From positions 1 through 64,000 of the forward strand of contig JAJXWP010000001.1 in assembly GCA_021781575.1 (NCBI GenBank): 64,000 nt of DNA, given 5' to 3'. Of the stretch, positions 1-64,000 are shown in pieces. The translations under genes and the position numbers were made by a program. How positions within the stretch are numbered: the stretch's first letter is position 1; each line of letters begins with the position of its first letter. The DNA is from Pseudomonadota bacterium (GTDB lineage: Bacteria; Pseudomonadota; Alphaproteobacteria; Rhodospirillales; Magnetospirillaceae). The notes beneath the pieces were generated by a model that saw nothing but the letters and a program-made list of their open reading frames with translations, was not told where the DNA came from and did no database searches.

Positions 1-19
1 GTGGTTGCGCAAAGACAGA

Positions 20-40
20 TAGCGCCGGCGTCCCCGCCGG
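20..40. repeat. Half-copy of a GC-rich palindromic repeat
   Basis: The stretch starts with TAGCGCCGGC, has a TCC core and ends in GCCGG. It resembles the first arm of the long palindrome between trpF and trpB at 45459-45514. The 3' arm looks degenerate (GCCGGGCGG follows). It lies upstream of the universal stress gene in a 203-base stretch with no convincing gene. A dispersed intergenic repeat is likely; the family is inferred from two copies only. Confidence 0.35.
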
Positions 41-203
41 GCGGAAGAAGACCCTCGCGCATCGGCTGCGACGCTGGTGTTACCGGATTCGAATGCGATT
101 CGTCCGCATTGCGAACCGCTGACGAACTCCCTTCCGCCGGCGGAAATTTGCCTCTAATCTATTCCGGTACGACAAGGCCTTTATTCGGGGAAGTGGGGCG
201 ATC

Positions 204-1007
204 ATGAAGGAATTTCTGGTCCATTTGGATGGCGGCGAACGCACCGAGCTACGACTGCAGATGGCGGTCGACCTGGCCAAACGCTTCGACGCCCGGATCA
301 CCGGCCTGTTCGCCCAGTCCGAAAGCAACGCCCCCAGCATGGTGGCCAGGCGGGCCAGCACCATCTTGAATGCGGCGGCGGAACGGTGTTCCACCCAGTT
401 TCACAAGGCGGTGGCCGAAGCGGGCGTGCGCGGCCAGTGGATGCGCCTCAGCCATGGCGACCCCGGCTTCGTCGTCGCCGAGACAGCCTTTTGTGCACGC
501 TATGCCGACATGGCGATTCTCGGCCAATGGGAGTCGGAGACCTCCCGCGTGCCGGAAGACCTCGTGGAAGAGGTAATCCTGCAAGGTGGCCGCCCGGTCC
601 TGGTCGTTCCCTATGCCAGCGAAGCGCCGAGCCTGGGCAACTCGATCACCATCGCCTGGAATGCCAGCCGCGAGGCAACCCGCGCCGTTCACGATGCACT
701 GCCATTCCTCCAGCAGGCCCGCGAGGTCACCGTGCTGGCGGTGCGCGAGCCGGATGCGCCGGCGCCCGCCGCCGATCTGCCGCAGGTCAACATCGTTGAA
801 CACCTGGCCGCCCATGGTGTCCGGGCCAAGGTGGAGCGGCTGGTGGATGAGGAAATCGGCGTAATGGACGTCCTTCTGTCGCGAGCCTTCGATCTCGGCT
901 CGGACCTGCTGGTGATGGGCGCCCACAGCGGCTCGGGCCTGCGGCGGGGCTCGGGCACCCGCTTCATCCTGCACCACATGACCCTGCCGGTGTTGATGTC
1001 GAACTGA
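204..1007 (+). CDS. Universal stress protein, tandem UspA domains
   Basis: 267 residues. It reads as two consecutive UspA folds, roughly residues 1-140 and 148-267, each opening with a beta strand followed by an Asp- or Asn-containing turn. The second half ends in the usual nucleotide-loop region (VMGAHSGSG then GSGTRFIL before the final PVL strand), although the spacing differs from the classic G-x2-G-x9-G(S/T) ATP loop. UspA-family proteins are cytosolic stress and energy-status proteins. It is a single gene, convergent with the potassium channel gene and separated from it by a hairpin. The family is clear; the precise role and ligand are not visible. Confidence 0.88.
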   Translation: MKEFLVHLDGGERTELRLQMAVDLAKRFDARITGLFAQSESNAPSMVARRASTILNAAAERCSTQFHKAVAEAGVRGQWMRLSHGDPGFVVAETAFCARYADMAILGQWESETSRVPEDLVEEVILQGGRPVLVVPYASEAPSLGNSITIAWNASREATRAVHDALPFLQQAREVTVLAVREPDAPAPAADLPQVNIVEHLAAHGVRAKVERLVDEEIGVMDVLLSRAFDLGSDLLVMGAHSGSGLRRGSGTRFILHHMTLPVLMSN

Positions 1008-1021
1008 ACCCGGGCGGCGCT

Positions 1022-1040
1022 CGCACCTTGTCAAGGTGCG
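1022..1040. terminator. Hairpin between convergent genes
   Basis: An 8-bp perfect stem (CGCACCTT / AAGGTGCG) with a 3-base loop lies in the 48-base gap between the stops of the convergent stress-protein and channel genes. There is no T-run on either strand, so terminator function is inferred from position. Confidence 0.4.
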
Positions 1041-1055
1041 GTTGCCGCAGGCCGC

Positions 1056-2222
1056 TCAGAGGAGAGAATCGACCATCTCGGCTTGAGCGTTCAGCCGCCG
1101 TCTGGCGGTCTGTTCGATCATGTCGCCGATCTGTGGACTGCCGGCGATGAACCGGCGGAAATCCTTCACGTCGAGGACCAGCAGCTGGCATCGGCTGCGC
1201 GCCGTGACGGTGGCGGTGCGCGGGCTGTCGTGCAGCAAGGCGATTTCGCCAAAAAAATCGCCCTCCCCCAGCACCGCCGGCTCGCGCCCGCCGAAATCCG
1301 CCTCGGCCAGGCCGGTGACGACAAAATACATGCGGTCGCCAAGGTCCCCGGCGCGGATCAGCACATCCCCCGATTGTGCCACATGGTAGCGCAGCAGGGC
1401 CGATATGCTGGCAATCTGCTGAGCGTCGAGGCCGGAAAAGAACGGCACCTTGGCCACCATATGCCAGGTCTGCAGGAAGTCGCGACGCTTCAGTTCCTCG
1501 GCGAAACCGGTGGCCAGGATCGAGGCCGGCAGGGCGAACATGGCAATGCCGAACACCGCCACCAGGCCGCCCAGCAGCTTCCCCAAGCCGGTGATCGGTA
1601 CCGCATCGCCGTAGCCCACCGTCGTCAGAGTCGCCACGCTCCACCACATGGTGTCCGGAATGCTGGTGAAATGCGGATTGCGATGGCGCTCGACCAGATA
1701 AAGCATGGTGGCGCTGCACAGCATGAGCAGTGCCAGGATGAAGGCGGCCGACTGCAGCGGCCGGAATTCGCGGCGAACCACCGATCCCAAGGTTTCCAGG
1801 GCGGGTGAATAGCGGGCCAGCTTGAGGAAACGGACTACCGCCAGCACCGTATCGAGATCGGCCGGCGCCGGGAGCGCCAGCTCGACGAAGTAGGGCACCA
1901 CGGCTACTACGTCGATCACCCCGTAGGGGCTGCCGAGGTACCGCCGCAAGGCAGACCATCGGCCGGTGCCGGACCGACGGCTCAGCACGGCATCCGCCGC
2001 CTGCAACACCAGGTCGAGGGTCAGCGCCAGCTGCGCCGCCGCCTCCAGGGCGTTCGCCGCAATGCCCTTGGGCCACGCCAATCCGTCGATCGTCCGTGAG
2101 ATGCCGACCCCAGTGGCCAGCAGCACGCAGCCGGCGACGATCAGCCGATAGACCATGGCCAGCCTGGTCGGAAACGGCCCGACATCGACCACACGGCTGA
2201 CGAACACGCGCAGAGACGGCAT
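1056..2222 (-). CDS. Potassium channel with cyclic-nucleotide-binding domain
   Basis: About 388 residues from the ATG at 2222; an in-frame TTG at 2261 would add 13. Helical segments lie in the first half, with a weakly charged S4-like stretch (R, K, R spaced in VVRFLKLARYS). They are followed by a pore with the potassium filter TVGYGD (about residues 201-206) and a long S6 helix. The C-terminal third is a cyclic-nucleotide-binding domain with the phosphate-cassette pattern GEGDFFGEIALL then PRTATVTA. The architecture matches bacterial six-helix cyclic-nucleotide-gated channels such as MlotiK1. Expected role: ligand-regulated K+ flux across the inner membrane. It is monocistronic. Confidence 0.9.
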   Translation of the reverse strand: MPSLRVFVSRVVDVGPFPTRLAMVYRLIVAGCVLLATGVGISRTIDGLAWPKGIAANALEAAAQLALTLDLVLQAADAVLSRRSGTGRWSALRRYLGSPYGVIDVVAVVPYFVELALPAPADLDTVLAVVRFLKLARYSPALETLGSVVRREFRPLQSAAFILALLMLCSATMLYLVERHRNPHFTSIPDTMWWSVATLTTVGYGDAVPITGLGKLLGGLVAVFGIAMFALPASILATGFAEELKRRDFLQTWHMVAKVPFFSGLDAQQIASISALLRYHVAQSGDVLIRAGDLGDRMYFVVTGLAEADFGGREPAVLGEGDFFGEIALLHDSPRTATVTARSRCQLLVLDVKDFRRFIAGSPQIGDMIEQTARRRLNAQAEMVDSLL

Positions 2223-2388
2223 GACAGATCTATGTCGAAAGGGTTGAGCGATCGACGGCAACCTTACCGCGAACCGGCTAATCCCGCCAGCCCGGCGGCT
2301 CTCGAAAGAGTGGCGTCCGCCACCGAAGGGGTGTTGGCGGCGCCCCTGCCGAAAACGGCATCATGGCGACAAAGAAGGGCTTTCACCG

Positions 2389-2781
2389 ATGTCGCATCGC
2401 TTGCACCGTCTGGCCTTGGTCATCACCATCGCCGCCTTGGCCGCCGGAACAGCCGCCGCGGCCGAGATTCACGAATTCAACGACCAGGAATTCCAGATCG
2501 CCCGCCAAACCGGGCAGCGCATGCTGGTGGTGGTCCGGTCGCCGTGGAGCCCAACCAATCAGGAGTTGGAGGACACCCTCTACCGGCTGGCCGAGGATCC
2601 CAGCTATACGGATGTCACGGTGTTCGAGTTGGACTACGACCGCCGCAAGGATGTGCTGCGCCGCCTGCATCTGTCGCATGACAGGATGGTCGTCGCCTAT
2701 CGGGGTTCGCTGGAACGGGGCCGGGTGAGCGGCCTGATCGACGAGATGCAGTTGCGGCGCCTGATGGACGCGACGCGCTAA
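2389..2781 (+). CDS. Exported thioredoxin-fold protein lacking active-site cysteines
   Basis: 130 residues with a cleavable-looking signal peptide (about residues 1-25, ending AAAA). The body follows a thioredoxin pattern: a beta strand MLVVVRSP, then the position of the WCGPC motif. Here it reads W53-S-P-T-N57, so both redox cysteines are replaced and the mature protein has no cysteine at all. A later strand-helix section (VTVFELDYD, then HLSHDRMVVAYRG) fits the rest of the fold. It is probably periplasmic and not a disulfide oxidoreductase; a binding or chaperone role is a guess. Its stop codon overlaps that of polA on the other strand. Confidence 0.7.
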   Translation: MSHRLHRLALVITIAALAAGTAAAAEIHEFNDQEFQIARQTGQRMLVVVRSPWSPTNQELEDTLYRLAEDPSYTDVTVFELDYDRRKDVLRRLHLSHDRMVVAYRGSLERGRVSGLIDEMQLRRLMDATR

Positions 2782-5564
2782 TGCGCTTCCGCCCAGTTGG
2801 CGGCGGTACCGATATCGACGACCAGCGGTACCGTCAGTGCAGCCGCGCCTTCCATTACCCTTTTCACCACCGCCATGGTCGGTTCCACCTCGGCTTCCGG
2901 CACCTCGAACACCAATTCGTCGTGCACCTGCAGCAGCATGCGGGCTGACAGCCGCTCGGCCGTCAGCGCTGCCGGCAGCCGCACCATGGCACGCTTGATA
3001 ATGTCGGCGGCACCGCCCTGGATGGGTGCGTTGATCGCTGCCCGCTCGGCAAAGCTGCGCACCGCAGGATTCCTGTCCTGAATCCCCTGGACGAAACATT
3101 TGCGGCCGAACAGGGTCTGCACCCAGCCCTGCTTCTTCGCCAGTTCCCGGGTGGCGTCCATATAGGCGCGGATTTCCGGATAGCGGGCGAAATAGGCCTC
3201 GATGTATTGCCGCGCCTCGCCATTCGAGATGCCCAGCTGCTGGGCCAGGCCGAACGGGCTGATGCCGTAGATGATGCCGAAGTTGATCGCCTTGGCCTTT
3301 CGCCGCACCTGCGGATCCATGCCCTCCACCGGCACTCCAAACACTTGGGAAGCGGTAATGGCGTGAATGTCTGCGCCATCGGCGAACGCCTGCTTCAGAC
3401 CTTCGATGCCGGCCACATGGGCGACCAGCCGCAGCTCGATCTGGGAATAGTCGGCCGACAGCAGCAGATGGCCCGGCTCGGCGATGAAGGCCCGGCGGAT
3501 GCGCCGCCCTTCCTCGGTACGGACCGGAATGTTCTGCAGGTTAGGGTCGGAGGAAGCCAGCCGGCCGGTGCTGGTGGCGGCCATCGCATAGCTGGTGTGG
3601 ACCCGCCCGGTGGCGGGATTGATCTGCTCGACCAAGGCGTCGGCATAGGTGCTTTTCAGCTTGGCGATCTGCCGCCAATCCAGGACCCGCTGGGGTAGCG
3701 GATGGAGCGGAGCCAGGGCCTCCAGCACCTCGGCACCGGTGGCGTAGGCCCCGGTCTTGGCGCTTTTCTTGCCGCCGGGCAGGCCCAGTTTGTCGAACAG
3801 GACCTCCCCCAACTGTTTGGGCGAGCCGACGTTGAATTCCACCCCGGCCAAGCGGCAGATCTCTGCCTCGCAATCGGTCATACGCCGGCCGAACTCCACT
3901 GACATGCGCTGCAGCTCGGCCTTGTCGACCTTGATCCCGGCCCGTTCCATGGCGGCCAATACCGGAACCAGCGGCCGCTCCATGGTTTCGTATACGCCGA
4001 CCATATGCTCGGCAAGGAGCCGCGGCTTCAGCACCCGGTGCAGCCGCAGCGTCACGTCGGCGTCCTCGGCGGCGTAGTCCCGGGCCTTGTCCAGCGGCAC
4101 CCGGTCGAAGGTGATCTGCCCCTTGCCGGTGCCACAGACCTCGGCATAGGTGATGGTCTTGTGGCCCAGGTGAAGACTGGCCAGTTCGTCCATGCCATGA
4201 CCATGGGCGGCGCCGTCCAGCACGTAGGACAGCAGCATGGTGTCGTCGACGGGATTGACGGCGATGCCGCAGACCGACAGTACCTGCAAATCGAACTTGA
4301 TGTTATGGCCGATCTTCAGAACCGCCGGATCCTCCAGCAGCGGCTTCAGCCGGGCCAAGGCCTCGGCCTTGGGAATCAGCGCCGGGCCCGCCGCCGCCTG
4401 GTCACCGGCCAGGTCGAGGGTACCCTGCGGCCCGCCGGGGTTGTGCACCAGCGGAATGTAGCAGGCGCGGCCCGGCTCAACCGACAGGTTGACGCCGACC
4501 AACTCGCAGCGGAGCGGATCGAGCGAATTGGTCTCGGTGTCGACCGCCAGGATGCCCGCCCGGAAGGCTTCGGCGATCCAGCGGTCGAGCACCGTCAGGT
4601 CGAGGACCAGCTCGTAGTCCGCTTTCGCCGGCAGCGGTACCGGGACCGCCGGCCGCGGGCCTGCCGCGGACTGGCCGGCCCCCGCTGGGGCGGTGCCCAG
4701 CTTGGCTTCCAGCCGGCTGCGAATACTGCGGAAGCCCTGCAGGTCGAGGAAGGCGAGCAGCGTATCCCGGTCGGGGTCGCGAAGACCGAAACCCTCGATC
4801 GCTTCTGGCACCGGAACATCGTCCTTGAGCAACACCAGCTGCTTGGAAATGCGAGCGTCCTCGGCATGGGCGAGCAGCGCCTCGCGGCGCTTCGGCTGCT
4901 TGATCTCGGCGGCTCGGGCGAGCAGACTCTCCAGGTCGCCGAACGCGTCGATGAGCTGGGCCGCCGTCTTCACGCCGATGCCCGGCACTCCGGGGACGTT
5001 GTCGGTGGGATCGCCGGCCAGGGCCTGCACGTCCGCCACCTTGCCCGGCACCACCGAAAACTTCTCGAACACCTCGGCCGGGCCGATGACCCGGCTTTTC
5101 AGCGGGTCGAACATTTCGACGCCTTCACCCACCAGTTGCATCAGGTCCTTGTCCGAGGACACGATGGTCACCCGGGCCCCCTGCGCCACCGCCCGACGGG
5201 CATAGGTGGCGATCAGGTCGTCGGCCTCGAAGCCGGCCAGTTCGACACAAGGCAGATTGAAGGCCCGGACGGCGTCGCGGATCAGGGCGAACTGCGGCAC
5301 CAGTTCGGGCGGCGGGTCGGGCCGGTGGGCCTTGTAGTCGGGATAGATGCGGCTGCGGAAGGTATCGCGGCCGGCGTCGAAGATTACCGCCAGATGGTCG
5401 GCATCGGTCTCGGTCAAGAGCTTCATCAACATATTGGTGAAGCCGAAGACGGCGTTGACCGGTACCCCATCGGGGCGCGTCATCGGCGGCAGGGCGTGGA
5501 AGGCGCGAAAGATGAACCCCGAGCCGTCCACCAGGTAGATGTGCCGCAACGGTGCTTGAGCCAT
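2778..5564 (-). CDS. polA: DNA polymerase I
   Basis: 928 residues with all three domains. The N-terminal 5' nuclease spans about 1-290 and includes FEADDLIAT and SSDKDLMQL. A proofreading 3'-5' exonuclease follows, with its acidic residues intact (VDTET, the GHNIKFD motif, and a Y-x3-D motif in YAAEDADV). The C-terminal polymerase carries DYSQIELR (motif A), KAKAINFGIIYG (motif B) and QVHDELVFE (motif C). It fills gaps in lagging-strand synthesis and repair. The length is normal for alphaproteobacteria. Gene ends converge with the thioredoxin-like gene by 4 bases. Confidence 0.98.
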   Translation of the reverse strand: MAQAPLRHIYLVDGSGFIFRAFHALPPMTRPDGVPVNAVFGFTNMLMKLLTETDADHLAVIFDAGRDTFRSRIYPDYKAHRPDPPPELVPQFALIRDAVRAFNLPCVELAGFEADDLIATYARRAVAQGARVTIVSSDKDLMQLVGEGVEMFDPLKSRVIGPAEVFEKFSVVPGKVADVQALAGDPTDNVPGVPGIGVKTAAQLIDAFGDLESLLARAAEIKQPKRREALLAHAEDARISKQLVLLKDDVPVPEAIEGFGLRDPDRDTLLAFLDLQGFRSIRSRLEAKLGTAPAGAGQSAAGPRPAVPVPLPAKADYELVLDLTVLDRWIAEAFRAGILAVDTETNSLDPLRCELVGVNLSVEPGRACYIPLVHNPGGPQGTLDLAGDQAAAGPALIPKAEALARLKPLLEDPAVLKIGHNIKFDLQVLSVCGIAVNPVDDTMLLSYVLDGAAHGHGMDELASLHLGHKTITYAEVCGTGKGQITFDRVPLDKARDYAAEDADVTLRLHRVLKPRLLAEHMVGVYETMERPLVPVLAAMERAGIKVDKAELQRMSVEFGRRMTDCEAEICRLAGVEFNVGSPKQLGEVLFDKLGLPGGKKSAKTGAYATGAEVLEALAPLHPLPQRVLDWRQIAKLKSTYADALVEQINPATGRVHTSYAMAATSTGRLASSDPNLQNIPVRTEEGRRIRRAFIAEPGHLLLSADYSQIELRLVAHVAGIEGLKQAFADGADIHAITASQVFGVPVEGMDPQVRRKAKAINFGIIYGISPFGLAQQLGISNGEARQYIEAYFARYPEIRAYMDATRELAKKQGWVQTLFGRKCFVQGIQDRNPAVRSFAERAAINAPIQGGAADIIKRAMVRLPAALTAERLSARMLLQVHDELVFEVPEAEVEPTMAVVKRVMEGAAALTVPLVVDIGTAANWAEAH

Positions 5565-5620
5565 GCCGACGGTACTCCGGCAGACGCGTGAGGAAGCCTC
5601 AGCGCCTGCCCATCATATAT

Positions 5621-5800
5621 TCAGTGACCCTGCTCGGCGCTGGCGCCGGCGGCAAGGACGAAGGTGCGGCTGCAGTAGGGGCAGACCACTTCTCGTTCGC
5701 CCGCCTTGAAGGTCAGATAGACTTTCGGGTGACCGGTGGCCGGGGCGTTGCCTTCGCAGGCGACCGTGGCGCTGTTCACCGTGACGATTTCCTTGGCCAT
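5621..5800 (-). CDS. CHCC-type zinc-finger protein
   Basis: 59 residues. The ATG at 5800 is preferred over an upstream in-frame start (5848) because GAGGATC lies just before it. Likely zinc ligands are C15, H24, C40 and C43, within the pattern CEG...GHP...CPYC. This matches the small zf-CHCC family, which is widespread in alphaproteobacteria and homologous to the C-terminus of mitochondrial complex I subunit NDUFS6. A role in respiratory complex I biogenesis is suggested by the family only. It sits alone, divergent from the ABC ATPase gene. Confidence 0.85.
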   Translation of the reverse strand: MAKEIVTVNSATVACEGNAPATGHPKVYLTFKAGEREVVCPYCSRTFVLAAGASAEQGH

Positions 5801-5966
5801 GTTGATCCTCGCTCGATATGCGACAGTGGTCGGCGGTGCCTCACCCATCCCCCCTGCCGGCCATGCCGGCAGAGTTTACGGGTTGCGCGCCAAACGCTTG
5901 GCATTGACCCGTCGGCCCGGCGGATGATACCCATTGCGGCTGACCAATCAATTCCCTTCTGACCGG

Positions 5967-6956
5967 ATGATAACCGCCATAGCCGAGCGGCCGTTGAGTT
6001 CCTCCCTGGCGCCCGCCGTCGACATCGAAGGCCTCACCAAGATCTATCCGGCGCGTGGCGGACAGCCGGCCAAACGAGCCTTGGACGAGGTCACCCTGTC
6101 CATTCCGCGCGGTGCTTTCTTTGGACTGCTTGGTCCCAACGGTGCCGGCAAATCGACGCTGATCAACATCCTGGCCGGCCTGGTGGTGAAAACGTCAGGC
6201 ACGGCGCGGGTGTGGGGTTACGACATCGTCTCGGCGGAACGGGACGCCCGCTCCTCGATCGGCGTGGTACCGCAGGAACTCAACCTCGACCCGTTCTTCA
6301 CACCGCGCGAACTGCTGGAAGTGCAGGCCGGCCTGTACGGCGTCCCCAAGGCCGAGCGCCGCACCGACGAAATTCTGGCGGCCCTGGGCTTGACCGACAA
6401 GGCGCATGCCTACGCCCGCACCCTGTCGGGGGGCATGCGCCGCCGCCTGTTGGTGGCAAAGGCGATGGTACACAATCCGCCGGTGCTGGTGCTGGATGAG
6501 CCGACGGCCGGCGTCGATATCGAGTTGCGCCGGCAGCTCTGGGCTTATGTCAAGGAGTTGAACCGCCGTGGCACCACCGTGTTGCTGACCACCCACTATC
6601 TGGAAGAAGCTGAAGCGCTGTGCGACCGTATTGCCATCATCGATCATGGCAAGCTGGTCGCCCATGACCACACACGGGCGCTGCTGCGCCGCCTGGACAG
6701 CAAGGTGCTGACGGTGACTACCGACCGCGATCTTGCCGCGGCACCGCCCGAACTGGCCGAATTCGCGCCGGAACTGAAAGACCGGCGCCTGCTGACCTTC
6801 CGCTACAAGCCCAGCCGCACCAGCGTCGGGACTATCCTGGCCGGGCTGCAGGCCGCCGGCCTGGGGGTGGCGGATCTGTCGACCGAAGAAGCCGACCTCG
6901 AGGACATCTTCCTGCAACTGACCCGGCGCCCGTCCAACGAAACGCCCGCCCGATGA
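5967..6956 (+). CDS. ABC-2 type transporter ATP-binding protein
   Basis: 329 residues from the ATG at 5967; a TTG at 5934 is possible but weaker. It is a single nucleotide-binding domain: Walker A GPNGAGKST (about 56-64), signature LSGGM (from 153) and Walker B ending in D177-E178, followed by an H-loop region (LLTTHYLEEAEAL). The C-terminal ~90 residues are the extra domain seen in drug/polysaccharide exporters of the ABC-2 (DrrA/CcmA-like) class. No membrane partner gene is adjacent. Instead the gene overlaps the lipoprotein hydrolase by ATGA, implying co-translation. The substrate is unknown. Confidence 0.9.
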   Translation: MITAIAERPLSSSLAPAVDIEGLTKIYPARGGQPAKRALDEVTLSIPRGAFFGLLGPNGAGKSTLINILAGLVVKTSGTARVWGYDIVSAERDARSSIGVVPQELNLDPFFTPRELLEVQAGLYGVPKAERRTDEILAALGLTDKAHAYARTLSGGMRRRLLVAKAMVHNPPVLVLDEPTAGVDIELRRQLWAYVKELNRRGTTVLLTTHYLEEAEALCDRIAIIDHGKLVAHDHTRALLRRLDSKVLTVTTDRDLAAAPPELAEFAPELKDRRLLTFRYKPSRTSVGTILAGLQAAGLGVADLSTEEADLEDIFLQLTRRPSNETPAR

Positions 6957-8005
6957 AAATTCCAGGTATCCTGGTCGTCATGCTTTCCCTGTTCACCGTG
7001 GCCTGCGCGCCCATCATAAAATCCGCCGGCCCGCCGGTGGCCGATCCATCCCTGACCGCGGACGCGATTGTGACCGCCGATGACCAGCGACTGCCGCTGC
7101 GTTCCTGGCTACCCAAGGGTGAGACCCGGGCGGTGGTGCTGGCAGTGCACGGCTTCAACGACTATAGCAATGCCTTCGACGAGCCCGGAAAGTTCCTCGC
7201 CGCCCGAGGTATCGCCGTCTATGCCTTCGACCTCAGAGGCTTCGGCAAGGCGCCCAACCGCGGCTATTGGGCGGGTGAGCTGGCGATGACCGGCGACCTG
7301 GCCACCGCCGCCCGGCTGGTGGCCGCGCGTAATCCGGGAAAACCGCTGTACCTCCTGGGCGAAAGCATGGGCGGCGCCCTGGTCATGGTGACCATGACCC
7401 GCCCCGGGGCTCCCAAGGTGCAAGGCGTGATTCTGTCGGCGCCGGCGGTGTGGAGCCGCGACACCATGAACATATTCGAGCGCGGCGCCTTGTGGTTCAC
7501 CTCGCATACCATGCCCTGGCTCACCCTCACCGGCCGCGGCCTGCACATCACCCCTTCCGACAACATCGAGATGCTGCGCCGCCTGAGCGAGGATCCGCTG
7601 GTGATCAAGGAAACCCGCGTCGATACCATCCACGGCCTGTGCGACCTGATGGACGACGCCGCGGCTGCGGCGCCTGCGCTGCACCTGCCGGCGCTGGTGC
7701 TGTACGGCGAAAAGGATGAGATCGTGCCGGCCGAACCGACCTACCGAATGATGCGGCAGCTGCCCGAAAGTCCACAACCCCAGGTCAAGGCGGTCTACCG
7801 CAACGGCTACCATATGCTGCTGCGCGACCTGGAAGCCAAGGTGGTGCTGGGCGACATCGCCTCGTGGATCGAGGATCCCGGCGCCCCCCTGCCGTCGGGC
7901 GCGGATAGGCGGGCGGCGGAAGTGCTGGCTGGCGGAAAGCGTGAAATACCGCCCGAGCAGGCACCGTTGCGCGCCTTCCGCCCAGGGGCCGGCGAAGACG
8001 AGTGA
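6953..8005 (+). CDS. Lipoprotein alpha/beta hydrolase (monoacylglycerol lipase-like)
   Basis: 350 residues. The N-terminus is a lipoprotein signal with a lipobox-like VAC ending at Cys18, so the protein is probably membrane-anchored and faces the periplasm. The hydrolase fold shows the oxyanion region HGFNDYS, the nucleophile elbow GESMGG (Ser138), an acid in GEKDEIVP and a catalytic His in NGYHMLLRD. This is the serine hydrolase_4/lysophospholipase group. Its start overlaps the stop of the ABC ATPase gene, so the two probably work in one envelope or lipid process. The substrate cannot be read from sequence. Confidence 0.88.
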   Translation: MKIPGILVVMLSLFTVACAPIIKSAGPPVADPSLTADAIVTADDQRLPLRSWLPKGETRAVVLAVHGFNDYSNAFDEPGKFLAARGIAVYAFDLRGFGKAPNRGYWAGELAMTGDLATAARLVAARNPGKPLYLLGESMGGALVMVTMTRPGAPKVQGVILSAPAVWSRDTMNIFERGALWFTSHTMPWLTLTGRGLHITPSDNIEMLRRLSEDPLVIKETRVDTIHGLCDLMDDAAAAAPALHLPALVLYGEKDEIVPAEPTYRMMRQLPESPQPQVKAVYRNGYHMLLRDLEAKVVLGDIASWIEDPGAPLPSGADRRAAEVLAGGKREIPPEQAPLRAFRPGAGEDE

Positions 8006-8021
8006 CGCACCTTTCTCCTCT

Positions 8022-8040
8022 TTCGGGCTTTGCGCCCGAA
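8022..8040. terminator. Hairpin downstream of the hydrolase gene
   Basis: TTCGGGC and GCCCGAA form a 7-bp stem with a 5-base loop, 17 bases after the hydrolase stop. There is no T-run. It could be a weak terminator or processing signal; a second imperfect inverted repeat (8066-8096) follows. Confidence 0.3.
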
Positions 8041-8132
8041 GGCCGAGGACCCATTTGAACCCCGGGGTTGCCATCGGAATGCGCCCCACGGCAACCTCAC
8101 TTTCGCCACAAACACCCGGCAATAGCTGACCG

Positions 8133-9860
8133 ATGTTCAGAAAAGTCAGAACCTTCCTGAACGACCTCAAGGTCCTCGCCACGCCCTACTGGCGCTCCGA
8201 GGAGCGCTGGGCGTCGGGCGCCCTGCTGGCCGTCATCGTCGCCATGAACCTTGGGCTGGTCTATCTCAACGTCCTGTTCAACGAGTGGAACAACCTGTTC
8301 TATAACGCGTTGCAGAACAAAGATTTCCAGGCCTTCACCCACCAGTTCATCCGCTTCGGCATCCTGGCCGCCATATTCCTGGTGGTCGCCGTCTACCGGG
8401 TCTATCTGCGGCAGATGCTGCAGATCCGCTGGCGGCGCTGGCTGACCAGACGCTATGTCGGGGAATGGCTCGACGGGCGGGCCTATTATCGCCTGCAACT
8501 GGCCGAAGGGCGGACCGACAATCCCGACCAGCGCATTGCCGACGACATCGGCAGTTTCATCGGCCAGACCCTGGTATTGAGTCTCGGCATGCTGGAGTCG
8601 GTGGTCACCCTGGCATCCTTCGCCGCCATCCTGTGGAACCTGTCCGGCTCGCTGTCGGTGCACGGCGTCGTCATCCCCGGCTACATGCTGTGGGTGGCCG
8701 TCGTCTATGCGGGACTGGGCACCTGGCTGACGCATCGCATCGGCCGGCCGCTGATCGGTTTGAACTTCCAGCAGCAGCGATTCGAGGCGGATTTCCGCTT
8801 TTCCCTGGTGCGCCTGCGCGAGAACGCCGAAGGGGTGGCGCTGTACGGCGGCGAGGCCGAGGAGGCGCGCGGCTTGATCGGGCGCTTCGCCCATGTGGTC
8901 GACAACTGGTGGGGCCTCATGCGCCAGCAGAAGCGGCTAAGTTGGTTCTCCTCGGGCTACGGGCAGGTGGCCGTGGTCTTTCCCTATATCGTCGCGGCGC
9001 CGCGATATTTTTCCGGAGCCATTCAGCTGGGCGGATTGATGCAGACCGCCTCGGCCTTCGGCCAGGTCCAGGGTGCCTTGTCGTGGTTCGTCGATGCCTA
9101 TTCCTCGCTGGCCGAATGGAAGGCCACGGTCGACCGTCTGGTCGGATTCGAGCGCTCCTTGCAGCGGGTGCCGGGCCGGGACGTCGACCAGGCGGTGCGC
9201 CGCCATGCCCCTGCCGGCTCGGCCATCGCGGTGGAGGATCTCGACCTGCTGCTGCCCGACGGCACGCCTTTGGTGTGCGGCCTGACGGTCGAATTGGCGC
9301 CGGGCAGCCGAACCCTGGTCGGCGGGCCGTCGGGCTGCGGCAAAAGCACGCTGTTCCGAGCCATCAGCGGCCTCTGGCCGTATTGCCGCGGCTCGCTGTC
9401 GTTGCCGGTGGACGACCGGATGCTGTTCCTGCCGCAGAAAGCCTATCTACCGATAGCCACCCTGCGCAAAGCCACCGTCTACCCCGACGCACCGGAACGC
9501 CACGACGATGGAGCCATCAGCCAGGCGCTCGCCGATTGCGGGCTGGGCCATCTGCGCGACAGATTGGACGAAGAGCGCCACTGGACGCAGCAACTGTCGC
9601 CGGGCGAGCAACAGCGTTTGGCCTTTGCCCGCGCCCTGCTGCTGAAGCCACACTGGCTGTTCCTCGACGAGGCCACCTCGGCCCTCGACGAGGCGAGCGA
9701 GGCGCGCCTCTACCGCCTTCTGGTCGAACGGTTGCCCGACACCGCGTTGATCAGCATCGCCCATCGCCCGACCCTGGCGGCCTTCCATGATCGGCGGCTG
9801 GACTTCCGGCGCGCCACCAGCGGCGACGCGGGCTTCCAGCTGCTGCAAGCAACGTCCTAG
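8133..9860 (+). CDS. SbmA/YddA-family ABC transporter (fused permease-ATPase)
   Basis: 575 residues. The N-terminal half is the SbmA/BacA-like membrane domain: a short helix, LNEWNNLFYNALQNKD-type segment, and the RIADDI stretch typical of this family. The C-terminal ATPase has Walker A GGPSGCGKST (Lys404), an altered signature (LSPGEQQRLAFARALL) and Walker B LFLDEATSALDE. Relatives include E. coli YddA and vitamin B12/peptide transporters of the BacA superfamily. It acts in the inner membrane, but the substrate and direction are not determinable here. It appears monocistronic. Confidence 0.9.
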   Translation: MFRKVRTFLNDLKVLATPYWRSEERWASGALLAVIVAMNLGLVYLNVLFNEWNNLFYNALQNKDFQAFTHQFIRFGILAAIFLVVAVYRVYLRQMLQIRWRRWLTRRYVGEWLDGRAYYRLQLAEGRTDNPDQRIADDIGSFIGQTLVLSLGMLESVVTLASFAAILWNLSGSLSVHGVVIPGYMLWVAVVYAGLGTWLTHRIGRPLIGLNFQQQRFEADFRFSLVRLRENAEGVALYGGEAEEARGLIGRFAHVVDNWWGLMRQQKRLSWFSSGYGQVAVVFPYIVAAPRYFSGAIQLGGLMQTASAFGQVQGALSWFVDAYSSLAEWKATVDRLVGFERSLQRVPGRDVDQAVRRHAPAGSAIAVEDLDLLLPDGTPLVCGLTVELAPGSRTLVGGPSGCGKSTLFRAISGLWPYCRGSLSLPVDDRMLFLPQKAYLPIATLRKATVYPDAPERHDDGAISQALADCGLGHLRDRLDEERHWTQQLSPGEQQRLAFARALLLKPHWLFLDEATSALDEASEARLYRLLVERLPDTALISIAHRPTLAAFHDRRLDFRRATSGDAGFQLLQATS

Positions 9861-9874
9861 CTCAAACTGAATTT

Positions 9875-10066
9875 TCAGTTTGAGTCAGTGCGGGTCTATC
9901 AAAGGCCCTCGCCGGGCGGGGCCGTCCGGCCCCTCGGCCGCGCCCGCAATGGGCGCAGGAACAAGGAACCCAGCCAACCAGCCGCCGTTGAGGCGGCGGG
10001 CAAGGGCGCGGCTGCGCCCGCCCGGCGAGGGGCAAAAACCAAGGCTAGCGCACTGACTCAAACTGA
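9875..10066. mobile_element. MITE-like element with 18-bp terminal inverted repeats
   Basis: The first 18 bases (TCAGTTTGAGTCAGTGCG) are exactly the reverse complement of 10049-10066. A second perfect 15-bp inverted pair lies inside (9906-9920 and 10017-10031). TGAATT flanks both sides (9868-9873 and 10068-10073), as a 6-bp target duplication would. At about 192 bp there is no room for a transposase. An extra inverted copy of the end (9861-9870) directly follows the ABC gene stop, forming a 10-bp stem that could act as its terminator. The mobile nature is inferred from structure. Confidence 0.5.
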
Positions 10067-10144
10067 TTGAATTATGGTGATGATTTGACGGATGGCGTTG
10101 GTACCATCGGTCGGAGTCTTACCATCAGAAAGGGGGAACCTGGC

Positions 10145-11074
10145 ATGTGGCGACGGCTGGTGCTCGGACTGTTGTGGGTGATTATTGCCACGCTGCCGGC
10201 TGTGGCGACGGCCCACGAGCACTCGAAGGCCGAGCATCGCCATGCCAAGGCCGACCATGGCGCTACCGAAGTGCTCGGTAAGAACCTGTTCCGCTCCTGC
10301 CCCAACTGCCCCGAAATGGTGGTCATCCCCGCCGGCAGCTTCGTCATGGGCAGCCCGGCGAACGAGGCTGGGCGCTTCGACACCGAGGGCCCGCAGCACC
10401 GGGTGTCGTTGCGCTGGTTCGCCTTGGGCCGTTATGACGTAACGGTGGCGCAATACGCCGCCTTCGTACAAGCCACCGGCCACGAGACTGGCGCCTGCGA
10501 CTGGCCCCAGGGCGTCGCCTGGAATTCACCCGGGTTCATTCCGAGCGACCCGGTGGTCTGCGTCAACTGGAACGACGCCCAAGCCTATGTCGCCTGGCTG
10601 AACAAGCAGGTTGCCAGCCGCTCGCCGGGCTCGGCCGGGCATGATGGCCCCTACCGCCTACCCAGCGAGGCGGAATGGGAATATGCAGCCCGTGCCGGTA
10701 CGTCCACGTCCCGCTGGTGGGGCGACGCCATCGGGAGGGACAATGCCGACTGCAACGGCTGCGGAAGCCATTGGGACAATCTGCGGCTGTCGCCGGTCGG
10801 CAGTTTCAGCCCCAACCCCTTCGGCCTCTACGACATGCTGGGCGACGTCTGGCAGTGGACCGCCGACTGTTGGAATGAAAGTTACCTCGGCGCGCCGACC
10901 GACGGCAGCGCCCGGACCACCGGCGACTGCAGCCGGCATGTGCTGCGCGGCGGCTCGTGGAGCAACCTGCCGAAAATCATCCGCTCGGCGATGCGCATCG
11001 GCGACAACACAACGCACCGCGCATTCGATTACGCCACCTATGCCGGTTTCCGCGTAGCGATGACGTTGCCGTAG
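10145..11074 (+). CDS. Secreted formylglycine-generating-enzyme-like protein (SUMF1 fold)
   Basis: 309 residues from the ATG at 10145, chosen for the AAAGGGGGAA ribosome site just upstream. Residues 1-23 form a signal peptide, followed by a His-rich stretch (HEHSKAEHRHAKADH) that may bind metal. The rest is the SUMF1/FGE-sulfatase fold: MVVIPAGSFVMGS, YDVTVAQYAAF, YRLPSEAEWEYAAR, FGLYDMLGDVWQWT, VLRGGSW, and YAGFRVA at the end. The segment after RGGSW, where true formylglycine enzymes carry copper-binding cysteines, has none (SNLPKIIRSAMR). Catalysis of formylglycine is therefore unlikely, and a binding or structural role is more plausible. Confidence 0.85.
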   Translation: MWRRLVLGLLWVIIATLPAVATAHEHSKAEHRHAKADHGATEVLGKNLFRSCPNCPEMVVIPAGSFVMGSPANEAGRFDTEGPQHRVSLRWFALGRYDVTVAQYAAFVQATGHETGACDWPQGVAWNSPGFIPSDPVVCVNWNDAQAYVAWLNKQVASRSPGSAGHDGPYRLPSEAEWEYAARAGTSTSRWWGDAIGRDNADCNGCGSHWDNLRLSPVGSFSPNPFGLYDMLGDVWQWTADCWNESYLGAPTDGSARTTGDCSRHVLRGGSWSNLPKIIRSAMRIGDNTTHRAFDYATYAGFRVAMTLP

Positions 11075-11077
11075 GGT

Positions 11078-11995
11078 TTACCGTACGGCTTGGCGCGGAT
11101 CAAATTCGATGGTCAGATCGCTGAAGTTCCAAGTGTCTCCGGGCGGCAGCCGCAGCGGCGAGGCAACCAGGGCGGCGCGGCGGACGCTCTCGGCGGCAGC
11201 GCGGTACCCGGGAAGACCGGTGTAGAGCGGGTTGTCGACGATGTCGGCGCGGCTGACCGAGCCGTCGGAGGCCAGGCTCAAATGCAGGGTCACCACCAGA
11301 CGTGCCGGCCCCAGAGCGGCCACGTCCATTTCCCAGTGGCGTTCGATTTGAGCGCGGATGAAGTCCTTGACGCCCAGCATGCCGCGCCGCGCCGATGAAC
11401 TGTCGCCTTTTCCAGCGCCGATTTCCGGCCGATCCATTGCCGGCCATCGGCTCCGGCTGACCCCGGGCTGGCTCAGCCGGCTCAATGATCGCAACATGGC
11501 GGTGAAGTCATCGGGCGGTGGCCGCTTCTCCCGCCTTGGGTGGGGCGCCGGAGCGGGGCGGGGCGGCTTGGGTGGCGGCGGCAGCGGCAAGCGGGGCACC
11601 GGCCGGATCTCTGCCGCCCGGGGTGCCGGTGGCGGAGCGGGGTGGGGCGTCGGCGGCTGTGGCGCCGGAGCAGCCGGCGCCTCCTGGCGCAAGGGTCCGG
11701 CCTCCGCCGACCCGGCCGACGGAATGGTCACGGCGCCGATTTCCACATACTCGATGGCCGGCGGCGTCAGTTCATCCGGTGGGGCGGGCAGGTCGGGCAA
11801 GCCGAAGATGATCAACAGCGCCACCAGGACATGCAGCGCCAGCGAGCAGGCCATGGCGGCGCCCAGGCGGCGGGCGCCGCGGCGGCGCAGTCTCCGCCAC
11901 CGGATCCTCACCCTAGCCCAACGGCGCCCACACGAGCCGGCCAAAATCGCCCCATTGCTGCGGCGCCCGGGCGCCCTCCGCGGTCCCGCGCACAA
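11078..11995 (-). CDS. TonB/TolA-like periplasm-spanning protein
   Basis: Up to 305 residues. The start is uncertain: TTG at 11995, GTG at 11911 and ATG at 11854 are all in frame. A basic N-terminus precedes a single membrane helix (LALHVLVALLIIFGL). A long Pro/Ala/Arg-rich spacer follows, then a C-terminal TonB/TolA-type domain ending in DLTIEFDPR, which recalls alphaproteobacterial TolA. It would be anchored in the inner membrane and reach the outer membrane. No exbB/exbD or tolQ/tolR lies nearby, so it is an orphan energy transducer or TolA paralogue. Confidence 0.75.
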   Translation of the reverse strand: MCAGPRRAPGRRSNGAILAGSCGRRWARVRIRWRRLRRRGARRLGAAMACSLALHVLVALLIIFGLPDLPAPPDELTPPAIEYVEIGAVTIPSAGSAEAGPLRQEAPAAPAPQPPTPHPAPPPAPRAAEIRPVPRLPLPPPPKPPRPAPAPHPRREKRPPPDDFTAMLRSLSRLSQPGVSRSRWPAMDRPEIGAGKGDSSSARRGMLGVKDFIRAQIERHWEMDVAALGPARLVVTLHLSLASDGSVSRADIVDNPLYTGLPGYRAAAESVRRAALVASPLRLPPGDTWNFSDLTIEFDPRQAVR

Positions 11996-12109
11996 GGCTT
12001 CGCCGCCGCAACGAGTATAACCCGCAACCGCGCGTCACAGCCCAGCGTTTGTTCCGGAATCAATGGCTGGCGGGCTTGCCGGCCCGATCGGTCGGCACCG
12101 CAGGCCCAA

Positions 12110-13963
12110 TCAGCTGATCAGGTCGTCGCGAGCCAGTTCCCACACCTCGGGCGACCGCCACAGCCGCGACTTGAGCAATTCGCGCTCGTAGACGAACTCC
12201 TTAGGCAGGCGATCGAAAAACTTGTCGAAATGTTCCTCATGCGCCCTCGCCTCGATGGTGCCGGCTTCGCGGTCGACGGCCATCAACTCGTAAAAGCGGG
12301 CAGGAGGGAAATCGATGCCGGCCCAGGCCAGGTCCTCGTAGCGCGGCATGATGCCGAGCGGGCTTTCGACGCCGTAGCCGCGACCGTGGACGCGGTCGAC
12401 GATCCACTTCAGGACACGCATGTTCTCGCCGAAGCCCGGCCACATGAACTTGCCGTTGCCGTCCTTGCGGAACCAGTTGACGCGGAAGATCGGCGGCGGA
12501 TTGCACAACCGGCGGCCGATCGACAGCCAATGGCTGAAATAGTCAGCCATGTTGTAGCCGCAGAACGGCAGCATGGCCATCGGATCGCGGCGCATGGCCG
12601 CCTGGCCGACCGCCGCGGCGGTGGCCTCCGAGCCCATGGTGGCGGCCAGATACACTCCGTGGGCCCAGTTGAAGGCTTGAAACACCAGCGGCATGTTCTT
12701 CGACACGCGACCGCCGAAGATAAAGGCCGCGATGGGAACACCGTTCGGATTTTCCCAGTCGGGGTCGACCGTCGGGCATTGCGCCACCGGAGCGGTGAAG
12801 CGGGCATTGGGGTGGGCGGCCGGTTCCTTCGAGGCTGGCGTCCAGTCACGGCCCTTCCAGTCGATCAGATGGGCCGGGGGCTCGTCGGTGAGGCCTTCCC
12901 ACCAGACATCGCCATCGTCGGTCAGCGCCACATTGGTAAAGATGGCGTTGGCCCGGCAAGCGGCGATGGCGTTGGGATTGGTCGCCGCGCCGGTCCCCGG
13001 CGCCACGCCGAAGAAGCCGGCCTCCGGATTGATGGCGTAAAGGCGGCCGTCGGCGCCCGGCTTGATCCAGGCGATGTCGTCCCCCACCGTCCAGATCCGC
13101 CAGCCGTCAAAGCCGCCGGGCGGCACCAGCATGGCGAAATTGGTCTTGCCGCAGGCCGAGGGAAAGGCGGCAGCGACATAGGTCTTCTCGCCCGCCGGGT
13201 TTTCCACGCCGACGATCAGCATATGCTCGGCCAGCCAGCCCTCGTCGCGGGCCATCACCGAGGCAATGCGGAGCGCCAAGCATTTCTTGCCGAGAAGAGC
13301 GTTGCCACCATAGCCCGAACCGTATGACCAGATCGCCCGCTCCTCGGGAAAATGAGCGATATAGATGTGCTTCGGGTCGCACGGCCAGGGGACGTCGGCT
13401 TCACCGGGCGCCAGGGGCTTGCCCACCGAATGCACGCAGGGAACGAAGTCGCCGCCGGGTCCCAGCACTTCCAGCACTGCCTGGCCCATGCGGGTCATGG
13501 TGCGCATGCTGACGACGACATAGGGACTGTCGGTGATCTCGACGCCGATATGGGCAATGGGACTGCCCAACGGGCCCATGCTGAACGGCACCACATACAT
13601 GGTGCGGCCGCGCATGCAGCCGTCGAACAGTCCGGCCAGGGTCAGCTTCATTTCGCGCGGCTCGACCCAGTTATTGGTGGGGCCGGCATCCCCCTTGTTC
13701 TGCGAACAGATGAAGGTCCGATCCTCGACACGTGCCACGTCGCCGGGATCGGAACGGCAAAGGTAACTGTTGGGCCGCTTGGCGTCGCTCAGCCGGATCA
13801 GCGTTCCGGCATCGACCATCATCTGACACAGGCTGTCATATTCGGCCTGAGAGCCGTCGCACCAATGGATGCTGTCGGGCTTGCACAGCTGGGCGATCTC
13901 ATCGACCCAGGCGAGAAGCCTGAGATTGGTGGTCGTTCCGCCGCGGATACCTAACTTCGTCAT
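12110..13963 (-). CDS. pckG: Phosphoenolpyruvate carboxykinase (GTP)
   Basis: 617 residues from the ATG at 13963; a longer in-frame reading to 14152 is not conserved-looking. It converts oxaloacetate and GTP to PEP, CO2 and GDP in gluconeogenesis. Markers of the GTP class are visible: the P-loop PSACGKTN (C271, Lys273), [17 protein letters not shown], and [25 protein letters not shown] near the end. The ATP-dependent PckA fold is absent. It sits two genes from chvI, separated by a hugZ-like gene, and is transcribed away from it. Confidence 0.96.
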
Positions 13964-14039
13964 CCATGCCGCTCCGATGAAATGATATAAGAATAATGTT
14001 TGGGTATCGGCCGGGCAATGACGAGTGTCAATACCGCGA

Positions 14040-14801
14040 TTATGACATTCGTCTTGCCTTCTCGGCCAATTCGACCAGCGTTGCGCGGATTTCTCCCAGC
14101 CCGCCGACGGGCGTCTCGAAGGCCAGACGCGCCACCACGTCTCCGCGGGCAAGGTCGCAGCCGTCGGGGTCGATGGCCACCATCTGCCAGCCGTCGCCCT
14201 CCTGGTCGAGCAGGCGATTGGCCATCAGAGTCAGGGCCCCCGGCTGGTCGCCGTTCAACTGGGTGACGATTCCTTCCTCCACCGCACCGATGACGGCGGC
14301 CAGCGAAGGGTCGCAGGTGAGCCCCTGCTCCCGCCACAAGGCGCGGCCGAAGCCACCGACCCAGTGGGCCCGTTCGATCTCGACGCGGAACATGCCGAAA
14401 TCGGCAAAGCCGGCATAAAGCGCCGCCCGCGGATGACGGGCGAGGAAGCGGCGCCGGACGGAGGGGTCGTCGGACCGGTGGATCCGCCCGATCAAGGTGA
14501 CACGCGGCCCTTCTTGCGGATTGGCGTAGCCTTCGGTGGCATCGAACAGCAGCGAGACGCTGGAATCGGCCTCGACATTGCGCGTATGGTCGGCAAGGCG
14601 GGACAGCAGCAGTATCGGGCTGCCGTCCACGTCGGTGGCGACGGTGACCAGCGACACGTAAGGTCGGCCACGGCCGGCCAGGATGGTGCCCAGGGCGGCG
14701 CGGCTGGATTGGCGGACAAGCCGGCGGATGGCCAGGCCCATGTCCTCGGGGGTGTTTGCGGCCGGCGGCTCGTCCGGCTGGGGGGAGGCGGTTGTTTCCA
14801 T
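14040..14801 (-). CDS. HugZ-type haem utilisation protein (pyridoxamine oxidase-like fold plus DUF2470)
   Basis: 253 residues. The N-terminal two thirds form a split-barrel flavin-binding-like fold ([23 protein letters not shown], then [12 protein letters not shown], typical of the HugZ/pyridoxamine 5'-phosphate oxidase group). The C-terminal ~85 residues match DUF2470 ([11 protein letters not shown] then [18 protein letters not shown]). HugZ relatives bind and degrade haem. No iron-uptake genes lie next to it. It is divergent from chvI across a 257-base intergenic region. Confidence 0.85.
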
Positions 14802-15058
14802 GGCAGAAAGTTTGGGCCGCCCCGGCCGATCGTCAAGCGCCCGGCGCGCGATTCCCGACGCCTGCCGGCGACATCGGCGCGCCTGGCGCGCATTTTCGCC
14901 ACAATGGAATGATCGGCTACCTCGAATGCTATACCTTGACCCGGTCCGGAAGTGGCCCAGTGATCTCCGGACAAACGCTTGGCAAGATCGGCGGAAGCAG
15001 CCAAACTAGAGCAATTCCGACCTTCGTTTGAGAGCGGAACGAATCCCGGAGACTCCCT

Positions 15059-15760
15059 TTGTCCCAGACCATCGCCCTGGTTGACGACGACCGCAACATC
15101 CTGACTTCGATTTCCATCGCTCTGGAAGCCGAAGGATTCCGCGTCCGCACCTATACGGACGGGGCCGACGCCCTGCGCGGCATCACCGCCCAGCCGGTGG
15201 AGCTGGTCGTCCTCGACATCAAGATGCCGCGCATGGACGGCATGGAGCTGCTGCAGCGGCTGCGCAAGAACTCGTCGGTGCCGGTCATCTTCCTGACCTC
15301 GAAGGATGACGAAGTGGACGAGGTGCTGGGCTTGCGCATGGGGGCCGACGACTACATCAAGAAGCCGTTCTCCCAGCGCTTGCTGATCGAGCGCATCCGG
15401 GCTCTCCTGCGCCGCGGGGAACTGGCGCGCGAGACCGGCGATACGGCGAATTCGCAAGCGGTGGCACGCGGCGACCTGGTCCTCGACCCGGTCCGTCACG
15501 CCTGCACCTGGAAAGGGCTTCCGGTGGATCTGACGGTGACAGAGTTCCTCATCCTGAAGTCGCTGGCCATCCGCCCCGGTCATGTGAAGAATCGCGACCA
15601 GTTGATCGATGCCGCCTATGGCGAGCATATCTATGTGGATGACCGTACCATCGACAGTCACATCAAGCGGCTGCGCAAGAAATTCCGCGATGTCGACTCG
15701 GAGTTCGGCCATATTGAAACGCTTTATGGCGTAGGCTATCGCTACCGCGAAGACCAGTGA
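15059..15760 (+). CDS. chvI: ChvI-family response regulator
   Basis: 233 residues beginning at TTG, with GGAG 8 bases upstream. The receiver domain has the acidic pair D10-D11 and the phosphorylation Asp53 in [10 protein letters not shown], plus the conserved Lys in IKKPF. The C-terminal OmpR/PhoB winged helix ends with [12 protein letters not shown]. It overlaps the GTG start of the sensor kinase gene. ChvI homologues control envelope, exopolysaccharide and acid responses in alphaproteobacteria; the HPr kinase gene downstream supports the assignment. Confidence 0.95.
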
Positions 15761-17436
15761 CCGACCAGGCGCCCGTCCAGCCCTCCCTCCGCCCCCGCCC
15801 CGGCCCACAACCGCTGCAGCCTCGTCGTCGGCGTCGCTGGCTGCCGTTGGCTTCGCCGCTGACCCGGCGCATCCTGGCGGTCAACATGCTGGCCCCGGTG
15901 ATCCTGGTGGCGGGACTGTTCTACCTCGACCGCTACAAGAACGAGCTGATTGCCGCCGAGTTGGAATCCTTGCGCATCCGTGCCGAGATGGTGGCGGCGG
16001 CGGTGGGCGAGGGGGCGGTGCTCGACAACGGCATGGCCTTGCCTGAACTGTCCAGGCAGATGGCCCGCCAGATGGTGCGCCGGCTGTCGCCGCCCGCGCG
16101 GGTGCGCACCCGCCTGTTCGACGACGACGGGACCGAACTGGCCGACAGCCGGATGCTGTTGTCGTCCAACATGCCGATCCAGGTCGAGGAGCTGCCGCCG
16201 CCCGAGGAAGGCTGGTTCGCCAAGGCGTTCCGCGGGATCTACGATTTCGTCACGGCCACCGGCATGGGCGAGGAGAACTATCCGCGCTACCGCGAACGCA
16301 GCCACCCGCGCGCCGGCGACTATGCGGAAGTGGTCAAGGCGCTGGCCGGCGACGCCGCCTGGGCGGTGCGCAGCACCCCCGATCACCGGCTGCTGCTGAC
16401 CACCGCCGTGCCGGTACAGCATTACAAGGAAGTGCTGGGCGCGGTCATGGTGTCGTCGACCGGCGACGACATCGCCCAAAGCCTGTTCAAGGTGCGACTG
16501 ACCATTTTCCAGGCCTTCGCTTTCGCCCTGGCGATCACCTTCGCCCTGTCGCTATACCTGTCCGGCACCATCGCACGGCCAATCTACCGCCTGGCCGCCG
16601 CCGCCGACCGGGTACAGCGCGGTCACGGGCGCCGCCATAATATTCCCGATCTGACCCGGCGCCGTGACGAGATCGGCGACCTGTCGGCGGCCCTGCGCGA
16701 CATGACCGAAGCGCTGTGGCGCCGCATGGACGCCATCGAAGCTTTCGCCGCCGACGTCGCCCACGAGATCAAGAACCCGCTGACCTCATTGCGCAGCGCC
16801 GTCGAGACGGTGTCCAGGGTGCAGAACCCCGAGCATCAGCGCAAACTGATGGCCATCATCCAAGATGACGTCACCCGCCTCGACCGGCTGATCAGCGACA
16901 TTTCCGACGCCTCGCGGCTCGACGCCGAATTGTCGCGGGCAGAGGCAGGCCCGGTGTCGATGCGGCGCATGCTGGAAGCGCTGGTGGCGGTCTACCGCGA
17001 TACCGGAGTGGCCGAGACGGTACGGTTCGTCGTCCAGGCCGACGCCAAGGACGAGCTGGAAGTCGCCGGTCTGGAAGGACGGCTGGGACAGGTGCTGCAC
17101 AACCTCATCACCAACGCCGTGTCGTTCAGCCCACCGGAGGGGACGATCACGCTGAAAGCCTGGCGCAGCGGCAACGCGGTGGTGATAGACGTCGACGATG
17201 AGGGGCCAGGCATACCACCCAACAAGCTGGATGCGATTTTCGAACGCTTCTATTCCGAACGACCGAAGGACGAGAAGTTCGGTACCCATTCGGGCCTGGG
17301 GCTGTCCATATCCAAGCAGATCGCCGAAGCGCACGGCGGCAGCCTCAGGGCCGCCAACCGGACCGATGCCGAGGGTCAGGTGATCGGTGCCCGGTTCACC
17401 CTGAAGCTACCGGCGGCAGAGAGTGCGGCCACCTGA
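15757..17436 (+). CDS. chvG: ChvG-family sensor histidine kinase
   Basis: 559 residues starting at GTG, overlapping chvI by 4 bases. There is a Pro/Arg-rich cytosolic N-tail, a first membrane helix ([20 protein letters not shown]), a periplasmic stimulus-sensing domain, and a second helix near residue 250 ([15 protein letters not shown]). HAMP, HisKA with His336 in [10 protein letters not shown], and HATPase motifs ([36 protein letters not shown]) follow. It phosphorylates ChvI in response to envelope or pH signals, as known for the family. Confidence 0.95.
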
Positions 17437-17569
17437 TTCAATCACTTGGTGGGCAGTTGGCGGGCCGCCTTGCGCAGACACCCTGGAAATCAGGCGCCGG
17501 CACGGATCACCGAAAGGGGTACCGGCGAGGACCGTTGACTCATAACCGCCGCCGCTCCACTTTGGACAG

Positions 17570-18004
17570 ATGATTCGGTTGCATGGCACCTGCGTTCTGG
17601 TGGCGGAAGTGGGGGTGTTGCTGCGCGGTCCACCCGGCGCCGGCAAATCGGATTTGGCGTTGCGTCTGATCGACGGCGGAGCGGAACTGGTGGCTGACGA
17701 TCAGGTGGAGATCGACCAGCGCGGCGAGCAGCTGATCGCCGGGCCGCCGAGCGCCATCGCCGGCCTGCTGGAGGTGCGTGGCTTCGGCATTGTCCGTCTG
17801 GCCTATCGGGCGCCGGTGCCGCTCGGGTTGGTGATCGATCTGGCGCCGGCCTCGACCATCGAGCGGATGCCGGAACCGGAGGTGGTGGACTTGCTGGGCC
17901 ATTCCTTGCCGCACCTCGCCTTGGACGCCAGGGAACCATCGGCCGCCGCCAAGGTTCGCCTCGCCCTACGGGCTCAGACCGGAGCTGTTATGCGACTGCG
18001 ATGA
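17570..18004 (+). CDS. hprK: HPr kinase/phosphorylase, short alphaproteobacterial form
   Basis: 144 residues, equal to only the C-terminal catalytic domain of the Gram-positive enzyme, as is normal in alphaproteobacteria. The P-loop GPPGAGKSD (Lys26) is followed by the ADDQVEI metal/base region. It is predicted to phosphorylate HPr on its regulatory serine. Its stop overlaps the start of rapZ. A 133-base gap separates it from chvG. Confidence 0.93.
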   Translation: MIRLHGTCVLVAEVGVLLRGPPGAGKSDLALRLIDGGAELVADDQVEIDQRGEQLIAGPPSAIAGLLEVRGFGIVRLAYRAPVPLGLVIDLAPASTIERMPEPEVVDLLGHSLPHLALDAREPSAAAKVRLALRAQTGAVMRLR

Positions 18005-18951
18005 TGACCGATGCTTCCCGCGACACGCCCGGGCCGACCGACGGCGATGATGCCGGAGGAGGGGACGATTCGGGGCGCGCCGCCGCTCCGCCCGGCAAGG
18101 TCGTCCTGATCACCGGCATGTCCGGGGCGGGTAAGACCTTAGCCCTGAAGGCCCTTGAGGACCTGGGCTACGAGGCGGTCGACAACCTGCCGCTATCCTT
18201 GCTCGGCCTGTTGCTCCGCCCCGGTGAAACGAACCGCCCGCTGACCATCGGCATCGACATCCGGACCCGCGGCTTCGGCGTCGCCAGCATGCTGGCGGAG
18301 ATGGACCGTCTGATGCAGGGACGCCGCCTGGACATGCGCCTCCTGTTCGTCGATTGCGACGACGAGGCCCTGGGTCGCCGCTATACCGAGACCAGGCGGC
18401 GCCATCCCCTGGCGACCGACCGCCCGCTGATCGACGGCATCCGTCACGAGCGCGAACTGGTTTCGCCGCTCAAGGCCCGTGCCGACATAGTGGTCGACAC
18501 CACGTCGCTGCCGCCGGGCGAGCTGAAACGCTTCCTGGCGGGCCATTTCCGTCTGGAGGCCAAGCCATCGCTGGTGGTGTTCGTCACCTCCTTCTCCTAT
18601 CGACGCGGCCTGCCGCGCGAGGCCGATTTGGTTTTCGACTCGCGCTTCCTGGCCAATCCGCATTACGTTGCGGAATTGCGCCCGTTGAGTGGCCGCGATC
18701 GCAGGGTCGCCGACTATGTTGAAGGCGACCCCGGTTTCGGGCAGTTCTTCGGAGCGTTGACGGCTTTACTCGAGCCGTTGCTGCCACGTTTTACCGCCGA
18801 GGGAAAAAGCTACCTGACCATCGCCGTCGGCTGCACAGGGGGAAGACACCGGTCGGTCGTCATCGCCGAAAAACTTGCGCAATGGATGCGCGACCACGGC
18901 CAGGCCGTCGACTTGCGGCACCGCGAGCTGGAAGAGGGGGAAATGAAGTGA
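18001..18951 (+). CDS. rapZ: RapZ/YvcJ-family nucleotide-binding adapter
   Basis: 316 residues; the start is ATG at 18001 or 18004. An acidic, low-complexity N-terminus of ~30 residues precedes a Walker A GMSGAGKT (Lys45) and the family hallmark DLGYEAVDNLP. The C-terminal domain contains LTIAVGCTGGRHRSV, the RapZ phosphate-binding loop. In enterobacteria RapZ adapts RNase E to a small RNA controlling glucosamine-6-phosphate synthesis. Here it lies inside the PTS-Ntr operon. Confidence 0.94.
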   Translation: MMTDASRDTPGPTDGDDAGGGDDSGRAAAPPGKVVLITGMSGAGKTLALKALEDLGYEAVDNLPLSLLGLLLRPGETNRPLTIGIDIRTRGFGVASMLAEMDRLMQGRRLDMRLLFVDCDDEALGRRYTETRRRHPLATDRPLIDGIRHERELVSPLKARADIVVDTTSLPPGELKRFLAGHFRLEAKPSLVVFVTSFSYRRGLPREADLVFDSRFLANPHYVAELRPLSGRDRRVADYVEGDPGFGQFFGALTALLEPLLPRFTAEGKSYLTIAVGCTGGRHRSVVIAEKLAQWMRDHGQAVDLRHRELEEGEMK

Positions 18952-18961
18952 AGGCCGACCA

Positions 18962-19369
18962 ATGATAGGAATGGTCCTAGTTACCCATGGCCGTCTGGCC
19001 GATGAGCTGGTGGCGGCACTCGAACATGTGGTTGGGCCGCAGCCGAATGTCGCCACCGTCTGCATCGGTCCTGACGACGACATGGAACAGCGGCGGTTCG
19101 ATATTCTGCAATCCACCTCCAAGGTCGACGACGGCTCCGGGGTCGTCGTGCTGACCGACATGTTCGGCGGTACGCCGTCCAACCTCGCCATCTCCATCAT
19201 GGATAAGGCCAAGGTCGAAGTCATCGCCGGGGTCAACCTGCCGATGTTGATCAAACTGGCCAGCGTCCGCCACCACGAACGTTTGGCCGAGGCGGTGGCC
19301 AGCGCCCAGGAAGCCGGGCGCAAATATATCAATGTGGCGTCCCGCCTTTTGACCCAAGACAATCCGTAG
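18962..19369 (+). CDS. PTS EIIA component, mannose family
   Basis: 135 residues. The phosphorylated histidine is His9 in LVTHG, and the domain continues with LTDMFGGTPSN, both hallmarks of EIIA-Man. No EIIB or EIIC transporter components follow, so this is the regulatory EIIA of the alphaproteobacterial PTS-Ntr-type chain. It sits between rapZ and the HPr gene. In related bacteria it receives phosphate from HPr. Confidence 0.94.
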   Translation: MIGMVLVTHGRLADELVAALEHVVGPQPNVATVCIGPDDDMEQRRFDILQSTSKVDDGSGVVVLTDMFGGTPSNLAISIMDKAKVEVIAGVNLPMLIKLASVRHHERLAEAVASAQEAGRKYINVASRLLTQDNP

Positions 19370-19396
19370 TCTGGATTTTGCAGTTGGAATTCGCAT

Positions 19397-19717
19397 ATGG
19401 ACGTGCCAGCCGAACCCTCCTCCCAAGCCGACGCTTCCGCCGGAGACGACTTCGTCAGCCGTAGCGCCACCATCGCCAACCGCCGCGGGCTGCACGCCCG
19501 CGCCGCCGCCAAGTTCGTCAAGCTGGCCGGCCAGTTCGACGCCCAGGTCGTCGTGTCGAAACGGGGAACCGAAGTCTCCGGCCTGTCGATCATGGGATTG
19601 ATGATGCTGGCGGCTGGCCCCGGCTGCACCATCGAACTGCGAGGCAGGGGGGCGGAGGCGAATGCCGCGCTGCAGGCTTTGGTCGCCCTGATCGAAGCGA
19701 AATTCGACGAAGACTGA
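19397..19717 (+). CDS. ptsH: Phosphocarrier protein HPr
   Basis: 106 residues, with about 18 extra N-terminal residues compared with E. coli HPr. The catalytic His33 lies in RRGLHARAAA. Ser64, 31 residues later in EVSGLSIMGL, matches the Ser46 target of HPr kinase, which is encoded three genes upstream. It carries phosphate from EI to the EIIA proteins. It is 7 bases ahead of the EI gene. Confidence 0.95.
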   Translation: MDVPAEPSSQADASAGDDFVSRSATIANRRGLHARAAAKFVKLAGQFDAQVVVSKRGTEVSGLSIMGLMMLAAGPGCTIELRGRGAEANAALQALVALIEAKFDED

Positions 19718-19724
19718 AGGACCC

Positions 19725-21527
19725 ATGATCATCGAGCCGGGCCAACAGACCAACGAATTCGCCGCCGGAACCGAGGAGAGGGTATTCGACGGCCTGGGTG
19801 TCAGCCCCGGAGTCGCCATCGGCTGCTCCCATCTGCACGATGCCGGTTGCGTCAATGTGCCCGAGTTCCGCCTGGCCAAGGAACAGGTGGAGGCGGAAAA
19901 GACCCGTTTCACCGAAGCGGTGGCCGCCGCCAGCGCGCAAATCGGCAAGCTGCAGCAAAAAGCCCGCGGACTGCCGGCTTCGACCGGCGAGGAGCTGGGC
20001 TATCTGCTTGACGCCTATCAGCAGATGCTGAAAGGCTCGCGCCTGGTGCGCGGGGTCGAGCGGCGCATCGGGGAAGACCGGCTGAATGCCGAGGCCGCGG
20101 TGCAGCAGGAAATCACGCAGATCGTCCAGGGCTTCGCCTCGATGGATGACGCCTATCTGTCGGCGCGCATGGAGGATATCCGCGAGGTCGGCCGCCGCCT
20201 GGTGCGCAACCTGACCAAGGTTCCCTACCGGCCGTTCTCCAACCTGCCGAAGAACACGGTGATCCTGGCCGAGGAACTGACCCCGGCCGACACGGCGCTG
20301 CTCGATCCGGCCAATGTCGCCGGTTTCGCCACGGTGTTGGGCGGCACGGCCAGCCACACCGCCATCATGGCCCGCTCGCTGGGACTGCCCGCCGTGGTCG
20401 GCATGGCCGGCATGCTGACCGGGCGACGCGGCGGCCAGCAGGTCATTATCGACGGCAGCGCCGGCAAGGTGATTCTCAGCCCAAGTCCGGCGACCGTCGC
20501 CTACTACCGCCGGAAGCGGGCCGAATTCCTGCGCCAGCGCCGCCAGTTGCAACGCCTGCGCAAGATCCCGGCGGTGACGCTCGACGGCGCCGAGGTCACC
20601 CTGCAGGCAAATCTTGAACTGCCGGCGGAGATCGACAGCGTCCTGGCGTCCGGGGCCCAGGGCGTCGGGCTGCTGCGCACCGAATTCCTGTACATGAACC
20701 GCGACGACCTGCCGACCGAGGACGAGCAGTATGTTGTGCTCAGCACCCTGATCCAGCGGTTGGGCGGGCGCAGCCTGACCATCCGCACGCTGGATGCCGG
20801 CGGCGACAAGATCGCACCGGCCTTGGGCATCGTCGAAGGACCCAACCCTGCCCTAGGCCTCAGGGCCATCCGGCTGGCACTGAAGCGCCCCGAGATCCTG
20901 GAGACGCAACTGGCCGCCATCCTGCGGGCGGGAGCCCACGGCCCGGTCCGCATCCTGATCCCCATGGTCACCTCGGTCAGCGAGTTGCTGGCCGTCCGCG
21001 GCATCCTGGAAACGGTTGAGCGGCGCCTGAAGCGCCGGCACATCGCCTATGCGCTGCCGCTGCCGCCCGTCGGCACCATGATCGAGGTGCCGGGAGCGGC
21101 CCTGGCCGCCGATGCGCTCGCTTGGCACTCGGATTTCTTCGCCATCGGCACCAACGACCTGACCCAATACACCCTGGCCATCGACCGCGCCGACGAAGCC
21201 GTATCGTCTCTGTACGATCCGCTGCATCCGGCGGTGCTGCGGCTGGTCCAATTTGCCACCGAAGCGGCGCTCAGGGCCCGCATCGCGGTCAGCGTGTGCG
21301 GCGAGGTCGCCGGCGACCCGCGCTATACCGCGCTGCTGCTGGGACTGGGAATTCGCGACCTGTCGATGGCGGCGGCGAGCCTGCCGGTGGTCAAGCAGCG
21401 GATCCGCAGCCTCGACCTGGTAGCGGCGACCAGACGCGCCCGGGTCATCATGGACCAGTCCGATTCGGCGCGTATCGCCCAGTTGTTGGACGACTTCAAC
21501 GGCAGCGTGATGGACGAAGCCATCTGA
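19725..21527 (+). CDS. PEP-protein phosphotransferase (PTS enzyme I)
   Basis: 600 residues. The phospho-histidine is His211 in [12 protein letters not shown]. The C-terminal PEP-binding barrel includes [29 protein letters not shown] and [13 protein letters not shown]. There is no N-terminal GAF domain, unlike the PtsP (EI-Ntr) form of about 750 residues, so the length resembles classical PtsI. As no sugar permease is near, it probably feeds the regulatory chain HPr to EIIA-Man/EIIA-Ntr. Confidence 0.94.
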
Positions 21528-21595
21528 CGGGCAGGTTGTCTCCGCCGGCCATGGCTGCTATACGCCCTTTAATTTTCCAAGCCTGGAGCGCATTC

Positions 21596-22888
21596 ATGAC
21601 TTTTGCCGATTGCAAGGTGGCCGACCTGTCGCTGGCCGATTGGGGCCGCAAGGAAATCCGCATCGCTGAAACCGAGATGCCGGGACTGATGGCGCTCCGC
21701 CAGGAATTCGGCAGTGCCAAGCCGCTGTCCGGGGCGCGTATCGCCGGCTGCCTGCACATGACCATCCAGACCGCCGTGCTGATCGAGACGCTGGTGGCGC
21801 TGGGCGCCACGGTTCGGTGGAGTTCCTGCAACATCTTCTCGACCCAGGACCAGGCCGCCGCCGCCATCGCCGCCGCGGGCATTCCGGTTTTTGCCTGGAA
21901 GGGCGAGACGGAAGAGGAATTCTGGTGGTGCATCGAGCAGACCCTGCGCGGTCCCGACGGCTGGACGCCCAACATGATCCTCGACGACGGCGGCGACCTG
22001 ACCGCCATCATGCATGATAAGCATCCCGATTTGTTGAAGGCAGTTCGCGGTATCTCCGAAGAAACCACCACCGGCGTGCACCGCCTTTACGAGATGGCCA
22101 AGACCGGCCGTCTCATGGTGCCGGCCATCAATGTCAACGATTCGGTGACCAAGTCGAAGTTCGACAATCTCTATGGCTGCCGCGAGTCGCTGGTCGACGG
22201 CATCAAGCGGGCCACCGATGTGATGGTCGCCGGCAAGGTTGCCGTGGTCTGTGGCTTCGGCGATGTCGGCAAGGGCTCGGCGGCTTCCCTGCGCAGCCAG
22301 GGAGCGCGGGTGATGGTCACCGAGATCGATCCCATCTGCGCCCTTCAGGCGGCGATGGAAGGCTATCAGGTGACCACCATGGAAGATGCGGCGCCTGCAG
22401 GCGACATCTTCGTCACCTGCACCGGCAATGTGGACGTCATCACCATCGACCACATGCGGGCGATGAAGGACCGTGCCATCGTCTGCAACATCGGCCATTT
22501 CGACTCCGAGATCCAGATCGCCTCATTGCGGAACTACAAATGGCACAACGTCAAGCCGCAGGTCGACGAGGTGGAGTTCCCCGACGGCAGGCGCCTGATC
22601 GTGCTGGCGGAAGGCCGCCTGGTCAACCTGGGCTGTGCCACCGGCCATCCCAGCTTCGTCATGTCGGCCAGCTTTACCAACCAGGTGCTGGCGCAGATCG
22701 AGCTGTGGAAGCACGCCGAAAACTACGAGCGGCAAGTCTATGTGCTGCCCAAACATCTGGATGAGAAAGTGGCCCGCCTACACCTCGACAAGATCGGCGC
22801 CAAGCTGACGAAGCTGTCGCCCAAACAGGCAGAATATATCGGCGTCAAGGTCGAAGGCCCGTTCAAGGCGGAAGCCTACCGGTATTAA
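21596..22888 (+). CDS. ahcY: S-adenosylhomocysteinase
   Basis: 430 residues from ATG 21596, with GGAG 8 bases before. It hydrolyses S-adenosylhomocysteine to adenosine and homocysteine, sustaining methylation. Motifs include [13 protein letters not shown], the NAD-binding loop [11 protein letters not shown] and the C-terminal [23 protein letters not shown] with PFKAEAYRY as terminus. An open frame runs 158 codons upstream through the EI gene but is not part of the protein. No room exists for an SAH riboswitch in the 68-base leader. Confidence 0.97.
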
Positions 22889-22904
22889 CGGGAATGGCTC
22901 GTGG

Positions 22905-22927
22905 ATGCCCGAATCAAGTTCGGGCAT
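22905..22927. repeat. Palindrome after ahcY
   Basis: ATGCCCGAA / TTCGGGCAT form a perfect 9-bp stem with a 5-base loop, 17 bases past the ahcY stop. It resembles the dispersed GATGCCCG...CGGGCATGACG palindromes common in proteobacterial genomes, and it could stop ahcY transcription. Confidence 0.5.
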
Positions 22928-22952
22928 GACGGCATTATTGTTTGGCGTCATT

Positions 22953-22969
22953 GCCGGGCTTGACCCGGC
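22953..22969. repeat. Second palindrome (GCCGGG/CCCGGC) between ahcY and divL
   Basis: The stretch GTCATTGCCGGGCTTGACCC is the well-known intergenic proteobacterial palindrome type; GCCGGG pairs with CCCGGC across a 5-base loop. It lies 25 bases after the previous palindrome, giving a tandem pair. Confidence 0.45.
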
Positions 22970-23040
22970 GATGCGCCGATAGCCCGTTGCCGTCGCTGGG
23001 AACGCTTGTGTTTTTTCGGCCGCACGGGCACCTTACCGGC

Positions 23041-25545
23041 ATGCGGGGAATTCGGGTAAAGGCCGCCGCCGCGGCCATGGCAGGGCTGGTTACGTCGCCG
23101 GCGCTTGCCCAGGCCAGCGAGCAGCGTGCGGACGATCCGACCGGTCTGGCTATCGGCGCGGTGCTGCTGGTCGGGCTGATCTTCCTGCCCATCGTCTTGT
23201 GGCTGCGGAGCCAGTTGCGCCAAGCGGTGGACGAGGCATTGCGCCTCGACGCCGAACGGGCCCGCTTGGCCGAGGTGCTGGCGGCCGCTCCTGATGGCTT
23301 CTATCGCTGGGACCTGACCGCCGAGGGCGACGTGGCGGCCGAACACTGTTCGCGCCGGCTGGCCGTCCTGCTCGGTCTTTACGGCGGCACCGAAGCCGTC
23401 TACGCCGACGTCCTGGAGAGCTTCGGGATATCCGAAGCGGCCGTTCTGGAAGTGGCGGTGGCGGCGCTGCGCCGTCAGGGGACCGGCTTCGAACTGGAAC
23501 TTGCCTTGCGCGACGGCCACCGCCGGGTTCTGGTAGTCGGCAGCCGGGCCGCCGACGCGGAAGGCCGCCCGCTGGCCGACGTGTTGTGGATGCGCGACGT
23601 CACCGAGGGCGCGGCAGCGGTTGAAAGCCTGTCGCATGAGCGCCGCGATCTGGGCGCCGAGCGCGATCGCCTTCGCGCCCTGCTGGATGCCTTGCCGGCA
23701 CCGATCTGGTTGCGCGACGGTGATCTAGCCCTGGTCTATTGCAACCAGGCCTACGCCCGTGCCGTCGATGCCCCCTCGCCGGCGGAAGCGACGGAGGCGG
23801 GCAGCGAACTGGTGGCCGGCAACTCCGTGCGCGAGGCTCGCGCCCTGGCCGCCCGGGCGCGGGCGTCCGGACTGCCGCGCAGCGAGTCGTTCCATCTGGT
23901 GATGGCCGGAGCGCGCCGCTTGATGGAATTGACCGAGGCGCCGTTCACCACCGGCGGCGATGACGGCAGGCACACCGTCGGCCTGGCCATCGACCGTACC
24001 CGGCAGGAGGAATTGCAAAGCCAGATCGACCGCCATGTCGCGGCCCATGCCGAGGTACTGGAAAACCTTGGCACCGCCATCGCCATCTTCGCCACCGATA
24101 CCCGGCTTTCCTTCTTCAACACCGCCTTTTCCATGCTTTGGCGACTCGATGCCGAATGGCTGGCGACGGGGCCGACCTACGGCAATGTCCTCGACGCCCT
24201 GCGCGAGCACCGGCGCCTGCCTGAAGTGGCCGATTACCGCGCCTCCAAGGAGGAGGAGCTGCGTCGCTTCACCTCGCTCCTGGAATCGCGCGAGGATCTT
24301 CTGCATTTGCCGGATGAGCGGACCTTGCGCCGTGTCGTCTCGGCCCATCCCTTCGGCGGCCTGCTGTTCACCTACGAGGACGTGACCGATGCCTTGGCCC
24401 TAGAGCGTTCGCACAAGACCTCGCTGGCCGTGCACCGCGAAACTTTGGACAATCTGCACGAGGGCGTCGCCGTGTTCTCCTCCGACGGGCGGCTGCGCCT
24501 GTCCAATCCGGCCTATGGGCGGATCTGGGACCTGTCGCCCGAGGAACTGGGCGGCGATCCCCATATCGGCGAGTTGATCGAGCGCCACCATGACTTTTTC
24601 GCCACCGCGGCGGATTGGCCGGCGGTCCAGGCCAGCATGCTGGCGCTATTCTCCGACCGCGTGCCGCGCCACGGCCGCATTGAACGCTCGGATGGCGCCA
24701 TCCTCGACTATGCTTCGGTACCGCTACCCGATGGCGCTGTGCTGACCACCTGGCTCGACGTCAGCGATTCCGCCCGTGTGGAAAGAGCGTTGCGTGAGCG
24801 GAACGACGCGTTGGCCGCCGCTGATCGGCTGAAAAGCGAGTTCATCGCCAATGTCAGCGCCGAGGTGCGCACGCCGCTGACCACCATCCTCGGTTTCTCC
24901 GAAATGCTCGGCCACGACTATTTCGGCAAGCTCAACAAGCGCCAGCAGGATTACGCCCGCGGCATCACCGACGCCGGCCAGTATCTGTTGCAGGTGCTGT
25001 CCGACATCCTCGACCTGGCCACCATCGAGGCCGGCCAGATGACCCTGTCTTTGAACGCGGTCGATGTCCACACCATGCTGGCCGGTGTCCTGCGGCTGAC
25101 CCGGGAGCGGCTGCGGGAGAAATATCTGGTGCTGAACTTCGACTGCCCGCTCGACATCGGCTGGATGGTGGCCGACGAGCGGCGGATCCGCCAGGTCCTG
25201 TTCAACCTGTTGTCCAACGCCGTTAAATTCACCCCGCCGCACGGCCAGATCACCCTGGCTTGCCAGCGCGCCGTGAACGGCAGCGGTGAGGAGATCCTGT
25301 TCACCGTCGCCGATACCGGCCGGGGCATCGCCGCCGAGGAGCAGGAGCGGGTATTCGGCAGCTTCGTTCGCGACCAGCGCCAGGAATCCCGTCAGAGCGG
25401 CGCAGGCCTGGGGTTGTCGCTGGTAAAAAGCTTCGTCGAGTTGCATGGCGGCCGCGTCGAGGTGGCCTCAGCACCGGGCGAGGGCACCACCTTCACCCTC
25501 CACCTTCCGGCGGGCAGCGAAGCGGAAAGCCTGAAGCTGGCGTAA
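23041..25545 (+). CDS. divL: DivL-like multi-PAS histidine-kinase family protein with Ala at the phospho-acceptor site
   Basis: 835 residues from ATG 23041 (a TTG at 22942 is less likely). A signal-anchor and one membrane helix (about 36-56) are followed by a coiled region and several PAS-like segments, then HisKA and HATPase. The HisKA box reads F601-I-A-N-V-S-A607-E-V-R-T-P-L, so the phosphorylatable His is Ala. HATPase motifs remain (NLLSNAVKFTP, DTGRGIA, GAGLGLSLVKS). Caulobacter DivL, a cell-cycle regulator that binds rather than phosphorylates partners, has Tyr there. Position after ahcY, with tsaE next in related genomes, supports DivL. The Ala is read directly from GCC at 24859-24861. 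Confidence 0.85.
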   Translation: MRGIRVKAAAAAMAGLVTSPALAQASEQRADDPTGLAIGAVLLVGLIFLPIVLWLRSQLRQAVDEALRLDAERARLAEVLAAAPDGFYRWDLTAEGDVAAEHCSRRLAVLLGLYGGTEAVYADVLESFGISEAAVLEVAVAALRRQGTGFELELALRDGHRRVLVVGSRAADAEGRPLADVLWMRDVTEGAAAVESLSHERRDLGAERDRLRALLDALPAPIWLRDGDLALVYCNQAYARAVDAPSPAEATEAGSELVAGNSVREARALAARARASGLPRSESFHLVMAGARRLMELTEAPFTTGGDDGRHTVGLAIDRTRQEELQSQIDRHVAAHAEVLENLGTAIAIFATDTRLSFFNTAFSMLWRLDAEWLATGPTYGNVLDALREHRRLPEVADYRASKEEELRRFTSLLESREDLLHLPDERTLRRVVSAHPFGGLLFTYEDVTDALALERSHKTSLAVHRETLDNLHEGVAVFSSDGRLRLSNPAYGRIWDLSPEELGGDPHIGELIERHHDFFATAADWPAVQASMLALFSDRVPRHGRIERSDGAILDYASVPLPDGAVLTTWLDVSDSARVERALRERNDALAAADRLKSEFIANVSAEVRTPLTTILGFSEMLGHDYFGKLNKRQQDYARGITDAGQYLLQVLSDILDLATIEAGQMTLSLNAVDVHTMLAGVLRLTRERLREKYLVLNFDCPLDIGWMVADERRIRQVLFNLLSNAVKFTPPHGQITLACQRAVNGSGEEILFTVADTGRGIAAEEQERVFGSFVRDQRQESRQSGAGLGLSLVKSFVELHGGRVEVASAPGEGTTFTLHLPAGSEAESLKLA

Positions 25546-25910
25546 TGCTTCGACATTGACCGATCGCACTGGGGCGCCGGCGAACACCCGGTGGGTTCGC
25601 GACGCCACATCGGCCGCCAGTGGTTGGGAGCCGGTATTTGGTTCCCGAACGAGTGGGGCGAGCCCTCTTGCCGAGCTGGTGAATATTACCGACGTCATAG
25701 GAATTGACTGGCAGAACTTCGTTTGTGCCTTTCACTATAAATTTTTCTTCAGGCAATTCTCATGAAAGATCATAGAAGCATGTAATGTTAACTCCACAAT
25801 ATTAAGAAATTTTAATGAGAACTAATATTTAGCTATTGACAGTCCTGTACACTGTAAATATCTTCTCACTCAGCTTTCTGCTAAGACCTTGGCAGAGGAA
25901 ATAACAAGAC
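25546..25910. other. AT-rich intergenic region upstream of the patatin gene
   Basis: 365 bases without a convincing gene. The first ~130 are GC-rich and include a GCGAAC/GTTCGC hairpin at 25580-25600 just after divL. The rest is distinctly AT-rich (for example AATATTAAGAAATTTTAATG) compared with all neighbours and contains the promoter candidate at 25836-25864. It marks the left edge of the ketone-body/PHB gene block. Confidence 0.6.
25836..25864 (+). promoter_or_regulatory. Sigma-70-type promoter for the patatin-adc-bdh genes
   Basis: TTGACA (25836-25841), a 17-base spacer, then TATCTT (25859-25864). It lies about 47 bases before the patatin start, whose ribosome site is AGAGGA. The near-consensus -35 with ideal spacing in AT-rich DNA makes it a credible promoter. 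A TGTACA palindrome sits in the spacer. Confidence 0.5.
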
Positions 25911-27050
25911 ATGCCCGATGGTCGAACTACGGCGAAGCGAAGCCCGGCAACGGCGCGCCTGAGCCCCCGCGTCCCTATCCCCCCGTCCGAGACACAATCC
26001 GGCTGCGCTGCTGACGCCCTCGCCGCCGACAGGCCCCGCCGAAGCCTGAACCTGGCCCTGCAAGGCGGCGGCAGCCATGGCGCCTTCACCTGGGGCGTCC
26101 TCGATCGCTTGCTCGAAGAGGACGGCATCGAGATCGAAGGCATCAGCGGCACCTCGGCCGGAGCGATGAACGCCGCCGTAGTGGCCCAGGGAATGGCCAT
26201 CGGCGGCCGCGAGGAGGCCCGACGCCTGCTCGGCGCGTTCTGGGACCGGGTCGGCCAAGCGGCCGAATGGAACCCGGTCCGCCGTTCACCCTTCGACATG
26301 CTGATGGGCAGATGGAACATCGACGCCTCGCCGGCTGCCATGGTGGCCGACCTCGCTCATCGCGTGGCCTCGCCTTACCAGTTCAATCCGATGAATCTCA
26401 GCCCGTTGCGCGACGTCCTGGAGACGGTCATCGACACCGACCACATCCGCCACAGCCCGGTGAAGCTGTTCGTCTCCGCCACCAACGTGCGCACCGGCCG
26501 TATCCGCGTATTCGACCACAACGACGTGTCGATCGACGCCCTGCTGGCGTCCGCCTGCCTGCCTTCCCTGTTCCAGGCCGTCGAAATCGACGGCGACCCC
26601 CATTGGGATGGCGGCTACATCGGCAACCCGGCCTTGTGGCCAATGATTTACGGCTGCGAGAGCGCGGACATCGTCATCGTCCAGATCAACCCGCTCATCC
26701 GCGAAGGAACGCCCAGGACGGCGGTCGATATCGTCAATCGCCTGAACGAGATCAGCTTCAACTCGTCGCTGATGAATGAAATGCGGGCCATCTCCTTCGT
26801 CGAGAACCTGATCGCTCAAGACCACCTCAATGGTTCGTCCGCCGAGCGATACAAGAAGATGCACATCCACCGCATCCACGCCGAGGAAGAGATGCGCTCC
26901 CTCGGAGCCACCTCCAAGCTGAACGCCGAGCGCGCCTTTCTCCTGCACCTCCATGGTGTCGGGCGCTCCGCCGCCGACCAGTGGTTGAAGGCACACGGGC
27001 AGGAAATCGGGCGTAAATCCACCGTCGACATCCGTTCCACCTACCTCTGA
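25911..27050 (+). CDS. Patatin-like phospholipase
   Basis: 379 residues. After a ~45-residue Ser/Pro/Arg-rich N-terminus comes the patatin core: oxyanion loop QGGGSHGAF, nucleophile GTSAG (Ser82), and the dyad Asp in HWDGGYIG. Such proteins hydrolyse acyl esters; members encoded beside 3-hydroxybutyrate dehydrogenase are often linked to polyhydroxybutyrate granule turnover. The following genes, acetoacetate decarboxylase (13 bases later) and 3-hydroxybutyrate dehydrogenase, support that link. Whether it attacks PHB or membrane lipid is not shown. Confidence 0.9.
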   Translation: MPDGRTTAKRSPATARLSPRVPIPPSETQSGCAADALAADRPRRSLNLALQGGGSHGAFTWGVLDRLLEEDGIEIEGISGTSAGAMNAAVVAQGMAIGGREEARRLLGAFWDRVGQAAEWNPVRRSPFDMLMGRWNIDASPAAMVADLAHRVASPYQFNPMNLSPLRDVLETVIDTDHIRHSPVKLFVSATNVRTGRIRVFDHNDVSIDALLASACLPSLFQAVEIDGDPHWDGGYIGNPALWPMIYGCESADIVIVQINPLIREGTPRTAVDIVNRLNEISFNSSLMNEMRAISFVENLIAQDHLNGSSAERYKKMHIHRIHAEEEMRSLGATSKLNAERAFLLHLHGVGRSAADQWLKAHGQEIGRKSTVDIRSTYL

Positions 27051-27063
27051 CCAGGCGACCCCC

Positions 27064-27879
27064 ATGAACCGCGACCAAATCCTGGCGGCTCCGTCGATGC
27101 CGCCGACCTGCCCCTCCTATCCCCGCGGACCGTTCCGCTTCGTCAACCGCGAATACCTGATCATCACCTATGAGACCGATCTGGAGGCCGTCACGACGGC
27201 CCTGCCGGAGCCGTTGGAACCCCTCCCCGGGCAAGCGCCCGGCACCGCCGTCGTCTCCTACGACTGGATGAAGATGCCCGACAGCTCGGGCTTCGGCGAC
27301 TACCAGGAATCCGGCATCTGCATCGTCGCCACGCTCGACGGCGAGCTGGTCAATTACACCGCCCAGATGTACCTGGACGACGAGCCGCCCATCGCCGGGG
27401 GCCGCGAGATCTGGGGCTTCCCAAAGAAATACGGCGAACCGCGCCTCAAGGTGGTCAAGGACACCCTGACGGGCACACTGCACTACGCCGATCAGCGGGT
27501 GGCCATGGGCACCATGACCTACAAGACCCGTCCGCTCGACCGGCAGCAGGTGCAGGCGGGCCTTTCCTGCAAACTGAATGTCAACCTCAAGCTGATCCCC
27601 GATGCCGATGGTGGGCCAAAGATTGCCCAGCTGGTCGGCTACCGGTTGGAGGACGTCGTCGTCCATGGCGCATGGGAGGGGGACGCCCGCCTGCATCTGG
27701 TGCCGCATGTGAACTGCGCCGTCGCCGACTTTCCCGTGCGGCGAATCATTTCGGCGCGCCACCAGTTCGTCGATTTCACCCTGCCCTATGGCCGGGTGCT
27801 GCACGACTACCTCGCCCGAACCGGATCACGGCTGCATGACAACAATGCGCCACCAAGGAGAGAATCGCTATGTCCCTGA
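27064..27879 (+). CDS. adc: Acetoacetate decarboxylase
   Basis: 271 residues. It decarboxylates acetoacetate to acetone and CO2. The Schiff-base lysine and its neighbour that lowers the pKa appear as K121-K122 in GREIWGFPKKYGEP, matching the clostridial K115/K116 pair. The stop overlaps the start of the 3-hydroxybutyrate dehydrogenase gene, whose product makes acetoacetate. Together they could drain 3-hydroxybutyrate from PHB. Confidence 0.93.
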   Translation: MNRDQILAAPSMPPTCPSYPRGPFRFVNREYLIITYETDLEAVTTALPEPLEPLPGQAPGTAVVSYDWMKMPDSSGFGDYQESGICIVATLDGELVNYTAQMYLDDEPPIAGGREIWGFPKKYGEPRLKVVKDTLTGTLHYADQRVAMGTMTYKTRPLDRQQVQAGLSCKLNVNLKLIPDADGGPKIAQLVGYRLEDVVVHGAWEGDARLHLVPHVNCAVADFPVRRIISARHQFVDFTLPYGRVLHDYLARTGSRLHDNNAPPRRESLCP

Positions 27880-28652
27880 CCGGCAAGACCGCCATCGTCA
27901 CCGGCTCCACCTCCGGCATCGGCCTGGGCATCGCCCGCAAGCTGGCTGCCGGCGGGGCCAACATCCTGCTGAACGGCTTCGGCGACGCCGCCGCCATCAG
28001 TGCCATCAAGGCCGAGCTGTCGGCTCCGGGCGTCAGGGTCGCCTATTCTTCCGCCGACCTGACCAAGCCCGAACAGGTCCGCGCCATGGTCGCCCAGGCC
28101 GTCTCCGAGCTGGGCGGCGCCGACATCCTGGTGAACAACGCCGGCATCCAGCACGTTGCGGCCATCGAGGACTTTCCCGAGGACAAGTGGGACGCCATCA
28201 TCGCCTTGAACCTGTCGGCCACCTTCCATGCCGTCAAGGCCGCCGTCCCTGCGATGAAGGCCAAGGGCTGGGGCCGCGTCATCAACATCGCCTCGGCCCA
28301 CGGCCTGGTCGGCTCGGCCCATAAGGCCGCCTATGTGGCCGCCAAGCACGGCCTGATCGGCCTGACCAAGGTCATCGCCATCGAGACCGCCAATGAGGGC
28401 ATCACCGCCAATTCGATCTGCCCCGGATGGGTGTTGACCCCTCTGGTCGAGAAACAGATCGCCGACCGCGCCCAGGCCAATGGCACCACAGTTGAGGGGG
28501 AGCGGACGGCCCTACTGTCCGAAAAGCAGCCGATGCACCGCTTCTCGACCCCGGACAATTTGGGCGACCTTGTCCTGTTCCTGGCCAGCGACGCCGCCGC
28601 CTCCATCACTGGCGCCGCCCTCTCCATGGACGGCGGCTGGACCGCCCAGTAA
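27870..28652 (+). CDS. bdhA: 3-hydroxybutyrate dehydrogenase
   Basis: 260 residues, a short-chain dehydrogenase with TGSTSGIGLGIA (cofactor loop), NNAG, and catalytic S142, Y155, K159. The terminal ALSMDGGWTAQ and the LVEKQIADRAQ substrate-lid stretch are typical of D-3-hydroxybutyrate dehydrogenases. It interconverts 3-hydroxybutyrate and acetoacetate with NAD. Translation is coupled to the upstream decarboxylase by a 10-base overlap. Confidence 0.94.
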   Translation: MSLTGKTAIVTGSTSGIGLGIARKLAAGGANILLNGFGDAAAISAIKAELSAPGVRVAYSSADLTKPEQVRAMVAQAVSELGGADILVNNAGIQHVAAIEDFPEDKWDAIIALNLSATFHAVKAAVPAMKAKGWGRVINIASAHGLVGSAHKAAYVAAKHGLIGLTKVIAIETANEGITANSICPGWVLTPLVEKQIADRAQANGTTVEGERTALLSEKQPMHRFSTPDNLGDLVLFLASDAAASITGAALSMDGGWTAQ

Positions 28653-28735
28653 GCGTCATTTGGGCGATGGCAGGCCTGCAAGGGCCCGCCGCCGCCGATC
28701 AATCAAACGGCGTTTTGCTTAGCAAGATCCGCCGC

Positions 28736-29761
28736 TCATACCGGCACGCCGCTGGCCGTCGAGTGCTCGAAATGCAGTGCCTGGCCGGGGCGGGCCACGG
28801 CAAAGGCGGCCTGGGCGGCCATCGCCGCCTCGGAAAAGCCCTGCAGGATCAGTTTCAGCTTGCCCGGATAGCCGGCGACGTCGCCGATGGCGAAGATGCC
28901 CTTGAGGTTGGTCGCCAGGGTCGCCGGCTCGACGGTGATCAGCGGCCCGTTCATCACCAGCCCCCACTGGGCGATGGGACCCAAGTCGCTGGCCAGGCCG
29001 AAGAACGGCAGCAATACGTCGGCCGGCAGGCGCCGGATCTGGCCATCGACCGTGGCCACCTCGACCGCCGTCAGCTGCCCGGCTTCTCCCTCAAGGCTTT
29101 GCAGCTGATAGGGAATGACCAGCTCGATCGCCCCCTGCTCGGCCATCGCCTTCAACCGGGCCTCGGAGTCCGGAGCGGCGCGGAATTTCTGCCGACGATG
29201 CACCACCATAACCCTGGCGGCCAGATCGGCCAGGGAAATGGCCCAGTCCACCGCCGAATCACCGCCGCCGGCGATGACCACGCGCTTGTCGCGCAGGTCC
29301 TCGCGCCGCTGGACCAGATAGAAGACGCTCTTGCCCTCGTAGCGGTGGAGGTCGGGCAGCGGTGGGCGGTTGGGGCCGAAGGCTCCGGCCCCGGCGGCGA
29401 TCACCACCACCGGTGCCACCAGCCCCTGGCCGTTCGACAGACCGATCTCCCATCGGCCGTCCGGCAGACGCAGCAGCGACTCAACCTTGACCCCCATATG
29501 GTAGTAAGGCTTGAACGGCTCGGCCTGCTCGGCCAGGCGCTCCACCAGATCCGCGGCAAGGACGCGCGGAAAACCGGGGATGTCGTAGATGGGCTTTTCC
29601 GGGTAGAGGGCGGTGAGCTGGCCGCCGATCACCTCGAGAGCATCCACCACATGACAGGACAGACGCAGCATGCCCAACTGGAACACGGAGAACAGGCCCG
29701 CCGGGCCGGCACCGATGATGACGGCATCGGTTTCATACCGCGCTTCAGGCGAAACGGTCAT
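28736..29761 (-). CDS. Ferredoxin-NADP+ reductase, thioredoxin-reductase-like type
   Basis: 341 residues. The FAD loop is IIGAGPAGLFSVFQLG and the pyridine nucleotide loop is VIAGGGDSAVDWA. The hallmark GGQLTALYPEKPIYDIPGFP identifies the YumC/TrxR-like FNR family, which lacks the CxxC of thioredoxin reductase. It supplies or draws electrons from ferredoxin, or reduces flavodoxin or haem oxygenase partners. It converges on bdhA and is divergent from tsaE. Confidence 0.93.
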   Translation of the reverse strand: MTVSPEARYETDAVIIGAGPAGLFSVFQLGMLRLSCHVVDALEVIGGQLTALYPEKPIYDIPGFPRVLAADLVERLAEQAEPFKPYYHMGVKVESLLRLPDGRWEIGLSNGQGLVAPVVVIAAGAGAFGPNRPPLPDLHRYEGKSVFYLVQRREDLRDKRVVIAGGGDSAVDWAISLADLAARVMVVHRRQKFRAAPDSEARLKAMAEQGAIELVIPYQLQSLEGEAGQLTAVEVATVDGQIRRLPADVLLPFFGLASDLGPIAQWGLVMNGPLITVEPATLATNLKGIFAIGDVAGYPGKLKLILQGFSEAAMAAQAAFAVARPGQALHFEHSTASGVPV

Positions 29762-29869
29762 GCGGCAAGTCCTTCATCGACTGGTTACGGTTTGCGCCCA
29801 CAATGGCCATAGCAGGGCGTGGAATCAACCCGCGTTGCGCCATCTCCCGGGCCGGGATAAAAGCAATTC

Positions 29870-30337
29870 ATGAAAAGCGTCGAGCTGATCCTGGCGGACG
29901 AGACCGCCACCACGCAGTTGGCCCGGCAACTGGCCGGCGCGGCGCGGCCAGGCGACGTGCTGGCGCTGACGGGCGACCTGGGCAGCGGCAAGACGACCTT
30001 GGCGCGGGCCTTCATCCGCGCCCTGACCACGCCCGAGGAGGAGGTCCCCAGCCCCACCTTCACCCTGGTCCAGACATATGATTGCGATATCGGAACGATC
30101 TGGCATTTTGACCTCTACCGGCTGGCCCGGGCAGAGGACGCCGTCGAGTTGGATATCGAGGAAGCCTTCGCCGAAGGCATCAGCCTGATCGAATGGCCCG
30201 AACGGCTGGGCGCTTGGCTGCCGGCCGGGGCGCTGCACCTAGCCCTGTCCGCCGGCGCCGGGACGGCGGGACGACGGGTCCGGCTGACCGGTGGAGAACG
30301 ATGGAGCAAACGATTGTCGGAGATGTTCGGTGGCTGA
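29870..30337 (+). CDS. tsaE: tRNA threonylcarbamoyladenosine biosynthesis ATPase TsaE
   Basis: 155 residues with P-loop GDLGSGKTT (Lys41), the switch-like PSPTFTLVQTY and the HFDLYRL motif followed by GISLIEWPERL, all standard for TsaE/YjeE. It works with TsaB and TsaD to install t6A in tRNAs. Its end overlaps the GTG start of the sugar kinase gene. Confidence 0.96.
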   Translation: MKSVELILADETATTQLARQLAGAARPGDVLALTGDLGSGKTTLARAFIRALTTPEEEVPSPTFTLVQTYDCDIGTIWHFDLYRLARAEDAVELDIEEAFAEGISLIEWPERLGAWLPAGALHLALSAGAGTAGRRVRLTGGERWSKRLSEMFGG

Positions 30338-31328
30338 GCGCGAACAATTGATCGGCCGTTTCCTGGAACGCCATGGCTGGCATGGCGCGATGCGCGGCCG
30401 CTTGGCCGGCGACGCCTCGTTCCGCCATTATGACCGCCTGTCGACGGAAAGACGGCGGGCCGTGCTGATGGATGCCCCGCCGCCCAAGGAGGATGTGCGG
30501 CCGTTCATCCAGATCGCCCGGCATTTGGCCGCGCTGGGCTATAGCGCGCCGCAATTGCTGGCGGCGGATGAGGAAGCCGGCCTGCTGCTTCTGGAAGACC
30601 TCGGCGATGATACCTTTACCCGCCTGCTGGCGGGGGGGGCGGACGAATCCGCCCTCTACGCCCTGGCCGTCGATCTGCTGGCCGACCTGCACCGCCGTGG
30701 CCCGGCCGCCATCCCGGCCGGCCTGCCACCCTATGACGACGAGCGGCTGCTGACCGAGGCCCTGCTGCTGACCGACTGGTACCTGCCGGAAATGCTGGGA
30801 CGCCCGCTGTCCGACGGCCAACGGGCAGAATATGTCGAGCTTTGGCGCCGGCTGTTCCCAATTGCCCGGCAGATGCCCGACACCCTGGTGCTGCGCGACT
30901 TCCATGTGGACAATCTGATGCGCCTTTCCGGCCGGCCCGGTATCGCCGCCTGTGGCCTGCTGGATTTCCAGGATGCCGTGGCGGGACCGTTGACCTATGA
31001 CCTGATGTCACTCCTGGAAGACGCTCGGCGCGACATCGATCTCGGCCTGATCGCCGCGATGAAGGATCGCTACCTGACCGCCCTGCCCGGCCTCGACCGC
31101 CAGGCCTTCGACGCCTCCTGGGCGATGCTGGCGGCGCAGCGCCACGCCAAGGTGATCGGCATCTTCACCCGCCTCTGCCGCCGTGATGGCAAGCCCATCT
31201 ACCTGCAGCACATTCCCCGGGTGTGGCGCCTGCTGGACGCGGCGCTCCAGCACCCGGCGCTGGCAGAGATGGCCGCGTGGCTGGACCGGCATCTGCCGCG
31301 TGAGCGGCGAGGAATTCCTGTGCCGTGA
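30330..31328 (+). CDS. amgK: AmgK-type N-acetylmuramate/N-acetylglucosamine anomeric kinase
   Basis: About 332 residues from the GTG at 30330, which has GGAG 8 bases upstream; a longer frame begins at 30291 inside tsaE. It is an aminoglycoside-phosphotransferase fold: LLLLEDLGDDTF, catalytic VLRDFHVDNLM (HxDxxN) and the metal site LLDFQDAVAGP. The next gene encodes the matching uridylyltransferase. As in Pseudomonas, the pair would recycle MurNAc to UDP-MurNAc, bypassing the fosfomycin-sensitive step. Confidence 0.9.
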   Translation: MAEREQLIGRFLERHGWHGAMRGRLAGDASFRHYDRLSTERRRAVLMDAPPPKEDVRPFIQIARHLAALGYSAPQLLAADEEAGLLLLEDLGDDTFTRLLAGGADESALYALAVDLLADLHRRGPAAIPAGLPPYDDERLLTEALLLTDWYLPEMLGRPLSDGQRAEYVELWRRLFPIARQMPDTLVLRDFHVDNLMRLSGRPGIAACGLLDFQDAVAGPLTYDLMSLLEDARRDIDLGLIAAMKDRYLTALPGLDRQAFDASWAMLAAQRHAKVIGIFTRLCRRDGKPIYLQHIPRVWRLLDAALQHPALAEMAAWLDRHLPRERRGIPVP

Positions 31329-31362
31329 GCGAGTTTCGGGCAGACACGGATGAGGAAACGTC

Positions 31363-32109
31363 ATGAAGGAACTCCCCACCCACGCCATGATCCTGGCCGC
31401 CGGGCTGGGGTTGCGCATGCGCCCCCTGACCGAGCGCATGCCCAAGCCGCTCATTCCGGTCGCCGGACGAAGCATGCTGGACCGGGTGCTCGACCATCTC
31501 GACGAGGTCGGCGTCGACAATCGGGTGGTCAACGCCCATTGGCTGGGCGAGCAGATCCACCGCCATCTGGCCGGGCGGCCGGGCATCGCCTTCTCCGACG
31601 AGGTCGAACTGCTGGAGACCGGCGGCGGCGTTGCCAAGGCCTTGCCGTTGCTGGGTGAGCAGGCCTTTTATGTATGCAATGCCGACATCTTGTGGACCAA
31701 CGGCGCCAGCCCGGCACTGGCGCGTCTGGCCGCCGCCTGGGACGCCGACCGCATGGATGGCTTGCTGCTGCTGCAACCGACCGCCACCGCCTTCGGCTAC
31801 GAGGGCCGCGGCGATTTCTTCCGTGCGGCCGACGGCCGGCTGCGGCGGCGCGCACCGGAGGAAACCAGCCCGACCCTGTTCGCCGGAGTGCAGATCCTCC
31901 ACCCGCGGCTGTTCGCCGGCGCGCCGGCCGGCAAATTCTCGCTCAATCTGCTCTATGATCGAGCCGCTGCCGCCGGGCGGCTTTACGGTATCCTGCACGA
32001 CGGCGCGTGGTACCATATCGGCACGCCGCAAGCCTTGGCCGAGGCCGAAGAAATTATCCGCAGTGGGGTTGTTCCATTGACCTGTCCCGGGGCCGTTGGG
32101 GACCGCTGA
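31363..32109 (+). CDS. murU: N-acetylmuramate-1-phosphate uridylyltransferase
   Basis: 248 residues with the nucleotidyltransferase signature AAGLGLRMRPLT then PKPLIPVAGR, and a metal Asp in VCNADILW. Size and context (next to the AmgK-like kinase) fit MurU rather than a mannose or glucose pyrophosphorylase. It would form UDP-MurNAc from MurNAc-1-phosphate in peptidoglycan recycling. Confidence 0.9.
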   Translation: MKELPTHAMILAAGLGLRMRPLTERMPKPLIPVAGRSMLDRVLDHLDEVGVDNRVVNAHWLGEQIHRHLAGRPGIAFSDEVELLETGGGVAKALPLLGEQAFYVCNADILWTNGASPALARLAAAWDADRMDGLLLLQPTATAFGYEGRGDFFRAADGRLRRRAPEETSPTLFAGVQILHPRLFAGAPAGKFSLNLLYDRAAAAGRLYGILHDGAWYHIGTPQALAEAEEIIRSGVVPLTCPGAVGDR

Positions 32110-32111
32110 GA

Positions 32112-35036
32112 ATGCCCTCCCGCCCGAACGTCTTCACCATCCCGCCGGGTGAGAGCTTTCTCGACGCGCTGGCCCGCCGGCTGATGGCCGAGACCAGGGA
32201 CGATCCGCTGGCATTGTCGGCCATGCTGGTCCTGTTGCCCAACCGGCGCGCCTGCCGGGCTCTGCGCGAGGCGTTCCTGCGCTGCTCCGCCGGCCGGCCG
32301 CTGTTGCTGCCGCGATTGCGCCCGCTGGGCGAAGCCGACGAAGAAGAACTGAGCCTGGCCGAAGCCCTGGCTCTCGACCTCCCGCCACCGGTGCCGCCGC
32401 TGCGCCGCCAGTTGCTTTTGGCGCAACTGATCATCCGCCTGGGGGCAGGGCGCGGCGGTCAGGCGCCGACGCCGGAGCAGGCCGCTCGCCTGGCCGCCGA
32501 ACTGGCCCGGCTGCTCGACCAGGTGCATACCGAGGGCCTTGGATTCGACCGGCTGGGCCAGTTGGTGCCGGCCGAATATGCCGAACATTGGCAGATAACC
32601 CTCGAGTTCCTGAAGATCCTTACCGAGCACTGGCCCGACATCCTGGCCGAGCAGGGCTGGGTGGATGCGGCCCTGCTGCGCAATCGGCTGCTGGAGGCGC
32701 AGGCCGCCGCCTGGGAAACTCGTCCGCCGGATCATCCGGTGATCGCCGCCGGCTCCACCGGCAGCATCCCCGCCACCGCCCGGCTGCTGGCGGTGGTCGC
32801 CCGCCTGCCGCAAGGTCGGCTGGTGCTGCCCGGGCTCGATTGTCGCCTGGACGGTAGCGAACTGGAGCAGTGCCATCCGCAATACGGCCTGCGGAACCTG
32901 CTCGACAGCCTTGGCCTGAAGCCCGCTCAGGTACCGCAGTGGCCGGATTGCGCCATCAGCCCACGCGCCTGGCTGATCGCCGAGGCGCTGCGCCCGGCGG
33001 CCACCACCGAGGCTTGGCGCGGTCTGGCCGGCCGGCCGGTGGACGACTGCCTGGCCGGGGTTGAGCGCCTGGACTGCCCCGGCCCGCGCGAGGAAGCCGG
33101 CGCCATCGCTCTGATGATGCGCCGCATGCTGGAGGAGGAGGGCCGCACCGCCGCTCTGGTCACCCCGGATCGCGACCTGGCTCGCCGGGTGGCCGCCGAG
33201 CTGCGCCGTTTTGATATCGAAATAGATGATTCGGCGGGCCGGCCGTTGGATCTGACTCCGCCCGGAGCCTATCTGCTGCTGACCGCCGCCATGGTGGCCG
33301 AGGATTTCGCTCCCCATGCCGCGCTGGCGGCGCTCAAACACCCGCTGGCCATGGGCGGGTTGGCGCCGGGCGTTTTCCGTTCACGCGCCCGCCAGCTGGA
33401 GCTGGCCGCCCTGCGTGGCCCGCGTCCGGCTCCCGGTATCGCCGGATTGATGGCGGCGGCCGGCCGGGCCCCCGAATTGGCCGCCTGGCTGAGCGGTTTG
33501 GCCGAGGCGGCCGAGCCGCTGCTCCGCCCGATGGCCGAGTCGGCGGTGCCGCTGGGCGAATTGCTGCGGGGCCACATCGCCTTTGCCGAGCGCCTGGCCG
33601 CCGACGATGTGAGTTCCGGCGCCGAACGGTTGTGGCGGGGTGAAGCGGGAGAAGCGGCCAACCGCTTCATCGGCGAACTGGCCGAAGCCGCCGATGCCCT
33701 GCCCCCCCTCCCCGGACGCAGCTATCCCGGCCTGCTGCAGAGCCTGATGGCCGGGGTGGTGGTGCGCCCGGCCTGGGGCGGCCATCCGCGCCTGTCCATC
33801 TGGGGCTTACTGGAGGCCCGCCTGCAGCACGCCGACCTGTTGATCCTGGGAGGCCTGAACGAGGGCATTTGGCCGCCCGAAGCGGCCGCCGACCCATGGA
33901 TGAGCCGGCCGATGCGCCGGGATTTCGGCCTGCCTTTGCCGGAGCGCCGGGTCGGCCTGGCCGCCCATGATTTCGCCCAGGCGTTCTGCGCACCGAAGGT
34001 CGTGCTGACGCGGGCCCGGCGGATCGAGGGAACGCCGACCGTGCCCTCGCGTTGGCTGCTCCGCCTCGACGCCGTACTGAAGGCCTGCGGCGGCGATCGG
34101 CGCTGGCCGGAAACCGCCTGGATCGGCTGGCACGCGGCGCTGGAACAACCCACCGGCTTCGCCCGTCCGACACCGCCGGCACCACGGCCACCGCTGGCGG
34201 CAAGGCCCCGCCAGCTGTCGGCCACCGCCGTCGAGACATGGATGCGCGATCCCTACGCCATCTACGCGCGGAAGATCCTGAAGCTGGAGGCGCTGAATCC
34301 CATCGACGCCGATCCCGGCGCCGCCGATTACGGCACCGCCGTACACAAGGCGCTGGACGCCTTCCTCAAGGCCCACCCCCGGGGACCCCTGCCGGCCGGC
34401 GCGCTCGACCTGTTGACCGAACTGGGTCGCCGGCACCTTGGCGAATCCCTCTCGCGGCCGGGTTTGTACGCCTTCTGGTGGCCGCGCTTCGAGCGTATTG
34501 CCGCCTGGTTCATCGCCCAAGAGGCCAGCCGGCGCCACGGCATCGCCCAGACCCTGAGCGAGCTGTCCGGCGCCCTCGAGATCGACGCTCCGGGCGGGCC
34601 GTTCCGCGTCACCGCCACCGCCGACCGGGTGGACCTGCTGGCCGACGGCAGCCTGGCCATCATCGATTACAAGACCGGCGCCCCGCCGACCGCCAGGGAG
34701 GTGGCGGCCGGCTTCGCTCCGCAGCTGCCGATCGAAGCCGCCATCGCCCGCCATGGCGGCTTTGCCGAGCTGCCCGCCCGGCCGGTCAGCCAACTGCTGT
34801 ACTGGCGCCTGGCCGGCGGCAACCCGGGCGGCGAGGAACGGTCGGCCGGCGGCGACCCGGACGCCCTGGCCGACCAGGCGCTGGACGGCTTGGCGGCGCT
34901 AATCCGCGCCTTCGACGACGAAGCCACCGCCTATCAGGCCCGGCCGCACCCCGACAGGGCACCGAAATACAGCGATTACCTGCATCTCGCCCGAGTCAAG
35001 GAGTGGGCCAGCATCGACGGGGACGGCGATGAGTAA
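32112..35036 (+). CDS. addB: AddB subunit of the AddAB helicase-nuclease
   Basis: 974 residues from ATG 32112, 2 bases after murU. The N-terminal inactive-helicase-like region includes VLLPNRRACRALREAF. The C-terminal PD-(D/E)xK nuclease shows YGTAVHKALDAF and AIIDYKTGAPPT. There is no cysteine in the nuclease region, so the iron-sulfur pin known in Firmicute AddB is absent. With AddA it resects double-strand breaks for RecA. The addA start lies 8 bases before its end. Confidence 0.95.
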   Translation: MPSRPNVFTIPPGESFLDALARRLMAETRDDPLALSAMLVLLPNRRACRALREAFLRCSAGRPLLLPRLRPLGEADEEELSLAEALALDLPPPVPPLRRQLLLAQLIIRLGAGRGGQAPTPEQAARLAAELARLLDQVHTEGLGFDRLGQLVPAEYAEHWQITLEFLKILTEHWPDILAEQGWVDAALLRNRLLEAQAAAWETRPPDHPVIAAGSTGSIPATARLLAVVARLPQGRLVLPGLDCRLDGSELEQCHPQYGLRNLLDSLGLKPAQVPQWPDCAISPRAWLIAEALRPAATTEAWRGLAGRPVDDCLAGVERLDCPGPREEAGAIALMMRRMLEEEGRTAALVTPDRDLARRVAAELRRFDIEIDDSAGRPLDLTPPGAYLLLTAAMVAEDFAPHAALAALKHPLAMGGLAPGVFRSRARQLELAALRGPRPAPGIAGLMAAAGRAPELAAWLSGLAEAAEPLLRPMAESAVPLGELLRGHIAFAERLAADDVSSGAERLWRGEAGEAANRFIGELAEAADALPPLPGRSYPGLLQSLMAGVVVRPAWGGHPRLSIWGLLEARLQHADLLILGGLNEGIWPPEAAADPWMSRPMRRDFGLPLPERRVGLAAHDFAQAFCAPKVVLTRARRIEGTPTVPSRWLLRLDAVLKACGGDRRWPETAWIGWHAALEQPTGFARPTPPAPRPPLAARPRQLSATAVETWMRDPYAIYARKILKLEALNPIDADPGAADYGTAVHKALDAFLKAHPRGPLPAGALDLLTELGRRHLGESLSRPGLYAFWWPRFERIAAWFIAQEASRRHGIAQTLSELSGALEIDAPGGPFRVTATADRVDLLADGSLAIIDYKTGAPPTAREVAAGFAPQLPIEAAIARHGGFAELPARPVSQLLYWRLAGGNPGGEERSAGGDPDALADQALDGLAALIRAFDDEATAYQARPHPDRAPKYSDYLHLARVKEWASIDGDGDE

Positions 35037-38000
35037 GCTCGACCCCGAGACGCCGCAGCGGCGCGCCGCAGATCCCGACAGCTCCGTCTGGGTTGCCGCC
35101 TCGGCCGGCACGGGCAAGACCAAGGTACTGACCGACCGGGTCTTGAGCCTGCTGCTGGCCGGCACCCCGGCCCATCGCCTGCTTTGCCTGACCTTCACCA
35201 AGGCGGCGGCGGCGGAGATGGCCAACCGCATCGCCGAGCGCTTGGCCGACTGGACGACCATGGGCGATGAGGTGCTGGCCCGCGACCTGACCCGCCTCCG
35301 CGGCGTCGCACCCGAGACGGCGGCGATGACCACGGCGCGGCGCCTGTTCGCCCAGGTGTCGGATGCGCCGGGCGGCATGCGCATCGAGACCATCCACGCC
35401 TTTTGCCAACGTCTGCTGCGCCGCTTCCCGCTGGAAGCCGGGCTGGCGCCCCACTTTCAGGTGATGGATGAGCGCGATGCCGGCGAGATGCTGGCGGCCG
35501 CGCGCGAAGAAGTGCTCGCCGCGGCGCGCGACGGCGATGATGGCGAGCTGGCCGCCGCCCTGGCCGCCGTCACCGGGGCGGTGCACGAGACCATCTTCCC
35601 CGAACTGATGGCCGAATTGGCCGCCGAGCGCGGGCGCCTGCGCCGCCTGTTGGGCCGCTGGGGCTCATTGGAGGCGACGGTCGCCGAATGCTACCGCAGG
35701 CTCGGCCTGGTTCCCGGCGAATCGGCCGACAGCATCCTGGCCGCCGCCTGTGACGACGGCGCATTCGACTCCGCCGGCTGCCGTGAAGCAGTGGCGGCCC
35801 TGGCGCGCGGCAGCAAGACCGATGGCGATCGCGCCGCCTTGATGGCCGGCTGGCTGGCCGATCCGGCGGCGAGGTCGGCGGCCTTCGGACAATGGCGCAA
35901 GGCCTTCCTCACTGCCGACGGCGACATCCGCAAGACCTTGTGCACGCAGGGCGTGGAAGCGGCGATGCCGGGAACCCGGGCGATCCTCGAAGCCGAGGCC
36001 CTGCGGTTGTGCACCGTCCACGACCGGTTGAAGGCGGCGACCACGGCGGCGGCGACCGCCGCCCTGCTGCGCCTGGGGAAAGCTCTCCTGGCCGCCTATG
36101 AGCGCCACAAGGCGCGCCGCGCCATGCTCGACTACGACGACCTGATTCTGACCACCGTTGCGCTGTTGGAACGGCCCGGACGGGCGGCCTGGGTCCTGTA
36201 CAAGCTGGACGGTGGCATCGACCATGTGCTGATCGATGAGGCGCAGGACACAAATCCTGAGCAGTGGGCGGTGGTGAAGGCGCTGACCGCCGAATTTTTC
36301 GCCGGGCGCGGTCGTCGGCGGGAGGGCAGCCGGACGGTCTTCGCCGTCGGCGACGCCAAGCAGTCGATCTACAGCTTCCAGCGGGCCGATCCGCGAGAAT
36401 TCGAGGCGATGCGCGCCCGTCTCGCCCAGGCGGTACCGGCCGCCCATGGGCGCTGGGACGAAGTGGCGCTGGAGGTCTCGTTCCGCTCGGCCCCGGCCGT
36501 GCTGCGCGCCGTCGACCTGGTGTTCAACTCGGCCGCCGGGCGGGACGGCGTGGTGCCGCCGGGCGCCGGCGTGACACACCGCCCGTTTCGGCAGGGCGCC
36601 GCCGGCCTGGTCGAACTGTGGCCGCCGGTGGAGCCGAGGTTGCGCGACGAACCCGAGCCGTGGAAGCCTCCGGTCGAGCGGGTCAAGGGTGACAGCCCGC
36701 GGGCCCGGCTGGCCCGGCTGGTGGCCATGCGGATCAAAGCCATGGCCGAAGGCGGTGAAGTTCTTGAATCGAAGGGGCGGCCGATCCGCCCGGGCGACGT
36801 CCTGGTGCTGGTGCGCCGGCGCAATGCCTTCGTCGAAGAACTGGTGCGCGAATTGAAAACCCTGTCCATCGCCGTGGCCGGGGCCGACCGCATGGTGCTG
36901 GCCGAACAGCTGGTGGTGATGGACCTGATGGCCCTGGCCAACGCACTGCTGCTGCCCGAGGACGACCTGACGCTGGCCAGCGTGCTGAAGGGGCCGCTGA
37001 TCGGCCTGTCCGAGGAGGAGCTGTTCGAGCTGGCCTGGAGCCGCCCCGGCAGCCTGTGGGATGCCTTGCGCCGGCGCTCGGCCGAACCGCCCTATGCCGC
37101 CGCCTGGTCGCTGCTGTCCGAACTTCTCGGGCTGGCCGACCGCCTGCCGCCGCACGACTTCTTCGCCCATCTGCTGACTCGTGGCGGCAAGGCCCGGCTG
37201 TTGGCCCGGCTGGGGGCGGAGGCCGAGGATCCGCTCGACGAGTTCGTCAACCTGACCCTGGCCTATGAACGGCTGCATCCCCCCTCGCTGCAGGGCTTTC
37301 TGCGCTGGCTGGAGCAAGGCGGAGTGGAGATCAAGCGCGACCTCGAGCAGGGGGGTGCGGATGCGGTGCGCATCATGACCGTGCATGGCGCCAAGGGCCT
37401 GCAGGCGCCCATCGTGTTCCTGCCCGATACCCTGCAGGTGCCGACCCGACCGCCTCGCCTGCTGTGGCTTGGCGACGGTGAGGACGAACTGCCGGTCTGG
37501 CCGCCACGCGCCGAGTACCACGACCAGAGATGCCGTTCCGCTGCCGAAACGGCCGCGCGGACGCGCGACCAGGAATACCGGCGGCTGCTTTATGTGGCGA
37601 TGACGCGGGCCGAGGACCGATTGATCGTCTGCGGCTGGGCGACCCGCAAGGCGGCTGCCGGGCACTGCTGGTACAATACGATCCGCCAGGCCTTGGCGCC
37701 GGTCGCCGAAACGGTAGGCGACCCGTTTCTTGCCGCCCGGACGGAAGCGGGTGCCGAGCCGGTGCTGCGGCTGGCCAACCCGCAGACGGCGCCGGTCGAA
37801 ACCGGCCGCGAGGTGAGCCGCCCGCCGCCACCCTCGGCCTTGCCCGACTGGTCTCGCCGCCTGCCGCCGCCCGAACCGACGCCGCCCCGGCCGCTGGCCC
37901 CCTCGCGCCCTGACGAAGAACCGGCGGCGCGTTCGCCCTTCGGCACCGACGACGGCGCCCGCTTCCGCCGCGGCCGGTTGATCCACCGATTGCTGCAATC

Positions 38001-38466
38001 CCTGCCCGAGGTCGAGCCCGGACGGCGCGCCGAGGCCGCCGCCCGCTTCCTCGGCCGGCCGGCCTGGAAGCTGGGCTACGCCGAGCAGGCGGCGATCGCC
38101 GGCGAGGTCGCCGCGGTGCTCGCCGATCCGCTGTTCGCTCCGCTGTTCGGGCCTGGCAGCCGGGCGGAAGTGCCGGTGGTCGGGCGGGTCGGCGATCGGG
38201 TGGTGTCGGGACAGGTCGACCGCCTGCAGGTCGGCGCCGAGGAGGTCCTGGTGGTCGACTACAAGACCGACCGGCCGCCCCCCGCCCGCGCCGACGGCGT
38301 GCCGGCCGTCTATCTGCGCCAGATGGCCGCCTACCGCGCCGCCCTCGCCTGCATCTATCCCGGCCGCGCGGTACGCTGCGCGCTGCTGTGGACCGACGGC
38401 CCGCGGCTGATGCTGCTCGACCCCCGGCTGCTGGACGACGCGCTGGCCGGTCTGATCGGGGAGTGA
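35029..38466 (+). CDS. addA: AddA subunit: UvrD-type helicase and nuclease
   Basis: 1145 residues. SF1A helicase motifs are present: ASAGTGKTKVLT (Lys30), CLTFTKAAAAEM, LIDEAQDTNPEQW, VGDAKQSIYSFQRA, RIMTVHGAKGLQAPIVFL, and YVAMTRAEDRL. A C-terminal nuclease has GRLIHRLLQ and VVDYKTDRPPP. It is the motor and nuclease of break resection. The gene is followed by an unrelated AT-rich acyltransferase gene rather than trxA. Confidence 0.96.
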   Translation: MSKLDPETPQRRAADPDSSVWVAASAGTGKTKVLTDRVLSLLLAGTPAHRLLCLTFTKAAAAEMANRIAERLADWTTMGDEVLARDLTRLRGVAPETAAMTTARRLFAQVSDAPGGMRIETIHAFCQRLLRRFPLEAGLAPHFQVMDERDAGEMLAAAREEVLAAARDGDDGELAAALAAVTGAVHETIFPELMAELAAERGRLRRLLGRWGSLEATVAECYRRLGLVPGESADSILAAACDDGAFDSAGCREAVAALARGSKTDGDRAALMAGWLADPAARSAAFGQWRKAFLTADGDIRKTLCTQGVEAAMPGTRAILEAEALRLCTVHDRLKAATTAAATAALLRLGKALLAAYERHKARRAMLDYDDLILTTVALLERPGRAAWVLYKLDGGIDHVLIDEAQDTNPEQWAVVKALTAEFFAGRGRRREGSRTVFAVGDAKQSIYSFQRADPREFEAMRARLAQAVPAAHGRWDEVALEVSFRSAPAVLRAVDLVFNSAAGRDGVVPPGAGVTHRPFRQGAAGLVELWPPVEPRLRDEPEPWKPPVERVKGDSPRARLARLVAMRIKAMAEGGEVLESKGRPIRPGDVLVLVRRRNAFVEELVRELKTLSIAVAGADRMVLAEQLVVMDLMALANALLLPEDDLTLASVLKGPLIGLSEEELFELAWSRPGSLWDALRRRSAEPPYAAAWSLLSELLGLADRLPPHDFFAHLLTRGGKARLLARLGAEAEDPLDEFVNLTLAYERLHPPSLQGFLRWLEQGGVEIKRDLEQGGADAVRIMTVHGAKGLQAPIVFLPDTLQVPTRPPRLLWLGDGEDELPVWPPRAEYHDQRCRSAAETAARTRDQEYRRLLYVAMTRAEDRLIVCGWATRKAAAGHCWYNTIRQALAPVAETVGDPFLAARTEAGAEPVLRLANPQTAPVETGREVSRPPPPSALPDWSRRLPPPEPTPPRPLAPSRPDEEPAARSPFGTDDGARFRRGRLIHRLLQSLPEVEPGRRAEAAARFLGRPAWKLGYAEQAAIAGEVAAVLADPLFAPLFGPGSRAEVPVVGRVGDRVVSGQVDRLQVGAEEVLVVDYKTDRPPPARADGVPAVYLRQMAAYRAALACIYPGRAVRCALLWTDGPRLMLLDPRLLDDALAGLIGE

Positions 38467-38613
38467 AGGCGCCGCATGCGATTACCCCGCCGCCTGGCGC
38501 AGGGCTTGCGATCGCCGGCGGGATCAGGCATCAACAGGTGGTGCCCGGCGGTTCGAAGGAACGCGAGGATCGGTTGGTCCGGTCGGGAGACGTGATCAAT
38601 TCGGGGCGGCACG

Positions 38614-39753
38614 ATGGATGGCAACCAGGGCATGAGCAGGGGCGGACCGCCATCGCGGGAGCCGTCCGGCATGCCGGGCTCGCTCAACATTGGCTACATA
38701 CCGGCCTTGCACCATTTGCGGTGTTTGGCCGCGACGCTCGTATTCGTCACGCACTACCTGCATTATTACCTTTATCGCTGGACCCCTCAGCCGAAAATGT
38801 TCATGTTCGGCCTGTTTGTTGAAGGCCATACAGGTGTTGGATTATTTTTTTCTTTATCTGGATTTTTGTTTACCACGATTGCCTTCAGCGGCACATCAAA
38901 TATTCAATATGGGCAATTCTTAAAGAATCGTCTCCTTCGTATTTTTCCGTTGTATATATTCGTCTTTTTCATTGCCCTGGCGATTGGCAATGACAGCATA
39001 CATGGGACTAATATTCTCGACTTTCTGTTACCTAATGCCGGAAGCCCCATCTCCATGTCCCTGATCACCGGAGCAGCCTGGACGATTCCGGTAGAGTTTT
39101 CATTCTATCTTGTTTTTCCCTTTCTTGTGCGGTTCTACCGGACCGACGGCTCGATTTATCTGTTTCGGCTGATCGCCTTGCTGTTGGCGGCCAAGGCGGG
39201 GGTTTTCCTGGCGGTGGCACGGCCGGACCTGACCATCTATGCGACCGTGGTGGGCCGGATGGACCAATTCCTTATCGGCATGCTGGCCGCCGGCTGGTCG
39301 CTGCGGCGGCGGGAGGGCCTGAAGCGATACGGCCCGTGGCTGCTTGCTGCGTCCACGGCCGCCACCATCCTGGCGCTGGCGGCCCTGGCTCGCTACGCCA
39401 GCCTTTACGGGCCGCCCCGGAACTGGCTGTGGCTGTTCTGGCCGACCATCGAGGCGGTGTTATGGTCGGCAGTAATCGTCGGCTATGTTGCCGTACAGCC
39501 GCGTTGGCCGCGTTGGCTCGACGCCGCCCTACAGCGCGGCGGAGAGATCAGCTACTCCCTCTATATGCTGCATTGCCTGGCGATCTACGGGCTTTACCAG
39601 ACCGTGGGGCGCATCGCCTTCACCGGCCGGCTCAGATTGGACATGGCGCTGAACGCCATACCGGTGGTGCTTCTCACCCTGTGGTTGGCCGGAACCAGCT
39701 ATGCGGTGATCGAACGGCCGTTCCTCAGGCTGCGCGGCCGCTATATCGGCTGA
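38614..39753 (+). CDS. Acyltransferase family 3 membrane protein
   Basis: 379 residues with about ten hydrophobic segments. The family hallmark near the N-terminus is HHLRCLAATLVFVTHYLHYY, with the catalytic His, followed by GVGLFFSLSGFLF and KNRLLRIFPLY; a closing RPFLRLRGRY is also typical. Members O-acetylate polysaccharides or lipids at the inner membrane. The first half of the gene (about 38800-39130) is clearly AT-richer than its surroundings, hinting at lateral transfer. The start could instead be 38632 or 38671. Confidence 0.9.
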   Translation: MDGNQGMSRGGPPSREPSGMPGSLNIGYIPALHHLRCLAATLVFVTHYLHYYLYRWTPQPKMFMFGLFVEGHTGVGLFFSLSGFLFTTIAFSGTSNIQYGQFLKNRLLRIFPLYIFVFFIALAIGNDSIHGTNILDFLLPNAGSPISMSLITGAAWTIPVEFSFYLVFPFLVRFYRTDGSIYLFRLIALLLAAKAGVFLAVARPDLTIYATVVGRMDQFLIGMLAAGWSLRRREGLKRYGPWLLAASTAATILALAALARYASLYGPPRNWLWLFWPTIEAVLWSAVIVGYVAVQPRWPRWLDAALQRGGEISYSLYMLHCLAIYGLYQTVGRIAFTGRLRLDMALNAIPVVLLTLWLAGTSYAVIERPFLRLRGRYIG

Positions 39754-39948
39754 GCGTCGGTTCCGCCCATGGGCAATTCCCGCCATGGGCTGAAAGTGGC
39801 GAAATCCGCAGGACCCTTGCCTTTTTGCCTAGGGATGGCCACATCGTCGTCGTCCTGCGGCGCCTTGACGTGGCGGGACCACAAACTTAAAGTCGAATTT
39901 TCGTCAGCCGGGCGACGGCGCTCAGGTGCAAGCAGTAGGTGAACCCCA

Positions 39949-40263
39949 ATGAAGCAAGTAACGGATACCTCGTTCGAAACCGACGTGCTCAAGGCCAGCG
40001 GTCCGGTGCTCGTCGACTTCTGGGCGGAATGGTGCGGGCCCTGCCGCCAGATCGCGCCGGCGCTGGAAGAGCTGTCGAAGGATCTCGCCGCCAAGGTGAC
40101 CGTGGCCAAGATCAATATCGACGAGAATCCGCTGACCCCGGGCAAATACGGCGTGCGAGGCATTCCCACCCTGATGATCTTCAAAGACGGTCAGGTGGCC
40201 TCCACCAAGATCGGCGCCTTGCCCAAGAGCAAGCTCTACGAGTGGGTCGAATCGGTGGTATAA
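39949..40263 (+). CDS. trxA: Thioredoxin 1
   Basis: 104 residues with the active site W-C29-G-P-C32 and the cis-proline loop GIPTLMIF. It is the main cytosolic disulfide reductase. A well-formed terminator follows. Confidence 0.97.
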
Positions 40264-40287
40264 CCGCCGCCGACACCGCGTCTGCCG

Positions 40288-40325
40288 AAGCCCCGTTTCC
40301 TGATCGTCGAGGAACGGGGCTTTTC
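40288..40325 (+). terminator. Rho-independent terminator of trxA
   Basis: AAGCCCCGTTTCC pairs with GGAACGGGGC with a single bulge, and TTTTCATTT follows. It begins 25 bases after the trxA stop and separates it from the convergent hypothetical gene. Confidence 0.8.
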
Positions 40326-40334
40326 ATTTCGGGC

Positions 40335-40928
40335 TTAGGCGACGATGTCCACCAGGCGGGCAGTCCCGCCGACAGCGGCCGAGGCGGCGGCCGGCGTATT
40401 GGTCGCCGCGGTGATGCGTACGCTGACCGGTTGCCAGCTCACGCCGGCCTCCTTGGCCAGAGCGGCGGCCTGGGCGTTCAGCTCATTGATGGCGGTGGCG
40501 GTCTGGGGTGAGACGCCGGAAGCGGTTTCCGGCAGCAGCACGGCGATCTGCTTGGCGACGGCATTGAGCGTGCCCAATACCGCCGACAGGGACTGGCGGT
40601 AGGGTTGGAGCGCGGAGCCGCCGGCGCCGGTCAGGCCGGCGACCACCGAGCCGACGGCATCCAGCAGGCGGGAGGCCTGTGCCGTGATCTGCGGCAACTG
40701 TCCGGTGACGCCGGTCTTGGCCGCGGTGTCAGCCTGCAGCTGCAGTTTCGCCGCCAGCTGGCCGGCCAATTGCAGTTTGTCCTGCGGCGTCGCGGCGTTA
40801 TTGAGATCGGAGGGCAGGGGAACGGACAATCGGCCGTTCGCCGCCCTGCCGAACGGCAGGAAATTACCGCCGCCCGCATTCGTCGCCGTTGAATAAGGTG
40901 TGAGCCAACCGGTTCCGTTGATCGCCAT
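40335..40928 (-). CDS. Hypothetical Ala/Gln/Leu-rich protein
   Basis: 197 residues from ATG 40928, which follows AAAGGGACAGGG. I do not recognise it. There is no signal peptide, membrane helix or cysteine. The central part is rich in heptad-like Ala/Leu/Gln (KLQLAGQLAAKLQLQADTA, INELNAQAAALAKEAG) and is likely helical; the first 50 residues are Gly/Asn-rich and probably extended. It lies between trxA and folC. A GGTGGCA/TGCCACC palindrome at 40969-40984 precedes it and could be an operator. Confidence 0.7.
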   Translation of the reverse strand: MAINGTGWLTPYSTATNAGGGNFLPFGRAANGRLSVPLPSDLNNAATPQDKLQLAGQLAAKLQLQADTAAKTGVTGQLPQITAQASRLLDAVGSVVAGLTGAGGSALQPYRQSLSAVLGTLNAVAKQIAVLLPETASGVSPQTATAINELNAQAAALAKEAGVSWQPVSVRITAATNTPAAASAAVGGTARLVDIVA

Positions 40929-41082
40929 GTCCCTGTCCCTTTCGACCGGCGACACGGCAGAACTTGCCGGTGGCAGTTGCCACCGAGCAGAAATGACCTA
41001 GAGAAGGGCCGATTTCTGCCATTTTTCTGTCGATACCCCGGTACTGTCGGGACTGAGAAACAAGATTCGTGCCAGGGGCGGG

Positions 41083-42351
41083 CTAGCCGTTCTCGGCCAG
41101 GATGGCGCCGGCCAGGTAGAGACTGCCGCAAATCAGCACCCGCGCCGGTCCGGGCAAGCCGCCAAGTTCGGCCAGGGCGGCAGTGACATCGGCGGCGGGT
41201 GCGGCGTCGATGCCATCGGCCCGTGCCGTGGCGGCGACCTGTTCGGCCGCCAGGGAGTTGGCCTCGCCCGGAATGGTAACGGCGACCAGCCGGCGCACCA
41301 AGGGTGCCAGCGGGGCAAGAAACCCTTGGCTGTCTTTGGTATTGAGCATGCCCACGACGAGATCGAGCGGGCGTCCGGACCACTGGTCGGCGATGAAGCG
41401 GGCCAGCACCTGACCGGCACCGGGGTTGTGCCCGCCATCCAGCCACAGCTCACCCTGGGCCGGCAACAGCGCCGGCAGCGGGCCCCGCGTCAGCCGTTGC
41501 AGGCGGGCCGGCCAGGCAGCCCGACCGAGGCCTTGGTCGTCGGTCGGTACCGGCAGCAGCCGGGCGGCGGCCACCGCCAGGCCGGCATTTTGGAACTGGT
41601 GCCAGCCGAGCAGGGATGGCCGGGGCAAGAGCAGGCGCTCTCCGGCCGTGACGAACGCCAGCTGACCGTCCGCCTCCGCCACCGTCCAGTCCTCCCCTTC
41701 GACCAGCAGCGGCACCCCCAATCTGTCGGCCTCGCGTCGGATCACCGTCATCGCTTCGGGCTCCTGACGCGCGCAGACGCAGGGCACGCCGGGCTTCAGG
41801 ATGCCGGCCTTCTCGCCGGCGATGGCGGCCAGCGACGAACCGAGATAGGCTTGGTGGTCGAGGGAGATGGCAGTCACCACCGTCAGCGCCGGCCGGGCGA
41901 TCACATTGGTGGCGTCGAAACGCCCGCCCAGACCCGTTTCCAGCAGGCAGAGCCCCGCCGGGTGGCGGGCGAAGGCCAGCAGCGCTGCCGCCGTGGTCAC
42001 CTCGAAGAAGGTGATGGGCTGGCCGGCATTGACCGCCTCGCATTCGCCGAGGATGGCGGCCAATTCGACATCCTCGATGAGTCGTCCGGCGACGCGGATG
42101 CGCTCGGCGAAGCGGACCAGATGGGGCGACGTATACACATGGACGGTCGTTCCCGCCGCTTCCGCCATCGCCCGCAGATAAGCCAGGGTCGACCCCTTGC
42201 CGTTGGTGCCGGCGACGTGGACCACCGGCGGCAAACGTTCTTCCGGATGACCGAGCGCCGCCAGCAGGCGCAGGACACGGTCCAGCGCCAGGTCGATGAC
42301 CTTGGGATGCAGGGCTTTCAGTCGATCGAGGACAGCGTTCGGGTCACACAC
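41083..42351 (-). CDS. folC: Bifunctional dihydrofolate synthase/folylpolyglutamate synthase
   Basis: 422 residues starting at GTG. The P-loop AGTNGKGST, followed by [15 protein letters not shown], and later DGGHNPGAG, define the FolC/Mur ligase group. It joins glutamate to dihydropteroate and extends the polyglutamate tail. The start overlaps the stop of accD by 8 bases, a pairing common in proteobacteria. Confidence 0.95.
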
Positions 42352-43261
42352 CCGGCTCGGCCTCGAAGCTGTCGGGCAAGTCGACGGCGATCGGCAGCAG
42401 CTGGCCGCCGGCGCCTTTATGACGCAACAGGCCGAGCAGGCGGCCCAGGGTCTCGGCCAACTTGTGGCGGTGCACCACCATGTCGACCATACCGTTGTCC
42501 AGCAGGTATTCGGCCCGTTGGAACCCCGGCGGCAGCTTTTCGCGGATGGTGGTCTCGATCACCCGAGCCCCGGCGAAACCGATAACCGCCCCTGGTTCGG
42601 CCACATGGATGTCTCCCAGCATGGCAAAGGAGGCGGAAACCCCCCCGGTGGTGGGATCGGTCAGCAGGACCACATAGGGCAAGCCTTTTTCCCGCACCTT
42701 GGCCACCGCCACGGTGGTGCGGGCCATCTGCATCAGGCTCAAGATGCCCTCTTGCATGCGGGCACCGCCTGAGGCCGGCACGACGATCAACGCCGCATCT
42801 TGCAGCACCGCCAATTCCGCTGCCGCAACGATTCCGTCACCGACGGCGATTCCCATCGATCCGCCCATGAAGGCGAAGTTGAACGCCGCCACGACCGCTG
42901 GCACTCCGCCGACCCGGCCGTGGGCGACGACCACGGCGTCCTGCTCGTTGGTCTTGGCCTGACTTTCCCTGAGGCGGTCGGTATAGCGCTTGCCGTCGCG
43001 AAACTTCAACGGATCGACCACGCCTTTCGGCAGTTCAATCCGCTGATAGGCGGCCGCATCGAACAGCATGTCGAGTCGCGCCTTCACCGACATGCGCATG
43101 TGATGGTCGCAATGGGCGCAGACCCAAAGGGTCTTGGCCAAGTCGCGGTGGAAAATCATATGGCCGCATTGCGGGCATTTATCCCACAGGTTATCCGGCA
43201 CCTCGCGCGGACGAACCAGGCTTTGGATCTTGGGGCGGACGAAATTGGTAAGCCAGTTCAT
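42344..43261 (-). CDS. accD: Acetyl-CoA carboxylase carboxyltransferase subunit beta
   Basis: 305 residues. The N-terminal zinc ribbon has C29, C32, C48, C51. The crotonase-like core includes [20 protein letters not shown] and SGGARMQEG for carboxybiotin/CoA binding. With AccA it transfers CO2 from biotin to acetyl-CoA, the first step of fatty acid synthesis. Confidence 0.97.
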
Positions 43262-43338
43262 GGGATCATCCCAACTCGGCTGAAAGAGGAATCAGGAAAC
43301 TTGCTTTCCATCTGTTCTTGATTTGCTTGGTCCATTGG

Positions 43339-44159
43339 TCATTTGCGCGTTTCGCGCACCCCGGCAGACAGCTCTTTGACGAAACCCAGCACGTCGGCGG
43401 CCAGGCCGGCCGGAGCCCGGCCTGTGGGGTCGAGTCCGGAGGCCAGACGCTGGACGATGGCCGAACCAACCACCGCGGCGTCGGCCAGACCGGCCACCTC
43501 GGCGATCTGCGTCGCGGTCTTGAGGCCGAAGCCGACGGCCAGCGGCAGGCCGGTATGCCGGCGCAGGCGCGCCACCGCCTGGGCGATCGCCTCGCGGCTG
43601 GCCGAGGCGGTGCCGGTAACACCGGTAATGGAGACGTAATAGACGAAGCCCGAGGCATGCTCCAGCACCGTCGGCAGCCGTCCGTCGTCGGTGGTGGGCG
43701 CCGTCAGGAAGATGAAATCGATGCCCACCCGGCGCGCTGGGGCCGCCAGTTCCTCGGCCTCCTCCGGAGGCAGGTCGACAACGATCAGCCCGTCCACCCC
43801 GGCGGCCGCGGCTTCACGGCAGAAGGTCTCGACGCCATGGGCGTAGATGGGGTTGTAATAGCCCATGAGGATGATCGGCGTCGCCTCGTCCTTGGCCCGA
43901 AAGCGGCGCACCATGTCGAGGGTCGCGGTAAGGCCGGCACCCGCCGCCAGCGCCCTCAGCGAAGCGGCCTGGATGGCCGGTCCGTCGGCCATGGGATCGG
44001 AAAACGGCATGCCCAGTTCGATCAGATCGGCCCCGGCGGCGGGCAGCCCGTCGAGGATCGCCTGGCTGGTGCCGGCATCGGGGTCGCCGGCGGTGATGAA
44101 GGTCACCAGACCGGCCCGGCCCTCGGCTTTCAGCGCGGCGAAGCGAGCGGCGATGCGGC

Positions 44160-44163
<4 letters not shown>
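43339..44163 (-). CDS. trpA: Tryptophan synthase alpha subunit
   Basis: 274 residues. Catalytic Glu and Asp appear in [15 protein letters not shown], and the phosphate loop is in [12 protein letters not shown]. It cleaves indole-3-glycerol phosphate and passes indole to TrpB. The start overlaps the trpB stop (ATGA). Confidence 0.97.
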
Positions 44164-45386
<1,223 letters not shown>

Positions 45387-45458
45387 CAATCTGCCCGGTC
45401 GGCCTGAAAGGGCGCTAATAAAGCACAAAGCGGCGGCGGCTGCAGGGATTTTTGCCAG

Positions 45459-45514
45459 TAGCGCCGGCCTCCGTGCCGGCGACCGCTTCGCCGCCGGCAC
45501 GGAGGCCGGCGCTA
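45459..45514. repeat. 23-bp perfect inverted repeat in the trpF-trpB gap
   Basis: Positions 45459-45481 are the exact reverse complement of 45492-45514, with a 10-base loop. The arms begin TAGCGCCGGCC and end GCCGGCG. The trpF stop codon is the last three bases of the outer arm. The hairpin would be very stable on either strand. It may act as a processing or partial terminator site inside the operon, or be an inserted palindromic repeat. A related half-copy is at 20-40. Confidence 0.75.
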
Positions 45515-46159
45515 TTGCTGTTTCGCTGCCGCAACGAACCTGGCGATGAGGGAGGCATCCTTCACGCCGGGGGCACTTTCCACGCCCGAGGAGACGTCCA
45601 CCGCCGTCGCCCCCGACAATCGGATCGCTTCCGCCACATTGTCGGGATCGAGCCCACCGGCCAACATCCACGGGCAGGGCCAGCGGCGTCCTTTCAACAT
45701 GGTCCAGTCGAAGGCGGCGGCATTGCCGCCGGGGCGGTCGGCATCGGCCGGCGCCTTGGCGTCGAACAGCAGCCAATCGCAAATTTCGGCATAGGTCTTG
45801 GCAATTTGCAGATCATCGGGGCCGGCGATACCCACCGCCTTGATCACCGGCATGCCGTATTCGACACGCACGGCCTCGACCCGATCGGGCGATTCCTTGC
45901 CGTGAAATTGGAAGAGATCAAGGCGGACATTGTTCATCACCGCGTCCAGCAACGCATCGTCCGGCTCGACGAACAGGCCGACTCGCCGAATTTCTTCCGG
46001 TACGAACTGTAACAGTTCGGCCGCCCGCGCGACGGTCACATGGCGGGGACTCTTCTCGAAGAACACCACCCCGAGGAAATCGGCCCCCGCCTCGATGGCG
46101 GCATCAACCGCGTCTTCGTCGGTCAGGCCGCAGATCTTCACCTGAACGGTCTTGGCCAT
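45512..46159 (-). CDS. trpF: Phosphoribosylanthranilate isomerase
   Basis: 215 residues from ATG 46159, which overlaps the pyrF stop (TGATG). [11 protein letters not shown] near the N-terminus carries the catalytic Cys, and [14 protein letters not shown] near the end is the family signature. It isomerises phosphoribosylanthranilate in tryptophan synthesis. Confidence 0.96.
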
Positions 46160-46866
46160 CACGCCGCCTCCAGCTCATCGAGGATGCGGCGTGCCGCCCC
46201 CGCCGGGTCGCCGGCGGCGGTGATCGGCCGACCGATCACCAGGATGTCGGCGCCTTTGGCGACGGCCTCGGCCGGACCAAGCACCCGCTTCTGATCGTTG
46301 GTCGCCGCCCAGGCCGGGCGGATGCCGGGGATCACCAGTTTCATCCCGGGCCCGCATAACCGGCGCAGTTCCTCTACCTCATGTGGCGAACAGACGATGC
46401 CATCGACCCCTGCTTCCTGGGCCACCGCCGCCAGCCGCTTGACCTGGTCGAGCAAGGTGCCGCCGACGCCGATGGCCGGCAGTTCGGCTGGGCCGATACT
46501 GGTCAGCACGGTGACCGCCAGGATGTCCGGACGCCGGACGCCGGCACGGGCGGCGGCCTCCCCGGCCGACTGCACCGCCGCGCGCATCATCTCGCCGCCA
46601 CCGCCGGCATGCACCGTGGTCATCGCCGGGGCCAGGGCGACGGCACCCTTCATGGCGCCGGCGACGGTATTAGGGATGTCGTGAAACTTCAGATCAAGAA
46701 ACAATGGCAGGCCGGCGGCGGCCACCGCGCGAACGCCGGCCGGACCATTGGCGACAAAGAATTCCAGGCCGAGCTTGACGCCACCGACCAGGCCCGCCAG
46801 CCGTCGAGCGAGGCCGAGCGCGGCATCGGCATCGGTGGTGTCCAGGGCGCAATAGATCGGGTTCAT
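46159..46866 (-). CDS. pyrF: Orotidine 5'-phosphate decarboxylase
   Basis: 235 residues. Active-site residues lie in FLDLKFHDIPNTV (Asp-Lys-His-Asp tetrad), and a C-terminal phosphate loop LVIGRPITAAGDP is present. It makes UMP from OMP. It is flanked by overlapping lapA and trpF. Confidence 0.97.
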   Translation of the reverse strand: MNPIYCALDTTDADAALGLARRLAGLVGGVKLGLEFFVANGPAGVRAVAAAGLPLFLDLKFHDIPNTVAGAMKGAVALAPAMTTVHAGGGGEMMRAAVQSAGEAAARAGVRRPDILAVTVLTSIGPAELPAIGVGGTLLDQVKRLAAVAQEAGVDGIVCSPHEVEELRRLCGPGMKLVIPGIRPAWAATNDQKRVLGPAEAVAKGADILVIGRPITAAGDPAGAARRILDELEAA

Positions 46867-47201
46867 GGCGGTATGGGAAGGTTGCCGGCCGCAGGCGGCT
46901 CGGAGGGTGGGGGAGACGAAGCGGCGGAGGCTTTCAGCGCTTCGAGCCGGCGTTCGAGATCGTCGGCGCGGCGCGCCTCGATCCGGGCGGCCCGCCGATA
47001 TTTCAGGCCGGACAAGCCGCCGCCGAGGAAGCCCAAGAGAAACCCGCCAGCCAAAGGCGCCAGCACGGCCAGATAGACCGGCACCATCAGGACTTCGTCG
47101 AACGGCAAAAAACCGAGCGTCAGCGTCTGGCGGTTGGACAGGGCGAACACCACCACCACCACAGCCAGGGGCAAGCCGATGATCCAGAAGAGGAATCGCA
47201 A
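46863..47201 (-). CDS. lapA: LapA-domain membrane protein
   Basis: 112 residues with two membrane helices (about 3-20 and 42-64), the second with the glycine zipper FLLGFLGGGLSGLKYR, followed by a basic coiled coil and a Pro/Ser tail. This matches the lipopolysaccharide assembly protein A domain family (YciS-like). In E. coli, LapA/LapB adjust LPS synthesis via LpxC stability; no lapB is adjacent here. It overlaps pyrF (ATGA). Confidence 0.85.
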   Translation of the reverse strand: MRFLFWIIGLPLAVVVVVFALSNRQTLTLGFLPFDEVLMVPVYLAVLAPLAGGFLLGFLGGGLSGLKYRRAARIEARRADDLERRLEALKASAASSPPPSEPPAAGNLPIPP

Positions 47202-47216
47202 GGGGCTCTTCCCCTT

Positions 47217-47501
47217 CTACTGGTCAGTGTTCAACCGCTCGCGCAATTGCTTGCCGGTCTTGAAGAAGGGAACCGCTTTTTCCGAGACGTCCACCGCCGC
47301 GCCGGTCCGCGGGTTGCGGCCCTGGCGAGCGTCGCGCTTCTTGATCGAAAACGCCCCGAAGCCGCGCAGTTCGACCCGATCGCCGCGGGCCAGCGCAGCT
47401 GCGATCTCGTCGAATATGGTGGTCACGATGCGCTCGACGTCACGCTGGTAGAGGTGAGGGTTGAGCTCCGCCAGGCGGGCGATCAGCTCCGACTTGGTCA
47501 T
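47217..47501 (-). CDS. ihfB: Integration host factor beta subunit
   Basis: 94 residues, the HU/IHF fold with [22 protein letters not shown] and the DNA-intercalating arm [10 protein letters not shown]. An N-terminus [15 protein letters not shown] and the position beside rpsA identify IHF-beta rather than HU. It bends DNA, including at RpoN-dependent promoters; rpoN lies in this window. Confidence 0.95.
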
Positions 47502-47612
47502 GGGCGTCCTTGGCTCCTGGTCAGGGCGGTGTTTGCCACTCGCGCAAGCAGCCTGCCAAAGGCAAGCCGAGGCGTCAAGATAAGCCTTTCAGATACCTAG
47601 ATTTTTTCATTG

Positions 47613-47682
47613 CACCACGGAGTGCACGGAGAGCGTGGAGAAAGATCAGGCGTTCTCCCTGCGCTCCGTGTCCTCCGTGGTG
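47613..47682. repeat. CACGGAG-type inverted repeat between rpsA and ihfB
   Basis: CACCACGGAGTGCACGGAG at the left is mirrored by CTCCGTGTCCTCCGTGGTG at the right, with a GGAGAA/TTCTCC stem nested inside (47637-47658). Copies of ACCACGGAG-CACGGAG are known as dispersed repeats in many bacterial genomes. It ends 11 bases from the rpsA stop and may serve as its terminator. Confidence 0.65.
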
Positions 47683-47692
47683 GATGCCGTCC

Positions 47693-49408
47693 TTACTTAT
47701 CTTCCGACTGGGCTTTTTCTTCCTTGGCGCGGTTGAACGCCGCCCCCAGGATGTCGCCCAGCGACGCGCCGGAGTCGGACGAACCGTACTCGGCCATCGC
47801 CTGCTTCTCTTCGTCGATCTCGCGCGCCTTGACCGACAGGGTCACCTTGCGGGTAGCCTTGTCGATAGCGGTGACCTTGGCATCGAGCTTTTCGCCGACG
47901 GCGAAGCGATCGGGGCGCTGGTCGGAGCGGTCGCGCGCCAGCTCGTTCTTGCGGATGAAACCGGTCATGCCCTCGACCGTCACTTCGAGACCGTTATCGG
48001 TGACCTGGGTCACCGTGCAGGTCACCACGTCACCCTTCTTGATATGGGCGATGGCTTGCTTGAACGGATCCGAACCCAGCTGCTTGATACCGAGGCTGAT
48101 GCGTTCCTTCTCGATATCGACGTCGAGCACCTTGGCCTTGACCACGTCACCCTTCTTGAAGTCGGCGATGGCCTGCTCGCCCGGGCGCTCCCAGTCGAGG
48201 TCGGAAAGATGGACCATGCCGTCGATCTCGCCGGGCAGGCCGACGAACAGACCGAACTCGGTGATGTTCTTGACCTCGCCTTCGACTTCGGAACCCACCG
48301 GGAACTTCTCGAGGAAGCCTTCCCACGGATTCGACATGGTCTGCTTGAGACCGAGCGAGATGCGGCGCTTCTGGGCGTCGACGTCCAGCACCATGACCTC
48401 GACCTCCTGGGAGGTGGAGACGATCTTGCCGGGATGGACGTTCTTCTTGGTCCAGGACATTTCGGACACGTGGACCAGGCCTTCGACGCCGGGCTCCAGC
48501 TCGACGAACGCGCCGTAGTCGGTGATGTTGGTGACGCGGCCGACGAACTTGGCGCTGACCGGATACTTCTGGTCCACGCCTTCCCACGGATCGGCCTCGA
48601 GTTGCTTGATGCCAAGGCTGATGCGCTGGGTCTCGGGGTTGAAGCGGATCACCTGCACCTTGACCGACTGGCCGATATGCAGCGCCTCGCTCGGGTGGTT
48701 GATGCGCTTCCAGGCGATATCGGTGACGTGCAGCAGGCCGTCGACGCCGCCCAGGTCGACGAAGGCGCCATAATCGGTGATGTTTTTCACCACGCCTTCC
48801 AGCACCTGGCCTTCCTTCAGGCTCTCGATCAGCTCGGAGCGCTGCTCGGCGCGGGTTTCTTCCAGCACGGCGCGACGCGACACCACGATGTTGCCGCGCG
48901 AGCGGTCCATCTTGAGGATCTGGAAGGGTTGCGGACTGCCCATCAAGGGCCCGATGTCACGCACCGGGCGGATATCCACCTGGCTGCCCGGCAGGAAGGC
49001 GACAGCCCCCGACAGGTCGACGGTAAAGCCGCCCTTGACCCGGCCGAAGATGATGCCGTTGACCCGCTGATTATCCTGGAAGGCGCGCTCGAGCTGCGTC
49101 CAGGCTTCCTCGCGGCGCGCCTTCTCGCGGCTCAGCATGACCTCGCCGTTCTTATCCTCGTAGCGCTCGACGAACACTTCGACTTCGTCGCCCGCCTTGA
49201 TCTCGGCGGGGCGGCCGGGAGCGGCAAATTCCTTGAGCGGGATGCGGCCCTCGGACTTAAGCCCGACGTCGATCACCGCAAAATCGCCGTCAACCTCGAC
49301 GACGGTGCCTTTCACCACGGAGCCTTCAAAGGCCCCCGCTTCGCCGAACGTCTCGTCCAGCAGGGCGGCAAAATCTTCGTTCGCCGCGAATTCAGTGGCA
49401 GTAGCCAT
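47693..49408 (-). CDS. rpsA: 30S ribosomal protein S1
   Basis: 571 residues from ATG 49408, with AAAGGA upstream; a TTG six bases earlier is in frame. Six S1 RNA-binding repeats are readable, e.g. GDFAVIDVGLKSEGRI, GGFTVDLSGAVAFLPGSQVD, ITDYGAFVDLGGVDGLLHV, ITDYGAFVELEPGVEGLVHVSEMSW, ITEFGLFVGLPGEIDGMVH. It unfolds mRNA on the small subunit. The order cmk-rpsA-ihfB is conserved. Confidence 0.98.
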   Translation of the reverse strand: MATATEFAANEDFAALLDETFGEAGAFEGSVVKGTVVEVDGDFAVIDVGLKSEGRIPLKEFAAPGRPAEIKAGDEVEVFVERYEDKNGEVMLSREKARREEAWTQLERAFQDNQRVNGIIFGRVKGGFTVDLSGAVAFLPGSQVDIRPVRDIGPLMGSPQPFQILKMDRSRGNIVVSRRAVLEETRAEQRSELIESLKEGQVLEGVVKNITDYGAFVDLGGVDGLLHVTDIAWKRINHPSEALHIGQSVKVQVIRFNPETQRISLGIKQLEADPWEGVDQKYPVSAKFVGRVTNITDYGAFVELEPGVEGLVHVSEMSWTKKNVHPGKIVSTSQEVEVMVLDVDAQKRRISLGLKQTMSNPWEGFLEKFPVGSEVEGEVKNITEFGLFVGLPGEIDGMVHLSDLDWERPGEQAIADFKKGDVVKAKVLDVDIEKERISLGIKQLGSDPFKQAIAHIKKGDVVTCTVTQVTDNGLEVTVEGMTGFIRKNELARDRSDQRPDRFAVGEKLDAKVTAIDKATRKVTLSVKAREIDEEKQAMAEYGSSDSGASLGDILGAAFNRAKEEKAQSEDK

Positions 49409-49491
49409 ATGCAAATGTTCCTTTCACAACTGTCTTATCCAGGCCTGCCGGTTGGCTCCGGCGGTCTTCGGCGATGGAGAAAACACGCAAC

Positions 49492-49517
49492 GCCGTTCCC
49501 CCGCCTCAGGGAACGGC
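49492..49517 (-). terminator. Hairpin downstream of cmk
   Basis: GCCGTTCCC and GGGAACGGC form a perfect 9-bp stem with an 8-base loop, 28 bases after the cmk stop on the minus strand. The following bases, GTTGCGTGTTTT, have only a delayed T-run. It probably terminates cmk or marks the start of the rpsA leader. Confidence 0.45.
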
Positions 49518-49544
49518 TGCCCAGCTAACACCCCGGAACCGGTT

Positions 49545-50174
49545 TCAGCCGGCAGGGCGCCTGAGGGAAATGATATCTACCGCAGCGGCAAAAGCCGCAT
49601 CCGCATCGAGCTCGGAGGTGTCCAGGACGACGGCGTCGTCGGCCGGAACCAACGGAGCTACGCTGCGGGCGCTATCGCGCTCGTCGCGTTCCTTCATGTC
49701 TTGAAGGACGCGCTCCCATATAGCCGGTTCACCCTTGTCAAGCAACTCCTTCAAACGTCGCTCGGCACGCTTTTCCAGGCTGGCCATGACGAAGAGCTTG
49801 GCATCGGCCATTGGGCAGACCACCGTGCCGATGTCGCGGCCGTCCAGCACCGCCCCCGGCGCCCGGGCGGCGAAGGCGCGCTGGAAGTCGAGCAGGGCCG
49901 CGCGCACGGCCGGTATGGCCGCCACCTTTGAGGCGGCGCCGCCGGCCGCTTCGCCCCTCAAGCCGGGATCGGCCAGGGCGACGAGCTCCAGCCGCCGGGC
50001 TGCCTGTTCGGCGGCGGCAGCGTCGGCCGGGTCACCCCCGGCCCTCAGCACCGCCATGCCGACGGCCCGATACAAGAGGCCGGTGTCGAGGTAATTCAGC
50101 CCGAAATGCCCGGCCAGCCGCCGCGCCAGTGTTCCCTTTCCGGCCGCCGCCGGGCCGTCGATGGCGATAATCAT
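49545..50174 (-). CDS. cmk: Cytidylate kinase
   Basis: 209 residues from ATG 50174; the frame continues 31 codons upstream without family-like sequence. The P-loop GPAAAGKGT, LDTGLLYRAVG, and DGRDIGTVVCP motifs define CMP kinase. It recycles CMP/dCMP. It lies in the standard aroA-cmk-rpsA order. Confidence 0.96.
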   Translation of the reverse strand: MIIAIDGPAAAGKGTLARRLAGHFGLNYLDTGLLYRAVGMAVLRAGGDPADAAAAEQAARRLELVALADPGLRGEAAGGAASKVAAIPAVRAALLDFQRAFAARAPGAVLDGRDIGTVVCPMADAKLFVMASLEKRAERRLKELLDKGEPAIWERVLQDMKERDERDSARSVAPLVPADDAVVLDTSELDADAAFAAAVDIISLRRPAG

Positions 50175-50181
50175 TGTTAGA

Positions 50182-50263
50182 AGATCACGGCGGAGAGACG
50201 GAGAACCGGGAGAGAAATCGACGAATAAGTCTTCGCTTCCCTGGCCTCTGCGCGTCTGCGGTG
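50182..50263. repeat. Degenerate second CACGGAG-type inverted repeat, aroA-cmk gap
   Basis: The left arm, ATCACGGCGGAGAGACGGAG, and the reverse complement of the right arm, CCACCGCAGACGCGCAGAGG, share the CAC-GC-GAGAC-GAG skeleton. It fills most of the 106-base gap between aroA and cmk and resembles the repeat at 47613-47682. Confidence 0.4.
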
Positions 50264-50280
50264 GCATCCCTTCTCCCGGC

Positions 50281-51609
50281 TCACGGCTGCACCTCCGAAA
50301 TCCGCGCCCCCAGGCCGTTCATCAGGGAGACGAAACCAGGAAAGCTGGTGCCGATGGCGGCCGCGTCGTCGATCTGCACCGGGCGCCGCGAGGCCATCCC
50401 CATGACCAGGAAGGACATGGCGATACGGTGGTCGAGATTGACCGCGATGGTGGCGCCGCCATCCGGTGGCCGGCCGTCGCCATGGACGATCAAGTCGTCG
50501 CCCTCAACTTCGAAACGCACGCCGCAGGCCTGCAGTCCGCGGGCCACGGCGGCCAGCCGGTCGCTCTCCTTCACCCTGAGCTCGGCCAGCCCACGCATGC
50601 GGGTCGTGCCGGCGGCAAATGCAGCGGCGATTGCCAGGACGGGATATTCGTCGATCATCGACGGCGCCCGTTCGGGCGGGACATCAACGCCTTTCAGGGC
50701 AGAATGGCCCGCCACCAGATCAGCCACCGGCTCGCCGGCCTCGTCGCGGGCGTTTTGCCACTGGAGGTCGGCCCCCATCTCCTTCAGGGTCTGGAACAGG
50801 CCGCAACGCAGCGGGTTTGTGCCGACACCCGGGACGGTGATGCGGGAGTGAGGGACCAGCAGCGCAGCCACCACGGGAAAGGCCGCCGAGGAAGGGTCGC
50901 CGGGCACCTTGATGGCCCGCCCGGTGAGTTCGGGATGTCCCTTGATGGTTACCGCGCGGCCGCCGTCGGGAAGCGCATCGACGGCGACCTCGGCGCCGAA
51001 CCCACGCAGCATCAGCTCGGTATGGTCGCGCGTCGGTGCGCTCTCGACGACCGTGGTCGCCCCCGGAGCGTTCAGCCCGGCCAGCAGGACGGCAGACTTG
51101 ACCTGGGCCGAGGGCACGGGGAGCTCGTAGGAGATGGGAATGGGCGAGGCAGTGCCGATGACCGCCAAGGGCAGGCGTCCGCCGGATCGGCTGACGAATC
51201 CAGCCCCCATGCGACCGAGCGGCTCGCTGACCCGGCGCATCGGGCGCGATCGCAATGAAGCGTCGCCGGTGAACACGGTGGTGAAGGGGTGGGTCGCCAC
51301 CAGGCCCATCAGCAGCCGCGCCCCCGTGCCCGCGTTGCCCATGTCGAGGACGTCCTCCGGCTCGGCCAGTCCGCCGACGCCGCGCCCGTACAACTGCCAA
51401 ATCCCGTCGTCGCGGCGAACGACCTCGGCGCCCAGCCGCCGCATGGCCTCGGCGGTGCGCAACACGTCCTCACCTTCGAGCAGCCCTTCGACGGTGCTGC
51501 GCCCGACCGCCAGGGCGCCGAACATCAGCGCGCGGTGCGAGATCGACTTGTCGCCGGGAACGCGCGCCTGGCCCGTCAAGGGCGGCGCGGCGATGGATAT
51601 CAGCTGCAT
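50281..51609 (-). CDS. aroA: 3-phosphoshikimate 1-carboxyvinyltransferase (EPSP synthase)
   Basis: 442 residues from ATG 51609; upstream in-frame sequence to 51816 looks non-coding. Motifs include [43 protein letters not shown], and the C-terminal [12 protein letters not shown]. It adds enolpyruvyl to shikimate-3-phosphate. It is divergent from the zinc-ribbon protein gene across 200 bases. Confidence 0.96.
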
Positions 51610-51809
51610 GGACCGGGTGCCTTTTTGGTGCGAATGGTTCGACCGACCACGGCTCTGTAGCACAGCCGAAGGCCCGGAGGTAGGGCCGAAGACGGTGGCC
51701 GGCGACGGGCCGCATGCCGTTACGCCCATTTTTCGTTTTGACACGGCCAAGGTAACGTGGCAAATGGCGCCAAAGGCAGTTTTTTGACGCAGGTTCAAGG
51801 AGGTCAAGG

Positions 51810-52211
51810 GTGGCAAAACCCGAATGGGGTGTGAAACGCACCTGCCAGAGCTGCGGCGCCCGCTTCTATGATCTGATGCGTTCGCCGATTATTTGCCCGA
51901 AATGCGAATCGGCGGTCGAGGTGGAGGTCACCTACAGGCCCCGCCGCCAAGCCGCCGCCGCCGCCGCTGAAGCCAAGGCGACACCGAAAGCGCTTCCCCC
52001 GGTGCTGGAGGAAGAAGAGGTGCTGGAGAGTGACGCCGAAGCCGAGGAACTCGAAGCCACTGAGGACGAGGACGGCAACATCGACGCCATGGACGGCGGC
52101 GATGACGACGAAAGCGGGCTGATCGAAGACGCTTCCGATCTGGGCGAGGACGACGACGACATGGCCGAGGTGATGGAACACCTGGACGAGGATTTAGAAA
52201 ACGAGATCTGA
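51810..52211 (+). CDS. TIGR02300-family zinc-ribbon acidic protein (FYDLN acid)
   Basis: 133 residues, beginning at GTG after a near-perfect AAGGAGGT. The N-terminal zinc ribbon has C12, C15, C29, C32 and contains the family motif RFYDL. An Ala/Lys linker leads into a tail of ~80 residues dominated by Glu and Asp. This family is restricted largely to alphaproteobacteria and its function is unknown; it is typically found next to aroA and a tRNA-Ala, as here. Confidence 0.92.
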
Positions 52212-52252
52212 CGAGCGGTTCGGTCGGCTCTGCTTGGGCACGATTTTTTTGC

Positions 52253-52281
52253 TTGCGCAGACAAAGCCGAATCCCTATGTT
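52253..52281 (+). promoter_or_regulatory. Promoter of tRNA-Ala
   Basis: TTGCGC (52253-52258), a 17-base spacer, then TATGTT (52276-52281), 37 bases before the mature tRNA 5' end. The spacing is ideal for sigma-70 and no other gene lies between. Confidence 0.5.
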
Positions 52282-52318
52282 CCCGCACCTACGCGGCACT
52301 GGCCGCGTCCCAGATTCC

Positions 52319-52394
<76 letters not shown>

Positions 52395-52400
52395 AAGATG

Positions 52401-52443
52401 ACAAGGGCTTCGCAGCCGATGCTGCGGAGCCCTTGTTCTTTTT
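52401..52443 (+). terminator. Terminator after tRNA-Ala
   Basis: ACAAGGGCTTCGCAGC pairs with GCTGCGGAGCCCTTGT (one mismatch) around a 4-base loop, and TTCTTTTT follows. It starts 7 bases after CCA. Confidence 0.85.
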
Positions 52444-52711
52444 GTGGCGTGTTCGGGATGAAAGAATCTCAGTAGGGCCCCCAGCCGCCGCCGAACGTTG
52501 CCGTTGCGTGGCGCTGCCACGGACAGCCTGCGAGACATTCGCCGACAAGCCGAGGGATCATGGCCCGGCCCGCGAAGCCCATGCCGGTTCCTGCAAAGTC
52601 ACGGCCAATACCGCGGCCCCGCCGAAGGTCGAGGGCGGGATTGCCGAATGCCGCGGCGCTCCCACATTCTTCCCGACGCAGCCGACCGGACGGAGAAGGA
52701 GCACGCCCGCA

Positions 52712-53038
52712 ATGTTCATCGCCATGAATCGTTTCCGCATCGGCCTCGGCAAGGAGGACGAGTTCGCCCGCATCTGGAAGGAGCGCGAGACCAACCTGCC
52801 CGAGGTGCCCGGCTTCATCGCATTTCACCTGTTGCGCGGGCCGTCGGACGAGCAATGCACCCTGTTCGCTTCCCATACCGTCTGGGCCTCGCGCGGGCAT
52901 TTCGAGGCGTGGACCCGCTCGGATGCGTTCCGGCGCGCCCACGGCGGTGCCGGCCAGTCGGCGGGGCTCTATCTCGGGCCGCCGCAATTCGAGGGATTCG
53001 AGGTCATCCAAGCGATCGACGGACGACCAGCGGATTGA
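52712..53038 (+). CDS. Antibiotic-biosynthesis-monooxygenase-fold protein (haem-degrading HmoB/IsdG-like)
   Basis: 108 residues from ATG 52712, after GGAGAAGGAG. A dimeric ferredoxin-like fold is suggested by MFIAMNRFRIGLGKEDEFARIW, PEVPGFIAFHLLRG, and FEAWTRSDAFRRAH. The last helix-His segment resembles the haem ligand region of the HmoA/IsdG group, but function in haem breakdown is inferred. The 268 bases before it hold no convincing gene. Confidence 0.82.
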   Translation: MFIAMNRFRIGLGKEDEFARIWKERETNLPEVPGFIAFHLLRGPSDEQCTLFASHTVWASRGHFEAWTRSDAFRRAHGGAGQSAGLYLGPPQFEGFEVIQAIDGRPAD

Positions 53039-53076
53039 ATTGTGGGGATGCCGTTATAGTGGGGCCGCCAAGATCC

Positions 53077-53106
53077 CTTGACTGCCCGATCGAGCGGACC
53101 AAAATA
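53077..53106 (+). promoter_or_regulatory. Possible promoter upstream of hsp20
   Basis: CTTGAC (53077-53082) and AAAATA (53101-53106) are separated by 18 bases and lie about 95 bases before the hsp20 start. The -35 resembles both sigma-70 and alphaproteobacterial RpoH sites; the -10 is not close to either consensus. Confidence 0.3.
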
Positions 53107-53199
53107 GATAACTGGCGGTGCCGACCAGGACCGCCGGTTAAGGGCGCCGTCATGGGCCCAAGACCGTGCTCGCTCGCATCAAGAGGAGGACGTGTTTCA

Positions 53200-53697
53200 A
53201 TGACTCGCGTGTCCCTGTTCAACAGCCCGCTGCTTCTTGGTTTCGACCATTTCGAGCGGGTTCTCGACCGCATATCCAAGACTTCCGCCGAAGGTTATCC
53301 GCCCTACAACATCGAGCAGATCGGTGACAACGGCCTGCGGATCACTCTGGCTGTCGCCGGCTTTTCCATGGACGATCTGCAGGTGTCCATCGAGGACAAC
53401 CAGCTGATTATTCGCGGCAGGCAAGCCGAGGACGACCAGAGCCGTGTTTTCCTCCACCGCGGCATCGCCGCCCGCCAGTTCCAGCGGGGCTTCGTGTTGG
53501 CGGAGGGGATCGAGGTGGTCAGCGCCACCCTTGACAACGGCCTGCTGCATGTCGACTTGCAGCGCCCCCTGCCGGAGAATCGCGCCCGTACCATCAAGAT
53601 CGAAAAGGCCTTGCCCGGGCGTTCGGGCAATACCGCGATCAGCGTGGAGACCGGCAAGCAAGGGAACGCTCGCCCAATAGAGGAGGCGGAACGATGA
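53200..53697 (+). CDS. Small heat-shock protein, Hsp20/IbpA family
   Basis: 165 residues from ATG 53200, preceded by AAGAGGAGG. The N-terminus (FNSPLLLGFDHFERVLDRISK, then YPPYNIEQ) and the alpha-crystallin domain (LRITLAVAGFSMDDLQVSIEDNQLIIRGR, ending with GLLHVDLQRPLPE) are typical of alphaproteobacterial Hsp20. It holds unfolding proteins during stress. Its stop overlaps the start of a DUF1150 gene, a pairing widely seen in alphaproteobacteria. Confidence 0.94.
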   Translation: MTRVSLFNSPLLLGFDHFERVLDRISKTSAEGYPPYNIEQIGDNGLRITLAVAGFSMDDLQVSIEDNQLIIRGRQAEDDQSRVFLHRGIAARQFQRGFVLAEGIEVVSATLDNGLLHVDLQRPLPENRARTIKIEKALPGRSGNTAISVETGKQGNARPIEEAER

Positions 53698-53924
53698 ACA
53701 AAGACTCCCATAAGACGCCAGGGCCATCGCGCACCATGTCGGCGCAGGATTTTGCGCTGTGGGGCATGCAGGACGTCGCCTATATCAAACGCGTGGTAAT
53801 CAACGACGAGGTCGGCTGGTCGATCCACGGCGCCGATGGCACCAACATCGGGCTGGCTCAGGATCGTGCCTTGGCTTTTGCCGCCGTGCGGCAGCACGAC
53901 CTGGAGCCGGTCAGCGTGCACTGA
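53694..53924 (+). CDS. DUF1150 family protein
   Basis: 76 residues, overlapping hsp20 by ATGA. The segment DFALWGMQDVAYIKRV, then GWSIHGADGTNIGLAQDRALAFAAVRQHDLEPVSVH, is the DUF1150 pattern. Function is unknown; constant linkage to hsp20 suggests a stress role. Confidence 0.9.
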   Translation: MNKDSHKTPGPSRTMSAQDFALWGMQDVAYIKRVVINDEVGWSIHGADGTNIGLAQDRALAFAAVRQHDLEPVSVH

Positions 53925-53964
53925 ACCCTGGAATTTGCGCTTTCCCCATGACTCGCCCCGTCCC

Positions 53965-53991
53965 AACCCCCCGGGAACAGGCCCGGGGGTT
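53965..53991. terminator. GC hairpin between DUF1150 and ptsN
   Basis: AACCCCC and GGGGGTT pair around an inner GGG/CCC with an unpaired base, in the 91-base gap between convergent genes. No T-run follows on either strand, so function as terminator is tentative. Confidence 0.35.
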
Positions 53992-54015
53992 GCGAAATGG
54001 CTGAGAGATCAGGGA

Positions 54016-54480
54016 TCAGGCGGCGCGGCTGGCCGGGGATTCGGTAAGGAGGGCGTAAAGGCCTTCAGCCGTATCGGTGCCGCGCAATTTCTCGCAGACA
54101 CCCTTGTCACGCAGCAGGCGGGACACCCGGGCAAGCGCCTTCAGGTGATCGGCGCCGGCCGACTCGGGAGCCAGCAGCAGGAAAATCAGGTCGACCGGCT
54201 GTTCATCGATGCTGTCGAAGTTGATCGGTCGTTCGAGGCGAGCGAACAGGCCGTAAAGACGGGGGAGGTTGGACAGCTTGCCGTGTGGAATGGCGATGCC
54301 GTTGCCGACCCCCGTGGTACCCAGACGCTCGCGTTCCAACAGAACGTCGAAGATGGCCCGCTCATGCAGGCCGGTCAGCTCGGCAGCGCGGCGCGCCAGT
54401 TCCTGCAGCGCCTGCTTCTTGCTGGTGGCCCGCAAATTGGGCACCACGCTTTCCGGGCTGATCAAGTCAACAATGTCCAT
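54016..54480 (-). CDS. ptsN: PTS EIIA-Ntr regulatory protein
   Basis: 154 residues with the phosphorylated His66 in GNGIAIPHGK and the fructose-type EIIA fold (LLERERLGTTGVG, DLIFLLLAPE). GAGGATC precedes the ATG. It receives phosphate from HPr encoded 35 kb away and typically controls K+ transport and carbon/nitrogen balance. It lies in the usual position downstream of rpoN. Confidence 0.95.
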   Translation of the reverse strand: MDIVDLISPESVVPNLRATSKKQALQELARRAAELTGLHERAIFDVLLERERLGTTGVGNGIAIPHGKLSNLPRLYGLFARLERPINFDSIDEQPVDLIFLLLAPESAGADHLKALARVSRLLRDKGVCEKLRGTDTAEGLYALLTESPASRAA

Positions 54481-54489
54481 GACAGATCC

Positions 54490-54738
54490 TCATGGTGCTA
54501 TTGCGCCGTGCATCTCATCGGAGAGCCGCGCCAAGGGGCCGATCCAACGATCGGCGGAAGCGACGGTAAGCCGCCCCGCCTGCAATACGGCCCGCCGCCA
54601 TCCCCTGAGACCGCCGCCGCGTCGTTCGATATGAACGAGCCGTGCGCCCATAAGGGGCCGGACAATAGGCCGGTCGCCAAGACGAGTCAAGTAAGCGTCG
54701 TGCGTGCTCCAATTCATGGCGCCCCGCGTCATGTGCAC
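54490..54738 (-). CDS. Doubtful small hypothetical gene between rpoN and ptsN
   Basis: 82 residues from ATG 54738, starting next to the rpoN stop and ending 9 bases before ptsN. It is basic, without signal peptide or recognisable motif. Third codon positions are less GC-biased than in neighbours. It occupies the place where many proteobacteria encode the ribosome hibernation factor Hpf, to which it shows no resemblance. It may be real, decayed, or simply open frame. Confidence 0.3.
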   Translation of the reverse strand: MHMTRGAMNWSTHDAYLTRLGDRPIVRPLMGARLVHIERRGGGLRGWRRAVLQAGRLTVASADRWIGPLARLSDEMHGAIAP

Positions 54739-54739
54739 G

Positions 54740-56230
54740 TCAATTTCCCATCATTTTTTCGCGGCGGCGCTGCACCGAGGAAGGAATGTGCATGGCCTCG
54801 CGGTACTTGGCGACAGTTCTCCGGGCGATATCGATGCCGTCCGCTTTCAGGATCTCAACGATCTTATCATCCGACAATATGTCCTGCGGACCCTCGTTGT
54901 CGATGAGTACCTTTATCCTGTGACGTACCGCCTCGGCCGAATGCGCCTCGCCGCCATCCGATCCTGCGATGGCTTGCGTAAAGAAATACTTCAGTTCATA
55001 GATGCCGCGTGGTGTAGCCATATATTTGTTGGCCGTAACCCGGCTGACCGTGCTCTCATGCATGCCGATCGCCTCGGCGATATCGCGCAGGACGAGCGGC
55101 CGCAGGTACTGGATACCCTTGGTGAAGAACGTTTCCTGCTGGCGAACGATCTCGGTCGCCACCTTGAGGATGGTATTGGCCCGTTGGTGCAGGGACTTGA
55201 CCAGCCAATTGGCGGACTGGAAGCGCTCGGCCAGATAGCCTTTTTCTTCCTTGTTGCGCGCGGCGCTCACCACCTTGGCGTAGTAGCGCGAATTAACCAG
55301 CACACGCGGCAGCGTATCGCTGTTCAACTCGACCAGCCAGCCGCCGCCCGGCATCGGCCGCATCAACACGTCGGGAGTGATCGGCTGCGCCACGGCATGG
55401 TCGAAAGCGAGCGCCGGCTTCGGGTCGAGGGCGCGGATCTCGGCGATCATTTCGGCCAGGTCTTCCGAATCGACCCCACAAACACGCAGCAAGCCAGCCA
55501 AATCGCGGCGCGCCAACATGTCCAGATGGGCCAGCAGCGCCTGCATCGCCGGATCCAGGCGGTTCTTGTCACGCAACTGAAGCGCCAGGCATTCGGCCAG
55601 ATTACGGGCGAAAATGCCGGGTGGATCAAGGCGCTGAAGACGGACCAGCACCCCCTCGAGCCGTTCGAGGGGACAGCCCAGGGCCTGCGCCGCCTCCGCC
55701 AGGTCGCCCGACAGGTAACCCGCCTCGTCGAGCATTTCCATCAGGTGGAGGCCGATCAGCCGGTCGGCGGGATCGGCGACATCCATGTTGAGCTGGGCGA
55801 CCAGGTGATCGCGCAAGCTGACCTGGCGCGCCAGCGTCTGCACGAAGTCGCCTTCGTCATCGAGAAAATCGAGCCGGCCGCCGCGCCCGCCCCAGCCGAA
55901 CAGCTCTTCCCCACCGTCGGCGGCGCTGTCGTTGTTCCAGGTATTGTCGTAATCGAGGTCAAGCGGGGCCTCTTCGGTATGACCGGGCAGGACGTCCACC
56001 AACGGTTCCTCGGGCGCCGCGCCGGCCATGTCGACCGGCGCCGCTTCTTCCGCCGCCACGGCGCGATCGCCCTCGTCGCGCTCGAGCAGCGGGTTGTGCT
56101 CCAATTCCTGCTCGACGAAGGTCGATAGCTCCATGTTGGACAGCTGCAGCAGCTTGATCGCCTGCTGCAGTTGAGGCGTCATCACCAGGGACTGGGTCTG
56201 ACGCAGGTCCAACCGTGGAGTGAGAGCCAT
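54740..56230 (-). CDS. rpoN: RNA polymerase sigma-54 factor
   Basis: 496 residues. Region I is Gln/Leu-rich (RQTQSLVMTPQLQQAIKLLQLSNMEL), followed by an acidic region II with FGWGGRGGRLD and a core-binding domain. The C-terminal RpoN box is ARRTVAKYREAM. It directs activator-dependent transcription, often of nitrogen genes. It is adjacent to lptB and ptsN. Confidence 0.97.
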   Translation of the reverse strand: MALTPRLDLRQTQSLVMTPQLQQAIKLLQLSNMELSTFVEQELEHNPLLERDEGDRAVAAEEAAPVDMAGAAPEEPLVDVLPGHTEEAPLDLDYDNTWNNDSAADGGEELFGWGGRGGRLDFLDDEGDFVQTLARQVSLRDHLVAQLNMDVADPADRLIGLHLMEMLDEAGYLSGDLAEAAQALGCPLERLEGVLVRLQRLDPPGIFARNLAECLALQLRDKNRLDPAMQALLAHLDMLARRDLAGLLRVCGVDSEDLAEMIAEIRALDPKPALAFDHAVAQPITPDVLMRPMPGGGWLVELNSDTLPRVLVNSRYYAKVVSAARNKEEKGYLAERFQSANWLVKSLHQRANTILKVATEIVRQQETFFTKGIQYLRPLVLRDIAEAIGMHESTVSRVTANKYMATPRGIYELKYFFTQAIAGSDGGEAHSAEAVRHRIKVLIDNEGPQDILSDDKIVEILKADGIDIARRTVAKYREAMHIPSSVQRRREKMMGN

Positions 56231-56251
56231 CGGAGTTCCGGTTAAGCCAGG

Positions 56252-57037
56252 CTAGAGACTGAAACGTTCGCCAAGATAGACGCGCCGCACCCCTTCGTGA
56301 GCCACGATTTCCGACGGGTCGCCTTCCATCAGAACCATGCCGTCATGCAGGATGTATGCGCGGTCGATGATGTCGAGAGTCTCTCGCACGTTATGGTCGG
56401 TAATCAAGACCCCGATGCCCCGATGCTTCAAATGCGCCACCAGGTCGCGGATATCGGATACTGCAATGGGGTCGATGCCGGCCAGCGGCTCATCGAGGAG
56501 AATGAACGCCGGGTGGGATGCCAGGGCACGGGCGATTTCGACGCGGCGCCGTTCACCGCCCGACAGGGCCAGGGCCGGGGCCCGGCGCAGATGGGTAACC
56601 GAAAATTCGGCCAGCAGATCCTCGAGCGCCGCTTCCCGCCGTTCCCGTTCCGGTTCGGTCACCTCCAGGATGGCGCGGATATTGTCTTCCACGGACAAGC
56701 CGCGGAAGATCGACGCCTCCTGCGGCAAATACCCTATGCCCAGACGGGCCCGCCGATACATCGGCAGATCCGTGATGTCGCGGCCATCCAGCAGGATGTT
56801 GCCGGCATCGGGGTTGATCAGGCCGGTGATGCAATAGAAGCAGGTGGTCTTGCCGGCGCCGTTGGGGCCAAGCAAGCCAACGGCCTCGCCGCGCTGAACG
56901 CGCACCGACACGTCGCGCAGCACCGGGCGACGCTTGAACCGCTTGCCGATATGAAGAGCCACCAGGCCGGTGGTGTCGGCTCCCGCGGCCGTCTGCCCGC
57001 TGAGGGCGGCCACCGTGGACATGCGTGCGACCGTCAT
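56252..57037 (-). CDS. lptB: LPS export ABC transporter ATPase LptB
   Basis: 261 residues from ATG 57037, which overlaps the lptA stop (TGATG). Walker [27 protein letters not shown], signature [15 protein letters not shown] and Walker [15 protein letters not shown] are canonical for LptB. It powers LPS extraction from the inner membrane with LptF/G (not in window). Confidence 0.97.
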
Positions 57038-58050
57038 CACCTCGCCTTGGCGGGCTCATTGGCACCCGGCGATGCCGCAGGAGCCGCCTGCTCCGCGCCG
57101 CCAGGTGTCTGCTTCTCGCGGGGAATGAACAGGCCTTTGACCTGCCGACCAGCATCCCCTGGCGCTGACGGGTACAAGCGACTGATGCCGGTATTGAGAT
57201 TCACCACTGCGTATCCGCCGTTAAGCTGGTTGCCGTCGCGCGTCATCTTAACCGAACCGGTCACCGTGACGATACCGGTTTCCACGCTGTAATCGGCACG
57301 GTCTCCGGTTACAACCTCGCGCGGCGTGGTGAGCACCACGTGGTCATAGCCGTGGACTCGCTGCATCGCCATGTGGTGCTCCTCGTTCTCGGCGAAATCA
57401 GCGACAAGGATGTCGGCCTGGATGCGCTTGTCGCCGCGTGTGGCGACGGCCGCGCCGCGGGCCACCGCCTGCTGGCGGTGTTCCCAATATTCCAGGCTGT
57501 CGCGCGCGGTAACGAGGTCGGTCGGGGTGACCAGGCGAAGGTCTTTGCCGGTCAATACCACCACCGCATCGTCGATATTGTAATCGGCATGATCGCCGTA
57601 AGCCGTCTGGGTCGGCGAGGCGATGGTGACCCGGCCATTCGCTTCGACCCGCCAAATTTCGCTGCTGCCCCCGACTTCGGTTGCGTTGCCCGGCTGGGGG
57701 TCCTTCGGCGGTTTCGGCGGCGGGGGCTGGCCGGGCTGCGGCTGCTTGTCCCGGTAATGGGCGATCAGGACATCCCCCGTCACGGTGACGTGGCCGCGGA
57801 TGGCCTTGGCATTACCGCGACCGATCACCGTCTTGCTGTCCTGAGACAATTCCAGGCCCTGATCGGCATACACCTCAAGCGGCGTACCGGATTTCTGATC
57901 GGCGAAGTCGAGTCCGCCACCGCCGGTATGTCCGCCCTGGTCTTGGCCAGTCGCCGGCACGGCAACCCGGGCCGGCGCCGCCTTGCCCGCCGCCGGGCCG
58001 GCCAAGCCCACCGCGCCAGCCAGCAGAACTGCGACAATGGCGCGGTTCAC
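57037..58050 (-). CDS. lptA: LPS transport periplasmic protein LptA
   Basis: About 337 residues from the GTG at 58050, which overlaps the lptC stop (GTGA). A signal peptide ends near AAGKAAPA. The OstA/LptA domain includes [19 protein letters not shown], a Pro-rich loop (about [13 protein letters not shown]), and [31 protein letters not shown]. It is longer than E. coli LptA, with extra N- and C-terminal disordered tails. It bridges LPS across the periplasm. Confidence 0.93.
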
Positions 58051-58727
58051 GGCGACCGATCCTTGCTTTTTGACGTGACCAGCACCGCTTTCGCCTTGCC
58101 GGTGAAGAGGATGGTACGGCCGTGGTTCCACAGGCGAAAGCCCTCCCCTTCGACGGTGCCGGCGGGCCCCCGGGCGTTGGTCGGCTCGTCGCCGGCGGCA
58201 TTGCCAGGCCCCACCTCGATGCGGGCGCTCTCGGTATGCACTTCGTACCCTTTGTCCTGGTGAAGGTCCACATGACCCATGAGGTCAAGGGTACCATCCT
58301 TCTGCCGAAAAAACCCCACATCCGAATTGACCACCACGGTACTGCCGTCCCGCTCCGTCAGATTGGCGACCGGCTCCTGCAAGGCCACCACCAGGGTCTG
58401 CGGATCCACCTGGGTGCCCACCTTGGCGGTAATGGTGAACGGCAGGTTCTTATCATCGGTGCCGTAGTAGCGCGGCTTGGTCATCGACAAGGTGTCGACC
58501 GATTTCAGATTGAAATTAGCGAAAGCCAGCTTGAAAGCGGCGTCGCGCGGCGCCAGCTTGGGCCAGGCGACGATCAGGCCGAGCAGCGCCGCCGCAGTTG
58601 CCGGCAGGACCACCTTCATCAAACCGACGAAGCGGCTGTAGCCGGTCAGGACAGCCAACCCCGGGCTGCGGACAAGCGACCGCCGTCGAGACGCGGTCCG
58701 GCCGTTGCTCTTGCCGCCGAAGATCAT
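58047..58727 (-). CDS. lptC: LPS export protein LptC
   Basis: 226 residues. One N-terminal membrane helix (VVLPATAAALLGLIVAW) anchors a beta-jellyroll domain with NLKSVDTLSMTKPRYYGTD and ARIEVG. It receives LPS from LptB2FG and hands it to LptA, whose gene overlaps it. KdsD, which helps make the Kdo of LPS, is encoded just upstream. Confidence 0.93.
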   Translation of the reverse strand: MIFGGKSNGRTASRRRSLVRSPGLAVLTGYSRFVGLMKVVLPATAAALLGLIVAWPKLAPRDAAFKLAFANFNLKSVDTLSMTKPRYYGTDDKNLPFTITAKVGTQVDPQTLVVALQEPVANLTERDGSTVVVNSDVGFFRQKDGTLDLMGHVDLHQDKGYEVHTESARIEVGPGNAAGDEPTNARGPAGTVEGEGFRLWNHGRTILFTGKAKAVLVTSKSKDRSP

Positions 58728-58733
58728 CGAGGC

Positions 58734-59729
58734 TCAGGCGATGCCTGCCCGGAGGCAGTCATGCATATGGAGGATGCCGACCGGCCGCCGGTCGTCCTCG
58801 ACGACGAAAAGGCTGGTGATGGACCGGGCATTCATGATCCTGAGCGCCTCGGCGGCCAGACTGTTGGGCCCAGTGGTCTTGGGGCCGGCGGTCATAACCT
58901 CGCCGGCCAGCCGGGCGAACAGTCCCGGTTCCAGATGGCGCCGCAGATCGCCGTCGGTAATGATGCCGGCAAGCCGGCCGACTTCGTCGAGCACGCCGAC
59001 GCAACCGAAACTCTTGTTGGTCATGACCAGCAGCACCTCGCCCATGGCCAGGTCCAAAGGCACGAGCGGCAATTCGCCGCCGCTGTGCATCAGGTCGGCC
59101 ACCTTGAGCAGGCGCCGGCCCAGCTGTCCACCCGGATGGAACACCTTGAAATCGGCCGGGGAAAACCCTTTGCGTTCAAGCAGCGCCACGGCCAGGGCGT
59201 CACCCAGGGCCAACATCATTGTGGTCGAACTGGTGGGCGCCAGCCCCATCGGGCAGGCTTCGCCGACTTCGGGCAGAATCAGCGCCTGGTCGGCTGCCTG
59301 GGCGAGAGCGCTGTCGGCCCGGCCGGTGACGGCGACCAGAGGAATGGCGAAGCGGCGTGAATAGTTCACCACGTCGGTCAACTCCGGCGTCTCGCCGGAA
59401 TTGGATAGGGCCAGAATGGCGTCATGGGCGGTGATCATGCCAAGGTCGCCGTGGCTGGCCTCGCCGGGATGGACATAGACCGCGGGCGTGCCTGTGGACG
59501 CCAGCGTGGCGGCGATCTTACCCGCCACATGGCCGCTCTTACCCATACCGCTGACGATCACCCGGCCGCCCCCGGTCACGGTCAGCAGATCAAGCGCCCG
59601 GGCAAACCGATCGCCGAGGCTGGCGGCCAGGGTGTGCAAGGCCTCGGCTTCGGCGGCCAGCACGCGGCGCGCCGACGCCAGATCGGCGACCGCGGTGCCC
59701 GGCGTCAGGATGGCTTCGCTCGAGCTCAT
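58734..59729 (-). CDS. kdsD: Arabinose-5-phosphate isomerase
   Basis: 331 residues from ATG 59729, with GAGGAA upstream; a TTG at 59747 is possible. The SIS domain carries VIVSGMGKSGHVAGKIAAT and HPGEASHGDLGM. Two CBS domains follow. It converts ribulose-5-phosphate to arabinose-5-phosphate for Kdo synthesis, tying it to LPS export genes 6 bases downstream. Confidence 0.95.
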   Translation of the reverse strand: MSSSEAILTPGTAVADLASARRVLAAEAEALHTLAASLGDRFARALDLLTVTGGGRVIVSGMGKSGHVAGKIAATLASTGTPAVYVHPGEASHGDLGMITAHDAILALSNSGETPELTDVVNYSRRFAIPLVAVTGRADSALAQAADQALILPEVGEACPMGLAPTSSTTMMLALGDALAVALLERKGFSPADFKVFHPGGQLGRRLLKVADLMHSGGELPLVPLDLAMGEVLLVMTNKSFGCVGVLDEVGRLAGIITDGDLRRHLEPGLFARLAGEVMTAGPKTTGPNSLAAEALRIMNARSITSLFVVEDDRRPVGILHMHDCLRAGIA

Positions 59730-59780
59730 GGGCGGTTGGTTCCTCAAGGCAGTATGCGTTGCACCGCCGGGGCGGTCAAA

Positions 59781-60392
59781 TCAATGGGCGAAGACGTCCT
59801 GGTCGGCCCAGCCGGCGAGATCGAGGGCGGCACGCACCGGCAGGAAACTGAAACAGGCTTCGGCCAGCGCGCGGCGCTGCTCACGCTCGAGCAGGTCATC
59901 CAAGCGGCGGCGCAGGGCATGCAGATGCAGCACGTCCGACGCGGCGTACTCAAGCTGCTGCGGATTGAGTTGCGGCGCCCCCCAGTCGGAGGTTTGCTGC
60001 TGCTTCGACAATTCCACCCCGAGGAGTTCGGCACACAGGTCCTTGAGGCTGTGGCGCTCGGTGTTGGTGCGCACCAGCCGGCTGGCGACCTTGGTGCAGT
60101 AAACGGGCGCGCAAACAATACCGAAATGCCGCTGGATCATTGCCAGATCGAAACGGGCGAAGTGGAACAGCTTCTGCACCCGGGAATCGGCCAGCAAGGT
60201 GCGCAGATGCGGCGCCGAGTAGTCGCGGTCGGGGAAATGAACGACATGGGCGTTGCCGTCGCCGGCCGACAGTTGGACGACGCACAGGCGGTCGCGCTGC
60301 AGGTTAAGCCCCATGGTTTCGGTATCGATGGCCACGCTGTCGCCGAAGCCAAGACCCGATGGCAGGTCGCCACGATGATAGGTGATCGACAC
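59781..60392 (-). CDS. rnd: Short ribonuclease D-like 3'-5' exonuclease
   Basis: 203 residues starting at GTG, with GGAG 8 bases before. The DEDD-type core shows AIDTETMGL, FHFARFDLAMI, and the Tyr form YAASDVLHLHAL. The HRDC domains of E. coli RNase D are missing, as in other alphaproteobacterial short forms. It trims RNA 3' ends; its place beside kdsD and near a tRNA-Leu gene is conserved or coincidental. Confidence 0.92.
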   Translation of the reverse strand: MSITYHRGDLPSGLGFGDSVAIDTETMGLNLQRDRLCVVQLSAGDGNAHVVHFPDRDYSAPHLRTLLADSRVQKLFHFARFDLAMIQRHFGIVCAPVYCTKVASRLVRTNTERHSLKDLCAELLGVELSKQQQTSDWGAPQLNPQQLEYAASDVLHLHALRRRLDDLLEREQRRALAEACFSFLPVRAALDLAGWADQDVFAH

Positions 60393-60600
60393 GCTGGACT
60401 CCGCTCAAATCCGGTTGAAACGCCAAACCCGAGGGGCGCTTGGGCCACGGCGGGCGCGGAGGAGTCTGCCGCCATCGACGACCGGAGAATCTGTCAGGGC
60501 AGCGAGTCCTGCTTCCTGATGGATCCTAAACCACGTAGCCCGGCGGCGCTTCCACGGGGGGCGGAGGCGTTTCCGCTTCCGCCCCATCCGCTGGAAGGTT

Positions 60601-60687
60601 TGGTGCCCAGGAGAAGACTCGAACTTCCACGACCTTGCGGCCACTAGAACCTGAATCTAGCGCGTCTACCAATTCCGCCACCTGGGC
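60601..60687 (-). tRNA. tRNA-Leu (CAG)
   Basis: 87 bases including encoded CCA. Acceptor GCCCAGG pairs with CCTGGGC. The anticodon stem CTAGA/TCTAG encloses TTCAGGT with anticodon CAG. A long variable arm (TGGCCGCAAGGTCGT) marks it as class II. T loop is GTTCGAGTC. Confidence 0.97.
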
Positions 60688-60918
60688 ACGGCAGCGACCC
60701 GCTCCGGCGCCTACGTCCCCGGTCCTTGTCGGCTGGGTCGCGAAGGCGAGCACGGCGGGCGTGCCGAGGCGGAGAGGGATACTGGGATGTCCTTCCGATG
60801 TCAATTATTTTCAGCGGGATTTCGGCAGGCGCCGCCGCACTCGGCCGGGTTGCGTTCAAAGCACGGCTGTTTTAGCTTGAATTCCGGGATTTCAAGCGGA
60901 TGTCCGAGGGAGGGGTGG

Positions 60919-61887
60919 ATGGCGAGTCGGCTGGCAACGGTGTTTGGGGGCGCCGGATTCATCGGTCGGCATGTGGTCCAGCGGCTGGCCGCCGAAGGCT
61001 GGCGCGTACGCGTCGCCGGGCGCGACCCGGAAGCCGCGGCGTTCCTTCAGCCGCGCGGCGATGTCGGTCAGGTGGTATCGGTCTATGCCGACATCGGCAA
61101 GGAATTCAGTGTCACCGCCGCGGTCGAGGGCGCCGACCTGGTGATCAATCTGGTGGGCATCCTTTACGAGCGGGGCAAGCGAACCTTTCAAGCCATCCAT
61201 GTCGACGGCGCGGCGCGCGTCGCCGCCGCCGCCAAAGCCGCCGGAACCGGCGCCCTGGTCCATGTCTCGGCATTGGGCGCCGACCCCGCCTCGGCCTCCG
61301 CCTACCTGCGCAGCAAGGCGGCCGGCGAAACCGCCGTGCGCACGGCGTTTGCCGGCGCCGTCGTGCTGCGGCCCAGCGTAGTGTTCGGTCCGGACGACGA
61401 CTTCTTCAACCGCTTCGCCCGGATGGCCGCGTGGACGCCGGCGATGCCGGTCTACGTGACCGACGGCTTCAGCTGCCCGAGGAAAGCTGCCGCCAAGGGC
61501 GTCTGCCCCTTGTTCGGCAGCGGCGGGACGAAGTTCCAGCCGGTCTATGTGGGGGACGTGGCCGATGCCATCGTCGCCGCCGCGGCGCCGGCCCAGGCCG
61601 GCCGCACCTATTCGCTGGGCGGCCCGAACGTCTACAGCCTCAAGCAGATCCTGGAGATGATCCTCTCGGCCACCGGCCGTCGGCGACTTCTGCTCCCGCT
61701 GCCACTGGCGGTGGCGAAGATCCAGGCGGCCTTCCTGCAGTACCTGCCGAAGCCGCCGCTGACCCCCGACCAGGTCAGGATGCTGGCGACGGACAGCGTG
61801 GTGATGCCGGGAACCCCCGGCTTGGCCGAGCTCGGCATCGCGCCGACGGCAGCCGAACTGATCCTGCCAACCTACCTGGCGCGGTAG
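60919..61887 (+). CDS. NDUFA9-like NAD(P)-dependent epimerase/reductase
   Basis: 322 residues from ATG 60919, preceded by GAGGGAGGGG. The Rossmann loop is VFGGAGFIGRHVVQRL; later motifs LVHVSALGADP, YLRSKAAGE, and FQPVYVGDVADAI follow the atypical SDR a5 group related to mitochondrial complex I subunit NDUFA9. A Cys/Lys-rich insert (CPRKAAAKGVCP) before the FQPVYV stretch looks unusual for the family. Role unknown, possibly quinone or lipid related. Confidence 0.9.
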   Translation: MASRLATVFGGAGFIGRHVVQRLAAEGWRVRVAGRDPEAAAFLQPRGDVGQVVSVYADIGKEFSVTAAVEGADLVINLVGILYERGKRTFQAIHVDGAARVAAAAKAAGTGALVHVSALGADPASASAYLRSKAAGETAVRTAFAGAVVLRPSVVFGPDDDFFNRFARMAAWTPAMPVYVTDGFSCPRKAAAKGVCPLFGSGGTKFQPVYVGDVADAIVAAAAPAQAGRTYSLGGPNVYSLKQILEMILSATGRRRLLLPLPLAVAKIQAAFLQYLPKPPLTPDQVRMLATDSVVMPGTPGLAELGIAPTAAELILPTYLAR

Positions 61888-61975
61888 CTGCCGGGGTGCC
61901 TTCAATCATCATTGCCGTGGGTCGAGCCCCGGGGGCGGCCATGCGGGGGCGATTCGATCCGAGGGCATGCCCGGT

Positions 61976-62764
61976 CTACAGCGTTGCCAGGGCCACCATT
62001 GCGGCGCCCAGGATCAGGCGATAGAGGGCGAAGGGCAGAAGGCCGAAGCGGCGAAGCCAGGACATGGCCAGGGCGGTGCCTGACAGCACGAGGAGGAAGG
62101 TCAGGACGGCGGCCAGGATGTCACCGCCGCTCGGACGAACGCCGTCAAGGAAGTACCGCACCGCCTCGGCGCCGCCCGTGGCGGCCAGGATGGGCAGGTT
62201 GGCAAGCAGCACGAAACGGTAAGCGGCGGGACGTTCGAGCCCGGTCAGGCGAGCCGCGGTAAGGGCGGCGGCAACCCGCCCGACGCCGGGCAGCAAGGCG
62301 AACAGCTGGGTGAGGCCGATCAGAATGGCGGTCAGCCCGCCGATATGCTCGACTCGCTTGACCGTCATGCACAGGCGGTCGGCCATCCCCATAAGGATGG
62401 CACAGACGATCGTGGTGATGCCGACGGCGGTCATGTCGGACGGCTTGGGCACGGCGCCGCCGCCCAGGAGGTAGGTCGAGGCGATCCATGGAGCGGCGGC
62501 GAGCAAGGCCTTGGCCATCAGGCGAAGGCCAGGTTCCACCCGAACCTTGCGCAGTCTCCACAATCCGCGGCCGATGGCGCCGATTTCACGCCACAGATAG
62601 GCCAGCAGGGCAAGGGTGGCGCCAAGATGGATGGCCACCTCGACGGTACCGGCCCGCCAGCCGACGATCCTCGAGGCAAACAGCGCATGAGCCGTGGCGT
62701 CAATGGGTAGGACGTCGGCGACTCCCTCGACGACGGCAAGGATGACCAGATCTGGAAGATTCAC
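61976..62764 (-). CDS. UppP/BacA-like undecaprenyl-diphosphatase with altered motifs
   Basis: 262 residues from GTG 62764, which has AGGGGG nine bases upstream; TTG at 62773 is also possible. It has multiple membrane helices in the UppP order. The first motif reads VEGVADVLPIDATAHAL, so the catalytic E-x3-E is E13-x3-D17, with His26 kept. The second motif, PGTSRSG in typical enzymes, reads PGVGRVA: the Arg is kept, the serines are lost. It may be a diverged or inactive paralogue; recycling of the undecaprenyl carrier cannot be assumed. Confidence 0.78.
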   Translation of the reverse strand: MNLPDLVILAVVEGVADVLPIDATAHALFASRIVGWRAGTVEVAIHLGATLALLAYLWREIGAIGRGLWRLRKVRVEPGLRLMAKALLAAAPWIASTYLLGGGAVPKPSDMTAVGITTIVCAILMGMADRLCMTVKRVEHIGGLTAILIGLTQLFALLPGVGRVAAALTAARLTGLERPAAYRFVLLANLPILAATGGAEAVRYFLDGVRPSGGDILAAVLTFLLVLSGTALAMSWLRRFGLLPFALYRLILGAAMVALATL

Positions 62765-63035
62765 CGCACCCAACCCCCTGGATGGAGGATTTTTAGCACA
62801 TTATTACACCCTTTGGAAAAGGCTGAGATAGTACACTAATGCGACCTATTTATTGAATTTCTGACTAGCTTTGCTAATTCGCCGTCGAGATCGCCGGATC
62901 ACACCATGGTCATAGGTCAGCCTCATTGACCTTGGTCCCATTTTTTCCTCGATTTGCGCCAGTTTCTGCGGTAAGAAAGCACTTCGCCCCTTGCTATGTC
63001 CGCTTCACCTTCCTCGGTCGAAGGAGCCCGTGGCT

Positions 63036-64000
63036 ATGTCGTCGAAAATGCTGCAGTTCACCCGCCTCAGCGCGGCCATGCCGAAAAAGCGCAAGGCTGA
63101 GGATCGGCGCCATGACTTCCAGGAAATCTATCGGCCGTTCGAGCCGGAGCAAGCGGCGGCCCAGGCGTCGCGCTGCGAACAATGCGGCATCCCCTACTGC
63201 CAGGTCCATTGTCCGGTCTCGAACAACATCCCCGATTGGCTGATGCTGGCGGCCGACGGGCGGATGGAGGAAGCCTACGCGGTATCCTCGGCGACCAACA
63301 ATTTCCCCGAGATCTGCGGCCGTATCTGCCCGCAGGACCGCCTTTGCGAAGGCAATTGCGTGCTTGAGCAAAGTCGCCACGGCGCGGTGACCATCGGCGC
63401 CATGGAGAAGCACATCACCGAGACCGCCTGGGAGATGGGCTGGGTGAAGCCGCCCCGGCCGGCGGTCGAACGGCCCCAGTCGGTGGGAATCATTGGCGCC
63501 GGCCCAGCCGGCCTGGCGGCCGCCGACCAGCTGCGCAACCTGGGCTACCAGGTGCATGTGTATGATCGCCACGACCGCGCCGGCGGCCTGCTGATCTACG
63601 GCATTCCCGGCTTCAAGCTGGAAAAGACAGCGGTTGAACGGCGCTGGCGGCTGCTGGCCGAAGGCGGCGTCATTTTCCATCTTAACTTCGCCGTCGGCCG
63701 CGATGCCTCGCTGGCGGAGCTGCGCCGCCGTCATTCGGCCGTGCTGATCGCCACCGGCGTCTACCGGGCCCGCGGCCTGACCGTTCCGGGCGCCGACCTG
63801 CCGGGCGTTCACGCTGCCCTCGACTACCTCATCGCCTCCAATCGTGTCGACCTGGGCGATACCGTGCCATCCTTCGTCGACGGGAGCCTGAATGCCGCCG
63901 GCAAGAACGTGGTGGTGATCGGCGGCGGCGATACCGCCATGGACTGCGTACGTACCGCTATCCGCCAGGGCGCCCTCTCGGTCAAATGCCTGTATCGGCG
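63036..64000 (+). CDS. gltD: Glutamate synthase small subunit (partial, continues past the window)
   Basis: First 321 residues, from ATG 63036 with AAGGAG upstream; the 3' end lies outside. Two N-terminal iron-sulfur cysteine sets are visible: C47, C50, C55, C59 and C94, C98, C104, C108. The FAD loop GIIGAGPAGLAA and the second nucleotide loop VVIGGGDTAMDC follow. With GltB it makes glutamate from glutamine and 2-oxoglutarate using NADPH. The 271 bases before it, back to uppP, are AT-rich and hold the divergent promoters. Confidence 0.95.
   Translation, partial: MSSKMLQFTRLSAAMPKKRKAEDRRHDFQEIYRPFEPEQAAAQASRCEQCGIPYCQVHCPVSNNIPDWLMLAADGRMEEAYAVSSATNNFPEICGRICPQDRLCEGNCVLEQSRHGAVTIGAMEKHITETAWEMGWVKPPRPAVERPQSVGIIGAGPAGLAAADQLRNLGYQVHVYDRHDRAGGLLIYGIPGFKLEKTAVERRWRLLAEGGVIFHLNFAVGRDASLAELRRRHSAVLIATGVYRARGLTVPGADLPGVHAALDYLIASNRVDLGDTVPSFVDGSLNAAGKNVVVIGGGDTAMDCVRTAIRQGALSVKCLYR

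Follow-up and report, generated by a model that had tools for sequence, protein, structure and literature searches.

An alanine-bearing DivL orthologue in a Magnetospirillaceae genome and the family-wide loss of its phospho-acceptor

A gene with the build of a sensor histidine kinase and alanine at the position of the phospho-acceptor raises the question of whether its product is a sequencing artefact, a decaying remnant, an unusual enzyme or a regulator. The gene was located at 23041-25545 on the forward strand of the window (the whole stretch of 64,000 nucleotides that was analysed, from a genome of the family Magnetospirillaceae), where the frame was open over 834 amino acids with the stop codon within these coordinates. 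The upstream extension of the frame was also open, with a TTG at 22942; the start codon is thus uncertain, and residue 607 is unaffected. Pfam analysis revealed a PAS region at residues 210-581 (23668-24783, +), composed of one PAS domain (210-318) and two PAS_7 stretches, followed by HisKA/DHp at residues 598-665 (24832-25035, +) and HATPase_c at residues 712-824 (25174-25512, +). This order of several PAS domains before HisKA and HATPase_c is the one expected of DivL. A helix was predicted at residues 34-81 (23140-23283, +) with a hydrophobic stretch, judged by eye, that resembles a membrane-spanning segment, and we infer membrane insertion of this helix. Predicted secondary structure suggests an additional PAS-like fold at residues of about 84-186.

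The H box of the protein was FIANVSAEVRTP, in which alanine occupies position 607 where histidine kinases carry histidine. Alignment to the Caulobacter DivL structure 4q20 placed this residue, encoded by GCC at 24859-24861 (+), at the position of Caulobacter Tyr550. The phosphorylatable histidine of an active kinase is absent, and the observation of the initial annotation that the acceptor is neither histidine nor tyrosine was confirmed. Its statement that the ATP-binding motifs are kept also stands, as all six ATP-site residues checked were present (N726, D758, G760, G762, G787 and G789), covering the N, G1 and G2 boxes. An AlphaFold model built with 45 orthologues had a mean pLDDT of 85.4, with values below 50 only at residues 1-33 and in the ATP-lid region 774-786, and placed Ala607 within a long DHp helix (575-624). 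The pTM of the model was low (0.41), so the modelled arrangement of domains is unreliable.

The assignment to DivL was examined by reciprocal sequence searches. The top solved structure for the window protein was Caulobacter DivL 4q20 (166 bits; runner-up 129), and in the reverse search, run with the Caulobacter DivL kinase region alone, the window gene ranked first in its genome (167 bits; runner-up 124). A paralogous kinase other than DivL could be ruled out by these two results. In the Foldseek ranking by E-value, 4q20 came no higher than 13th, and long multi-domain sensor proteins stood above it, which indicates that the structure search alone is not specific for DivL; at 38%, its sequence identity was the highest in the best 50 Foldseek rows. 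No DivL model was present among the NCBIfam matches listed, all of which were under the cut-off. Gene order provided a further line of evidence. The frame of ahcY, encoding S-adenosylhomocysteine hydrolase (AdoHcyase Pfam match; 21122-22888, +), opens at a TTG, with the real start probably later, and ends 152 nt before divL. The gene preceded divL in the same orientation in 74 of 123 sequences from the class and in 11 of 35 from the family, several loci having too little flank to judge; the argument from gene order made initially therefore holds. The window gene is accordingly assigned to divL on sequence grounds. Tyrosine at the acceptor, a usual mark of DivL, is lacking, which is compatible with membership because the literature already counts an alanine-bearing DivL. 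The non-histidine acceptor, another such mark, is present in the window protein as Ala607; it is not universal in the set treated here as DivL, since 14 of 181 tree rows carried histidine.

Several other features were observed around the locus. Between ahcY and divL, an imperfect inverted repeat (22909-22968) has 26-nt arms that are 73% complementary; a 23-nt part (22947-22969) occurred in 10 genome copies at up to two mismatches compared to none in the reversed control, and the repeat is a dispersed palindromic element. Downstream of divL, a patatin-like phospholipase frame (25911-27050) showed weak similarity to CBASS phospholipase effectors, far under the NCBIfam cut-off, and a 381-amino-acid frame (28667-29812) had no Pfam or NCBIfam match. 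Upstream lie PTS enzyme I (19725-21527), an HPr-kinase-like frame recognised by eye (17570-18004) and a sensor kinase (15757-17436), which we take to be ChvG-like from its gene order. This upstream run (15757-21527) resembles the order in other alphaproteobacteria.

If Ala607 were a sequencing error or a strain-specific mutation of an ordinary histidine- or tyrosine-bearing DivL, close relatives should carry one of these residues. The family set comprised 37 genomes including that of the window, and 35 yielded a DivL; the two without a match were G016, a genome of 0.9 Mb, and G025, which is 80% complete. The acceptor in the 35 orthologues was Ala in 30, Cys in four and Val in one, with Tyr or His in none. 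When L073 and L074 were added, the codons of the 37 sequences were GCC (29), GCG (2), GCT (1), TGC (4) and GTC (1). Separate genomes and three alanine codons thus refute the error or mutation account, in favour of which nothing was found and whose probability is negligible. The named relatives in the family were Telmatospirillum, Magnetospirillum, Phaeospirillum and Terasakiella; the Magnetospirillum and Phaeospirillum loci L075 and L074 fell in the same clade as the window DivL and carried alanine. In a 181-row FastTree, from which eleven duplicates had been removed beforehand, the family formed one clade of 37 rows with a support of 99. It likewise formed one clade of 35 rows in a 68-row IQ-TREE (SH-aLRT 100), with no Tyr or His within it, after L181, L061, L062, L197, L085, L050 and L042 had been dropped as long-branched, degraded or duplicate. 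By sequence, the loss of the phospho-acceptor is family-wide.

An alanine at this position is not itself new. Childers et al. (2014, PMC4211667) described the tyrosine as conserved across DivL homologues, Magnetospirillum magneticum being the exception with an alanine that cannot be phosphorylated. The present finding widens this single-species exception to a whole family. Compared with this published description, the window genome belongs to a Telmatospirillum-like branch, its DivL has retained Arg610 and Thr611, and divL is preceded by ahcY. Nor is the novelty implied by the initial annotation supported by the data on Caulobacter DivL, for which PMC4211667 reports neither kinase nor phosphatase activity, binding to phosphorylated DivK (DivK~P), and essential functions that are independent of a phosphorylated DHp domain. 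The Caulobacter protein (Tyr550; 4q20) is the best-scoring solved relative and shares with the window protein the PAS and DHp-CA pseudokinase build. The equivalents of its docking-surface residues Arg553 and Ala601 are Arg610 and Ala660; the window protein differs in Ala for Tyr550 and in Phe619 for Tyr562, a tyrosine that is usual elsewhere.

The retained ATP site could also be read as that of a cryptic kinase, in which ATP is still bound and the phosphate goes to another residue or another protein. Besides the kept boxes, this reading draws on the Caulobacter Y550H variant, which gains autophosphorylation stimulated by DivK~P and indicates that such CA domains are still capable of catalysis (PMC4211667). 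However, the wild-type Caulobacter protein is described in the same source as having no autokinase activity and as binding an ATP analogue weakly, with all of its boxes kept, so that the motifs of the window protein are not proof of ATP use. No alternative acceptor was identified in the window protein, short of a systematic search, and a cryptic kinase is considered very unlikely.

The partners of DivL were examined in the window genome. A single ChpT was detected with PF10090 (67.5 bits; cut-off 22.9); of the 14 control genomes, only Caulobacter gave a match to this model. CtrA was identified at 66% identity and 327 bits, with the next match at 147 bits. DivK had 64% identity to Caulobacter DivK, the DivK structure 1m5t as its best PDB match, and a conserved Asp53. 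A CckA-like hybrid kinase could be found through its HDFNN motif, and its best PDB matches were 5idj and the CckA structure 5idm. The co-occurrence of divL with a CckA-like kinase, ChpT, CtrA and DivK was thus observed. Across the family, DivK, scored as present at a cut-off of at least 50% identity to Caulobacter DivK chosen by us (G020 and G043 were weaker and scored absent), occurred in 31 of the 35 genomes with DivL; the four below the cut-off are draft genomes in which gaps are possible. Glu9, Asp10, Asp53, Thr83 and Lys105 were kept in all 44 DivK loci read (50 genomes were positive), which implies that DivK can still be phosphorylated where DivL has no acceptor.

These data also bear on the possibility of a decaying remnant, in which the DHp-CA part would be losing function in the family and Ala607 would reflect drift toward a short, PAS-only DivL. 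Such short forms exist elsewhere in the class, where 7 of 123 sequences had no DHp-CA part. The short DivL of Rhodobacterales (PMC9430884, PMC2877005) is likewise described as a DivL without phosphotransfer function; it lacks the DHp-CA part, whereas that of the window DivL is complete. Within the family, three members (G030, G010 and G007) had lost at least three of the six ATP-site residues, and one residue was lost in six others. A degraded CA part was more common without DivK (4/8 vs 5/47; Fisher p 0.019; 55 family and order genomes) in a weak test uncorrected for relatedness or genome completeness, a trend that fits the link reported between DivK and the kinase part of DivL (PMC2877005, PMC4211667). 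Against a remnant, the window protein keeps all six ATP-site residues, as do 26 of the 35 family members; Glu608 and Pro612, which lie beside the acceptor, are invariant in 35/35, and DivK is retained in most of the family as counted above. We regard a decaying remnant as improbable, though less so than a cryptic kinase.

The window protein is most probably a pseudokinase that is anchored in the membrane, carries several PAS domains and an intact DHp-CA fold, and lacks a phosphate-taking residue; it would act as a sensor or scaffold for DivK~P and tune CckA. This reading joins its sequence to the analogy with Caulobacter, and we hold it with good confidence. By that analogy, phosphorylated DivK would dock on the DHp surface, with a conformational shift in both the DHp-CA and the PAS parts; DivL would cease, by way of its PAS region, to promote the kinase activity of CckA, and CtrA~P would fall through ChpT. 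DivL would in this way read the phosphate of a response regulator rather than write one. The non-phosphorylating regulatory role suggested by the initial annotation is therefore backed by the sequence or by the Caulobacter literature (PMC4211667), and its interpretation as a whole is partly supported.

The Discussion of PMC4211667 puts forward a contact of Tyr550 with the site at which DivK is phosphorylated, a bend that Tyr550 imposes on the DHp helix, and a switch role for Arg553. The same paper finds R553A to be harmful in Caulobacter DivL. With Ala607, a contact of the Tyr550 type with the DivK phosphorylation site is impossible, while the kept Arg610 leaves a switch of the Arg553 type possible. 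The read-out in the family would then rest on other parts of the docking surface (e.g. Arg610 and Ala660) and on the PAS domains, not on a tyrosine hydroxyl. As the acceptor is lost family-wide and DivK is kept in 31/35, the proposed trigger between Tyr550 and phosphate cannot work in the family. Arg610 was kept in 24 of 35 members and replaced by Ala, as in Caulobacter R553A, in seven, and position 611 was Thr in 16 and Lys in 16. Together with the four genomes in which DivK is missing, these substitutions mean that the read-out of DivK~P may not hold family-wide. Seven loci (L030, L031, L033, L034, L035, L036 and L038), representing all six genomes of genus code g5 and G014, had Ala at the Arg553 equivalent and Lys at the Thr554 equivalent, with DivK present. 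To judge by their residues, these seven members would either read DivK~P otherwise or no longer read it.

Outside the family the acceptor varied further. The rest of the order, excluding genomes with partial matches (G051 and G056), contributed 21 sequences with 8 Tyr, 7 His, 3 Phe, and one each of Ala, Gly and Arg. The class search gave a match in 221 of 387 genomes and none in 166. From the listed matches, 123 sequences of 122 genomes outside the order were chosen for family spread, not randomly; the acceptor was Tyr in 98, His in 4, Phe in 3, Thr in 2 and Leu in 2 (one Leu coming from the tail of a short DivL that was misaligned); Lys, Ser, Gly, Arg, Gln and Cys occurred once each, and eight sequences, mostly short DivLs, had no residue at the site. 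Nine of the 14 His rows kept all six ATP-site residues, and five had ahcY upstream. These nine histidine-bearing DivLs (L082, L084, L048, L051, L055, L058 and L062 among the order or named sequences, and L159 and L177 from the class) were scattered among Tyr rows on the trees.

Topology tests were conducted on groups picked after viewing the first tree, some His rows being long-branched. In the 68-row tree, a topology uniting all nine His rows was rejected (p-AU 3e-70), and the minimum number of changes between His and the rest was 8. Forcing the family Ala and Val rows together, apart from the Cys rows, was also rejected (p-AU 7e-6); this form was used in place of a one-clade test of Ala rows only, which was discarded as confounded by a Val row nested inside. 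Ala and Cys have thus changed on more than one occasion, in a direction that unrooted counts do not give. As far as these alignments and trees indicate, the acceptor site is unstable in the order, with His in several separate lineages. A broader proposal can be put forward tentatively: that family DivL senses DivK~P with only Ala, Cys or Val at the proposed site of phosphate contact, so that the Tyr550 trigger is not general, and that across the order the site has switched among Tyr, His, Phe, Ala and Cys, His having been regained more than once. We consider this combination possible and rather doubtful.

No report of a family-wide acceptor loss or of histidine-bearing DivLs was found in searches of open-licence papers, most of which were screened by listing. 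What is added to published knowledge is the family-wide loss with DivK kept and the unstable acceptor site in the surrounding order, and the description of a conserved tyrosine with one exception understates the diversity of the DivL acceptor. Natural DivLs that have no acceptor in genomes that retain DivK make it possible to test, without engineered mutants, whether Tyr550 takes part in reading DivK~P as proposed. The histidine-bearing DivLs are, from their residues, candidates for regained activity, and if the tentative proposal is true, some natural DivLs would be conditional kinases through the regained histidine.
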